This document shows positions 1 through 64,000 of a stretch of 64,000 nucleotides of DNA, one piece after another. Position 1 is the first letter of the stretch, and every line of letters starts with the position of its first letter. The stretch is from Axinella damicornis. Taxonomy: Eukaryota > Porifera > Demospongiae > Axinellida > Axinellidae. A program made the translations under genes and the position numbers. The stretch spans positions 18,032,508-18,096,507 of the forward strand of contig OZ007509.1 of assembly GCA_963931865.1 (NCBI GenBank), in the 5' to 3' direction. A model generated the notes under the pieces. That model was given only the letters and a program-made list of their open reading frames with translations, made no database searches and had not been told where the DNA came from.

Positions 1-420
1 CTACGAAGAAAGGGGCAGGCGGCTCGAAAAGTTTTACCGAGATAAACATCCCGTTCGTGAGATACTGCGCGTTCTATTGCCTGATCAAGCGAAAAGCGAA
101 TGGCTTTGTGGTATGAACGACCATCAGACAGTTCTCCAATGGCAGCAAAGCGAACCCGCTCCGAGCTGCCCTCCAGTCAATTGAAAACTTCCCATGGATG
201 CTGCCAAGCTGGGCTGCTAGCCCTTTCTGATTGCAAAATCTGACGCCAAGTTCGCCAACTCGACCTTGAACTTTGATGCCACTGCCCATGTTGGCATGCT
301 GTACTCAGGCGCTAAGATCATACCAGCTACAAGGTACTCATATTGCTGTTATACGTCATTTTATGTTGCATGTCTTTGGCTAGTTCCTGCACGGAGGGAC
401 AAAGGTAACTTGTACGTTAT
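1..420. repeat. Dispersed repeat, inverted copy of 35.9-36.3 kb
   Basis: The stretch reading CCTGATCAAGCGAAAAGCGA onward, through CAACTCGACCTTGAACTTTG and to the GTTCCTGCA near 385, matches the reverse complement of about 35900-36290 with few differences. Open frames here are fragments only. The repeat has no recognised family. Confidence 0.6.
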
Positions 421-776
421 GTATAATAATGAGCACACGGTATCCCATAACCTTAAGGAGGTGCTAATTCAATTACACCCTTGAGAGACCCCACTGATCT
501 ACTTTTGCCTCAGGACAACCAACCTGCAAAGGTCTGTACTGAGCTTCAGAAACGCATGTAATGCCGACAATCATGGTTCAAAACATACCGGCAAAACAGA
601 CCATGGTTCCAAGTGCAGACAATAACTGCTTATCAAACTAGTATATAAGCCAATAATTAACTAGCAGTGTAAACAACTGCTCAATAACCAATTATTAAGT
701 GTCAGCATGATAGACGTCAGCTGCTGTGTATAAAGGGGAAGAATCAGAGACAGCTTCCGTAGTGACATACACTTAC

Positions 777-848
777 AGCGATCGAAGTTGGGTGGTAGTA
801 TTCAAAAGATCCTCTGGGAGCACTGTCAACTGGTTGTTACTGAGCAAC
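777..848 (-). CDS. LRR exon of receptor gene A (72 nt)
   Basis: Encodes a repeat beginning LLSNNQLTVLPEDLLNTTT, phase 2-2, with donor GTAAGTG. It is the last recognisable exon of gene A before the left window edge. A foldback element (960-2153) sits in the intron just upstream of its acceptor. Confidence 0.75.
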
Positions 849-3800
849 CTGGAGAATGAGAGACCAAACAAGCCTGTGAACCTGTACAATCCACCTGTAC
901 ACAAGACACAAGACTTAATCAGAACATGCAACAGGCAGTATATATCTCCAAAGGTGTATGGAATTCCAAAGTGGACAAAATTGTGTCGCAGAAATAAACA
1001 TCATGCTGTATTAAAAATGCACAAAAACACTATGCTATGGTGCAAAACGTAGAGAAGTCATGCTCAAAATGCAGAGACGTCGTGCTCAAAATGCAGACGT
1101 CGTGCTCAAAATGCAGAGAAGTCATGCTCAAAATGCAAGAAACGTCATGCTCAATATGCAAAAACGTCATACAGAGATGTCATGCTCAAAATGCAGACTA
1201 AAGTCATGCTCAAAATGCAGGCTAAAGTCATGCTCAGAATGCAGAGACGTCATGCTCAAAACGCAGAGAAGTCATGCACAAAATGCAGAAACGTCATGCT
1301 CAAAATACAGAGATGTCATGCGCAAAATGCAGACTAAAGCAGTGGCGGATCTAGGGGGGTTCCATGGGTTCCATGGAACCCCTCTTTTGAAGGACCAGTA
1401 GCGCTTTCAAGGAAAACCAAAAAATGTATTTGACTCAGACCGTACACTCAAGGCAGAAATGCAAGCTGCATGTTTGAAATGTAAGAGCAACTTACCTACC
1501 TTGACCATTCGCGGGCTGAAAGCCTGAAGGCAGACATAGCTAGTCTTGAGCTAGCTAGGTTTAGTTCACAAACCCTTTCGTAGATGGCCCTGAGGACACT
1601 AGTGCATTCCTCTGCTCTCAGGATCAGCTGCTCAGCTAAAGACAAGTCGTCGTCCGTGTTGTAGTGGCGCTCGAGTGCAGATGCTCATAACAGTGGGCCA
1701 AAATGAATCCAGATCGCAAGTACCTTCACGTAGTTCCGACATACTAACTTCAGCTAGAGTGGGAATTAAATAGAACACGTACTGTACCGTAAATACATAA
1801 TGTGTGTTATTTTGCATTTTGCACTTTGACCATGATGTTTCTCTGTATTTTGAGCATGACTTTAGTCTGCATTTTGAGCATGACTTTAGTCTGCATTTTG
1901 AGCATGACTTTAGTCTGCATTTTGCGCATGACATCTCTGTATGACGTTTCTGCATTTTGAGCATGACGTTTGCTGCATTTTGAGCATAACTTCTCTGCGT
2001 TTTGAGCATGACGTCACTGCGTTTTGAGCATGACGTCTCTGCATTTTGAGCATGACTTCACTGCATTTTGCACCAAAGCATAGTATTTTTGTGCATTTTT
2101 AACACAGCATGATGTTTATTTCTGCGACACAATTTTGTTCACTTTGGAATTCCAATATGTGCCTGTAAGTGAGAACTAGAAGTAGAACTAGAACTATAAT
2201 GTGCATTTTGCCTTGCTGTACACTGAAACTGAAACTAAAATTTTCATGTTTACATTATACCATAATTTGAATTATAGTTTATGGACCTGTTACTAACTAT
2301 TTCATAATACATTTATGTGTATTAAAACAACACTGGTGATATACACACTTACAGCGTTTGAAGTTGGGTGGTAGCACGCAAAAGACCCTCTGGGAGCCCT
2401 GTCAACTGGTTGATCTGGAGCCACCTGGAGAATGAGAGGCCAAACAAGCCTGTGAACCTGTACAATGCACCTGTACACTAGACATTATCAGAACATGCAA
2501 CAGGAACTCAGTAAATTTCAAGTGTATGAACTGACTATTTTGCATGCAGATATCTTGGAAATCGATGCATACATGCAAGTCATTATTACACCATATGAAA
2601 ATATTCTTTCATCGCCTTCAATTAAAGTGGTTAATTTGATTAGCGCTATGCACGTGACAAAGCAATAAACGTTCAAAACCACACCCTTCCAGGAATGTTT
2701 TGCAAATTCCAACATTTTTCCCAATGCCTGCTGGAAGTTAAGTAATATTTAGATACCACTTTGCAGTGCATTACGGGTTTTAGTGCACGAGGGCAATCTA
2801 GTTAACGGTCGAGGGCGAGATAATGCACGAGCCGAAGGCGAGTGCATTGTCCGCCCGAAACCGTTAACTAGATTGCCCGAGTGCACTAAAGCTCGTAATG
2901 CACTGCAAACTGGTATCTAAATTTAGCTACTTAACCCTTTCCAGGGCAATATAAATAAGTAAGATTTACTAAAAACTGACCTGGAATCTTTAACAGTAGC
3001 TTTCCGATTGAAAGAACCATTTCAGTATAGGCTAACCGTATATCACTGTATAGCCAATGAGCTGAAGTATCACGTGATCATGTTTATTTTGGGATGCATT
3101 GTCATAGCAACAAGATGCATGACGTAATTACATTACATGATCTATTGTTAGCTGTTCATGCAGGCAAGAAATGGCAAGAAACGAAGAGAATGCATGGCAA
3201 ATAGGATTTCTCACAAGAAATAAGACTGCATATGTACACTTTAGTATTATAGGAGTGTATGGTATCCTTCAAAGCATTTCCAAGACATGTACTTCACAGT
3301 TGTAACAGTTGTTCTTTGTCTTCGTCAATCTTCATCTCCTTCCTCGGGTAGTAAGGCCCCTTCTTATAACCACAAACAACACAACGCTTCTTCTCAGCAC
3401 GGTAGGAAGCGAATTGCACTCCTTTCAGGCGTTCCAGTGTGGAATCAGCAGGTGAACAGCGGCCCTGTCCAATCCGGCTTGCCAAAATCCATCAAAGCAG
3501 TCATTGCTGCGATACCCGACCCAGTAAGCAGCTGAGATGGTATTAGCTCACTTGAACAGTTGGCTGTTAGGTAGTCTGCCTCCTCTGCATCCCCATCGTC
3601 GCTATCTCGATCGTTCTCAATGTCTCGTAGGTCGATATCAGCCTCCTCTAATTCATCCTCCGTGCCAGTAATGAAATCCACCACCTGCTCGGTTGTGACT
3701 CGCCTATATACTAGCTATCACAGAACCCCAAAACTGGACGCAAACTTCAGCTTTTTACACATCAATCGAATCGTCAGACCACGAGGAAGCTAGTTATGCA

Positions 3801-6800
3801 ATCAAACGTAAGCTATACCGTATATCTGAGATGTTATGTGCAATAGAACGAATTACTTTCAATCCGGGTACAATCGACCCCCCTGGCCCGGGAAAGGGTT
3901 AAAGCTGACCCGAGACAGCCTTTGATCTTTGAAAAGTGTGCATGATAATGCACACTGAAGTGTGCATTAAGCGATCTAATGCTCCGGCATGTGGTCGATT
4001 CTGAGGCGTCTGATTCGTTGAGGGTCACGTGAGTAGCACTAAATTATGCTAGAAAGTATTTAGTCCTTATAATGTAACTTTTCACCGAGGTGCTTTTAAA
4101 AGCATGCTCCTACCTATTTTTACCTACAATTTTGTTGTTTTTGGCCTCTAACAAAACCTACATTTCTTGCCGTTTCTCAATAATGAATGGGAGTATCAAA
4201 AAGCACCTCAGTAGAATCTAATAACTTTTGAAGACCTTGCGAAAGGTTAAACTTCCACGTTCGTCAGACCACGGGAAAAACGTTGGCCTGTCGCACCAGT
4301 AAGTTGTGCAGCCATTGCTGCCGTTTGCACCGGAAGTCACGCGGAGATCATGCATTGTGATGTACCGCCAAGTTCCCGGGACTTCTACCTTTACAGGGCT
4401 TGAAGTTGGGTGGTAGCACTCAAAAGACCCTCTAAGCCAATAATTAACTAGCAGTGTAAACAACTGCTCAATAACCGATTATTAAGTGTCATCATGATAG
4501 ATGTCAGCTGCTGTGTCTAAAGGGGAAGAATCAGAGACAGCTTCTGTAATGACATACACTTACAGCTGTTGAAGTTGGGTGGTAGTACTCAAAAGACCCT
4601 CCGGCAGCATTGTTAACTGGTTGTTGTCGAGATACCTGGAGAATGAGAGCTGTACAATTAATGCACCTGTAGACAAAGATATTTCAGAACAGAGAGTGCT
4701 TCTACTAATTCTTGAAGATGGGTGCATGGAGCGATTAAAGTTGAAATTACAGGACGGAGTGACCAACCTCAGGGCATGCTTGAGTCTCATGCATTCTGAT
4801 ACTAGAGCACAAGGAGTACAATAATTATGATAAAGAAGGTGAACAGCTTTCAAAGCCAGTAACAGATGAGAAGAAACAACAGGCATGGAGGAGAGCAGTC
4901 CAAGAGCAGAAACAGAAAGGCAGAAGATAAAGAAAAGAGCCCACAGCACAAAAGAAGGCAGCAGTCGTGGATAAGAACAGGCAGAAAAAACTAGGTGGAG
5001 TTAGAGGCATACCTTGGTAGGTTGCATGTAAGGAATCCGTATGTACGTTGTTTGTTCGGACTTAAGGTAGGAAGTATGACATCGGCGAAATCGCACAATT
5101 TTGCTCATGAATAATTAATGAGATGACGTCACTCGCATACGGTTATATAGAGTTATTCATCTGTTTACGTTTTCCCATGGCGGCAACCGGAATAAACAAG
5201 GGGGGCTTCTCTCTTTGATGCGGCTAGCGGCCCTTTCAAGTTTCAAATCGGTACTCTGATGTGGCCGTGTGGTACTTTGAAGATATGTTTGAACACTTTT
5301 TTTTTTTTCTTTTTCTTTTTTTAAGTAAGGAGCTATTCTAGCTTATTGAATGTAGCGATGGGCTATCTGAGTGTGAATAGCTAGGTGGAGTGAGCAGGAA
5401 TGTTTGTGGGTCTGCTGAAGTGGCCGAAGAACAGCCTGGAAAGTGAACAGCCTCCGACAGCTCCCTGGCCAAGGTACTCTAGAGAGTTGACCTTTCGGCA
5501 TTACAGGCCCCGCCCATTTTCGTGTCAGGGCGAATTTGGCTGGTTTGGTAGCTGGACTGGGCTGGTGAGAGGGAGTACATGTGTGGCCAAAACTCGGTAA
5601 CCGAGAGATGAACGTGGAAAAGCATCCCTAGTTTTGCAGGGGGTAGGTTGACCTTTTGGAAACTGGCCTTGGCTTTGGTCTGTTTTAGTTGGTGTGCGTG
5701 GAATTTTTTTTGAAAGCCTAGGGTAGCCAAACCTCTGTTTTTTAGGGCGGCAGTGAGTTTTGGGCTGTAGCCTGCAACTGAGGAGAGCAGGTGGTAAATC
5801 CATCCGTTGTTTTTTGGCCTGTTTTGTGTGTGTATTGATGATGGGGTCAGAGTGTGGGTGGGGCCTTGGAGAGGGTTCAAATTTTCAGTTTAGTAGAGGG
5901 CCTTAAAATTGAGTTTTAGGGCGTTTTCAAGCAGAAGGAGCAGTTTGATGCAAAGTATTGCTGAAACTTGTGTACGCTTTGATGCTGCCCATTTATCCAT
6001 CAACTTGGTTTCGGAGATCGCTCTACCCATGTTTCCTACCTTAACTGCTTCTAACCTGCCGCGTTTCAAGAAGTGATCATTGCGCACTGCCATTTTGTTT
6101 GTTTGTTTACATGTACGGTGAGGGTCTCCATGGAACCAAAATACAATAATTACAATAAACCAAAATAACTACAAATGTAAACAAAGCATTCAAACATTGC
6201 ATGTCATTCAAGTTACAAGTTCTTGAAGTTACACAATTCAGTACTCCTGCAAGTGCTTTGAAAACTTGAGGCTGACTTAACTGTCCTGGGGTGGATTGGT
6301 AGCGGTTAATTCACATGCTCGAAAAAGTTGGTAATATAGGCAGCCATAACTCTTGAACGCTCTTCTGATATCCTTTTACACGCAAGAGTATTATCTAATT
6401 ATCTGTCACATTTAGAATTTTTCTAACACGTATTCTCTAATCTTGCATCATCTGGAAAATTATTTTGGTGATGCGAGTTTTGAGCACATAAGATAAAGGC
6501 TTTTGAAAGATTTTTTGTATCATAGACTCGGTAGAGTCTATATGTAGGGATACGACGTACACGCAATACATGCCAATACAAAAAAATCTCTCCAAATCTC
6601 AGAAACGGTACACTTATAAGCCTTTATAACCACATACCGTTCATCTTCGAGTGTTTTCATGACACAGCGTAGTTAAGGACTGGGACCAGAAATGGCGTGA
6701 GTCTCACCCCAAAAGGTGTGAGTCTCACCAAGAAAGGTGTGATCACACCTTTATGCTCCTCCTAGTGGAGCGGGCCCCACATATTGTTATGATGTAATCC

Positions 6801-9800
6801 ATCACTTCATATTAGCACTTTGATTATCACGTAATAATATTGAGAAGGAGCAACAGAGGGCCAGAGATATGAAGAATGGAGAGATCTATGGTCAAATGCT
6901 CGACAACAAAGATGTCTGCAATCCAAGAATCCATCCAGGCACTACAGCCACAGCAACAGCATGCCAGAGAAACCCAGTCGTCAAGCAGAGAGGAGCATAC
7001 ACATTGCAACCTTGAATGCAGGAAGATACAAAAGCATCCAGGCACTACAGCCACAGCAACAGCATGCCAGAGAAACCCAGTCGTCAAGCAGAGAGGAGCA
7101 TACACATTGCAACCTTGAATGCAGGAAGATACAAAAGGAAAGCACTATAGGTCTAGTTCATTCCACACTAAATTAAATGCAGTCTTGTGAGTCAGTTGTA
7201 AAAGTTTAATAGTGGCAAGTGGATCTTGATAAAGCAAGACTAGTACTATAATTATGCAAGGTGAACGAACATGGGAGTCATGGCTATAGCTAGAGTGCAT
7301 GGGACCGTGATGACTGGGGGCAATTACATGTACAATGTAGTGTACCGAGCTATCTGCGTAGCGCGTGTGGAGGTAACGTACGGCGTTTGAAATGCCGCTT
7401 GCTTCTCAGGAGATACTAAAGTACGTTGCTGCTTACTTTGTTGCTGGATGGGAGACAGCATCAGAAGCGTAGTCTAGCGGGCTAGAAAGCGATCGCGCGC
7501 TGGAGAAAGCGAAGGGCTAGCTTAATCCGAGATGCGCTACTCCGTGCAAGCCGCTTAGAACGAAGCTCGCATACTTTGACAGCTTTGCGTTCGGCTAGCT
7601 ACCTTCTATGTTGACGCTCACCGATATAACTCACCGTCATCAATGTAGTTGTATCACTGTAAACTAGTGTAGTTGTAGCTATACAGGTCGAGTACCAAGA
7701 ACCTACCCGTGCTGGAGAGTTCGCGCGAGTCTACCGTCGTATGCTGGCTTTAGCTCGCCGCCTAGAGCGTTCGTCAGTGGAGAGAGCATTGTTGTGGATA
7801 TCATCGCTGCGCTGACGGTCTGTCGATTCATCTACAATTATGGCTGAAGGAGGAAATGAGCCGTGGAGAAGTGACACTCTTTGTGATGTGAGATTCAAGT
7901 ACAAGTCTACTTTACTTTGACCGACACGTTTCTGTATTCAGGGTTGCGTACGTCCTTCCTTTTAGTGTTGACACGGTGGAGGACTACCGTTCTATATGTT
8001 GGGACGTTTTGGAACCTGTGCAGGATCCATTTTTCTGCTGGAACTGCTACAGAAAGTGAAGAACCACCACATGCACATGCTGCTTCACCTGGCCTGGTTG
8101 ACAACATGTTCCTCCTTCAACACAGAGAGGTCAGAGACTAAACACAAGCATGATTAGTGTGTAAATAACATATCACTCCCTTTTATGCAGATGCGGTTGG
8201 TGTTATGATCGCACACTGCACAGTGATATATATGTGAACCGACAAGCAGGGAGCACTTATGTTTCATCTGTGGTGGTGGCATTACTGATGTCACTCAGAG
8301 GTTTGGTTCACATTATCAATTTACTCTGTGATTATCACTGTACGTCAATAATGTAGAGAGAGCTGACAGCAAATAAGTAGCCGACTTCACATCCTTTCAA
8401 CACAGGACAGCTGGACAAGTGATGTTTAACTCAGCTGCGGTGCAAAGCTTCCTTGGTGGCATGACGGCAAAAGCTCTTTTTCTGCATTCAGCTATATACC
8501 AACCATGGACACTGAGTAAAGTGAGTTGTAATTCAACAACAACAATGGATGTGGTAAAATAATGATTTATATCTTGTCTAGATGCGAAAGGGGAAGTGCA
8601 AACAGAGGGAGGCGCCTGTTCAGTCCGTCACTCTGCGGCAACATGCAACCTGATACATATGCCTCCAAACAAATCGCTTCCCTGTAAGTGAATGATGGGA
8701 TGAGAGCGTAATGGATTGGATAGACCATCACTTTCAACACTTTGTCACTCACTCTATACAACTCCAGGTGCAGTATGGTTTGCTTCTGCTGTGTGCAGCC
8801 AAAGGTGGATCGTGGTTCTGCCTTGTGCAAGAATTCGAAGAACTGCAAGTTAACCAATCACCAATGCTTGTGATTGCCGTCTTCATCATGTGTAGAAGTA
8901 TCACTTCCCTAACAATCACTAGATCCGTATCAATTGTACAATCATGAGTGTACAAACAGCTGTACGTCTGTACAGTCTAACAGCCCATTTACACTAGCGC
9001 TCTGGATTGACACAGCTTGAACCGAACTGCTCCGATCCGCTCTGTACTGGACCACCAAACTCCATCGAACTGGAAGGCATTGCTCGGTTCAGCCGAAGGA
9101 TAGTTTATACAGACATGTGAGCATTGAAGAGGGAAAACGGCACGCTATCTTGTATGTGTGTCTAATGAAGAGCGATAACTGTGAACGTGCCTGAGCGTCC
9201 TCCAAAACCATCAAAGAAGAGATCACTGGCTGGAGCGCTCCAGCCCCAAGTGTAAACGGAATCGAACCCATTGGTAGGACATGGACAAGGGGCGAGACGG
9301 TTGACAATAGTATTGGAACCAGTCTCAGACCACTGGTTTGGAGATTAGGTGTTGTCACTGTTGTCCGACATAGTGTTGTATATCAAACATGACTAGTCTC
9401 GTGAGGATGTGGTCTGGGCACGTGACTAATCATGAACTTCAACCCTGAACTGCACCTACATGCAGTGCTCGCACGGTGTAGTGTAAACGCACCTCCCAGC
9501 ATCGAACTGGAGCGAATCCACCGTTCTTGGTCTGTAGTGTAAACGGGCTGTAAGGCTAGACACGATGTGACATACTAGTAGACAAACTTAGCTTGTTTTT
9601 GTGTACAACTTTTCAAACACCCTGTACTGTTCAAACATTGTTTTGTGTGTCTTTCAATTTGTTTGTGCAACATTTCCCGTGGCTATAATATTCAATGTTG
9701 AATAATATTTGATGCAATGACATCACTGTTGAATTCAATTCGTTGATGCAATGACATCATGATTACATCAATGGCAGTATAATATTAATACACAAGCCTT

Positions 9801-12800
9801 GCGTTTTGAATCAGATCAGTAGGCATCAGAATGCATAACAGATCTGTATCAGTTCAGCATTCATTCTGAATCAGACAAGTATCAAAACATCTGTATCTTA
9901 CTTGTGCCCAAAATATCAGAGTCAGACTGTAAAGCCATTCCGATACGGATCCGTAACATGATCTGATTCAGATCCGTTACAGTCCTGATTCAGAATGAAG
10001 CTTTTTGTTGTGTAGCTCTCTACAGAAACCCTTTCACTACGCCGACACTAATTTACACTACAAAGTGAAAACGCATACCATGCGTCATCTAGTTGCACGT
10101 GATCAGTTAGCCGCATAAAATGGCCGACTTCACTGAGCTTTACAAACTAGCTTCGTTCCGGAAGGTTATTTGCGGTAGGAGAAGGCTGTCTTTGAGCTCT
10201 ATAGGTTAAGGATGTTGTGCTAAGTGTGTAATAAAATGCGGGAAAAGAAAATCCGAAGGCAGACTGAGTTACAGCTGCAGAGAGCCATCCTGTACAGCCA
10301 GTGTGAGAGCAGTGTATTGCCATACTGGACAAACGGTAAGTCAGATCCTTTCCCGCATTTTATCCCATGGAGCTGGGTACTATTACTAGCGTTATGCAGA
10401 AAACAGTAGCTCTCAGGCAGCTAAAAACCTTCCGGACTTTGGCAAATAGCTTAGTAATATATGGTCATAAACGGGGGTGTGGTGTCTCACGTGAGCAAGG
10501 GGCGTGGCCAAAATGGAAGCCACATAAAAACACTTGGATTATAGGTTCTCTTGGTCCAGGTTGGGTCTTGATATCTCTTTCAGTTGCTGAGATATAGGCT
10601 AACAAACATCGATCAAAATCTGGTCAAATTTTGGTGTACTCAGTCCTTAACTACGCTGTGGACCAACAAGACTCCTCGCATCGCGAGGTTAAGGATGTTG
10701 TGCTAAGTGTGTAATAAAATGCGGGAAAAGAAAATCCGAAGGCAGACTTTTTGGCAGCAGGCGCATGTTTGAGCTGAAGTTTGCTGCAGAAGTCAGTGAC
10801 ACACAGGGTACATAGCTACTTGCAAGCAAGCTTTGCCCTTCTACAGGTAGCAACATCGTTCCGTGTCTAGGTCTGAGCAAACAAAACCTGGGGGGCCTAG
10901 TACCTGACGTTCACAGTGGCCATAATAGGGACCCGGTGTACTATTATTACCCCGCGCGCGCATGCGCGAAGCGGGGTTAAGCAATCGGTTTTGTCCGTCA
11001 GTCAGTCAGTCGTCTGTCAGTCGTCTGTCAGGCGAAGAAAATTGAAATCTCGCCACATAGACCCTCATAAACCATCGAAATGGAGTCAAACAATAGCAAA
11101 TAGCAAAAAACTGCTCTATGTGTACCTGACTGAAGTCAAGTCGCTCCGTTTCGCTGTATTTCGGCTATTTCCTACTTTTCATAACTATTCATAACATTGG
11201 CTCCACCTCTTCGTGACCTCAGAGTCCCATCAAGAACAGGACACACGGTGCAATTGGAAACTTCATGCTTCGAGATGACCGCTAGGAAACAGTGTTTTCT
11301 CACGATCTATGTACTTCACAGGCATCGTGGCTATTGTTTCGGCTGTTTTTTCCAGCTATTTCCTATTATTCGTAACATTTGGCTCCACCTCTCCAGTATA
11401 TACGGTAAGCGGTCACTCCCACACCTTGGATATGGCCATACACGAACACAGTATATGCGATAGTACCTGTTCAATGTGCATCGGCAGAGATGTCACGTCG
11501 ATTGTAGCTGCACTGCATGCATCCTGGCCTGTAGACGTTCATGACAGCGCGGGGTATGTGTTCTATGAACACCTCTAGTTATGTAATAGCAATGGAATCA
11601 GGAAGTGTAAAATAGCACAAGGCGAAGCCGAGTGCTATTTACTTCCTGACTGCATTGCGAGTGCTATTAATCAAAATACCACGGTAGACCACATCCTAGC
11701 TACATCACAGTGTTTTTCTTAGTGTTGCTGTTGGATGTGTTGGTGAAACTTGGAGCGTCACTCAACACGCAGCAGGCACGGTTGGTAGCAAGCCTAAGCT
11801 CTAGCGACTCGGGCCACGGTCACGGCACGAGCGTCGCTTCATGCAACAGGCATGGCTGTGGTTGTCGGTCCTGGTTCAGTACAGGTTTGGAACTAGGGCC
11901 TGAACGAATGTACCAACATTCGAACGTTCGTTCGAATCCCGAACGTTCGAAGCGGCAAAATTTATGTTCGAACCTATTTCTAATCAACGCACACCCCACG
12001 TGCTACCTCAAGCTAGCTGCAAGATGGCGGAGACTGAGGCTGCGCTGTTGGTGGCGTTCTCGATAGCGATGCAGGTAGCTCTGCTCGTGTGATAACAGGA
12101 CACAAGACAGTGAAGTGCAAGTTGTGCAACAAAAGTTACACTTACCATGGAGGGACGACCAACTTACACGACCACCTGAACCGCGTACTAGCAACGAATA
12201 AAAGACGAAATCGAAACACGATCCAACTCTGAATGCTTTTATCGCCCGATCGAAGTGCCCCACCAGTCGTGCGAAGCTAATCACCGACCGAATTGCCGAT
12301 ATGGTCGCGCAAGATCTTTGTTATGTAATATCTTGATTCTACCGAATGTTGTTCGAATGTTAGTTACCGAACATTCGAATGGGGGGATTCCCCATTCGTT
12401 CAGGCCCTATTTGGAACCAGAGCGTAGCTATGTACATCTCAACAGCGCGTGCGAGCAGCTCGTCTATGGAGTATCCGCTCGTGAAACTTACTTTGGAAGG
12501 GCAAAAGAGGCAGTCGCTTTCTCCGCTTCAGTCGTGCTCCCTTTTTCAACCCTACAACTGAAGGTAAGCTGTAAGCTGCCTAGCAACCAGGTTCTGTAAC
12601 GGCGCTACTAAGCAAAGTATTCACCAATCAACTTTCTATTACAGCAGTACCTCAAGAAAAAGTGTAATACCAATCTGATTGGTTATATCAGATTAGTGCA
12701 TACCATGTAGTATAGAACTATTGTATTGTAGGTTTTATTCCTGGATGTGATGGAACAGTGCATACCCAGGTCTGTGCTCCCAGCAAGAAAGAACTTAACT

Positions 12801-15800
12801 TGGCTAACCAAAGAGATTGTACAATTGATCAGGAAGAGAAACTATCTCTTCAGGAAAGCTCATCGCAGTGGTAACACAGAGGATCACTTGAAGTTTAGGC
12901 ATGCCAGAAAGAGAGTTGTGGCAGAGCTCAGGTTTGCAAAGAGGAGATTTCTCACTAATCTACACCCTCATAATCAACGGGAATTTTGGAAGGTAGTGAA
13001 ATCTCTAACTCCGAAAGAGAACTCCATTCCGACTCTGTCTAGTGAAAACACCATTGCAACCACCAATCTAGAAAAGGCTTGCCTTCTGAATGTCGCATTT
13101 ACAAACTGCTTCAATCACTCACTTCCTGAATTAAATGTGGCTGATCTTCTGAAAGCTGTTCCTCATGAATGTCCTGACAACCTTATGTGCATTGAAGATG
13201 AAGTCTATGAGCTCTTATGCTCCCTAGATCCAACAAAAGCTAATGGTCATGATGACATATCCACTCGAATGCTTAAGGAGACTGCTCTGAGCATTACCCC
13301 TGCAGTGACTCAACTATTTAATATCTCCATTCGACTTGGAGACTACCTGACGAGTGGAAAATTGCTCGAGTTACACCAATTCCCAAGTCACGTAACCATT
13401 CTGTTCCTGGTAACTATCGCCCAATATCATTACTCTCAGTGCTGAGCAAACTCCTCGAAATGCACATTCGGAACCTCCTAATTGATCATCTTAAGGACCA
13501 TTACCCTCTCTCTGCTCACCAGTGGGGATTCACTCAGGGCAAGTCCACAACGGGGGCTCTGTTAGATGCGACTGATCAATGGCACAGACAACTCGACTTG
13601 GGCCTAGATATCTGCTGTGTATTATTTGATTACAGCAAGGCCTTTGACTCAGTTCCCCATAGACCCTTACTGCAAAAGCTGAAAAACTGCAATGTTCAAC
13701 CACATATTCTCAGATGGATCACGCACTACCTTTGTAAGAGAAGTCAGTATGTGTGTGTGAATGGTTCATCTTCAGGTGTTTTGCCTGTGACTTCTGGAGT
13801 CCCACAAGGGTCAGTCCTTGGGCCATTTCTGTTCATTTTCTACATTGACGACATTACAATGGTTCCATTGTCAGACAGCACCATGTCTCTTTATGCTGAT
13901 GATCTGGTGCTTTATCGCCCTATCCACTCAGCAACTGATTACCATCTGTTACAAATAGATATTGATAACATATGTGTATAGTCTGACGATAACCATCTGA
14001 AGTTTAATGGTCGAAAGTGCAAATATATGATCATCACCAGGAGAAAGCAGCCCTCCCTCCCTGTTACACTTCTGAAGATTAAGCAAACATGTTTGGAGAG
14101 GGTGCACTCCTACAGATACCTTGGAGTATGGCTCACTTCGTCCTTAATCTGGTCTATGCAAGTCAGTGAAGTATGTAAAAAAGCAAGGCAACAAGTGGGT
14201 ATTCTATACCGAAAATTCTATCCATCTGCAAATTCTTCATCACTCTTGCAACTGTATCTGGCCTACATCCGACCGCATCTGGAATACACTGTACCTGTAT
14301 GGGACCCCCATCAACGGGGACTTATCAGCTCCCTGGAGAGAGTGCAGAAGTTCGCACTTAAGGTGTGTACTAAAAGCTGGAGTTCTGGATACGAGTCTTT
14401 GCTTCAGTCATGCAACCTGCCTACTCTTGCCTGCAGCGCTATCTGAAACTGTGCCTCTTTTATAAAGTTGTAAATGGACAGCTTACCTTCCCAGTTGTAC
14501 CTATTGAGCCAAGGCCAGACTCCTCAGAAACACCAGTACACTAGCCCTTGAAAGACCAGTAACACGCTCAATTGCCTATCAATCCTCATTTTTTCCGGAT
14601 ACAATTGCCCTATGGAACAGCTTACCCCCATCTGTACAAAACTGTCAGTCATTGGATTCTTTTAAACAGACTATATTATGTCACACATTAAATACCTCAC
14701 CTATACCTATTACTTAGATCATAGATAATTGGACTTCTGTCTGGGTGCATTATCATGTTAGCAATTGCTATTCATGTACCCTTGCATTGTTGCAAAATTG
14801 TTATAGAAAAAAAATCATAGAGTCAGTAGACTCTATATGTAGGGATACAACGGACACGCAATTGAAGCTAATACAAAAAAATCTTCCCAAATCTCTCCAA
14901 ATCTCAAAAACGGGCAGCAAATAAGCCTTTATGACAACTTACTATTCGTCTTCGAGTGTTTTCCTGGCCCAGAAGACTCCCAGTGTCGTGAATAACCGTC
15001 GCGAAAGTACCGCGCCAAAAAGTCGACAAACCACCAAATCGGTTTTCTTCTTCTTCTTCTTCTTCTTCTTCTTCTTCTTCTTCTTCTTCTTTCTTCAGAC
15101 GGGCTAGTCATATCTTTCCACATCATACATGTATTATGTGGAAAGATATGTAAGATGGTGTTGTACACTGAACTGTTTTATGCCATCATCCCTGCTTGTT
15201 TTCATACTTTTTGCTGTTCTGTTATCCCTACATCTCCATAGCTTTCAGTACCACTGTGACACTATTCTCGGTATAGCTACTGCATGCAGGTTAGGTAGCT
15301 ACATGAACATCAGATGGAAACTATTCACAGTCCAATTGTTTCGCCATGTTCCGATAGATTTAGTGTGCGGTTCTTCGGTTTTATGACTGGTCGATGCTCT
15401 ATGTCTTGCAGTGCACTGTTGTTATGAACGAAGAGTGGGATTCTCGGGGTCCAGGTACAGGAGCAGTTGAAGGAGGAGGCACGGCCAGCGAAAGTTCTTC
15501 GAACAGTGAGTGATTGTCGTCAGTGGAAGTTCTTCGAACATTGAGTCATTGTCGGTAGTTTATAGAGACCCTGCCAAGGCTAACGCTGCCATGCCGTGCA
15601 GTAGCGCCCTTCGCTGTATCCATTGAAGAAGTAGACTCGTGAGTGGTCTCCGTCCCTGTTGTAGCCATTCAAGGAGTACATGGTTTACGATTCCTGTCTA
15701 GCTACTCATTGAGTGATATTTAGCTTCCAACTTCGTTGTTGAGCGAGCACGTGTAAATTATCATGACGCAAGGAACTTTCGGTTATTGGCATAAGCGTTT

Positions 15801-16572
15801 ATTTATGGTACGACGTACACATACATACATACATACAAACAGTACAGACAAGGTCTCAGTTTTACACGTCTATGTGGGGCTCGCTCAAGCTCGCCCCAAT
15901 TAATGTTTGACTACTTCTTGAAGGTAGGGGTGCACGACAAATAGTACAGAATGGATCGAGCGTTATCTTCAAATTTATACTGCATTCTTAAGCACTACAA
16001 TTACACCTACGCTGGACATGCCTCTGTGGCAAGAAACTCAAACGACCAGATGTTCTCCGCCGGTGGGTGTGGACGTCGGGGAATGAGACTATGAGCGTTG
16101 TTGCCACGTGGCATGTGCGTTAATTGGAACGAGCTGCAATACTTAGCTTGCGCCACGCCGAGTCATGCCGAGTCGCATCCGGGGTTGAAATGGCTACCAG
16201 GAATGCGGTGAGTAACTCACAGGGTTTGCAAACTTGTGTAGTTCTCCAAAGCATTCAGCTGCAGGACAGTCAAACTGTTGTTGCGTAACTCCCTGTAAGG
16301 AAAGAACCAGGTTTGCAAAGACATGAGCTGACTCTAAATACTCAAATGTCAAAATAAACACTGTTGTGTGTTTGAGCATGCTCCTTACAGTGTAGTCACT
16401 GTTCTTTGCACATCCGGCGGTAACTGGGGGAAGCTGGTCAGTCCTCTGTTATTACAAGTAACGGTCACGGCCGCTGTACCAGTACAGGTACACTCAGGAG
16501 GACAGGACTGTGCTGTTGATGTCTGCAAACGTGCTGTTGATGTCTGCAAACCTGCTAGCAGCACCAGCAGCA
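777..16572 (-). CDS. LRR receptor gene A, 5' part (partial, multi-exon)
   Basis: Minus-strand gene whose amino-terminal part is in the window. Exons in transcript order are LRRNT 16389-16572, LRR 16221-16292, LRR 4564-4635, a broken LRR exon near 4396-4434, LRR 2353-2424 and LRR 777-848. Each complete LRR exon is 72 nt with phase 2 at both ends, an AG acceptor and a GTAAG or GTGAG donor, so they join in frame. The carboxy-terminal exons would lie left of base 1. The family is extracellular LRR receptors that bind ligands on the concave face of the solenoid. The ligand is unknown. The long first introns are filled with transposons (piggyBac, Harbinger-like, hAT and LINE relics). The exon chain is inferred from phase and order; no transcript is available. 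A signal-peptide start codon was not found in the LRRNT exon, so another 5' exon is likely. Confidence 0.6.
1050..1340. repeat. Tandem ~20-bp satellite, left foldback arm
   Basis: About fourteen imperfect copies of GTCATGCTCAAAATGCAGA with variants at the unit end. Open frames across it are artefacts of the repeat. Confidence 0.8.
1838..2085. repeat. Tandem ~20-bp satellite, right foldback arm
   Basis: The same unit in opposite orientation, TGCATTTTGAGCATGAC, about eleven copies, forming the right arm of the foldback element. Confidence 0.8.
2353..2424 (-). CDS. LRR exon of receptor gene A (72 nt)
   Basis: Encodes a repeat beginning WLQINQLTGLPEGLLRATT, phase 2-2, with donor GTAAGTG and acceptor TCTCCAG. 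The variable residues are at the start of the repeat, on the strand that forms the concave face. Confidence 0.75.
2738..2934. mobile_element. Palindromic MITE bounded by TTAA
   Basis: The arms TTAAGTA...GATACCA...TTGCAGTGCATTAC and their inverted partner give a hairpin of about 70-bp arms with a short centre. TTAA occurs at both ends (2738-2741 and 2931-2934). The right TTAA is shared with the adjoining piggyBac relic. The internal GCGAGCCGAAGGCGAG-type sequence resembles that at 11.6 and 33.0 kb. Confidence 0.6.
2935..3898 (-). mobile_element. piggyBac relic, internally deleted
   Basis: TTAA lies at both sides (2931-2934 and 3899-3902). The ends are inverted: CCCTTTCCAGGGC on the left and, reverse complemented, CCCTTTCCCGGGC on the right. 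Both features are hallmarks of piggyBac. Inside, on the minus strand, 3684-3445 encodes an acidic amino-terminal stretch (EEADIDLRDIENDRDSDD) and 3485-3294, in a shifted frame, a short segment with RCVVCGYKKG like the cysteine-rich tail of these transposases. The catalytic core is missing, so the copy cannot move by itself. Confidence 0.7.
3294..3684 (-). pseudogene. piggyBac transposase fragments
   Basis: Two overlapping frames carry an acidic amino-terminal region and a carboxy-terminal cysteine-containing piece. The DDE core is absent and the join is frameshifted. Family assignment rests mainly on the TTAA ends and the acidic plus CxxC layout, so it is moderate. Confidence 0.45.
4396..4434 (-). 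pseudogene. Truncated LRR exon
   Basis: Only the 3' half of the LRR exon (EGLLSATTQLQ-like) is present, with a GTAAAG donor. The 5' half is replaced by sequence that also lies at 642-770. The break suggests an unequal exchange between two exon units. Confidence 0.6.
4564..4635 (-). CDS. LRR exon of receptor gene A (72 nt)
   Basis: Encodes a 24-residue repeat beginning YLDNNQLTMLPEGLLSTTT. The acceptor is TCTCCAG and the donor GTAAGTG. Flanking intron sequence is nearly the same as around the other LRR exons, showing duplication of exon plus intron edges. Confidence 0.75.
4640..5120. other. Intron edge and unique sequence
   Basis: Shared LRR-intron edge sequence near the acceptor, then AT-rich sequence with short chance frames. 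No gene recognised. Confidence 0.4.
5124..5177 (+). promoter_or_regulatory. Possible promoter-like cluster (CRE and TATA)
   Basis: TGACGTCA at 5124-5131 is followed by TTATATAG near 5143-5150 and, shortly after, by CCCATGG. This spacing looks like a core promoter, but the reading frame that follows is only about 14 codons. Weak evidence. Confidence 0.2.
5180..6120. other. Unassigned region with a 133-codon minus-strand frame
   Basis: 5880-5479 on the minus strand is open for 133 codons, and 6093-5890 for 67 codons starting MAVRNDHFLKRG after AAAATGG. No domain was recognised in either. They may be one broken transposon gene or chance. Confidence 0.25.
6500..6690 (-). mobile_element. MITE fragment (TATGTAGGGATAC end)
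   Basis: Begins with the small palindrome CAUAGACTCGGTAGAGTCTA-type (as DNA) and TATGTAGGGATACGACGTAC, followed by about 130 bp that recurs inverted at 19480-19640 and 44110-44265 and directly at 14816-14980. Confidence 0.5.
6935..7140. repeat. Two tandem copies of a 103-bp unit
   Basis: CCAGGCACTACAGCCACAGC starts at 6935 and again at 7038, and each copy runs to GGAAGATACAAAAG. The copies are almost identical, so the duplication is recent. Confidence 0.85.
7141..8977. other. Region without a convincing gene
   Basis: A short frame at 7840-7917 (MAEGGNEPWRSDTLCD, then GTGAGA) looks like a possible first exon, and 8205-8330 has a CFICGG-type stretch. I could not join them into a gene. Confidence 0.25.
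8981..9550. mobile_element. PIF/Harbinger-like MITE
   Basis: Ends are inverted: CAGCCCATTTACACTA on the left and, reverse complemented, CAGCCCGTTTACACTACA on the right. TAA flanks both sides (8978-8980 and 9551-9553), which fits the 3-bp TWA duplication of this superfamily. No transposase remains. Confidence 0.65.
9554..10940. other. Noncoding region with a dispersed direct repeat
   Basis: A 63-bp segment beginning GGTTAAGGATGTTGTGCTAA occurs at about 10205 and again at 10688. The rest holds only short chance frames. Confidence 0.5.
10946..11060. repeat. Hairpin repeat shared with 37240
   Basis: ACCCCGCGCGCGCATGCGCG followed by AAGCGGGGT forms a GC hairpin, then TTAAGCAATCGGTTTTG. The same block is at 37240-37330. 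It may be the end of a Helitron-like element, but the terminus was not resolved. Confidence 0.5.
11594..11675. repeat. Short palindromic repeat
   Basis: AGGAAGTGTAAAATAGCAC and its inverted partner GTGCTATTTACTTCCT surround a GGCGAAGCCGAG centre. It resembles the centres of the palindromes at 2.8 and 33.0 kb. Confidence 0.5.
11894..12409 (+). mobile_element. hAT relic with BED zinc finger
   Basis: The ends are inverted (TAGGGCCTGAACGAATG and CATTCGTTCAGGCCCTA). The 8-bp TTTGGAAC is duplicated at 11886-11893 and 12410-12417, the size typical of hAT elements. Inside, the plus strand encodes VKCKLCNKSYTYHGGTTNLH followed by DHLNR, a BED-type C2H2 finger of hAT transposases, and a short ITDRIADMVAQD-like piece in another frame. 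The catalytic domain is absent. It is an internally deleted copy. Confidence 0.8.
12108..12220 (+). pseudogene. BED zinc finger fragment of hAT transposase
   Basis: CxxC (CKLC) and HxxxH-type residues in THLHDHLNR-like context identify the BED finger, which binds element ends in this family. The frame is lost after about 35 codons. Confidence 0.6.
12747..14800 (+). pseudogene. Non-LTR retrotransposon reverse transcriptase, broken
   Basis: The order is: linker region (12747-13340), reverse transcriptase core with LFDYSKAFDSVPH, SGVPQGSVLGP and YADD (13439-13981), thumb and connection region (14027-14446), and a distal piece with DTIALWNSLPP near 14600. YADD is the catalytic motif. Damage visible: a frameshift near 13340, a TAG stop at 13979-13981, and another frameshift near 14430. 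The upstream endonuclease domain is missing, as expected for a 5'-truncated copy. The motif set is most like the CR1/Jockey group. A poly-A-rich end lies near 14800. It sits in the first intron of receptor gene A, opposite in orientation. Confidence 0.85.
14816..15000. mobile_element. MITE fragment (GTAGGGATAC end)
   Basis: Starts ATAGAGTCAGTAGACTCTAT, ATGTAGGGATACAAC, and continues as the same repeat seen at 6520, 19480-19640 and 44110-44265. It abuts the A-rich tail of the LINE. Confidence 0.5.
15046..15092. repeat. (TTC)n microsatellite
   Basis: About fifteen TTC units. In related copies at 18.85 and 44.0 kb a GAA tract sits at the same place in the repeat. Confidence 0.9.
15093..15240. 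mobile_element. MITE end with TACATATCTTTCCACATAAT hairpin
   Basis: ATATCTTTCCACATCATACATG is followed by CATGTATTATGTGGAAAGATAT as an inverted partner, then GCCATCATCCCTGCTTG and TGCTGTTCTGTTATCCCTACA. The same block ends the element at 34012-34985. Confidence 0.55.
15570..15902. mobile_element. Dispersed element, copy also at 56.33-56.61 kb
   Basis: GCTGTATCCATTGAAGAAGT through CACGTCTATGTGGGGCTCGC is shared with 56340-56615. Both end in GCTCGCTCA(A/G)GCTCG(C/T)CCC and contain a CATA microsatellite. Family unknown. Confidence 0.5.
16221..16292 (-). CDS. LRR exon 1 of receptor gene A (72 nt)
   Basis: The acceptor is CCTTACAG and the donor GTGAGT. The exon encodes one 24-residue repeat beginning ELRNNSLTVLQLNALENY. 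It is the most divergent LRR exon in the window, matching the capping repeat that usually follows LRRNT. Phase 2 at both ends. Confidence 0.8.
16389..16572 (-). CDS. LRRNT exon of receptor gene A
   Basis: The reading frame shows a hydrophobic stretch (LLVLLAGL), then the cysteine pattern CPPECTCTG...VTCNNRGL, then FPQLPPDV, which is the classic LRR amino-terminal cap. The donor is GTAAGG directly after base 16389 and leaves phase 2, matching the next LRR exon. A possible acceptor (TCTTCCAG) sits just upstream of 16572. No in-frame ATG precedes the hydrophobic stretch before a stop. The start codon may therefore be split, with its A in an upstream exon, because the exon would begin with TG. 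The hydrophobic stretch would act as the signal peptide. LRRNT identity is strong; the exon 5' border is tentative. Confidence 0.75.
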
Positions 16573-16589
16573 CTGGAAGAGTGACTGAC

Positions 16590-18010
16590 CAGCCGTATCC
16601 TGCAGGGGATACTGGTGGTCAAGATACATCCCACTATGTACTCACATGCACACATTATGGGGTAAACATCGCCTTGTTCCCAGGCCCCGCCCAGGTTTTG
16701 TCGCTTACTTTCGTTCGCACGTGGGAGAGCCTGGGAACGAGGGTGGTTACATTAGGAGTTTGCATGAGTGATCTACTGAAGCCCTACAAGTGTAAACACT
16801 AAACCACAGAACCAAGTGATGTGAGGGGAAGGAAGGTAGAGACATTTCAGGAATGAGGCTTAATCTCTCATAACTAGCTAGACCACCTATAGCATTGGCC
16901 TGAGAAAGGAATTGAAGGAAATTCCACTGGAGATTAAGATGCTTCCCGGGTTGTTGCTGGCACACATGTGTCACAAGCCAACAGCATCTACCGTATTTCT
17001 GTGAATAGACATCACCCTCGAATCAATACCACACAATATTATTAGAGGTGCTGACTGAAATAAATGCCGCCCTCGAATAAACACTGCGGCCGGCATGTGC
17101 AATGTATGATGTCATAGTTGATACACATATACTTGGACAAATTATTGGTTCAACAGTCATGGAAGACAGCTCATTCTTCCATACCCACGTCCCACACATC
17201 AATACATTAAGATTTTAACGTGTGTGTGTGTCTGTGCGTGACGGAAGTGGGATGTTCGTGGGGCGGGACTAGACTATAGTGACGCGCGACCTTCGTACTT
17301 CAATTTACTGAACCTCGAACTCCGGGAGGGAATGTTCGAGAACATTGGTTGCTTCTAGTGAGTTGTAAGCAAGTTTAGTCCCTGGATATACATGGCCAGA
17401 AGTTTGCCTAAAGTCTGTCCGTTTTTAGTTACCTGGGTAATTCGGGCCACTTCAACTTCAGGTCAACCCTGAAGTTGAGAAGTGGCCCGAATTACCCAGT
17501 GGCCCGAATTACCCCGCCCTACCTTATACCAGGAGCCCATAACGGGAAGGATCATCCAACTAGCATACCCATCAGTCGCAAGGTCACAGCACATGACACT
17601 CCTTATATGGATTTGAATTGCTTGCATTTGGGGTCTGTGTGCATGTACGGCTGCGCCTTAAGTAGGTGGGCAGGTGTTGTGTATGCTATCGTGGATGGTT
17701 AGTTTTTCACACGTCTGCGAGCCCTCACAGGCTTCTTAACAAAGTAGGTGCGAGACTTGTAGCCCAGCCCTATAAGGCATTTTGTGCAACAGCTATCTTG
17801 CGAGTGATGGAACCCTAACAAGTACAGTAGTTTGACGCTCCTTCGCCGCGCCGCGAAGCAGCGCTCATAAGCTCCTGCTTATACAGAGAAGCTGGAACCC
17901 CTTGTGCAAGCAGTGTTCATTCAGCTAACTGCGTAAACATCATTTTTATGCCTAAATAACATATGCCTTTATTGTGACATTTTTGCTCTCTTGCTCTGTT
18001 GCACTGTATC
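16590..18010. other. Intergenic or intronic, repeats only
   Basis: Contains a TACCGTATTT...CCTCGAATAA-type repeat near 16990-17090 and a hairpin at 17435-17505 (GGGTAATTCGGGCCACTTCAAC and its inverse). No coding region recognised. Confidence 0.5.
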
Positions 18011-18015
18011 TATCT

Positions 18016-18290
18016 ACAAGTAATCAAAAACATTTCATAAATGTAACAGGATGTAGGGATACCGGAACGGCAAAAAGTAAGGAAACAAGGTAGGGATGAT
18101 CGCACAAAACAGTGAAGTATACAATCCCCCTACAGAGATCTTTTTCCATATATGTGTAATGAAAAAAGATATGTAGAGGGATTGTATACTTCACTGTTTT
18201 GTGCGATCATCCCTACCTTGTTTCCTTACTTTTTGCCGTTCCGGTATCCCTACATCCTGTTACATTTATGAAATGTTTTTGATTACTTGT
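18016..18290. mobile_element. 275-bp near-perfect palindromic MITE
   Basis: ACAAGTAATCAAAAACATTT at the left is matched by its inverse ending GATTACTTGT at the right. The arms are over 120 bp each with a centre near 18150. A second copy is at 43103-43379. Confidence 0.8.
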
Positions 18291-18870
18291 TTATGTTAGC
18301 AGCAGGCGTATGTTTGAGCTGAAATTTGCCATCACAGAGCAGAAGTCAGTGTCCTCACAGCGTTGGCTGAAGAATCAGACCCAAGCATCTCAAGTCTGGA
18401 TGGGGGATACTAAACCAGTGCTCCCTGTCTGAAGACCATAATATTAGCTATACCAGATAGTAGCGAAATTATTGAGTCTTTAGATAGGCATTCACCCCTC
18501 TCACAGAACACAGTAGGTAGTAACATATACGCACAGAGTTTAGAATTTACCTCAGTTTTATGAAGTACCTCGAGTGCAGTGACAGCAGCAAGGCACTTCT
18601 AATTCAGTGATCTTGAGTAATAATTACGTATCGTTGCTAAGTGACCGCGCATGCGTACAAACGAGAAAATGGCGTGACAAAAGAAGCCATAGTTATTGAG
18701 TGGGCAGCTGCAGCCGCCTGGTGAAGACTTGGAAGTTGCGAAAAAGCGATGGGCTGGTGCACTGCTCGGTGTGAAATGCTGCTTTTTCGTGCGAAAACCA
18801 TCATGAGAGATTGAGTCGACGTTGAGCTAGCCCGTCTGAAAGAAGAAAGAAGAAGAAGAAGAAGTTACAC
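18291..18870. repeat. Segmental duplicate of 43.39-44.03 kb
   Basis: From GCAGCAGGCGTATG through CAATAGTTATTGAG-type sequence to the GAA tract, this segment matches 43395-44030 closely. Together with the palindrome this gives a duplicated block of about 0.9 kb. Confidence 0.7.
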
Positions 18871-18872
18871 TC

Positions 18873-19388
18873 CTGGTATAGGAAAAATTGTGCCGCGTAA
18901 TATTACACTCCTGGTAGGGGAAAAATTGTGCCGCGTAATATAATTAAATAATATAAATAACTCGTTCGAGTGACAGGAATGGCGCACAAAGATTCTGACT
19001 CACCCACACCGTCGTGATCGCTATCATGCACAGTCCCAACCGTACAATTTTGGTGCTGAACTCACCTTGGTGGTGGAGATATGAGCGCTTTTGTCTCGCC
19101 GTGGCGGCCATTGCTCGAGCGCTCTCTCCGACTTCCGGTGGCAGTACCGTTCTTAGGAAAGGCGCACGAAGATTCTGACCACACAGCCGTGATCGCTGTC
19201 GTTAACTGACGCTTACATGCCAAAAGTCACCGTGCTGGCTAAGTTGTGAGTGCTGTCTTGTCTTCCTTTTGGTCGCCATTGCTCGCGATCGACTGAGCCA
19301 CGTGGCATGTGCGTTAATTGGAACGAATTGAGCTTCGCTACGGCGAGGCAACCGCGGCGTTGCAACGGCTACCAGGAGTGCGGTTGCC
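18873..19388. mobile_element. MITE with ACTCCTGGTA ends, insert in the duplicate
   Basis: Begins TTACACTCCTGGTATAGG and ends CTACCAGGAGTGCGGTTGCC. The duplicate at 44 kb lacks it: there the GAA tract runs straight into AAAACAATTTGCCCG. A longer inverted relative is at 45953-46581. It contains ACTTCCGGT and an ATGG followed by a donor-like GGTGAG on the minus strand. Confidence 0.65.
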
Positions 19389-19640
19389 CCTCGAAGAAGA
19401 AAGAAAAACAATTTGCCCGTTTTGCGAGTACCTGGTGTGGTACTTTCGCGCCGGTTTTTCGCGACGCGAGGAGTCTTGTTGGTCATGAAAACACTTGAAG
19501 ATGAAAGGTATGTGGTTATAAAGGCTTTTAAATGTACCGTTTCTGAGATTTGGAGAGATTTTTTTGTATTGGCATGTATTGCGTGTACGTCGTATCCCTA
19601 CATATATACAGAGTCTACCGACTCTGTGATAAATAGGGGA
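19389..19640. repeat. Repeat block with GTACGTCGTATCCCTACAT end
   Basis: AAAACAATTTGCCCGTTTTG to AGAGTCTACCGACTCTGTG is shared with 44038-44262 and inverted at 14816 and 6520. The terminal CAGAGTCTACCGACTCTG is palindromic. Confidence 0.65.
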
Positions 19641-20141
19641 CCCAATGAAAAATCTAAGATGAAGTAACCTTGAATCAAGTGTGCTAGAACCCAAGAACCA
19701 AGTGACCATGTTTGTGAACTGCCAGAAATATACAACGCTTATGTTAAATGCCAAAATATGGTTTTTTTTAAATTTTATATGGGAGGTTATATAGGAACAT
19801 ACCTTCAACAGGTATGAACGGAGATGGTCCGGCTACTGACACACTCTGCTAATGGTACCTATTGATTTTCGATGCTTGCTAAAATTCTTCGTTATAAGTC
19901 ACTTCAAACGGATCAAAATATGTTGTTTTGTGATTTTATATGGGAGGTTATAAACAAACATACCTTCAAAAGGTATCAACACAAGTGGTCCGGCTATTAA
20001 CACACTCTACTAATGGTACCTATTGATTTTCAAGAATGTTTGCTAAATTTCATTGTGAAAAGTCATTCAAACCAATCATCTAATCTTCTATGGGGAAAAT
20101 GTATTGTAATATTAAACGATTGCTAAAATAGTCACTTCACA

Positions 20142-20438
20142 GCAATGTTGTTTTAGTTAACTAAAACTAAAACTATAATGCATTTTAGTATGGCATATTT
20201 CACTTTAATAATTAAAACTAAAACTAAAATGAGGACTGTCTCAGCCTGTTAATTAAAACTACAACTAAACTAGAATGAAAATCACCCAAAAGTGGTGTTT
20301 ACTAAAACTAAAAGAGCCTTTACTAACCCTTTTGAGATTTAGTAATTAAAACTAAAACTAAACTAAACAATGTGACTTCTACCTAATTAAAACCAAAAAC
20401 TAAACTAGTTCAGTTTTAGATAACTAAAACAACATTGC
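20142..20438. mobile_element. AT-rich MITE with (CTAAAA)-type ends
   Basis: GCAATGTTGTTTTAGTTAAC at the left and its inverse GATAACTAAAACAACATTGC at the right. TTCACA occurs directly on both sides (20136-20141 and 20439-20444), a likely target duplication. The interior is rich in TTAAAACTAAAACTAAA. A decayed relative is at about 29370-29545. Confidence 0.6.
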
Positions 20439-20444
20439 TTCACA

Positions 20445-22380
20445 GTCCATAGTTGGGTTGGTTCAGGCATTTTTGCACATGGTACATCAAGTGAAATCCA
20501 TTGGTTTCAGGTTCAAAAGTCACTTGAACTAATCTTGACCATCATTTTGACATTAACCCTTTCAAGTCCAAGACTACTGTGGTCAAAAAGGTAGCTCAGC
20601 TCACAAACTGCTTGTGTGGCTTTGATGCAACTCAGGTAGATATTCAGTTCTAGCACAACAGATTTGATATTGCTTCACCTTCAATTTATCCGTTGGGAGC
20701 CCTACTATAAACCACACAGCTTACCTCGTTTCTCCATAATATTACAAAAGCACTCCTAGTGTCACAAATTCACAATAGCTCGCTCCCCTTCTTAGCAGAC
20801 TGGTGAAGTTTCTGCTGCATAGTTACTGAGCAATCTGGCGCGGTGAGGTCGGCCACGATTAATTATGCAAAAATGCGAGGGGGCGCGGTCAAGTCGCAAG
20901 ATGGCCATGCGGTTTTCTAGGGTGTACTATTGGGGTGCTCTGTTACTCTGAGCAAGGCACGCAATGGGAAAGTACGGCTGAATATCAACTCTCTGGGTGG
21001 AAAGACGTCGGATTCTGACCATTTTGTGATGATATGACTGCCAGGCTGGAAGCAAGAGTGAGTCAAACACGGTACGTTAGCAAGCGCCTCGGAAGGGTGT
21101 ATGTTTGGGCGCCTGCAGCTCCTAAACACAAGGTGCTATGAACATGCAATTTGTACCAAATGAAAGAATAAAGCTTGGAGATTGTAAGGAGCTCCATTTG
21201 TGGGGTAGTTTTGGAGCTATGGGGCTTTGAAGTTGGCCGATTTTCTATGATTCTCAGTTTACATTGCCGATTTTGTGCTGCCGTAACTCCACAACCGTAC
21301 TAGCTAAGAGCAAGGGCGTATCGAGCCGCCGAAGGCGGCGAGAGGGCATGTAACTCCGCAAACGGCATAATCCAAATCGATTCTATTTTTAGAAATCACG
21401 TGCTACATTGTTTATTTCATATCTGCGGCGCGCGCAGCTCTGGCACGCTAACCGCGCTAGTCACAGCCACAGTTCCTGAAAATATCCATTCTCTAGTAAG
21501 TCAATGAACTGCTATCTAAACTCACTGCTGTTACTCTGGACGGCGCTTACCACTGCCTTCTCCTTGCCTCAGTTTCGCCAACGAACCGTGTCATTCAGTG
21601 GAGACGGTCCTGAGCGAAGCCTACGGCACCTGCGTGCAATGGCTGCCGCATGTAGGACAGACGGGCACGTTGTTTCCAGTCGTCAAAACGTGGATGGCGT
21701 CCATTCATCCACTCTACGCAGCGCCGGCGCGAGCTTTTTTGGAGTGGTACGGCCACTGCCAAAGGCAGTGAATAGAGGTGCGAAGTGCCGATCTGTCAGC
21801 GCGAAGCGCGGAAAAAAAATTTCACCTTCATTTTTCAGTTGTCTGGATGGGCTCTCGTGGCACCTTCGTGCTTTGCACTGCACTGTAACTGCTTTCTGCT
21901 TTCCGTGACCGTCGACGTGGAATGGCGATAATGCGCGCTTTGCGCGCATAACTTCTAGGACGCGGAAGGTATATATACCGGTAGCCCACGCCTACTGATT
22001 AGGGTGAGCGTGATAAACAGTCTACTTCAACAAGGCCACAGCGACTTGGATGTGGAGACTGTCTGACTAAGATACGTACCGCACAAGGCGTGACTGAGAC
22101 ACGAGCTATGAACAGTCCACCAGAGCCGTACCTAGGCGACTAAAAAGTGGTACGGCTAAAACCGTACCGGCCGTACCGGCCGCGCCGGCCCTGCTACGCG
22201 CTCGATCTAGCTCTCTGGCCTGCTCTGCGATATTCCACGTAATCGGATAATTGCATTCATTCACATATACGTTTACATACCAATGTCTAAAAATAGTATA
22301 TCCGGTGGCCGCATTTGGATTTTGCCGTTTGCAGAGTCAATACGAGAGTTGCATGCCCTCTTCCCGTTAGGGTCGATGCG
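20445..22380. other. Noncoding region with dispersed repeats
   Basis: 21720-21950 is related to a GCGCGAAGCGCGG-containing repeat also at 59.85-60.17 kb and 54.3 kb, often next to AGAGCCCATCC. Short open frames overlap it. No host gene recognised. Confidence 0.45.
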
Positions 22381-22392
22381 CCCTTGCTAAGA

Positions 22393-22660
22393 GTCTGCCG
22401 TACTTCCAGCATGAAGAGCAACCTTTGTGGAGATTCTAAACATGTGCAGATAATGGGTGACAACCCTTTCAAGTGACTGGCTGCAGAGGCTTGAAGTTCG
22501 ACCATTTTCTATGGTTCTGTTTACATTGCTGATTTTGTGCTGCCATATAACTCCACAACCGTACCAGCTAGCTACAACTTTGCAGTAACTTCCAGCATGA
22601 AGAGCAACCTTTGGAGATTCTAAACATGCACAGATAATGGGTGACAATGCTGTGCAGTAA
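22393..22660. repeat. Direct repeat, ~70 bp twice
   Basis: ACTTCCAGCATGAAGAGCAA is at 22393 and 22590, with about 65-70 bp conserved including GATTCTAAACATG and CAGATAATGGGTGAC. The period is about 195 bp. Confidence 0.75.
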
Positions 22661-23217
22661 ATGGCGCTCATCAATCCTCGGGGACAGATCCTCGTCACCG
22701 GACAGTCTGGAACGAGTAAGTTGCATTTTGTAGCTTAAACTGAACTGTACCGCTATCCACGGGTGTCTGTATTGCCAGGTAACTTTCTCCGCAGTCGTCG
22801 CCATCTGTATAATCTTCTCTATGTCGACCTATCGCTGCCACAGAAGTCGACACGCTCCAGTTGTGACGTAACAGATAAATTAATTATAGCAGTGACGTCA
22901 TGTGCCACGTATCACATGCGAAAGCGTACCAGGCTCTCTTCCCCCGTATATTTCGTCGGCGCGTGCAGGTGGAGGAGCCTGGGGAACGAGGCTTGCCTCA
23001 TCGAGAAATCAGCAAATGCAGACTTGCCTACTCAAGTGTTGAGCATCATTTAAGAAGTCAATAAAGCGATTGAACCCCAGTATCAGCAAACGTCAGCATT
23101 AGAGCTGATACTCTTCTGCATATGTCTTCATCATTGTGCACAATACCTATGATTACCTATATCATGTACGCACGGACTTTGTCCAACCCCCTGCATCATC
23201 AGTCTCAAGTTCTGCAG

Positions 23218-23253
23218 GAGAACCCCGTCACAATCACCTTTAGAGTGGAAAGG
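23218..23253 (+). CDS. Adhesion GPCR GAIN-domain exon
   Basis: Encodes ENPVTITFRVER after a TCTGCAG acceptor and before a GTAGGT donor (phase 0). PVTITF is typical of the GAIN domain core strand. The open frame continues upstream, so the exon may begin earlier. Confidence 0.6.
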
Positions 23254-23499
23254 GTAGGTTTTCTTACTTATTGTGTGATAAATTTTGAAGACTACATTGG
23301 TACAGCGAGACAAAAATTACAGTAACAGCAACACATATGCATAATGGGTGACGTTGGTGTTCACAGCCACCTTGTGTGTGTTAATTTTCCTCTTCTGAAA
23401 TTTATAGCACTGTCTGCTTCATAATTATGCCTTCTGTAGCATAGTAAGCATTCACTTTGTTTGCATGTCCGATTTTGTCGTATGTAGGGAACTCACCAG

Positions 23500-23534
23500 G
23501 AGTTTAGCTGCGTATTCTGGAACTTTTCTGACCC
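23500..23534 (+). CDS. Adhesion GPCR GAIN exon with CVFWNFS
   Basis: Encodes EFSCVFWNFSDP after ACTCACCAG. CVFW(D/N)FS is a GAIN hallmark. The in-frame exit is a GC donor (GCAAGT), which gives phase 2 and fits the next exon. A GT at 23539 would give the wrong phase. Confidence 0.6.
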
Positions 23535-23818
23535 GCAAGTCTTTCTGTGTGAACAACCGTATTTTGTCTAATGATACACTGTAGATTCTATGCAAGTGAT
23601 ACCAGCATATTTACATTGAATGCCACATTGTCAAAGATCAATGTTAGTGGGCAAATTAGGGTGCACAGGATTGTCATCTCCTGATGCATAAGTTATCGCA
23701 CATTGTCAATTCCCAATAAATGCCCAATTTTCTTATGAGGATGTGAACAGGAATAATGTAGGATAAAAGAGTTGATATCCCACCACTGATTGTTACGTAT
23801 CCTCTTTCCTTGCCCCAG

Positions 23819-23912
23819 AATTGGCAGTGGTGGTTGGTCTACGGAGGGGGTGACTACAGTTGAGGTGACGCAGGATGGGAACGACACAGTGGTGCAGTGC
23901 AGTAGCATCACT
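23819..23912 (+). CDS. Adhesion GPCR exon with WSTEG
   Basis: Encodes IGSGGWSTEGVTTVEV, then GNDTVVQCSSIT. WSTEG and the following cysteine lead into the GPS. The usual cysteine after WSTEG is valine here. The acceptor is CTTGCCCCAG. The donor GT belongs to the end of an inverted-repeat element. Confidence 0.7.
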
Positions 23913-24300
23913 GTAAAACGAGAAGGGTTGTTTTAACCAGGCTGTGGTCACCTCAGTTGCATCTCAGGGCCCTTGCATGGTGACCAAGGAATGAGCACAC
24001 AAGTGCATCCTATTAGTAGCTATCCAAACAGGAAAATCTAATAGAACAGCTGCACTTCCACACAATGTGCATTCAAGCAGATCATTTACACTGCTTAATC
24101 ACTATAGGTCCTCCAACAGACATACAGATGGGTAAACAATTAAGCTAAGTCACGTACCTATAATTACGAAATGTTAGAAGTGAGGCTACACAACATTTGT
24201 GGTTGTGGATACATTCTTCAACCACCACAGTGGAGGAGGCACTGAGATGCAACTAGGGTGACCAGAGTCTGGTTAAAACAACCCTTCTCATTTTAAAGTG
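23909..24300. mobile_element. Inverted-repeat MITE forming a GPCR intron (copy 1)
   Basis: Left end CACTGTAAAACGAGAAGGGT, right end reverse complement CACTTTAAAATGAGAAGGGT; arms of about 60 bp match, including CAC(C)TCAGTTGCATCTCAG. The predicted intron is 23913-24298, so the element fills it and its ends give GT and AG. Confidence 0.75.
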
Positions 24301-24349
24301 CACCCACCTCACCAGTTTTGCTGTGCTTGTGAACGTGGCAGGAGCACCA
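24299..24349 (+). CDS. Adhesion GPCR GPS exon
   Basis: Encodes CTHLTSFAVLVNVAGAP, the GPCR proteolysis site, where cleavage normally falls between HL and T or S. The acceptor is TTTTAAAG, inside the element end, and the donor is GTGAGT. Phase 0 on both sides. Confidence 0.8.
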
Positions 24350-24692
24350 GTGAGTACATGAATTATTTTGTTTTAGTAATAATTACCAGGGCCAAGTTCT
24401 TGAAGTCATTTGGTGCAGGGGAGAAGCAAAGGCCCAGTTTCAGCACCGTTGTTCTGTTCAAGTAAACAAAGACGGCTCTATTCTTATTTCTGATCGTAAC
24501 AATAATCGAATTCAGGTTTTTTGAACACTGTGTAGCCAGAACATACCCACTTAACGTGGCTTGAGCCTCTATAGTGCAACTGCTGTTGTAAGGGCTTATA
24601 CTTGATGTGTAGGGGTTAGAAGTTGTGTGATACTGTAATGCAGGGAGACATATGCCCCCTTTCTGAAATCTACACTTTTGTTCCACCGCCAG

Positions 24693-24792
24693 GTGGACAG
24701 CCTTCCCCTGAGCATTGTCTCCTACATTGGACTGGGGATTTCACTGGCATGCCTGCTACTTTACCATCCATCATCTTCTTTCTGTCACTGGG
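24693..24792 (+). CDS. Adhesion GPCR TM1 exon
   Basis: Encodes VDSLPLSIVSYIGLGISLAC, then LLL, the tethered-agonist-to-TM1 region. After LLL the frame reads YHPSSS instead of the usual TII-type end. One extra base in TTT and one in CC would explain this, so it is either decay or a sequencing error. The acceptor is CCGCCAG and the donor GTAAGC. Confidence 0.75.
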
Positions 24793-24851
24793 GTAAGCAA
24801 AGGGAGAAGGGTACTGTACCAAGTCTCCTTACAGAATGCATAATGGTCCAG

Positions 24852-25051
24852 GATTTAGTGATGGCCTGTCACATTCCACCTCTCGAAAAAAGCTAAGAAA
24901 CAAGGAGAAATGCCATTAACCAGGCTCAGTCCCATCCCATCCCTAAATTCTACATTTTTCAACGGGATGGGACTGAGCCTGGTTAATGGCATTTCTCCTT
25001 GTTTCTTAGCTTTTTCGAGAGGTGGAATGTGACAGGCCATCACTAAATCCT
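24852..25051. repeat. 200-bp palindrome (long hairpin) between GPCR exons
   Basis: GGATTTAGTGATGGCCTGTC at the left is matched by its exact inverse ending CATCACTAAATCC at the right. The arms are close to 85-90 bp and nearly perfect, around a short loop near 24955. It could be a MITE or a hairpin RNA source. Confidence 0.85.
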
Positions 25052-25445
25052 TTTTAATTTTTTGGAGAAATTTTTTTGCCTCTAGTGACTGTACGATTGA
25101 CCAAGATTATATAGCAACATAATCAAATGTGCAATAGCTCAATACTGTGGCCAAGAAATATGTCCAAGGCACCAGGTGCATGTTCACATGTACTCTGGCT
25201 GACATCATGGTGCTGATCAATCTGCGTAGTGATCTATTCTTAACTACCAGGAGCGCATAATGACTTCCCTCTGTACCTTCCTGTAAGTTTACTAGAGATT
25301 ACTAAAGATTACAGAAGATTACTACGTACCTTAGTAATAGTAATAGCCTAGAGAGTGCCACACACTTTGGGAAGTTCCATTGTTGCGCTCAATTGCTTTA
25401 ATTGTGATGGCAATTTTTCAGTTTTCTCTTTCATTTCAAATCCAG

Positions 25446-25509
25446 CTGCTGGTTGTCTTCTGGGAATGCCATCTGGACATTTGTAGCACCCATGCTAGCT
25501 GTTGTTTTG
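25446..25509 (+). CDS. Adhesion GPCR TM5 exon
   Basis: Encodes CWLSSGNAIWTFVAPMLAVV, then L, between AAATCCAG and GTAAGC. CWLS..N.IW.F..P is the extracellular loop 2 to TM5 signature of the family. Phase 2 in, phase 0 out. The open frame continues past the donor to 25710 without family similarity. Confidence 0.75.
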
Positions 25510-25799
25510 GTAAGCTACTACAGTCATGGAAAGTTTAATTATCTTGATGGAAATTGTTTAGATCATCAGTGTGTTCCTGATACTGGTCCTTGTCAGTGTG
25601 TGCAGAGTCCGTTGGAAGCGTATATCACAAATGAAAGAGAAGGGAAAACGTGTAGACCTTGTTGTGTAAGCGAAATGTTTGAGTCAAGTATAACTTACGC
25701 GTACAAGTAAGATCTTGTTTTTGTGATGTTAACATTGCCTGTATACTATATGCATGTATATACAAAGTACATACTTCTTCTTCCTCTAGTTCTGTGGTA

Positions 25800-26797
25800 C
25801 ACTGTAAAAAGAGAAGGGCTATATTTCAACCGGGCTGTAGTCACCTCAGTTGCATCTCATGCAGTGCTACCATGGTGAATGAGCACTCAAGTGCAGTCTA
25901 CTTTGATCCTATTACCGTAATTTGGGAAAGTTTCGTTGTTAAAATATTTTCGTAGACAGAGACGGCTACGAAAATTAAACGCACGAAAATATTTCGACAG
26001 CTAATTATTAAAACAACGATAATTTTACGGTACGAACTCTGATTGCGAAACAGTTCAACGACGTCGAAGCTAGAAGGACGGTCTTCCCGATCCCAGGGGG
26101 TCGTTATCTTCTTGTCTGCCCTCGCAGGCACTCGCTCTTCCGAACAAGGAAGTGGAGAAGGTGACGAGCGATATGATACAGGCAAGCAGCGTGGTCAATA
26201 CAGGAGGTGAGACGAACTATTTTTGAGCGTTGCGTGGCTCCCTCTCACATATCAGCATTTCTCCAGCTGCTGCCTCCCATATTTCTTTGTACACATGGTA
26301 GCCTCGAATACAACAGACTGTTTGAACTCCTCCATGCCCGATCGCTCGAATTTCTTGGCGTCGCAAATGTACACGTGTTAAAAATGTTTCGTGTTAAAAA
26401 ATTTTCGTTGCCCGGATGGGCTACGAAAATTTTTTAACACGAAAATATTTCACATGAAATATTTTCAACTCGAATAATTCTCAATTTACGGTAGTAGCTA
26501 TTGGATAGTAATAGGTCAAGTTCCTTAGTTCCAGGTAACTAGGAGAAGTATAGGATACCTGAACTTCCAAACAATGTGCATTCAAGCAGATCATTTACAC
26601 TGCTTGACCACTATAGGTTCTCCAACAGACATACAGATGGGTAAACAATTAAGCTAATTAAGTCACGTACCCATAGTTACGAAAAGTTAGAAGTGAAGCT
26701 ACATGACATTTGTGGCTGTGCACCCATTCTTTGAGGCACTGAGATGCAACTATGGTGACCAGAGTCTGGTTAAAGCAAACCTTCTCTTATTACAGTG
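25800..26797. mobile_element. Same MITE family, copy 2, with nested insert
   Basis: Left end CACTGTAAAAAGAGAAGGGC, right end reverse complement CACTGTAATAAGAGAAGGTT. TA flanks both sides (25798-25799 and 26798-26799). Interior parts ACAATGTGCATTCAAGCAGA and CAGACATACAGATGGGTAAA match copy 1. A second element (25915-26491) lies inside. The acceptor of the TM6 exon is in its right end. Confidence 0.75.
25915..26491. mobile_element. TA-type MITE nested in copy 2
   Basis: Ends CCGTAATTTG and, reverse complemented, CCGTAAATTG, flanked by TA at 25913-25914 and 26492-26493. Copy 1 has the uninterrupted CCTATTAGTAGCTAT. The interior carries TTTTCGT/ACGAAAA hairpins like those at 46.58-47.05 kb. Confidence 0.8.
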
Positions 26798-26916
26798 TAA
26801 TGTCATCATTCATCCTTCTCCCTCTGCTTGGGATGACCTGGGTCCTGGGGCTATTCGCAGTGAATCAAAACACGCTTTTGTTTGCATGGCTCTTCACCAT
26901 CTTCAACTCACTGCAG
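26796..26916 (+). CDS. Adhesion GPCR TM6-TM7 exon
   Basis: Encodes FILLPLLGMTWVLGLFAV for TM6 and FAWLFTIFNSLQ for the start of TM7. Both are strong family signatures. The acceptor (TTATTACAG) is the right end of the element at 25800-26797. The donor GTACAA is weak. Confidence 0.8.
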
Positions 26917-27162
26917 GTACAAACTGCCACGTACTGATTGGAGACATACCTTCATGTACAGGTATGTATACTGAAAGAATGCCATAACAGTATATTATTC
27001 TTCCATGTGCTGAGGAGTAAAAGGGATGTTGGCTTAATTACCCAGTGCACCTTGTAGCAGCCAAATATATATTAGGCATTACATGCTCTTCTGCATCTTT
27101 AAGCTGTTTGCAGTAGATAATGTGTTCTGCACAATTTATCATTCTCTCACTATAATGTGTAG

Positions 27163-27207
27163 GTATGGGGCCGAATCAAAGGAAAATATTCATCAACACG
27201 GAGCAAG
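27163..27207 (+). CDS. Possible cytoplasmic exon of the GPCR
   Basis: A 45-nt phase 0-0 exon between AATGTGTAG and GTATGT, encoding VWGRIKGKYSSTRSK, basic like the segment after TM7. The missing FIFxFHC part of TM7 leaves its link uncertain. Confidence 0.4.
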
Positions 27208-28330
27208 GTATGTGTTGCATTATACATAGTTATGTGTGATCTACTAACCATTAGCCATATTTGAAAAAGTAATTCTAAGGGCCTGCTTTGATCCCACATG
27301 TACACAGCAAGTATGCATGGCTCCTGCTAATGAATACTGTAGGTTTTGCACCATGACCAAAATAACGTGGTCACGAGTTTGTGCTTACGACATCCCAATT
27401 AAACATGAGCTTGGATTCATATTTTGGCCCAATTGTCGTCATTAAATTCACAGAATTCCTACCTTCATCACTCTAATACAAAGCAATTAAAGCTTGGTAT
27501 TTGTGACGGACTGCCAAGTATTCCCTCAGCAGGTTGCTTACTATGCTGGTGTGTACAACCTCACAGCAATCGAGCTATTGTTTCTTAAAATCACTTGTTA
27601 GTGAAGTTGACTCAATGATTTTTTTGAATAATTAATGAGCTATATTTTCTACAGGTGTGGTGGGAAGTTGGCTGAATGAGTAATTACTTTCTACACTTGC
27701 AACAGCTGTTGGTTGGTTCAATGAGATTGTTTAGAATGAATGATTGGTACGAGTAGCCAGACCAGACTGAGGATTGGCATAGCTAGTAGTTTTGTTGATT
27801 GATTATAATTAGTTTGATAAGTCATGTGATCAATGTTAATGATGCAATTTGATAATATATAATAGCCAAGTGATCTACCATTGATCATGTCAATAATTAT
27901 TCTTGATAATAATAGTCATGTGTATACAGTAGATAGAACGTCATTGGCAAAATGATAGCTATATGTGATATAATCAACAGCTATAATATATGATAATCAA
28001 CAGCTACGGCTTGATTGCACTTTGAATTGCTAATGATGAGATGCTAGTTTAGAAGTTACATAGCTAGCTACATGCATGTTATTCAATAAATGTGTACCTA
28101 GTCCTTATCGGTGGCAGGGTCAGAAGACAAATCTTGTGTTCCGTCCTCAAAAACAGTGACCCATTTGTGTTGTTCATCATCTTTTCGTACTATGATAAGT
28201 AACACTGCAAATCATCGAAAAGTACTTTCACTTTCTTTCCGAAGTAGGATGCCTCCAAATTGGATGCCTCAACCCTTCTTTTCTTTTCTTTCCTATTGAG
28301 GACAAAAAGGGTCATTAAATTAGGATATGA

Positions 28331-28352
28331 CCCCCCCCCCCCCCCCCCCCCC
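28331..28352. repeat. Poly-C tract
   Basis: Twenty-two C in a row, like the tracts at 44.83, 53.67, 53.94, 59.3 and 60.19 kb. Confidence 0.9.
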
Positions 28353-29196
28353 AAATAAAAGGAGGTGGAGAATGAAGTAGCAAGCCACATTGTAGTGTTT
28401 GACCAAAGTTGGTCCTAATCTGGTGGACCTTGCGTAATATATACAATAGCTTTGTCAATACAATACAGTCGAGTGAACGCATGTCCACAGTCAAGAGGAA
28501 GAGTATCCTTGGACCGTCGATTATGGCACTTTGTGGTTCAGGGACATAAAAGTGAAGTTTCTTCCGACATTAATTTTTAGTAAATGGTTTGCATAGCATT
28601 CGCAAGTGGTTTGGACGTGTCCACTGGCCAGCTGACCCAGTGTTTGGAAGCAGACCAATCACTGCCTGACTTTACTACATCAGTGTGATGTGCCTGCAAT
28701 CCTGGTATGAGTGAACATATATTATACATAATTATACTTCATTCCAATTATGCTCTCCACACAGACACTGAAACAGTTTGTATATTTGGTCTTTTAAATT
28801 GTCTTCACTTTAGTGATTGCTGCTGCAGGGAGGTTGAAGGTACAGTAGTTAGAGACTGTTTTATAGAAGACACTAAGTCTGTTATTACAGTCATGTACAT
28901 GTATCCAAACCTGTCCAATACTGGGCCGGGTGTTGTCTGTGGTTGTGCAATGTCCCTCAACTGGCTCATGCATGTATAGCGAAATGGTAATACCTAGTAA
29001 TTATCTATTCCAGATATTCATTGAGTCAACTTTGCACTACATAATTATGAAATTCATTGAGCCAACTTCACTAATTAACCTTTGCTTTGCATTACAGTTA
29101 CCATAAGTGCAGGGGCTCACTTAATCTCCCCGTGACTTATACATGTCCCACATAAGGATAGTAAATATGATTGTGCATAAATACTGGGCCATATAA

Positions 29197-29305
29197 GTCA
29201 GACTTATATTTGTCCCAAGCATAACACTTGGCACACGAGACTTATACTTGTCCCAAGCATAACACTTGACACACGAGACTTATACTTGTCCCAAGCATAC
29301 GCTTG
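29197..29305. repeat. 38-bp tandem repeat, ~2.7 copies
   Basis: GACTTATA(T/C)TTGTCCCAAGC recurs with period 38 up to CACACGA. Confidence 0.8.
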
Positions 29306-30812
29306 GTATGATTCTCAAGTCTAAGTCATGTTGTGAACTGCCCAGAATGATACATGGTACTGGATCAGAGACTAAAACTACAACTAAACTAATATTTAAA
29401 TCTCCCCCAAAAGGTGGTTACTTGAACTAAAAGAGCTTTTACTAACCCTTTTAAGATTTAGTAATTGAAACTAAAACTAAACTAAACAATGCGTCTTTTA
29501 CCTAATTATACTAAACTAGTAGAGTTTTAGACAACATTGCTCGATAGCTACTGGATCAGAGACTTCCACAAAACACTCAGCACACACAGCTTACCTCGTT
29601 TCTTTGGATTCTCCATTGAAAGCTCCAGACTGTTGTTCCTCGTGCAACAAATTTACAACAGCAGCTACTAGGTATAGCTAGCTTCCCTTTTATAGGCTAA
29701 ATTTTTAGTAACGAGACCGTGAAGTGTCTGCTATAGTATACATTGTATGTGCAAACAGTACTGGTGCGGTCTAGGGAGGAGCTATATTTATTGCCGAGTG
29801 CCTTGAGGCAACTAATCGTGCAGTGTAGTCACGTCGCGTTAATCCATCACACTTCCATCACACAGATGATCCCGAGGCTATTCAACGGACGATTGCAAAG
29901 AAAATTGACATGACTGGTTCACTCAAACAAATCTGCCATCGTACGCTTTCCATAATATGTATCCCACCTACTATAGAAGGGGAGGGAGTGTATGAGCCAT
30001 ATTTCCCTCCCTCAGAGTATCAGTGAGGATCTGCCACACTTAGCTAGCTATCCCACAATGACACTGATACAGCTATAGTTGAGAGTTCAAATGCACACAT
30101 GGAGGTTTGTATATTCCTTGATGCTATTTAAGAAACAGAGAGCTAGTTAGACAGTTGCTCTGCATGTACAGCTTACAAAGTGATATACTAATGAGAGAAT
30201 GCTGGATGCACTACAGTAAATAGTATACTGGGCAACAACAAGCACACAAACAGCAATACCTCACTGTTCACTATCCTCCCCTAAGAGCACTATTTTAATT
30301 CCAATGTGCCGAGGATTAGTTGCACCAGAGGCAAAACTTTCAAGGGCATCAACGAGTGACCTCTGTTTGTCCAGTGTAGGAAGCAGACATTGTGCTTTGA
30401 AATACATAATGTGCAAGCAGATAAATTGGATCCAGGGCTATAGCAATCCCAATAGTTACGGTCTACATATGCTGAGAGCTCGCACCCTCCAAGGAGACAT
30501 GGTTTCTGGGGGTTACATTCTTCATCCATGAAACACTTCTCAACTTTGCGAAACCTATGCAGTCTGATATATGCTTTCTGCCAACCATCAGCCCAACAAG
30601 GATCTGAGACTATGATCATATGGCAGAGCTCAGTATTCCTATGTGCTTTTATCAGAGTGCTGACGTCAAGTGCAACTGCTCAATGTCATTAGATATGGCA
30701 CATATGGACATTATGTGTGGAGGGGAAAAGTGGTTCTGCAAGCGAAGGTGATCAAATCAGACAACGAGTTGTCATATGCCAGTCAGAAGAATTATATTGT
30801 GCATGCACAGCA

Positions 30813-31073
30813 AGAGTGCAATGGAAGAGTGCAATGGAAGAGTGCAATGGAAGAGTGCAATGGAAGAGTGCAATGGAAGAGTGCAATGGAAGAGTGCAAT
30901 GGAAGAGTGCAATGGAAGAGTGCAATGGAAGAGTGCAATGGAAGAGTGCAGTGGAAGAGTGCAGTGGAAGAGTGCAATGGAAGAGTGCAATGGAAGAGTG
31001 CAGTGGAAGAGTGCAATGGAAGAGTGCAATGGAAGAGTGCAATGGAAGAGTGCAATGGAAGAGTGCAATGGAA
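30813..31073. repeat. 13-bp minisatellite, ~20 copies
   Basis: Unit GAGTGCAATGGAA, with a few GCAGTGG variants. Because 13 is not a multiple of 3 and the unit has no stop, all three plus frames and the minus frames stay open. The long frames here are therefore artefacts. It lies about 290 bp beyond the stop codon of receptor gene B. Confidence 0.95.
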
Positions 31074-31360
31074 ATGCAGTGCTGATGAAATTGAAGTCGT
31101 TATTGACTTTTGTGGTGTTCTGTGAGACTAACTACAAACAAAGGCCCAATGACTATGTAATCCATAGCACCGCAATATACGTTAACCACAGAAATCTTAG
31201 CTCAGATGCAGTGAACAACCAACAGAATACTTCTGATCAGAACTCAAACCATTACACTATGCTGCTACACATAACTATGTAGTGTACTAGTTGTAAGATC
31301 ACATCACATGCAAAGTCACGCATATTCAGTAGAACACAATCGCTCATAGCAACTCTTGGC

Positions 31361-31758
31361 TTAGTTGATTTTCACATCATCATATATCTCATCCACATCA
31401 ACCTGCTCCTTCGTATCAGTATTCACTGCAGCTCCGCTCACACTACCATAAGCCTTGTTCTGAACAGCTGGAATGTTTTCTGCAGCTGGCATGTATGCCA
31501 CATTGTCTGCAACAGGGATGGCCCCTGCATAGCTATAGTCTTTAGCAATACGAAGGTTTGTTCTGTATGCCACATTCTCTTTCATACCAATAGCATCAGG
31601 TGTTTCAGAGAGTTCTCCAGTTGTCTGTTTGGAGTGCAAATGCTTCCTAACCAGTAGAACTGTCACAGGTAAAAGCAGCACAACTACCAAGATTACTGCT
31701 CCAGCAGCTGCAATACCAATAATGACTGCTGTGCTGAGTGGGCCAACAGGTGTAGGGT
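31361..31758 (-). CDS. Transmembrane and cytoplasmic exon of receptor gene B
   Basis: The acceptor TTCTCCCTGCAG precedes base 31758. The frame reads PTPVGPLSTAVIIGIAAAGA, then a hydrophobic helix (VILVVVLLLPVTVLL), a VRKH stop-transfer, and a tail of about 95 residues ending KIN and TAA. Tail tyrosines sit in NVAYRTN, DYSYAG, NVAYMPA, NKAYGSV and EIYDDV. YGSV and YDDV fit YxxV, an SH2-binding pattern. It starts in phase 1, matching the stalk exon and LRRCT exon ends. Confidence 0.8.
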
Positions 31759-34700
31759 CTGCAGGGAGAATGGGACATGCTCTGACTCAAGTACACTGTA
31801 CAGTTGGTTACTTTCGCGGGAGAAAACTTTCACGAATTGCTTGAAAATTAGAGTTTTGCGGAGAAACGTTTGTGGACTTGCTGTAACTAAACCCACTAAC
31901 ACTGCATCAGAATGTGACTCAGTGGTCTGAGAACTAGAACGAGGTAAGCACGCAGCGAGCGCAAGAAGATGAGCGAGGTACGGAGCTATGCGGTGAAGTC
32001 CATAGCAAACGGATAGCATTCATGCCAAACTCGGCATCTCGTTTGGCTATCTGCGCCTTCTGTTTGCAATTGGGAAAGAACTAGTCGTACGCTGTCGCCT
32101 GCTTGTGTAGGATTTGTCCCCCTGCCGTGCTGGATAGATCAGTAGTACCTGTTTCGCTCTTTTTGACAGTTGTGATTGTTGAAAGAGGTACAGCCATTTT
32201 ACCTGACCAAAAACAGAATCAGCGCATGGTAAAAGTTAACAGGACCATCATCAACTAGTACTAGCATAGAATATATGACTATACTAGTACTCGGCATGTC
32301 ACAGTGCTTTCATGGATAAAAATTTCGCAAATCGCCGCAAAAACATGAAAATGTTTTCTCCTGCAAAGAAACCCACTATACAGTATATGGCCAGAAAATT
32401 CAGCGGGGAATTTAATTTGGCAGTTCGGCAAATTATGAAAGCACCGCCAAATTAAATTCCGCCAATATTTTGTCATGACGTGCTTGTAGGAGGGGTCTCG
32501 TAGCGACGCTCGAGCCCTCGTGATCGTGCACGCACAATACTAGTACCTCTGTCTCTGATCTGCCAGAAATAGCGAGCAAGCAGCTGATACATGGCCGACG
32601 ATGGTGCTCCTTCGCATCACTGCTACTGTGTATGTGTCCTTTTTGTTACCACTCGCTCACCCGTTCCTCTCCTACACTCACATCTCAGAGGTTTTTGTAG
32701 ATGTGGTACCTCAAACACAACTCTCCACCGCAAACTTGGACTCCATTGCAGCCTACTGACAAAAGTTTCAAATGTAAAACCACCGAGCGCTCCGCGGCCA
32801 CGCGGCCGTACGGTAAGTATGACATCATTCTCGCTCTGCATCAAGCCAATCCGCCAAATTTAATTCCCGCCAAATTTTCCAGCCATACGGTATATTGCAA
32901 GAACATTAATTTTGTTGCTTCACATTGCAGTCGCATGCCCACACACAAGTACGTACAAACATAGGTTAGACAGTAGACACTGAGACCAAGGGATCTACGC
33001 AATTTAGAAACCCGAGGTCCCTGGGCTGTAGCGTCCCGAGTGCAGCGAGGGCGCTACTAAGGGCCCGAGGGTTTCTAAATCGCGTAGATCTTCAGTGTCT
33101 AGAGTATAGCAACGGTAACTTCGCTAGTGCTTCAGTTGTCAACAAAATAACCTACGAGTCGGAGTTCCTTTTCGACGAAATAACAGACTGGCTACGAGTA
33201 CGACAAGGCACTGACATACAAGGCGCTCGAGTGACTTGCACGTAGCCACATTCCCAGGCCATCGCCAAGGTTTTCGTCGCTTACAGTACGGTAAAGCGGC
33301 GAAAAGCTGGGCGCGGGACTGGGAACGAGGCTAACTTGAGCAGTCACATGGCTCCGCCCCTCAACTTGGGCTCCACCCCATCAGTGTCGTCATTGACCGC
33401 CTGTTTATATAGCTCCTCCTTTGAGCGCTCATGGTTTGATGTAGCCATTGTACTTCCAACAAAAACGTACACAGAGACTGAGTACACAGATATGTGCACT
33501 GCTGTATAATACAGTAGCTAGTTAGTTGCATGCCATGGGTTTCAAGTTGGCAGTTAACAATAATTGTGTATCCTGTGGGCTCAACAGTGAAACCCCGTAC
33601 GTTTTTGGAGGGGTTATTCCAGTTTCAGTAAGCAATATAATATTATGTTTGAGTAAAATGGTCATCCATTAGTTACCAGGTGGATTTGTAACACTATAAC
33701 TGGCAACAGACACAGAAACAAAAGATTTCTATTTCTCATTGTTGAGCTATAGCTACCTATATATAGTATAGACAAGTTTTGCTACTAGGGAAAGTGGTTA
33801 CCAAATGAAATAACTGCATGTGAATAGTGTAGCCTGTGGTCTTACCAGTAACTGATGGCTCTGTGGGTGTGTCTGTGGGTGTACCTGGCGTGGGTGAACC
33901 GAGAATGTAGAACAGTAGATATCAAATGCACCTAGCAAGCATGTAGCAGTGACACTCTGGCAGGTTAACTCTTTACTGACTACTTTACAAGTGTAAAAGT
34001 GTATGGAGATATAGGGCTATATAGCAGAACAGCAAAAAGTAAGGAATGAGTAGGGTGATGGCCTAAAACAGTTCAGTATACCGAATTTATGCTAATAAAC
34101 GGTATAAAAAAAATTCACTACCGTAGGATTGGAATCATAGAAATTTCTGGAAATGAATTTGCATCACTAGATTGGATGGACCGTTGTAATAGATAGAAAT
34201 TGTCATGCTGTGTTGTTATTCAAGGCAATGGGCATCGATCTGCCATCCCACGTACTGCATTTCGAGCGTTTGTGACTGTTGTGGCTGCACTATTCCAGGA
34301 ACTGGTCGTCTACTGCCATGCCATCATTGCCATGTGCTGCATTCCCGAGCGTTTGTGACCGTTATTCCAGGAACATGGACATCAACTGCCATGCCACGCA
34401 CTGGCATTCGGCGTTTGTGACTGTTGCGACTACACTATTCCAGGAAAGGGACACCCGCTGCCATGCCACACGCTGCATTTCGGCGGTGTGGCTATAGTAA
34501 ATGGGCATCATCAATCACGATGCCATGCGCTGAATTTTGAGAGAACTCGTTTGTGACCATGGCCAAGGGCTGACTGTTGTGCCACGCACTGCTTTTCGAC
34601 CGAATCAGACTGAAGAGTGTATTTTGTAATGTGTACTTGGAACTCGTGTTGTTTTGATAAGTACATTTCCTGGTATCGGTACATTGGAATCACAGAAAAT

Positions 34701-37700
34701 AATTAGTGTCCTGAGCTACCGCTCAATTGGATTAGTGGAAATTCCAGGAATTGAATTTCTACCGCTAGATTAGATGCACCATTTTATTGCAAAAATACAG
34801 TACAACCCCATCTTACATATCTTTCCACAACAACGCGGCTACCAGGAGTGCATGCGGTTGCCACTCGTACATGTATTATGTGGAAAGATATGTAAGATGG
34901 TGTTATATACCGAACTGTTTTACGCCATCATCCCTGCTTGTTTTCTTACATTAATTTTTGCTGTTCTGCTATATAGCCCTATAACGTGCTTGCAAACACT
35001 CCACGTTCTGCATACTTTGCACTGCATTGCACTTGCTCAAGCTCGCACAATATGTGATGCATTCTCTTAGTAATTTGTATACACAGCACAAAGTCAATTG
35101 TCATCTCCTTCTATAGCCTTAATCACAGACAAACGGTGAAACCATACTTTATAAAGCGCAAACTTTACTGGGAATAGGTATCCACATCATTCTTCACGCA
35201 TGCTGCATGCATACGTGTGACCTGACCACGTGTTTACAGGATCTAGAGTTCGAGAGTTTGGGAGTGTGGAGCTGAGAAAAGGTGCCCATTACACTCACAG
35301 TTCGACTCCATATGTAGCTGCATGCTCTAGCTCTGCAAGCCCTGAAGGCCCTGCTCGCTTGTACCCTAGCCTCTGGCTATGCGAGACTAATGTAAAGTTG
35401 TGGTATAAACAGATGCCGAGTGCGCTCACTGTTCAACTCCATATGTAGCTGCTAGAACTCCACAAGCCCTGGAGGCACCACACTCATCCACTGATATGAT
35501 CTGAGTTTCACGGTTGTAAATCAAATACAACTCAATTGTCCAGCAGGAAACCCGCTAAGCATTATCAACATTCTGAGCATGACAGTACATTTGTACGTGC
35601 ATACATGCATAAACATATCATAAGAATGGATCCACCATTCAGTGCCTCACGCTAATGCGCTTGGCAAATAAGGAGTTTAATTTCACAAGTTGGTTGATGC
35701 ATCACACTCACAGGTAAACAGGCTCTCTGGCAGCGTAGAAATGTTTCTGCCAGTCAGGTTCGCTGGAGTAGCACAAGTGGCTGGAATACTCCCAGTCTGA
35801 GGTACATTACGTAGAAAGGCAGGCAGATAGGAAAGTTCACAGTCACAGTTGAAAGGGTTGCCGAAAAGCAATCTGCAAATGGAAATAGAAAGATTATCAA
35901 ACTGTCCATGCAGGAACTAGCTAGAGACATGCAACAAAAACAACGTATAACAGCAATATGAGTACCTTCTAGCTAGCTGGTATGATCTTAGTGCCCGAAT
36001 GCAACATGCCAACATGGGCAGTGGCATCAAAGTTCAAGGTCGAGTTGGCAAACTTGACGTCAGATTTTGCAATCAGAAAGGGCTAACAGGCTAGCTTGGC
36101 TGGGAAGTTTTCAACTGAATGGAGGGCGGCTCGAAGTGGGTTCGCTTCGCTCCCTTTAGAGAAACGAGTGATGGTCGTTCATACCACAAAGCCATTTGCT
36201 ATTCACCCGATCAGGCAAGTAGAATGCACAGTATCTCATGAACAGGATGTTTATCTCAGTAAAACGTTGAGCTACCCTGCCCCTTGCTTCGTAGAATTGA
36301 AGATGTTAGCGTAGTCTCTCGAAAATACACCCACCCTCGAAAATACGCCCACCCCCCTTTTCGAGACAAGTTGTTGCAAAGGGTCATTTATTACTCGAAA
36401 GTACGCCCACCCTATTAGCTCGAACAGGAAAGCACTAGAATAGCTCCGGAAGAAGCACTGTCAAAGAGGTTGGACTAAGAAATGAAGGCTGGCTATCGCG
36501 GTACTAATTACAATGAATTTCATTATGTTGTATCACATTGCATAATCATGCAGCTGTGCATGAGTGCATGACATGAGACCGTGCACACGCTGTGCATTGC
36601 ATATTTGTGTCTTCGTGTGTGCAATCGCCTAACGTAGCACTAGCAGACTACGGATTTCTCTCGGAAGCAGCAAGTCCCGAAGATGGTCTACCGCTCCACG
36701 TCATTCAAGCACTCCTGCTGTGTCTTGTTTCCTGTTCTTGCGCAACTACAGAGCTACTCACACGAAGAGATTGTTCCTGCTCACTAAGAAACTCCGGAAG
36801 TAGTAGCTGTAGTAAAGCCTTGATAGAATGACTGTTGCAGTATGGCTCTCGTATATATTTGCATGTACGTGGGTGGGCCTACTTTCAAGTAGGGTGGGCC
36901 TACTTTCGAGTCAAGGGTGGGCCTATTATCGGGAGAGGGGTCCTTGAAAATATGCCCATCCCCCTCTTTGAGCAGCTTCTAAACTCATCACCCATGGGCG
37001 TATTTTCGAGAGACTATGTTACTTCAGCAATAAAAAATTGACGCCAAAGTTGCACACATATTATTCCACTGTTGACTGTAAACCGCAAGCGCACACCGCG
37101 CTTGCGCTATATGTACAATAGCAAACTGTAACCCGTAAGTACAAGTTGGAAGCATGCAGCTGCCAGTTTGTTTACATAAAACAAAGAGATACCATTATTA
37201 GTATAGGTAATCACATGGATTTTGGAACAGGCAAAGTAATTACCCCGTGCGCGCATGCGCGAAGCGGGGTTAAGCAATCGGTTTTGGTGTGTCCGCTGTG
37301 TAAAATTGAAATCTCGCAAAATCTCGCAATGTACAGTTGTTAAACTAGACAAAAAGATGGGAATAGGAAAAAAAGAAGCGTTTTGTGTACCTGATAGCTA
37401 CGAAGCCGATTCAATTCGTTGCATACGGCAGCTCTTTCTTATTAAACATCGGCCATTTTTACGGTCTGCAATTGCGCAACTCAAATACGGACGTAAATAC
37501 GGATGTACGCGGATTCTGGCACGTGTTCATAATACTGAAGATTGAATTGAAGAACGTCCATTATGGATCTTAGAAGGGTTAGAAAGCGTTCCCTTAAACT
37601 TAGAGAAATGCAAGAAGCTGAGGAATACGGCGAAATGCAAGAAGCTCAGGATACGGAGACAAGAAGACAGCAAGAAGCGGCGGCAAGGAGACAGCAAGAA

Positions 37701-40611
37701 GCCCAAGCTCAGGCAGCTAAGCGTCGATCTGAGTCACTCGAGGATGCGGTGGCAAGAAGACATCAAGGTGCCCAGACCATGTAGTTATAATATGTACGAG
37801 GTTGATTACAATGCATGCACATTTCTATGTACATGCTTTTTATTCTGACTATATATATGTTTAGAAGCGCTGCTCTTAGGAGAAGAGACAGCAAGAAGCC
37901 CAGGCTAAGGCAACTAAGTGCCAATCTCAGTCAGTCGAGGATGTGGAGGCAAGGAGACAGCGAGAAGCCCAGGCTCAGGCAGCTAAACGTCGATCTGAGT
38001 CACTTGAGGATGCAGAGGCAAGAAGACAGCAAGATTCCCGGGCTAAGGCAGCTAAGCGTCAATCTGAGTCACTCGAGGATTTGGAGACAAGGAGACAGCG
38101 AGAAGGCCGGGCTCAGAAAAGGTACATTCCAAGAGTTATATTGTGTACAAGGTTGTTTACTCCGAGAGGATTTATTGAGCTTATTCGTAGCAAGGACAAC
38201 AGACTTTAATGGTAAGTCCAGACGTTTCGATCCGGAGATCTTCTTCAGTGGAAACTGAACTAAACAGCACAACCAAGGGTTAAGAAGCCCCTTGGTTGTG
38301 CTGTTTAGTTCAGTAAGTGTACCCCTGGACAGTATTCAACAGTGAATACTGTCCCGCGAATTGTGCTCACCTTGGGATACGTTTGCAGGCCTTTAGTACC
38401 AAACACTACTAACAAGTACAGCCATTGCTTACGTACAGCTAACAATGACAGGAAGAGTAAAGGGGAAGAATCAGACACAGCTTCTGTAGCGATATACTCT
38501 TACAGTTGTTGAAGTTGGGTGATAGTATTCAAAAGACCCTCTGGCAGCACTGTCAACTGGTTGGAAGAGATATCCCTGGAGAATGAGAAGACAGACAAGC
38601 CTGTGACGCTGTACAGCTAACAATGAGTAAAGGGGAAGAATCAGACACAGCTTCTGTAGTGATACGCACTTACAGCAATTGAAGTTGGGTGGTAGCACTC
38701 AAAAGACTCTCTGGCAGCTCTGTCAACTGGTTGCCATCGAGATACCTGGAGAATAAGAGATCAAACAAGGCAGTGAACCTGTACACAGAGACATCATCAG
38801 GACATGCAACAGGAAGAGAGATATACCGCAGTCGCTCAATATTAGGCACTTGCATCCACAGCAACAAAATACACGCCTATAACCACTCCATAGGGTTGAA
38901 ATGGCAGGCCTTTTGTAAGAAGACTTTGTAATGACTCTCTCAGTATCGGCGGAGCCGCAGCAACATTTCAACAGTCAGAGGTTATTGGCAAATCTGATAT
39001 TCACAAATGGCAAGTGCTTTTATAACCAGTATCTCAAAGTAACAGATGATAATGATGCAGTGAGTTACAATGCCAATAATTACAGTCAATCAGGTAGCAC
39101 AAGATAAGGAGACACACTAACTGTCACTGGCTGTTCTGCTAATGACAAACACACAGAGACACAGACTTCAGCGCTTAATAAAGAGTAGCTGGGACAAGAG
39201 TCGAACCTGCACCTAACAGCGAATATGCACCTATAAGTGAGTTGCACTTAATAATGGTATACACACCAAACAAGGAATTTTGAACTGGCTGCAGTTCAAA
39301 GCAAAATTCTAGCTACCAACAATCAACCATAGGTGTACATAATTGCACCATTGCTATGATCACAGGAAGTGTCTGTATAATATATGCCAGCTGCTCTGTA
39401 TATCAGTATCATCCACTCCATGCCCAGTGTCCTGCATAGTGTTGCATATCCTCCATGTAAACGTCCTCTTGGGCATTGTTTGCAGGTGATTTTTGTCCCC
39501 CTGATATTATTCCCCGGTAAGTAATATCCTGGACAGTATTCAACAGTGAATACTGTCCCCCCTCAGTGAATTCATGCAGGTCCGGCAGACCCAGCAACTG
39601 CCGGACCAATGATTTCACAAACCATAGAACTTGATAAACATCAGGCGGCAGCATCCTCCACTGTGGATACTTAGTAGAAGTGTCTGGAGGACACATACCT
39701 GGCACTTGTTGAGTACGATGACGAACTTTGTGAACAACAGTCAACAGCAATCATAGCAGTGAAATCTTGTCGTCTTATGATCAGTAGGTGTGGGCTACCA
39801 GCACAGCTTACATTTCCTTTCCACATCAAGAGTGAGATGGTTACGGATTGCAGAGAGACCATGACATGCCAGTACAGTGCACAGCACAAAGGTACTACGA
39901 GAGCCCATCCAAGCAACTGAAATGTGACTGTGAAATATTTTTTTGCCGCTTCACGTGGGATTGGATCAGTGCTACGTGCCTCTATGCACTGCCTTCAGCA
40001 ATGGTCCTATATCATTTTGCAATTGTCCTACAAACCACAAATTGCTTCCACCTCCTCTGGAATAATTGTGCTCACCTTGGGATAGGTTTGCAGGGCTATA
40101 GTAACAAACACTACTAACTAGGAATACGCATGCGCAGTGTCTGTGCCTCGCGCGCGCACGCTCACAATCTGTAATAGTATAGTAGGCGTGGTTTCCTGTG
40201 GAAGAAAACGAAGGTGCGAAAGTCAGTTCAGCGTGCGAAGTTTAGTTGTTCGAAGTTGTGCGAAGTTGCTGATTGAGGTTGAAGATGGCTAAGCGTTGCC
40301 AGGAAGAATACGAAGACGTTAGCGAGGTTCTACACCCTTCAACACTGTCAACACTCTAGCTATATGTACGTACCATGGCCTAGACTGAACGTTTGTCTTA
40401 CTTGTCTCCGCTAAACTCTCCTTGTATACATCGCTTCTTCGTCAATCTGTCAGACTCTCTCTCCTTTGCCTTACTCTCTTCTGAGGCAGTGTCTCTTTTC
40501 CCTGTATAGATCGCTTCTTTGCATTTCGCACGCACGAACACGTGGCTATCGGGACCACAGAAACCGCAGCGATGCAACCGCCCCCTGCCCCTCGCAATTA
40601 AAGTGTGACGG

Positions 40612-40660
<49 letters not shown>

Positions 40661-43600
40661 CAGACGCGATGTGACTACGCTGCACGATTAGTTGCCTCGC
40701 GCTAAGGCGCTCGGCAACAAGTACAGCCATTGCTTACATACAGCTAATAATGACAGGAAGAGTAAAGGGGAAGAATGAGGCACAGCTTCTCTAGTGATAT
40801 ATACTTACAGCATTAGAAGTTGGGTGGTAGCATTCAAAAGACCCTCTGGCAGCTCTGTCAACTGGTTGCCATCAAGATACCTGGAGAATGAGAGATCAAA
40901 CAAGCCAGTGAACCTGTACAATGCACCTGTACACAAAGACATTATCAGAACTTGCAACAGGAAGAGAGATACTGCAGTCACGAGCTCGTTATTAGGCACA
41001 TGCGCCCACATCTCCACAGCAACAAAATATGCATCTATAAGTGAGATGTGCTTAATTTCGAATGACATGTTCAACCCTTCACCTTTGGCAAAGAAAATTC
41101 AGAACAATGCTCTTTGTTTTTTCTTTGGGCTGGGAAGAGCTGCCCCAATAGCTGCACTAATTGGGGATTCAGGTTGGCCTCCCATTCAAATGCAGCTACG
41201 GTATGACATGCTTAAATAGTGGCACCACATAGGATGCTTGCCACTTGATAGGATTCCTAAGAAGGTATTTTGCTGGAATACAATTTAGCTGATAAAGGTA
41301 AGAAGACCTGGTCCTTCCAGAGAAGAAAAACTCTAGCTAACTTCAACAGTGACCTCTTGTTTGAGAGTCGAGAACATTTCTGCGACTCACTTTGGGGAGA
41401 ACTAATTAAGAATAACGTAGTGACCTGGAGGCAGGAGGTGAACAGGGCGGATTCACAGGAATCGGCAAGTGATGGAAAGTTGGCAATCTTCAGGATGGTC
41501 AAGGGCCAACCTCGGTCAGAACCATATGTAAGAGCCAGGCTAACAGTTGAGTCTGCAGGGTGATTGCCGGCCTGCATGAGGGCAGGCTGTCAACCACTCC
41601 AAATCGAACTCGGACGCTACACCTTATCCAAGACTCCATACGAATACTGCATATGCAGATTATGTCACAAAGAAGTTGAATCTCAAGAACACTTCTTAAT
41701 TCTTAACTCGATGTCAGCCACTGGAACACCTACGTGCACTGCTATGTGATAAAGTGAGTAAACAAAATGCTGAATTTTGGGTTAGTCCTTCATTTAAGAG
41801 TCACTAAAGATGCTGACAATGCAGCTGTTTTTATATTAGTAATAACTAGTCTATCTGTGATTTCTGCTGGTCTCCCTTGGTCTCTAGTGGTCTCCCTTGG
41901 TCTCTAGTGGTCTCCCTTGGTCTCCAGTGGTCTCCAGTGGTCTCCAGCAGTCTCGCCTGGTCTGCAGGGATCTCTGATGGTCTCCAGCAGTCTCTGCAGG
42001 TCTCTGTTGGTCTCCAGTGGTCTCCCTTGGTCTCCAGTGGTCTCCCTTGGTCTCTAGTGGTCTCCCATGGTCTCCAGTGGTCTCGCCTGGTCTCCAGGGG
42101 TCTCTGCTGGTTTCCAGCAGGCTCTGCTGGTCTCCACCAGTCTCCAACAGTCTCTACTGGTCTCCATGTAGTCTCTGCTGGTCTCCAGAGGTCTCCAATG
42201 GTCTCCAATGATACGTCTCTGCTGGTCTCCAGCAGTCTCTGCAGGTCTCTGATGGTCTCTGTTGGTCTTCAGTGGTCTCCCTTGGTCTCCAGTGGTCTCG
42301 CCTGGTCTCCAGGGGTCTCTGATAGTCTCCAGCAGTCTCTGATGGTCTCTAGCAGTCTCCAGCAGTCCCCAGCAGTCTCCAACAGTCTCCAACAGTCTCC
42401 AACAGTCTCTGCTGGTCTCTGCCCATCTCCAGCAGTATCTGCAGTCTCTGCAGTAGTCTCTGCTGGTCTCTGCTGGTCTCCATTAGTCTCTGAGGTCTCC
42501 TTCAGTCTCCGCTGGTCTCCATGTAGTCCCTGCTGGTCTCTGCTGGTCTCCAGCAGTCTCTGCTGGTCTCTGATGGTATCCAGTAGTCTCTGCTGGTCTC
42601 TGATGGTATCCAGTAGTCTCTGCAGAGACTGCTGGAGACCAGCAGACACCAGCAGAGACTACTGGAGACAGCAGAGACCAGCAGAGACTGTTGGAGACTG
42701 CTGGAGACCATCAGAGACTGCTGGAGACCATCAGAGACCTGCAGAGACTGTTGGAGACCAGCAGACACCAGCAGATACCCCTGGAGACCAGACGAGACCG
42801 CTGGAGACCACTAGAGACCAAGGGAGACCACTGGAGACCAAGGGAGACCACTGAAGACGTACCAAGGGAGACCACTAGAGACCAAGGGAGACCAGCAAAA
42901 ACACTGATAGACTATACAGTTATTACTAATATAAAAACAGCTGCATTGTCAGCATCTTTCGTGACTCTTAAATGAAGGACTAACCGAATTTTGCAACTAC
43001 TCAGATCACAGAAAATGTTTATGCCTACTCCAACCCAGATTTTTTCTACTTATAAATTAATCTATCAAAATTATGTGTACACTTTGTACCAATCTTATCT
43101 ATAACAAGTAATAAAAAACATTTGAAAATGTAACAGGATGTAGGGATACCAGAACGGCAAAAAGTAAGGAAACAAGGCAGGGATGATCGCACAAAACAGT
43201 GAAGTATACAACCCCCCTACAGAGATCTTTTTACATATACGTGTATAATGAAAAAAGATATGTAGGGGGATTGTATACTTCACTGTTTTGTGCGATCATC
43301 CCTACCTTGTTTCCTTACTTTTTGCCGTTCTGGTATCCCTACATCCTGTTACATTTTCAAATGTTTTTTATTACTTGTTTAAGTCATTTTTTTCAGCAGC
43401 AGCGCATGCAATTTGCCATCACAGAGCAGAAGTCGGTGTCCTCACAAGTAGTAGGAGCTCTTGCTTTGGTATATGGACAATATTGACTCCGGTATTCACA
43501 CTGCCAGCATTGGCTAAAGAATCAGACCCAAGTCAACCCTTTTCTGGATGGATACCGTAGGCAGTATCCCTGTCTGAAGACCATAATATTAGCTATACCA

Positions 43601-46600
43601 GAAGTAGCAAGATTTATATATTGTTGAGTCTTTAGATAGGCATTCAACCCTCTCACAGAACACAGTAGGTAGTAACATACATAAATTATACGCACAGAGT
43701 TAGAATTTACCTCGGTTTTATAAAGTAAGAAATTATGTCAACACAACGGCGCAAGACGCTTCTAATTCAGCGATCTTGAGTAATAATTACGTTCGTTGCT
43801 AAGTGACCACGCATGCGTACAAACGAGAAAATGGCGTGACTAAAGAAGCCATAGTTATTGAGTGGGCAGCTGCAGCCGCCTGGTGAAAACTTGGGAGGTT
43901 GCGAAACAGCGATGGCCAGGTGCACTACTCGGTGTGAAATGCTGCTGTTTCGTACGAAAACCATCATGAGTCATTGAGAGATTGAGTCGACGTTGAGCTA
44001 GCCCGTCTGAAGAAAGAAGAAGAAGAAGAAAGAAGAAAGAAAAACAATTTGCCCGTTTTGCGAGTACCTGGTGTGGTACTTTCGCGCCAGTTTTTCGCGA
44101 CGCGAGGAGTCTTGTTGGTCATGAAACACTCAAAGATGAACGGTATGTGGTTATAAAGGCTTATAAGTGTACCGTTTCTGAGATTTGGAGAGATTTTTTT
44201 TTATTGGCATGTATTGCGTGTACGTCGTATCCCTACATACAGAGTCTACCGACTCTGTGACTAAAAATAAGAAAAACAACAAGAAAAAGGGGCTTCCGGA
44301 TTGGACATCACACTCTCAAATATTTCTCATTACCTCCAAAATTTTGTGTAAATCAATTGCTCCCAACTTCTTAACCTCACCCCTGCAACCCTCCTGATAT
44401 CAAGATGTGGTACAAATTTTGGAAAGGACCTTCAATATTGTGTAATCATATCACATGGCCAATTGGAATCCTTCCTGGGAGAATACGAACTGGATGCAGA
44501 TCCCACCTCCTTACCCACGAGAGCCCAGAAGCCGATTAATGGGTGCAACGGGCAGATGTGACGTCCCCGGTCATGGGAATCTATGACTATAGATGAACGT
44601 TAGTGGCTGGTTAGATAGCCATCAGAATGAAAGGACTGATGCCCCACAGATAAAATACCCGCATTGGAGCTGGAAACATCACTCCCACCCCAAAATTCTA
44701 CTTCTCTATCCCTTAATCCATTGTCATCCCTTAATTCATTGTCTCATTCTGATCATCCACATGGTTTAACTTTATCCTCCATCCTGTAATATACGTACCA
44801 TCCCAGTCCAGAAGGTTGCCTATCTAAAGGTGCCCCCCCCCCCCCCCCCCCCCCCCCCCAAAAAAAAAGGGGGCCAATATAGAAAATATATGAACGATTT
44901 ATACTTCTCTCCCGCACTCCCTCTGCCTGTCTCTGTATAACTCCCTCTTCTTTTGTTTCCCTGTATTGCATATGGACTGAAGTTCCTCTATCTAAGTCTT
45001 CGTTTACTGTACTGTACCATTTCCGTTTACTTTACTTATCATTATCGGTGTGTTTTTGTAAAACCACGTGTGTCTCATAAGCTCTCATGAGCTGGCTGCT
45101 CCTGGCAGGAGACATAAAAGTTTGATTGATTGATTGATTGCCTCGAATAGGAAGTGCACCTCATTTTGAATTATAGATTTTTCCACTCCATGGGATCGAA
45201 AATGGCAGGGTTTTTGTAAAGAAGAATTCAGCACTCAATAATGAGTAGCTGGGACGAGAGTCGAACCTGCACCTAACAGTGAATATGCACCTATAAGTGA
45301 GCTGCATTTAACAGCGGCTGCTTACTAAGTCTGCAATTTCTGATGGCCCTTGGGCTACAAAAACCGTGCAATTTTGGAAAAAATTGCACGCTTTTCTATT
45401 GGAGTAAATATATGGCAACTCTATAAGTATGTGACTAATAGCGGAAGCGGTACATGCAAACGTGTTACAAATTCAAATAAACAACAGACTATAATGAGAC
45501 CTTTTACTTTGCATCAAATATAACAAAGGGAAATTGTTTCTCATGTATTTTGACTTGCTGCACGGGTAGCCTGGTGTATTTTGCAGGGCAGCATGAAAAG
45601 AAATCACAAAATTTGGGCATGCATGAAACGAAGATTAAGCATGCCTAGAGCATGCTCTTCTTAATTGGTCTGGTAAGTTTTGGTGCATATAGCTAAAAAT
45701 ATCTCTTCATAACAACCTAGCAAGTACTGCGTAGTAGTGCCAGATAAATTTTGAGGGTTGGGCTCCCGTCTGCCTCTCAGTAATTTGACACAAAAACACT
45801 TGAGCAGTGAGTCTAATTGCCTATGGGTCCAAATACCCCGGGGAATTTTACTTTCCTGTTCCAGGAGTTCATACTTCTTTCATGTAGTGTTAGAATATTG
45901 GAATGCAACTTGTTCTATATCTGGAAATTTTCGTGTAGTAAAATTTTTGTGTTTTATTACGAGGGGCAACCGCACTCCTGGTAGCCGCGGTTAAACGGTA
46001 GCACAAGCTAAGTATGACAGTTCGTTCCAATTATCACACATCACCATGATAGCTATATACAAGGAAGATCACAAATTATTTAGAGTGCTCTAGTACCAGT
46101 CATAAAGTAGCCGCGTTGCAACCTGCCGTAGCGCAAGTCAATACGTTCTAATTAACGCACATGCCACGTGGCAACCACGCTCAAGTCGATCGCGAGCAAT
46201 GGCGACCAAAAGTAAGACAAGACATTATTAAAACACTCACAACTTAGCCAGCACGGTGAGTTTCAGTATATATGCGTCAGTGAACGACAGCGATCACGGC
46301 GTGTGGTCAGAATCTTCGTGTGCCTTTCCTAAGAATGGTACTGCCACCGGAAGTCGAGAGAGCGCTCGAGCAATGGCGGCCAACGGCGAGACAAAAGCGC
46401 TCATATCTCCACCACCAAGGTGAGTTTCAGCACCAATTTTTATCATTCAGGTCAGTGCATGATAGCGATCACGGCGGTGTAGTCACAATCTCTGTAGGCC
46501 AATCCTAAGTACTCAAACATTATTTATATTATGTTATATTATATTACGCGGCACAATTTTCTCTATACCAGGAGTGTAATTTCGTGTCATAATATTTTCG

Positions 46601-49600
46601 TGGATTGGGTTACCCACGAAAAAATTTTTACGGCAACTTCTCTGACACGTCGGAGAAAAGAAGTATGAAGGGCTTGCTGTGAAGCTACCGCGTTTATCCG
46701 GAACCTTGGAAGCAGCTGTTGGCCAAGAACTCGTGAATGAAAACCTAGGAACGCCACAGACAGGTACCCGCGTACGCTATGGCTGAAATGATTATCAGAC
46801 ACTTACCGCCGCGAGCTTGAAAGGTGTCGCGTGTTTGCTCGCTTTCCCAAGGAGACCGTCCCTCGGTTGCAGGTGCTGTCTAACGAGGGCCATCTCGCGA
46901 AGTAACTGGCTAGCATCGCAAAAAGATTCTGACTGTAATAGCTAACTAGTACTATTCACTCGTGTAGAAATATTTTCGTGTATAAAATTTTCGTGGTTTA
47001 TGGCAACCACGAAAATATTTTTACAACAAAAATTTCCAGATATACGGTAGTTCCTGAGCTACAAAGCAGCTAAGTTAGCAGTAATCAACTTGTACATCGT
47101 AATCTTAATTTGTGAATTTTCATATCTCAAGACTTCATACAAAGTGTATGAAAATTTGCACCATAAGCTATACTATATCAGTACCCAACATATCCCATAT
47201 GTAAATGTCTCTTTTTGTCTCCCCTGACATTAATTTATTCACCAGTAAGTGTACCCCTGGACAGTATTCAACAGTGGGATACGTTTGCAGGCCTTTAGTA
47301 CCAAACACTACTAGCCATTGCTTACGTACAGCTAACAATGACAGGAAGAGTAAAGGGGAAGAATCAGACACAGCTTCTGTAGCGATATACTCTTACAGTT
47401 GTTGAAGTGGGGTGGTAGTACTCAAAAGACCCTCTGGCAGCGCTGTCAACTGGTTGGAAGAGAGATCCCTGGAGAATGAGAAGACAGACAAGCCTGTAAC
47501 GCTGAGTAAAGGGGAAGAATCAGACACACTGCAGCTTCTGTATATGATACACACTTACAGGCGCTGAAGTTGGGTGGTAGCACTCAAAAGACCCTCTGGC
47601 AGTGCTGTCAACTGGTTGATCAGGAGAACCCTGGAGAATGGGAGACCAAACTAGCCTGTGAACCTGTACAATGCACCTGTACACAAGACATTATCAGAAC
47701 ATGCAACAGGAAGAGAGATACCGCAGTCACTGGTTATTAGGTGCATGCATCCACAGCAACAAAATACACGCCTATAACCACTCCATAGGGTCGAAATGGC
47801 AGGCCTTTTGTAAGAAGACTTCAGCGCTTAATAAAGAGTAGCTGGGACAAGAGTCGAACCTGCACATAACAGTGAATATGCACCTATAAGTGAGTTGCAC
47901 TTAATAATGGTATATACACCAAACAAGGAATTTTGAACTGGCTGCAGTTCAAAGCAAAACACTAGCTACCAACAATCTACCACAGTCATGATGTGTGTAC
48001 ATAATTACACCATTGCTATGATCACAGGAAGTGTCAGTATAATATAATTATGCCAGCTGCTCTGTATATCAGTATCATCCACTCCATGCCCAGTGTCCTG
48101 CATAGTGTTACATATCCTCCATGTAAATGTCCTCTTGGACATTGTTTGCAGGTGATTTTTGTCCCCCTGATAATATTCCCCGGTAAGTAATATCCTGGAC
48201 AGTATTCAACAGTGAATACTGTCCCCCTTCAGTGAATTCATGCAGGTCCGGCAGACCCGGCAACTGCCGGACCAATGATTTCACAAACCATAGAACTTGA
48301 TAAACATCAGGCGGCAGCATCCTCCACTGTGGATACTTAGTAGAAGTGTCTGGAGGACACATACCTGGCACTTGTTGAGTACGATGACGAACTTTGTGAA
48401 CAACAGTCAACAGCAATAATAGCAGTGAAATCTTGTCGTCTTATGATCAGTAGGCGTGGGCTACAAGTGCAGCTTACATTTCCTTTCCACATCAAGAGTG
48501 AGATGGTTAAGATTGCACAGAAACCATGAAAGCAGTGCCAGTACAGTGCACAGCACAAAGGTACTATGAGAGCCCATCCAAGCAACTGAAAAGTGACGGG
48601 GATTTTGCCGCTTCACGTGGGATTGGATTGGGACTACGCGCCTTTATGAACTGCCTTCAGTGGCCCTATATCATTTTGCAATTGCCCTACAAAACCACAA
48701 ATCGCTTCCACCTCCTCTGGAATAATTGTGCTCACCTTGGGATAGGTTTGCAGGGCTATATAACAAACACTACTAACTAGTGCATACGTGGTTGACCACA
48801 CAGAGATGCCTCGCAGGAAGCCTTGATATAATTTGGCAGTTGATAATCTCTACCACTTTTGTAAATGTATGTGTGATGGCCCCCACAGGCTCAGCATTCT
48901 CAACATTATGAAATCATCACGAGCGATGGCGAGTCCGCTATGTGAACGGTGAACGTCAACTTCATTCTGCCTGCCAAGTCTCTTTCTCTTGCGGTCAGCC
49001 GCTCTGACAGTCTCCCTCCTCGCCTCATTAGTTCTCCCTCGATGTCGCCGCACTCTTTGTCTTGCCAATCGTCGTCTCCGTCAGCTCTGACACTCATCCA
49101 TTTTGTATAGCATGCAGCGCGTGACAAACGAGATCACATGGTGCGGGTTGTATATGCGCGTGCACGGGGTCCAACGTGTAATTTACGTGCGGGGCCACAA
49201 TGCGTTACAGACAAATATATACAGTCGCACTAGCCCAGATTCAACCTCCAAACTGCACGATTAGTTGGCTCGCTTCCTGCTCGGCAACAAGTACTACCAG
49301 CCATTGCTTACATACAGCTAATAATGACAGGAAGAGTAAAGGGGAAGAATGAGGCACAGCTTCTGTAGTGACATACACTTACAGGTGTTGAAGTTGGGTG
49401 GTAGTATTCAAAAGACCCTCTGGGAGCCCTGTCAACCAGTTGACGCCGAGATACCTGGAGAATGAGAGACCAAACAAGCCTGTGAACCTGTACAATGCAC
49501 CTGTACACAAAGACATTATCAGAACATGCAACAGAAAGAGAGATACCGCGATCGCTTGTTATCAGTGGAATGCGCCTATATTTCCACAGGAACGAAATAT

Positions 49601-52600
49601 GTGCCTATAAGTGAGATGCACTTAAATTCGAATGACAAGCCTCAAATAGGATCCATAGGATCGAAAATGGCAGGGTTTCTCATGACATCTGGTACAGAGG
49701 AAGACAGCCCGGTGAAACCCAAAGCTAAGCGACAATGTTCAAGACCTTCACTTCATGTTAGGTATGCTGCATTAAAATAACAATGCATTATCTAATTTCA
49801 GAGAGTACATTTTGTTCCTTGTAGCTAATTGGTTATTGATTGTGATCCCCTCCGATCTGTTTTAGGAGATCCTTATTTCACGATGAGGATGAGGAGGATG
49901 AATTGGATGGCTTCCAGAGGTACAGGTGCTTGAAATTTAAATGGGGTTGTAGTTTACTACAACCCCCCAAAACATGAACATGCAGTGGTACGTCCATTAT
50001 GGGACACTTCTGTGTATTTTCAGTTTGATAGGCATGTCCACTGAATGATGCAAAAGAAATGTTACTGAATCACGTCAATTATAATTGCATTACTGCATTG
50101 AATTACTATGTTAGATTACATACCAGGCGGTGTTATATGACGTGATCACTGATCTTGCATGCTTACTTTTCAGAGGTGCAGACACAGACTCTGACACATC
50201 TGATGCAGATTCTGATGCAGATATAGAATACTGCAACAACGCAGAACAACCCCAAACGTCCGATTTTTGGAGATCCCCAATCACCCTGGCTGAAACTATC
50301 ATTCGGATAATTCCGAATCCAGTGGATCCCAGTAGGATCTGCAAAATGCAACCCCAGACCGTTGAATGCAATGCAACGTTTGTTGTCGACATGACAAAAC
50401 TGAAGGATTCTCGAGACCTTACTGCTGATGCTCATGGAGCATGGATACCAGGTGGAAAGCCACGAGTACATTTCTGTGTGGAGAGTAATAAGGCAGGGAA
50501 GATCCTCCGGGTGTCATGCACTGAGACAACATTCTCACAAGTCGTGTAACTTATGTAATTGTTAATACACAGTTTGACATTGTGTGTGACATTGTGTCCA
50601 TACACTACAGCTGGCATACTTTCCCAAAGTTCGGGAGACAAGATGTCTGTCTATACACTTCATCGGTACTACAGCAAGCACTCCACAGCTTCAGATTTCA
50701 GCAGCAGGACTGTGGCCACATTGAAAGGTCAGGAGGATGCTGTGTTAGCAAAAATTATTATGAAGTTCAAATTGACTACATTATCAAGGTGATCAATAAT
50801 ATTGTCCAGACTTAAAAATCGTTTTCCACACTCCAGTGATTCACCTGTGAGGTATCATCATGCACTCTTGTGTGTGTATGTAATGCTGCCGAGCAGTATA
50901 GAATGCGCAGAGTATGACGTTCGTATATTGAGACACAAACAACGTCACTTCATTTCTTATGCTCTTCCATGCATGCAGTAGCTGCAGCAGAGTATTTTAT
51001 CAGAATACGGTTTAGTTGTTTCTTGCTAAGGTCCAGTAGGTCCCTTGCAGCATGCAGCCCAGTCTGTTGATTTTGGTCTCACCTCTGAATTCGCATCTGA
51101 GGAACCATTCTTTCTCAGTGGGCTAGAACCTGCATGTGTTTCGAGGAGCCAAAGTTAATCTGAGCCTGCAGGGTGATTGCCCCATTTAAAATAAAACAAT
51201 GCTGCTGTAAGCAGCCTTTGTTTGTTAAAATTAATGAGGCCTTGGGGAAGTGTTTCACCATCTCACTGATAGTGACTGATAGTTGAAATCTGATATGGCT
51301 AATCAGTTTGCAAAAATGGTGAACAGTCAGCAGGTAGCACCTCTCAAGGATGTGAATTAGCACACCTGTCTTACACAGATTGCAGCACCTCTTTGAGAGA
51401 GACCTCACCTGTCTGTCTACCCTTTGTCTACCTTTGCCTCCAGACAACTGGTTGTAGTCTGAGAAATCCTAAGATTTCTATGTATAATTTATTTATGCAG
51501 GTCCTGATGGTGAATTGCAGAACTTTGCTGTGGTTCAGTACTCCTTCAAGGGGGAGGAGCACTCAATTCAGATACGTAGCCACAGAAACACTCACCATGG
51601 CAAGCCGTACATCTGAACCTTCCCGAGCACCATGCAACACCTGAAGAAGTTATCCACTGAGGCCACTCCAAAGCAGGCTGTGTTCATTGCATCTAAAGAG
51701 GAAGGAGGGATACTACGAGCAGAGGCCAGTGGATCACTTCCACGTGACCGTAAACAAGCAACATACTGTCGACAACGAATGAAAGCAGGCCCAGAAGCAT
51801 CATCTTCTGCAACAGCTGAACAGACTTTGTATGATGTAATTTTGATGTGCAAAGAGAGCTAAGGGACAAGGTATGCATTCATTCGTAATGTTAGTGTTGC
51901 TCCTCAAATCTCTGCGGTCTTAGCATTTGACTGGCAGCTAGAGGACATGGCCAGATGCTGCGCCAGTGGATCTCTTGGAGCCAACATAGTTGGTGTGGAT
52001 CCAACATTTGGTTGTGGCGATTTTGACGTCACTGCAACTACATTCCAGCATCCCTTGTTTGTGACCCACAAGAGCGGGACAGCTCCAGTAATGATAGGTC
52101 CACTCTTCATTCACAGACGGAAAAATCTTCAGACGCATACCTCTCCTTCTTCTCATCACTAGTGGGCCTATGTCCTGCTTTAAAAGAATTGGCTGCATTT
52201 GGGACTGATGGAGAGGATGCACTTGTGAAGGCACTTCTCATGCAGTTTCCAAACGCTGTTCACTTGAGGTGCTTTCTTCACTTTAGCCGGAACCTGAAGC
52301 AGAAGATGTCAGAATTAGGAACACCCATCGGTGTCCGCAAGGATATTGTCGAGGACATACTGGGTAATGACAATCAATCCGCACTGGCAAGCAGTACATG
52401 CGACAAAGAGTTTGAGGCAACCTTGGCAGACCTGAAGGATAAGTGGAATCGACTTGAACGAGTTCACACAGGTAAGAAACCTCAGTTTCATGACTGGTTC
52501 GTTAGTTACAAATTGAGGATGTCAAAGGGTGTATGCTAGCCCCACTCAGAGAAGCTAATGGTCTGGGTTCACCCACACCACTAATTCAAATGAATGCATC

Positions 52601-53937
52601 AACTCTGTCCTCCATGACAAACGCTATTATCGTGCAAAGAAATGGCCCGAATTTTGTGAAGCAGTAAAGCAAGTTGTTATTCAGCGAAAGGAGATCGAGA
52701 AAGCGATATCAGGTCGAGGTGAATATCGCCTCTGTGAAGAATATTCCCATTTGGGAGTATCAGAAATGCAGTGGTGGAAGATGACCCCATCCCAAAGGCA
52801 ACGCAAAATTGATGCCCTCTTTCACTATGAAGGTTGTAGACAACCCTCTCCCAAACAAGCGTCTAATGCCCACCACTTCTGTCTTCCCAATCCTCATCTG
52901 TCATCCCAAGTGTGTCCTCACCATTCACACCTCCTCCTGGAGCAGTCTCTGCACAGGTGCAGCCTGCACATACCATCGAACGGCGACCACCACCCCTCAT
53001 ACCACTTTATTCTGATCCTATTAGTAACCGGATATCGCTTACTTAGTCTCGAGGCCACATCCTGTACAGCTAGCTGTGGTGTGCGAAGCTAGTTAGCTCA
53101 TAGATGGGATCGTTTGTGTCGCGGTCAGCGTGCAGCAGTTCCGAGCTTTCACTGTAGGGGCGGGAAGCTCCGAACGAGGCCTTGTGACTATATGTTGCAG
53201 TTTGATAGAATTAAGCAGCCGTACCTCATCACGTCTGTGTAGCTTGATATTGTGTGCACAGTAGCACTCTGAAACAAGGCGGAATCGCCGTTATTATTAG
53301 CTATTAGCTATTAGCTCAATTTCATTCCATTTCATTCCATTTCGTTTCACGTTCCATAGATTCGGGTATGCCTGCCCAGTGTCCTGCATAGTGTTGCATA
53401 TCCTCCATGTAAATGTCCTCTTGGGTATCATTTGCTGGTGATTTTTGGCCTCCTGATATTATTAACTGGTAAGTAATGTCCGCCTGGACAGTATTCAATA
53501 GTGAATACTCTGGTGGATTAAGGAGTGACCACTGTACTTAAAGTTTGAGGTGGCATATATCATGTTAGCTGTACACCATGAACCTCATACTTCAGAAACA
53601 TTAATTTAGCATTAATTAGTTGTGACCATTCTATGACGTCATTTTTGGGCCACGCCCACATCCGCCCCCCCCCCCCCCCCCCCCCCCGATGAAGAGAATT
53701 ATGCCATCGCAAAATATTAGAAAAGTCGGAGCAGTTCTCCGTAGAGCTAGGGTTGATACTGTTGTTGCAGCAAAGCCCAGTCTGAGTACTAACTAAAACT
53801 CGATTGGGGTCCAGAGAATTACAAACCGTACGGGAGATAAGAGCTTACACCGATCACGAAAATGAGCGATTTTTTTAAAAAAATCGCAGGGGTGGCGGCC
53901 GGGGGGGGGGGTGGGGGGGGGGGGGGGGAGCAAGCGC

Positions 53938-53968
<31 letters not shown>

Positions 53969-56900
53969 AAAAAAAATAATTCCTAGCAGCTAGCTACTAT
54001 TAAACAGCCAACGGCTGCCCTATACTTAGTACTAGGCTGACTCGGCTAACCTTGTGTACGTACGATGTACGCGACTCGAGTTGCTGATCTGGCGCAAGTC
54101 CAGCTATCGACGTATAACCAGCGACTGGCTAGCTAAAACCGAACAGCTTGGGAACGACACCGCAATCTAGTATACCCGTGTACGTACGTATTACGTTCGT
54201 GAGCGAAATTTGAGCAAGAAAGAAGCACATGGCGGCCCCGGGACCTGCAATCCTCGTACATCTGGAGCTTGCAGTGCAAAAAGCACAAATTAAGGTGCCA
54301 CGAGAGCCCATCCTGATAGCTAAAAAATGAAGGAGAAAAATGTTTTCCGCGCTACACGCCTCTATGCACAGTGATCAGTCCACGCAAAGCGTGGTATTTT
54401 TTGTGTGTTCTTTTAGCGACCAGGAAGTGCTCTCGTAGCATCTCTACACATTCTGGACAGCACACTTTTAACTATGCATGGCTATGGTATGTTCATTGAT
54501 ACGTATCAGTCCTACCTTGTCTACTTCTCTTTAAAAGTAAACAGTCATGGGTGGGGCTGTTAGCTTCCTTCTTCAGCTCATTGTCAACGGATTACAACCA
54601 AGTGGAATGCCTACCGCACGCGCACTGCATTGACCATAGTGTGATAACATTGTATTCACAGAAACCTAAATTATTGCTGTAAAATTATAATTGTGTAGCA
54701 AGCGTATTAACCTAGCTAGCTTAGAGACTATGTCTGCCTTCAGGCTTTCAGCCCGCGAACGGTCAAGGTAGGTAAATTGATCTTACATTTCAAACATGCA
54801 GGATGCTTTTGTACGGTCTGATCAAATACATTTTTGGTTCTCCTTGAAAGGGAACCCTCGGAACCCCCTCTGGATCCGCCACTGTTTAGTACCAAACACT
54901 ACTAACAAGTATACAGCCATTGCTTACGTACAGCTAATAATGACAGGAAGAGTAAAGGGGAAGAATCAGACACAGCTTCTGTAGTGATACATACTTACAG
55001 GAATATGCATATGCACCAAGAATGCCTGGTGCACGTGAGCAAAATTAGTGGACGTGGCCTCAAGTAGTAGGCCAGCCACATGTAGCCAGAAGCTGTTGTA
55101 AGGAGATGACAGAGTTCCTGAAGTAGTGAAACTCACGGTGTGTTAGCTCACTGTCTCTGGCTATGAAGAGTAGAGTACATAGCTAAGAGTGTAGCTCCTG
55201 ACTGTGTGCTCCGCCAACTCATCCATACCATCCGCAATGTCCATCGTTAAAGTGCTTGTAGACCAGGATGTACGCACCTAAGAAATCTTCGGATGTTAAT
55301 TTTCGCATGCACCTGTGCACAGTACGACGCCACCTAGCTTTACACACACAAAATGGTCAATGATGCCATTTTCTGTTGAGCAATGATCATGTTTACAAGG
55401 CTGACATCTGGGCCTGTTGGTGATGAGGAACTTATAACTTCTCAAAAAATAACGACGATTCGCAACTTCGCTGACGGCACACATATGTGCTTGCCGACTG
55501 TTGCTGCCCAGGGAACATGGCTTAGTTTGATGTGTAGCACTTCTCACTGCCTTGTTAACATCGCAGGCTAACTCCTTCAGATAAGTTTGCAGGCCTTTAG
55601 TACCAAGTACAGCAATTGATTTTTATACAGCTAATAATGACAGGAAGAGTAAAGGATAAGAATGAGACGCAGCTTCTGTAGTGATACACACTTACAGGCG
55701 CTGAAGTTGGGTGGTAGCATTCAAAAGACCCTCTGGCAGCGCTGTCAACTGGTTGTTGCCGAGATCCCTGGAGAATGAGAGGCCAAACAAGCCTGTGAAC
55801 CTGCACAATGCACCTGTACTCAAAGACATTATCAGAACATGCAACAGGAAGAGAGATACCACAATCACTCGTTATTAGGCACATGCGCCCACATCTCCAC
55901 AGCAACAAAATACGCACCTATAAGTGAGCTGCACGGTATGCACACAAAACACAAGGAATTTTGTACTGGCTGCAGTTCAAAGCAAAACACTGGCTACCAT
56001 CAATCAACCATAGCCATGATGTGATAACTAGCAGAATGTATATATAACATTGTGGGGCGAGCCCGAGTGAGTGCATGCATATGCAGCATGCATGCATTTC
56101 GAATGTAACTCAACTTCAGGCTATCAGAATTGCAGCACAAGAACAGTTACTGTATGGACGGTACACGATGAGCACTCTCGCTCAGTCTTCTTCCGCTATG
56201 CAGTAGCTAACATGACTCAGCCATTGAAGAGCAGGTCTACGAGTCAGTAACTTCAACACAGCCGCGAGTAGCAGACGGTAAACTTGTAGCAAGCTAGATA
56301 AGTCAGAAGTCGCACTTTCGCAGTCTTTAAGCTATGTTGCCGTGCGGTAGCGCGCATCGCTGTATCCATTGAAGAGGTAGACTCGTGAGTGGTCTCCGTC
56401 CCTGTTGTAGCCATCCAAGGAGTACACGGTTCATGGATTCGTGCCTCAGGCTCACAGCTCTCAGATCAGAACTAATAGCACTGACGGTATACGTTTCGCT
56501 TAAATGCAGTACATTGTATTTACGGCACGACGTACGCAGATACATACATACATACATACAGACGCGGCTCACGTTCTACACGTCTATGTGGGGCTCGCTC
56601 AGGCTCGTCCCAATTACACAATTGCTATGATCACAGGAAGTGTCAGTATAATAGATGCCAGCTGCTCTGTCTAGTACACCAGTTATCATCCACCCCATGC
56701 CCAGTGTCCTGCAAGGTGTAGCATATCCTCCATGTAACTGTCTTCTTGGGCATTATTTGCAGGTGATTTTGATATTATTCACCGGTAAGCAATGTCCTGG
56801 ACAGTATTCAACAGTGAATACTGTCCCCCCTCAATGAATTCATGCAGGGGTGGTGGAACAGGTCTGGCAGGCCTGGCAACTGCCAGACCAATGATTTCAC

Positions 56901-59900
56901 AAACCATGGAAATTGATAAACATCAGGTGGCAGCATCCTCCTCTGTGGATACTTATGTACTGGGGACGAGGCTCGAGGGAAAGTCTGTTTACAAGTCCAG
57001 TTGCATTGTAGAAGTGTCTGGAGGACACATACCCGGCGCTTGTTGAGTACGATGACGAACTTTGTCAACAGCAATAATAGTAGCGAAATCTCGTCGTCAC
57101 ATAGACAACTTGCCGTAAATTTTCTATACACATATATATTTATATATATCATACATCGTGCCGTAAATCACTTCCTGCTCTTATTTTGCATATTCTTACG
57201 TCATGTGTTAATTCCAAAACAATACACAAACACTGAATACTCGATGGCGACAACACAGATGAAGACCACTCGTGGACCGAACCATGAACAGTCTAACCGA
57301 GTCCTAATGCAGACATATTCAAGAGAAACCTAACTAACTATCTCACTAATTAATGTTCCCATTGTATTATTGCCTATAACTATAGATAATTTTGGGTACA
57401 TACCAGTATTAGCTTGTATGCTATTTATGTATCCCTGCCTTTGGCTAAATTATTATATACAAAAAGAACCCCCCCCAAAAAAACCAGGCTCTGCACCTTC
57501 TCGCCTGTGGCGACAGCAAACTGGACGAAGACCGCTGGTGGACTTACCTCACCAACCTGCACATGTCCTGAGCCACATGGTGTGCTAGACCAGTGTGCAG
57601 CATGCATAGCTACAGCTAGCTAGGTCCCTGTGTTGTGCATGTGTACAGTGTGTGTCTGATTGTCATATTTTGATTTCTGTCGCCTCAGGCTTGCAACATT
57701 GGCATTGGCAGGGGACATTAAAACTTGACTGACTGCATGCATGCATGCAATGCCATGTAAATACTCGTTCTGCATTGCATTGCACTCGCTCACGCTCACC
57801 CCACAATGCCATGCATTCCCCTAGTAATATACAGTAGGCGTGGGCTACCAGCGCAGCTAGCTTACATTTCCTTTCAACGTCAAGAGTGAAATGGTCATGG
57901 ATTGCACAGAAACCATGAAAGCAGTGCCAGTACAGTGCAAAGCACAAAGATGCTAAGAGAGTCCATCCAAGTAACTGAAAAGTGACTGTGAAATTTATAT
58001 TTCTGCGCTTCACGTGGGATTGGATCGAACTATGAACCTCTATGCACTGCCTTCAGCATTGGCCCTATATCATTTTGCAATTGCCTACCAACTACAAATT
58101 GCTTCCACCTCCTCTGGAATAATTGTGCTCACCTTGGGATAGGTTTGCAGGGCTATAGTAACAAACACTACTAACAAGTACAGCCACTCAGGGCCACTAA
58201 GGACTGCGACCAGTGCAATTTGCAGCAAATTTTGTGAATTTTGTATACACTATAAGGAAAGTGCAGACAGTGCATTGTCCCCAAACACCATCCTATTATA
58301 TTATAGCTCCGCCCCTTAACAATACATGACGTCATAATTGGACACGCCCATCCACTTATTGTGGAAGTATGGCTTCTGTAGTGGGGCCTATGCGAGGGTA
58401 TAGAATCGATTTTCCGGAATTTTATACGCACCAGGTTAGGCCATCCTGATAGCATCATTGTGAAGCATAGGTAGTGCTCTAACTTTTCACTGTGGGAAAT
58501 GTTGATAGCGACTCTCGTTCACTGCCTATTGGCAAAAGTGCCACACCCCCAACCCATGAAGGTACAAATATCTACCGAAAGGAATGAGATGCAAACATTT
58601 CCCACGGTAGATTTATAGAAGGTAAGGAAACTTACTTCAGCGATACATCAGTGTCCTCTGAAAGCACCAGCAAAAATTCGGGATAATATCATCTCTATTT
58701 CATGCGGCCATTCAGCTCTGTAACTGCCAGTGCACGTGCACTGCGGCAATAAACACAATTAAACCACATGACTATAGTGCATACATCACTAGATTGAAAG
58801 TGTTCTCTCGCGAACTTGACATTTCATGAGTTCCAGAAGTCCAGATACAGCTAAGACTTCATGCATCCGAGAACACAATGGACGTAGCAAAATCCATGGA
58901 GGCTTCTTGAGTATGCTATGGAAACTGCTGATCAGCCGAGCTACTTCCATGTGACTATCACAACACTCTGGTTACGTAATTCATATGAATAATCTTTTGT
59001 GGTTACTACAAACCGGCGTGCGCGCAGCCATGCAAGGTCCCACCCTTAACTTGCTCAAGCATTGCTTACATACAGCTAATAATGACAGGAAGAGTAAAGG
59101 GGAAGAATGAGGCACAGCTTCTGTAGTGATATACACTTACAGCACTTGAAGTTGGGTGGTAGTATTCAAAAGACCCTCTGGGAGCCCTGTCAACCGGTTG
59201 ACGTCGAGATGCCTGGAGAATGAGGGACCAAACAAGCCTGTGAACCTGTACAATGCCAGGGATGGATCCGGGGGGGGGGGGGGGGGTGGGGGGGGGGGGG
59301 GGGCTGTAGCCCCCCCCCCCCCCCCCCCCCCTTTCCAGTTCTAACCACACCCCTTGTTTACACGTGGACCCGACAGCAGCAGCAGCAGCAAGTTGAAAGA
59401 AAGCTCAGTGCTGACTTTTTCCAACGGTAAACAGCTTGTGACAGTCAGAATGAATCAGATACAGAGTCAACTCGTGCTGGGGACAGGGATCACAGGGATG
59501 GACTGAGTAAGAGTGGGGGCTCTATCCTTTCTGGATTATTCCGTCCACCGGATCTGAAACTGATATAGGGCCTAGATCTAGACTGATTTGTGTTTTTTTG
59601 TGTGTGCAATGCCCTATGGGTCCCGCAAAATTTTAATCATTAACTACCTGTACCGCGCGCATGTACTTAATTAACCCCCGCAACACCACCACGTGACTCG
59701 CCTAGCCCCGCCCACTCGAATAATTAATTAATTTCCGTGGTGCCGTATATTCCAACTGATCCCTCTGTATGATATTCACGACTAGTCACTTCACCTTTCC
59801 ACGTCGAGGGTAAGACGTTCATGGATGACACGGAAACCAGAAAGTAGTGAGTGTAGTACAACAGCTCAAAGGCGCTACGAGAGCCCATCTAGATGACTGA

Positions 59901-62167
59901 AAAATGACGGTCAAACTTGAAAAATTTCCGCGCTTCGCGCAGATTGGATCAACGCTATGCTTCGGGGGGCGGCACCGTGGGCAGCAAGAAGCAGCAAGCA
60001 CATGGCGGCCGGCCCGGGACCTGCAATTCTCGTTCATCAGGAACTTGCAGTGCAAAGCACGAAAGTGCCACGAGAGCTCATCCTGATCACTGATAAATGA
60101 AGGCCGAATAAAATTTTCCACGCTTCGCGCGGACTGATCGACGCTTCGCGCCTCTATGCACTGCCTCCGGCAGCGTGTTTTGTATATTAGTTCCCCCCCC
60201 CCCCCCCCCCCTTTCACAAATCTTGTATCCGCCCCTGAATGCACCTGTACACAAAGACATTATCAGAACATGCAACAGGAAGAGAGATACCACAGTCACT
60301 TGTTATCAGGGGCATGCGTCTATATTTCCACAGGAACAAAATATGTGCATACAAGTGAGATGCGCTTAATTTCGAATGACAAGCCTGAAAATAGAGGTGC
60401 GCTTCATTTTGAAACATAGCTTAAAATTTCTACTCCGTACGATCGAAAATGGCAGGGTTTTTGGAAGAAAACTTCAGTACATACTAAAGAGTAGCTGGGA
60501 CGAGAGTCGAACCTCCACCTAACAGTGAATGAGTAAGCTGCACTAACGGTACATGTATACAAAACCCAAGGCTTTTTGTACTGGCTGCAGTTCAAAGCAA
60601 ACACTAGCTACCAACAATCAACCACAGTCATGATGTGTGTACACCATAGCTATGATCACAGGAAGTGTCAGTATAATAGATGCCAGCTGCTCTGTCTGAA
60701 TATGATCCACCCCATGCCCAGTGTCATGCATAGTGTTGCATATCTTCCATGTAAATGTCCTCTTGGGCATCATTTGCTGGTGATTTTTGGCCCCTTGATA
60801 TTTTTAACCGGGAAGTAATGTCTGCCTGGACAGTGAATACTGTCCCCCCTCATGAATTGTGCTCACCTTGGGATAAGTTTGCAAGGCTTTAGCAGTGGTG
60901 GATCCAGAAATTTAGAAAGGGGGTTCAGCAAGTTGTTTGGCACAGCACACCGCCGAAGGTGCATGTGTGCGCAGAGTCATGAAGTGGTGATCAGTCCGCG
61001 CAAAGTGCGGTGCGTTTCTTTTTAGCGACCAGGAAGCGCTTTCGTAGCATCTCTATGCATTCTGGACAACACATGCATGGCTACGTTCATTGATATCAGT
61101 CCTACCTTGTCTACTTCTCTTTGAAAAAAACAGTCATGGGGGGGGCTGTTAGCTTCCTTCTTCTGCTCATCGTCTGCCTGGCGTGTACGGTCTGATCAAA
61201 TACATTTTTGGTTATCCTTGAAAGGGGGGTTCCATGGAACCCTCGGAACCCACTAACCCACTCTTGATCCGCCACTGTTTAGTACCAAACACTACTAACA
61301 AGCACAGTCATTGCTTACGTACAGCTAATAATGACAGGAAGAGTAAAGGGGAAGAATCAGACGTAGCTTCTGTAGTGATACATACTTACAGGAATATGCA
61401 TATGCACCAAGAATGCCTGGTGCACGTGAGCAAAATCAGTGGGCATGGCCTCAAGTAGTAGGCCAGCCACATGTAGTCAGAAGCTGTTGTAAGAAGATGG
61501 CAGAGTTCCCTGAAGTAGTGAAACTCATGGCGTGTTAGCTCACTGTCTCAGGCTATGAAGAGTAGAGTAGCTAAGAGTGTAGCTCCTGACTGTGTGCTCC
61601 ACCAACTCATCCATACCATCCGCAATGTCCATCGTTAAAGTGCTTGTAGACCAGGATGTATGTACCTAATAAATCTTCGTATTTTAATTTTCGCATGCAC
61701 CTGTGCACAGTACGACGCCACCTAGCTTTACACACACAAAATGGTCAATGATGCAATTTTCTGTTGAGGCAATGCACAATGATCATGTTTACAAGGCTGA
61801 CACGTGCACCTGGGCCTCTGTTGTTGATGAGGAACTTAAAATAACAATGATTCGCAACTTCGCTGACGGCACACATATGTGCTCGCCGACTGTTGCTGCC
61901 CAGGGAACATGGCTTAGTTTGATGTGTAGCACTTCTCACAGCCTTGTTATCGTTGCAGGCTACTTCAGATATGTTTGCAGGCCTTTAGTACCAAGCACTA
62001 CTAACAAGTACAGCAATTGATTTCATACAGCTAATAATGACAGGAAGAGTGAAGGATAAGAATCAGACACAGCTTCTGTAGTGATACACACTTACAGCTG
62101 TTCAAGTTGGGTGGTAGTACTCAAGAGACCCTCTGGCAGCTCTGTCAACTGGTTGTTGCCGAGATCC
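31361..62167 (-). CDS. LRR receptor gene B, 3' part (partial, multi-exon)
   Basis: Minus-strand gene entering from the right edge. LRR exons: 62096-62167, 59141-59212, 55696-55767, 49383-49454, 47559-47630, 47397-47468, 40809-40880, 38674-38745, 38504-38575. Then LRRCT 35712-35872, stalk 33846-33884, and TM plus tail 31361-31758. Phases are 2 between LRR exons and into LRRCT, then 1 after LRRCT and after the stalk, so the full chain joins in frame. Predicted product: a type I surface receptor with a row of LRRs, a cysteine cap, a short stalk, one membrane helix and a tail with several tyrosines. Recurrent tail-like frames between the LRR exons mean that some LRR exons may belong to separate, truncated paralogues. 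No transcript evidence. Confidence 0.6.
31800..33840. other. Intron of gene B, repeats only
   Basis: Holds TTTCGC/GCGAAA-rich hairpin repeats (31805-31865 and 32310-32475), a palindromic element at 32985-33105 (GATCTACGCAATTTAGAAAC and its inverse) and short chance frames such as one at 32591. Confidence 0.5.
32985..33105. mobile_element. Palindromic MITE with GCGAGGGCG-type centre
   Basis: GGGATCTACGCAATTTAGAA with inverse TTTCTAAATCGCGTAGATC, centre CCCGAGTGCAGCGAGGGCG. Same style as 2738-2934 and 11594-11675. Confidence 0.55.
33846..33884 (-). CDS. 39-nt Thr/Pro stalk exon of receptor gene B
   Basis: Between CACGCCAG and GTAAGAC, phase 1-1. Encodes TPTDTPTEPSVT, a short mucin-like stalk. 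Being symmetric, it can be skipped without frame loss. The direct join LRRCT to TM exon is also in frame. Confidence 0.6.
34012..34985. mobile_element. Element with ~75-bp inverted ends around degenerate repeats
   Basis: Left: ATAGGGCTATATAGCAGAAC, then AGCAAAAAGTAAGGAATG. Right, reverse complemented: ATAGGGCTATATAGCAGAAC, then AGCAAAAATTAATG. The interior at 34205-34600 holds a degenerate ~80-bp unit with CATTCCAGGAA and GCCATGCCA. It belongs to the family of the palindromes at 18.0 and 43.1 kb. Confidence 0.65.
34205..34600. repeat. Degenerate ~80-bp tandem repeats
   Basis: Recurring TATTCCAGGAA, CTGCCATGCCA, GCATTTCG and GTTTGTGACTGTT at irregular spacing. Confidence 0.55.
35712..35872 (-). 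CDS. LRRCT exon of receptor gene B
   Basis: The acceptor ATTTGCAG enters in phase 2. The frame reads LLFGNPFNCDCELSYLPAFL, later CATP and NLTGRNIS. NPFNCDC is the classic LRR carboxy-terminal cap. The donor GTGAGT leaves phase 1. It carries N-glycosylation sites (NLT, NIS). Confidence 0.85.
35900..36290. repeat. Dispersed repeat, inverted copy of 1-420
   Basis: TGCAGGAACTAGCTAGAGAC onward to CCTGATCAGG-type sequence. Same block as the left window edge in opposite orientation. It lies just upstream of the LRRCT exon. Confidence 0.6.
36314..37014. mobile_element. TA-type element with CTCGAAAATACGCCCACCC subrepeats
   Basis: Ends GTCTCTCGAAAATAC and its inverse GTATTTTCGAGAGAC, flanked by TA at 36312-36313 and 37015-37016, as in Tc1/mariner-type MITEs. 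Several CTCGAAA(A/G)TACGCCCACC units occur near both ends in opposite orientation. Confidence 0.7.
37240..38215 (+). mobile_element. Possible Helitron amino-terminal fragment
   Basis: Starts with the same GC hairpin as 10946. At 37563-37784 and 37943-38209 the frame encodes charged repeats such as ARRQREAQAQAAKRRSESLE. This kind of RRQRE..AKR..ES repeat is, to my knowledge, seen at the start of many Helitron replication proteins; no Rep or helicase motif is present here. Assignment is tentative. Confidence 0.35.
38504..38575 (-). CDS. LRR exon of receptor gene B (72 nt)
   Basis: Repeat beginning DISSNQLTVLPEGLLNTI, phase 2-2, donor GTAAGAG. It is the LRR exon nearest to the LRRCT exon. Confidence 0.75.
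38674..38745 (-). CDS. LRR exon of receptor gene B (72 nt)
   Basis: Repeat beginning YLDGNQLTELPESLLSATT, phase 2-2, donor GTAAGTG. Only 98 bp of intron separates it from the next LRR exon. Confidence 0.75.
39409..39750 (-). CDS. Exon-like tail frame with ITIM-like motif (copy 1)
   Basis: An open frame of 113 codons. Core: YPQWRMLPPDVYQVLWFVKS, then LPDLHEF, then QDITYRGIISGGQK and EDVYMEDM. ITYRGI matches I/V/L-x-Y-x-x-I/V/L, the ITIM pattern. A GTATGT donor-like site and a CTACTAAG acceptor-like site occur in the 5' part, so the true exon may start at TATCC. The product is not recognised. Because it recurs at the same place relative to LRR exons, it could be the cytoplasmic tail of paralogous receptors. 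Confidence 0.45.
   Translation of the reverse strand: MLLTVVHKVRHRTQQVPGMCPPDTSTKYPQWRMLPPDVYQVLWFVKSLVRQLLGLPDLHEFTEGGQYSLLNTVQDITYRGIISGGQKSPANNAQEDVYMEDMQHYAGHWAWSG
40612..40661. repeat. (AT)n microsatellite
   Basis: About fifty bases of ATATATAC-type repeat. Confidence 0.9.
40809..40880 (-). CDS. LRR exon of receptor gene B (72 nt)
   Basis: Repeat beginning YLDGNQLTELPEGLLNATT, phase 2-2, donor GTAAGTA. It lies next to a LINE remnant that begins at about 41080. Confidence 0.75.
41080..41778 (+). pseudogene. LINE ORF2 carboxy-terminal remnant
   Basis: Reads ALCFFFGLGRAAPIAALIGD in the first part, and CICRLCHKEVESQEHFLI near 41670, the CxxC...EHF pattern at the end of many LINE proteins. 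Several stops and frameshifts. The remnant resumes after the foldback element at 42994. Confidence 0.6.
41780..42985. mobile_element. Foldback element with 12-bp minisatellite arms
   Basis: Left end GGTTAGTCCTTCATTTAAGA and right end in inverse, with about 70 bp of nearly perfect inverted match. GAATTTTG is duplicated directly outside both ends (41772-41779 and 42986-42993). The inside is filled by a ~12-bp unit (TGGTCTCCAG/ TGGTCTCTGC) that switches strand at about 42620. The 8-bp duplication fits a hAT- or Mutator-type transposase acting in trans. Confidence 0.9.
41860..42895. repeat. ~12-bp minisatellite, orientation switch at ~42620
   Basis: GGTCTCCAGTGGTCTC-type units on the left, GAGACCAGCAGAGAC-type units on the right. 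The long open frames (for example 325 codons from 41877) are satellite artefacts: the unit length is a multiple of three and the unit lacks stops. Confidence 0.9.
43103..43379. mobile_element. 277-bp palindromic MITE, copy of 18.0 kb
   Basis: AACAAGTAATAAAAAACATT and inverse ATTACTTGTT at the ends; centre near 43240 with GTGTATAATGAAAAAAG. Arms carry CGGCAAAAAGTAAGGAAACA. Confidence 0.8.
43395..44262. repeat. Segmental duplicate of 18.29-18.87 and 19.39-19.64 kb
   Basis: Continuous here, but split in the other copy by a 516-bp MITE. It includes the GAA tract at 44008-44042. Confidence 0.7.
44280..45145. mobile_element. Possible retroposon 3' end with TTGA tail
   Basis: AGACATAAAAGTTTGATTGA repeated TTGA units (45118-45141) resemble the microsatellite tail of a LINE or SINE. 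A similar GGGGACATTAAAACTTGACT tail is at 57710-57735. It includes a C-run at 44833-44859. No frame with domains. Confidence 0.3.
45953..46581. mobile_element. MITE with ACTCCTGGTA ends (larger copy)
   Basis: ACGAGGGGCAACCGCACTCC at the left, CTATACCAGGAGTGTAATTT at the right. The interior has CGGAAGTCGAGAGAGCGCTC and ATGGCGGCCAACGGCGAGAC followed by a GGTGAG donor-like site, as in the 18.87-kb relative. Confidence 0.65.
46582..47052. mobile_element. TTTTCGTG hairpin MITE
   Basis: ATATTTTCGTGGATTGGG with inverse partners, ending CCAGATATACGGTA. Same family as the nested element at 25915-26491. The left boundary abuts the previous MITE. Confidence 0.5.
47397..47468 (-). CDS. LRR exon of receptor gene B (72 nt)
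   Basis: Repeat beginning DLSSNQLTALPEGLLSTTT, then PLQQ where others have QLQ. Phase 2-2. It pairs with the exon at 47559 as the 38504/38674 pair does, so the pair was duplicated as a block. Confidence 0.75.
47559..47630 (-). CDS. LRR exon of receptor gene B (72 nt)
   Basis: Repeat beginning VLLINQLTALPEGLLSATT, phase 2-2, donor GTAAGTG, acceptor TCTCCAG. Confidence 0.75.
48108..48416 (-). pseudogene. Exon-like tail frame (copy 2)
   Basis: Nearly the same protein as copy 1 but ends earlier at MEDM because a CAA codon is TAA. Conserved ITYRGI. A change of Q to stop may be harmless or a sign of decay. Confidence 0.45.
49383..49454 (-). CDS. LRR exon of receptor gene B (72 nt)
   Basis: Repeat beginning YLGVNWLTGLPEGLLNTTT, phase 2-2. 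A MULE-like transposase gene occupies the intron on its 5' side. Confidence 0.75.
49682..52860 (+). pseudogene. MULE-like transposase gene, broken
   Basis: Readable pieces in order: MTSGTEEDSPVKPKAKRQ (49682), acidic HDEDEEDELDG (49866), acidic TDSDTSDADSDADIE with a 120-codon frame (50175-50548), QYSFKGEEHSI (51520), VGVDPTFGCGDFDVT and IGPLFI (51970-52130), AAFGTDGEDAL with LRCFLHFSRN (52190-52300), NECINSVL and GEYRLCEEYSHL (52590-52760). DPTF, GTDGE and the C..H near RCFLHF fit the DDE region of Mutator-like transposases. Stops at about 51616 and 51860 and frameshifts near 52135 and 52560 show decay. It sits in an intron of receptor gene B, in opposite orientation. Its ends were not located. 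Confidence 0.65.
53370..53520. repeat. Partial copy of tail-frame 3' sequence
   Basis: CCCAGTGTCCTGCATAGTGT through CCTGGACAGTATTCAATAGT, as at 60715-60850. Decayed; no open frame. Confidence 0.6.
53660..53970. repeat. Poly-C tract and G-run/C-run hairpin
   Basis: C21 at 53667-53687; then G runs from about 53901 and a long C run to about 53966, split by AGCAAGCG. GATTTTTTTAAAAAAATCG precedes it. Confidence 0.85.
54360..54884. mobile_element. Copy of the CAGTGGCGGATC element (longer)
   Basis: The right end CTGGATCCGCCACTG is followed by TTTAGTACC, the same junction as at 61277. Shares GATCAGTCC(A/G)CGCAAAG and CTACCTTGTCTACTTCTC with 60960-61110. The left boundary was not resolved. Confidence 0.55.
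54885..55650. repeat. Duplicated block, copy of 61278-62030
   Basis: GGAATATGCATATGCACCAA through GCTGTTGCTGCCCAGG-type sequence to the LRR exon edge; same order in both copies. The LRR donor sequence (CTTACAGG on plus) is followed here by non-LRR sequence, so an LRR exon was lost. Confidence 0.7.
55696..55767 (-). CDS. LRR exon of receptor gene B (72 nt)
   Basis: Repeat beginning DLGNNQLTALPEGLLNATT, phase 2-2, donor GTAAGTG. Confidence 0.75.
56050..56615. mobile_element. Dispersed element, copy of 15.57-15.90 kb
   Basis: TGTGGGGCGAGCCCGAGTGA at the left and TGTGGGGCTCGCTCAGGCTC near the right. The two ends are inverted in the GGGGCGAGC core. Includes a CATA microsatellite. Confidence 0.5.
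56700..57060 (-). pseudogene. Exon-like tail frame (copy 3, broken)
   Basis: YPQRRMLPPDVYQ and LPGLPDLF are still readable but a frameshift follows (SLRGDSIHC, stop). An insertion of about 70 bp (GGGACGAGGCTCGAGGGAAA) splits the 5' part. Confidence 0.55.
57840..59060. other. Duplicated intron sequence, no gene
   Basis: 57840-58165 repeats the block CAGCTTACATTTCCTTTCCA to CACCTTGGGATAGGTTTGCA also found at 39.8-40.1, 48.47-48.77 and 63.3-63.6 kb. 58170-59040 holds only short chance frames. Confidence 0.5.
59141..59212 (-). CDS. LRR exon of receptor gene B (72 nt)
   Basis: Repeat beginning HLDVNRLTGLPEGLLNTTT, phase 2-2. A G-run/C-run hairpin lies about 60 bp on its 5' side, inside the intron edge. 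Confidence 0.75.
59270..59332. repeat. G-run/C-run hairpin
   Basis: About thirty G broken by one T, then CTGTAG, then about twenty-six C. A nearly perfect G:C palindrome directly beside LRR exon sequence. Confidence 0.85.
59840..60230. repeat. GCTTCGCGC-rich dispersed repeat
   Basis: AGGCGCTACGAGAGCCCATC, GCGCTTCGCGCAGATTGGAT and GCACATGGCGGCCGGCCCGG; relatives at 21.7-21.95 and 54.2-54.35 kb. Ends in a C19 tract at 60193-60211. It interrupts the intron edge that normally continues to GAATGCACCTGTACAC. Confidence 0.55.
60893..61277. mobile_element. 385-bp element with CAGTGG(C/T)GGATC ends
   Basis: Left end CAGTGGTGGATCCAG, right end reverse complement CAGTGGCGGATCAAG. TTTAG is duplicated at 60888-60892 and 61278-61282. 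Uninterrupted GCAGGCCTTTAGTACC copies (38390, 47290, 55590) show the empty site. The superfamily is uncertain. Confidence 0.8.
62096..62167 (-). CDS. LRR exon of receptor gene B (72 nt)
   Basis: Repeat beginning DLGNNQLTELPEGLLSTTT, phase 2-2. It is the rightmost LRR exon in the window. Confidence 0.75.
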
Positions 62168-62495
62168 CTGGAGAATGAGACACCAACAAGCCTGTGAACC
62201 TGTACAATGCACCTGTACACAAAGACATTATCAGAACATGCAACAAGAAGAGATATACCACAATCACTTGTTCTTAGGCACATGCACCCACATCTCGCAG
62301 CAACAAAATACGCGCCTATAAGTGAGATGTGCCAATGGTATGCACAAGTAATTTGTACTGGCTGCAGTTCAAAGCAAAACACTAGCTACCAACAATCAAC
62401 CACAGTCACAATGTGTGTACATAATCACACAATTGCCATGATCACAGGAAGTGTCAGTATAATAGATGCCAGCTGCTGTGTCAAGTACACCAGTA

Positions 62496-63300
62496 TCATC
62501 CACCCCATGCCCGGTGTCCTGCAAGGTGTGGCATGTCCTCCATGTAAATGTCTCCTTGGGCATTATTTGCAGGTGATTTTGTCCCCTTGATATTATTCAC
62601 CGGTAAGCAATGTCCTGGACAGTATTCAACAGTGAATACTGTCCCCTTCAATGAATTCATGCAGGAGTGGTGGAACAGGTCTGGCAGGCCTGGCAACTGC
62701 CAATGAAAAAGCACTAAAGTGCAAACCTCGCCCTCATGTAGCAAAGCATACCAATAAGATCTACTAGTGGAATGCAGGACATTGGAGGGTGAGCCTGAGC
62801 GAAGTGCAGGTGCAGGACATGCATGGAGCAGTTGCATTCATATGACGGTCATCGGCCCATTTGTGCAAAGGAGGAGAGAAATGGCCCACCCAGCTCCAAC
62901 CAATAGCTTTTCAAGACCAAGCCCAGAAGCGGCCATGCTACCTAGGCTCAGTGCTGAAACCCACCCACCTCCCTTTGTCCCGCCCTTTCTGCTGGCGCAG
63001 AGCCTAAGTCCCAAGGACATTGCCGGAAGTCTGACATCACTGATGAAACGTCTCATGCCTCAAGTACCCGCAGTGCCCGCTATAGAACGGTAACAGACAG
63101 ACACACAGACACACAGACACACACGATGAGTACTAGAACCTCGCCCCTGCATGGGCGAGGCTAATGATTTCACAAACCATGGAAAGTCTGTTTACAAGTC
63201 CAGTTGCATTGCAGAAGTGTCTACATACCCGGTGCTTGTTGAGTACGATGACGAATTTGTCAACAGCAATAATAGCAGTGAAATCTCGTCGTCTTATGAT
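62496..63300 (-). pseudogene. Exon-like tail frame (copy 4, interrupted)
   Basis: The 3' part is at 62500-62700 and the 5' part at 63163-63300. About 460 bp of foreign sequence lies between them. Confidence 0.5.
62702..63162 (+). mobile_element. Insertion with Helitron-like end, possible captured frame
   Basis: The right end has an inverted CCTCGCCC-CTGCAT-GGGCGAGG hairpin followed by CTAA and then T, which is the Helitron 3' layout (hairpin, CTRR, T of the target). The plus strand at 62767-63093 is open for 108 codons and ends LSPKDIAGSLTSLMKRLMPQ. The left end lacks a clear TC start, and part of the target (AGACC) is missing. Confidence 0.4.
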
Positions 63301-64000
63301 ATATAGTAGGCGTGGGCTACCAGCGCAGCTTAATCAAAGTCAAGAGTGAAATGGTCGTGGATTGCACAGAAACCATGAAAGCAGTGCCAGAACAGTGCAA
63401 AGCACAAAGGCACTACGAGAGCCCATCCAAGTAACTGAAATGTGACTGTGAAATTTTTATTTCTGCGCTTCACGTGGGATTGGATCGGGACTATGTGTCT
63501 CTATGCACTGCCTTCAGCAGTGGTCCTATATCATTTTGCAATTTCCCTACCAACCACAAATTGCTTCCACCTCCTCTGGAATAATTGTGCTCGCGGATCA
63601 GCTTGGGATAGGTTTGCAGGCCTTTAGTAACAAACACTACTAACAGCTTTACACACACAAAATGGTCTATATATCTGCTGCAATAGCTTGGAAGAGCATG
63701 TGAAGCTAACTAAACATCATCTCAGTGCCTCCTCCACTGTGGAATGTGCCACTACAAAACATCAAGATTGCTTAGTTGCAGTTTATAATCATATAATATA
63801 TATTATATATATCAACGTCATGGGGATGCATCTGCTGATCATAACCATTGCTGTGCAATTGCTACTCACAACTTACAACTGCAAGCAAATCATGGGATGA
63901 CAAATGTATTGTTGCTTCAACAATGTAGTTTCCACAGTGCATGTATGTGCATCATGTACTTAAGTGCAGGCTTGTGAATAAAATTATAACGCATTATGCA
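63301..64000. other. Duplicated intron sequence to window end
   Basis: 63301-63650 repeats the 39.8-40.1 kb block. The rest to 64000 is AT-rich with chance frames up to 70 codons. No exon recognised. Confidence 0.5.

Follow-up and report, generated by a model that had tools for sequence, protein, structure and literature searches.

In maize, dSpm and Ds elements inserted in exons are spliced from sites in their termini; the message is restored imprecisely, and this has been shown on RNA. Elements of the Tc1/mariner group duplicate TA only at their target sites. An introner of Aureococcus is reported to carry both of its splice sites and to leave a scar of 12 bp, of which 4 bp come from the element and 8 bp from the target-site duplication (TSD) (PMC9860276). 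The introner elements of Amoebophrya were defined from non-canonical introns that were confirmed by RNA (PMC7789003). A CACTA element of soybean is reported to have a 3-bp TSD (PMC2613891). The Aureococcus introner with both splice sites was the nearest published behaviour that we found for the locus described below. A partial literature search found no paper on sponge introners by title, and we do not claim that such elements are unpublished.

The window, by which we mean the whole stretch of DNA analysed (64 kb), corresponded to C5:18032508-18096507 in the Axinella damicornis genome of 226 Mb and 120 contigs. It contained an adhesion-GPCR gene interrupted in two of its exons, and the initial annotation had read both interruptions as copies of one inverted-repeat element acting as introns. 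The features of the gene were as follows.

23820..23908, + strand: GPS exon, 5' part (IGSGGWSTEG...VVQCSS)
23909..24300, + strand: MITE copy 1, 392 bp from TIR to TIR, inside the GPS exon
24301..24349, + strand: GPS exon, 3' part (THLTSFAVLVNVAGAP)
24693..24793, + strand: TM1 exon, with a 5-nt insertion and a frameshift relative to L059, the nearest paralog
24837..25085, no strand given: region of exon loss; the corresponding 1.75 kb of L059 holds the TM2, TM3-4 and TM4b exons
25447..25509, + strand: TM5a exon, 3 codons shorter than in L059
25562..25665, + strand: TM5b exon, with donor TGT^GTAAGC
25790..25799, + strand: first 10 nt of the TM6 exon, separated from the remainder by copy 2
25800..26797, + strand: MITE copy 2, 998 bp including a nested element, inside the TM6 exon
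25915..26491, no strand given: nested second MITE within copy 2, with ends CCGTAA...TTACGG and its own TA duplication
26798..26916, + strand: remainder of the TM6 exon (VMSSFILLPLLGMTWVLG...)

As the initial annotation had proposed, the two interruptions belonged to one TIR/MITE family, and terminal inverted repeats (TIRs) were found at both. The TIR arms of copy 1 (23909-23971 and 24238-24300) were 63 nt long and 89% complementary, and those of copy 2 (25798-25817 and 26780-26799) were 20 nt long and 95% complementary. Ungapped blocks common to the two copies were 85-93% identical; a gapped alignment, with the nested element removed, gave 74% identity over 441 columns. The closest full-length relative of copy 1 was 97% identical, among at least 112 matches. 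For the left 111 bases of copy 2 the best near-full relative was 92% identical, and partial matches reached 95%. Since copy 1 had closer relatives than copy 2, it looks younger or part of a tighter subfamily.

Empty sites were sought in the paralogs of the gene. Fifteen paralog stretches were fetched, of which nine could be aligned at the copy-1 site and nine at the copy-2 site (L067 and L068, neighbouring stretches of one place, are counted within them). At both sites the exon was uninterrupted in all nine aligned stretches, with neither intron nor element, and at the protein level the GPS exon was unbroken in all 14 loci carrying one. The empty copy-1 site reads GTAGCACCCACC and the filled site GTAGCA-T-[CACTG...AAAGTG]-CACCCACC, with a CA duplication (23906-23907 and 24301-24302) plus one extra T at 23908. 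At the copy-2 site, L059 (C5:18401782-18404965) reads CTGGTAATGTC and the filled site GTGGTA-[CACTG...CAGTG]-TAATGTC, with a TA duplication at 25798-25799 and 26798-26799; the earlier claim that copy 2 sits at a duplicated TA in otherwise continuous TM6 coding sequence was thereby upheld. From the empty sites, the duplications and the relatives of the elements, exonic MITE insertion is judged near certain at both sites. Ancestral introns that the element entered later would be expected to appear at the same positions without it, and the initial annotation had named such introns as evidence against its proposal; none was found among the nine aligned paralog stretches per site. This explanation is scarcely credible, as the exons are uninterrupted and the TSDs lie within coding sequence, and within the Axinella damicornis genome it is refuted by the paralog exons.

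Among named proteins, the relatives ranked highest for the gene's paralog were sponge adhesion GPCRs, from Dysidea avara (45% and 43% identity), Geodia barretti (54% over 65% of the query) and Corticium candelabrum (43%), with five other proteins ranking among or above them. Judged by its sequence, the GPCR copy in the window is a pseudogene by two lesions, the frameshift in TM1 and the loss of the TM2-TM4 exons; the initial annotation had not noted the missing exons. L059 has all three of the TM2, TM3-4 and TM4b exons, and the 64-kb window contained no match to any of them at E <= 0.01. Among the 15 paralog stretches, 14, 13 and 9, respectively, had a match, in some cases a partial one. The surviving exon pieces were 90-100% identical to L059, and no further stop was seen in them. 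Polarised substitutions numbered 6 silent and 4 replacement in the window and 3 silent and 6 replacement in L059, with GPS_R changes possibly misclassed, and did not show relaxed selection in the window copy relative to L059. High identity together with these counts suggests that the decay is recent; the insertions may be older than the loss of the exons, which counts against a reading in which decay came first.

Where the TM2-TM4 exons were lost, little remains besides a 202-bp snapback palindrome (24850-25051) with perfect arms of 41 and 52 nt; similar stretches occur in L059 (5874-6001) and L071 (373-618). In the paralog L060 (C8:10348000-10352000) the GPS, TM1, TM2, TM5 and TM6 exons were matched and TM3-4 and TM4b were not, which suggests that loss of exons may have happened more than once in this GPCR family. 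Elsewhere in the window, 12732-14446 carried a LINE-like reverse transcriptase with broken frames (RVT_1, E 3.5e-30 for 13322-13978), and 52027-52539 a fragment with weak matches to Mutator/MULE transposases (E 0.00028 and 0.00084, below curated cut-offs). Short-unit repeats open in several frames lay at 30664-31282 and 41846-42975 (such as VQWKSAMEECNGR; GDHWRPAETTRD).

To describe the family genome-wide, we searched the 226-Mb genome for the TIR 19-mer with at most one mismatch. There were 203 matches (111 + 92), and the reversed control gave none (0 + 0). Positions were available for the first 100 of the 203 matches. We examined 53 copies, namely 28 with paired ends (27 loci and copy 2), five more, and 20 single ends; L092 was excluded as it had no TIR pair. 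The length of 27 of the 28 paired-end copies was 385-465 bp, which leaves no room for a transposase, and the remaining one was copy 2, at 998 bp with its nested element. Many dispersed copies with TIR ends and without an internal transposase are what is expected of a MITE. Neither an autonomous partner, a transposase source nor a superfamily was found among the copies read; one further TIR pair spanned 2.6 kb.

By common flanks the 53 copies collapsed to 39 independent sites (groups of 9, 2, 4, 2 and 2). The group of nine (L003, L004, L005, L007, L008, L074, L076, L077 and L078) lies at the same point in one larger repeat, with flanks 93-99% identical, and here the MITE is a passenger amplified with its carrier. 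Both ends were available at 20 of the 39 sites (16 from the paired-end set, L094-L096 and L115). A clear TSD was present at 12 of these, TA at 11 and CA at one, and no TSD was found at seven; the ends of L082 matched as AG/AG and were left out of the count as a possible chance match. Seven of the 12 clear-TSD sites had an extra T at one end (A on the other strand), namely copy 1, the L003 group, L006, the L083 group, L088, L089 and L093. The other five had no extra base (copy 2, L090, L094, L096 and L115). Within the L003 group, six of the nine copies had the extra T, two read AT without an extra base and one had no match. A 3-bp, CACTA-like duplication was considered, as blunt alignment gave GCA and GTA, and was rejected because the copies with extra T or A fit a 2-bp TSD better. 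The termini and 3-bp TSD that mark CACTA (En/Spm) elements were thus not found together: the ends were CACTG, but the duplication was 2 bp.

The initial annotation had also suggested a genome search for other exons broken by the same ends, and this yielded a third case.

C6:8558893 to ~8559333: third exonic MITE insertion (L115/L119), in another gene

The host belongs to a family whose similar members form a cluster on C6. An 80-codon reading frame enters the TIR and continues beyond the element, and across ~80 codons on each side the host shows no lesion other than the element. All nine full-length paralog matches (90-97% identity) cross the site unbroken, as does one partial match (1-71) at 96%; weaker matches of 33-44% exist. 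As DNA, the paralog junctions read AATGTGTATGAG in four of five and AATGTATATGAG in one of five, and the duplication is TA. Known exonic sites therefore numbered three of the 39, in an incomplete census that may have missed exons of single-copy genes. These counts support no claim that the element either seeks or avoids exons.

Two screens of the flanks for coding sequence were also run. A codon-usage test was dropped when its positive control, L115, was not among the 22 best. The flanks held 53 reading frames of at least 40 aa, of which 20 were searched against Pfam; none reached a curated cut-off, and four of the 20 had sub-threshold matches. One of the flanks, at L087, had a sub-threshold Death-domain match (E 0.13) in a frame that stops beside the element and does not cross it. 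The Pfam screen is weak, because the true exonic case L115 has no significant Pfam match itself.

In enumerating splice sites, GT was accepted up to 40 nt from the left end, and AG between 40 nt upstream and 25 nt downstream of the right end. GT and AG were present in both copies where the initial annotation had placed them. After splicing at the terminal sites, CACT^GT...AG^TG, a scar of 9 nt would remain at copy 1, keeping the frame and adding ITC; at copy 2 the scar would be 8 nt. At copy 1 there were 36 GT/AG pairs, of which 12 were in frame and open; the terminal pair scored highest, with the predicted product ...VQCSS-ITC-THLTSF. Copy 2 had 32 pairs, eight of them in frame and open, with a best score of 0.4 against 12.0 for the top pair. 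Its terminal pair came second (11.0) and is predicted to give ...VDLVVSVVHL-stop through a frameshift. At the C6 site the terminal pair was the best of 42 (12.2) and shifts the frame, while two pairs kept an open frame, each by way of a GAG that lies 6 nt beyond the end of the element (best score -0.4). The open frame expected of an introner was therefore kept by the terminal sites at one of three exonic insertions.

The initial annotation had further proposed C-SSIT-C at copy 1, where C-x-C is usual, as a possible insertion scar. The paralogs contradict this, reading C-SS-THLT in eight of nine cases and C-NS-THLT in one, so that copy 1 would have added I-T-C rather than SSIT. The second cysteine would itself derive from the insertion.

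As a yardstick we used 92 donors and 54 acceptors from the paralogs' own introns, a set that represents one gene family and whose search was biased to consensus. The element donor, ACT^GTAAAA (score 3.84), was weaker than 98% of the paralog donors. It lacks G at both -1 and +5, a combination seen in none of the 92. Of the paralog acceptors, 96%, 85% and 80% were stronger than those of copy 1, copy 2 and L119, respectively. Copy 1 (23909-24302) has a predicted fold of -164.1 kcal/mol with both ends paired in one stem, compared with a mean of -96.5 (sd 6.1) for 100 shuffles (z -11.1). Such a stem could mask the splice sites or draw them together, and the prediction does not decide which.

An element with both splice sites in its TIRs, removed as an intron and leaving a short scar, would find a precedent in the Aureococcus introners with their 12-bp scar (PMC9860276). 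The rank of the terminal pair, first at copy 1 and the C6 site and second at copy 2, agrees with this, as does the extra T or A at seven of the 12 clear-TSD sites, where 9 nt would be left in frame. We nevertheless consider it improbable for the present element. An 8-nt scar is predicted at the other five sites, including two of the three exonic ones; the donor is weak and the splice sites sit in a predicted long hairpin stem; the GPCR copy, one of two host genes, is a pseudogene; and known exonic sites make up three of the 39, in the incomplete census above. Functional introns at copies 1 and 2 are thus unlikely by these sequence comparisons.

A different use of the element acceptor was also weighed at copy 2, where the TM5b donor (25665) would join 26796, the 10-nt stub would be skipped and the existing intron lengthened. 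The predicted product is in frame and open (VDLVVVMSSFILL), and the TM5b donor scores 6.79 compared with 3.84 for the element donor. However, the element acceptor (7.1) scores lower than the original one in front of the stub (15.2), and TM2-TM4 are absent in any case. Such a half-intron is very improbable.

The observations are explained best, and in our view with high probability, by ordinary exonic MITE insertions with latent splice sites in a decaying adhesion-GPCR duplicate. One non-autonomous TIR DNA transposon would have inserted twice, independently, in exons of the duplicate, both times through a transposase acting in trans and after the split from L059. The insertions may persist because no receptor has to be made from this copy any longer. 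By chance GT and AG lie in the TIR ends, so occasional splicing would be possible; it would be neither needed nor adequate for a protein. Because the gene copy is broken and only one of its two insertions keeps the frame, the interruptions are better regarded as ordinary damage with latent splicing than as new introns. Of the proposal that transposons act here as introns, the exonic insertion of a TIR element thus stood, and the intron function was weakened by the decay, the frame and the weak donor.

There is a slim chance that the family as a whole is a proto-introner, with a donor and an acceptor in its TIRs and an extra-T form that would leave an in-frame scar of 9 nt (6 + 1 + 2). Where the target is TA and the T end leads, the 9-nt scar is free of stops in all three frames, and a host gene would keep its protein three codons longer. 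Without the T a copy would leave 8 nt and shift the frame, and the difference between introner and mutagen would come down to a single base. Were the terminal sites used, intron birth would be caught here at a young stage in an early-branching animal, and one genome would supply the natural controls: one element, scars of 9 and 8 nt, and several uninterrupted paralogs for each. If they are not used, the locus is a caution, as transposons with GT and AG ends in former exons mimic introners until paralogs and frame are checked.

Compared with the known systems, the element resembles the Aureococcus introner in having GT and AG inside its ends and a scar of a few codons, here predicted. It differs in the predicted length of the scar (9 or 8 nt instead of 12 bp) and in the decay of one host gene. 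With the Amoebophrya introner elements it shares inverted repeats at the ends that could bring splice sites together. Like maize dSpm and Ds it is an exonic transposon with terminal splice sites, here predicted, whose use would restore the message imprecisely. Its 2-bp TSD and CACTG ends make it neither a plain Tc1/mariner element nor like the soybean CACTA element. With MITEs it has in common short length, long TIRs, a TSD, many copies, nested copies and no room for a transposase, and we found no essential difference between the two.
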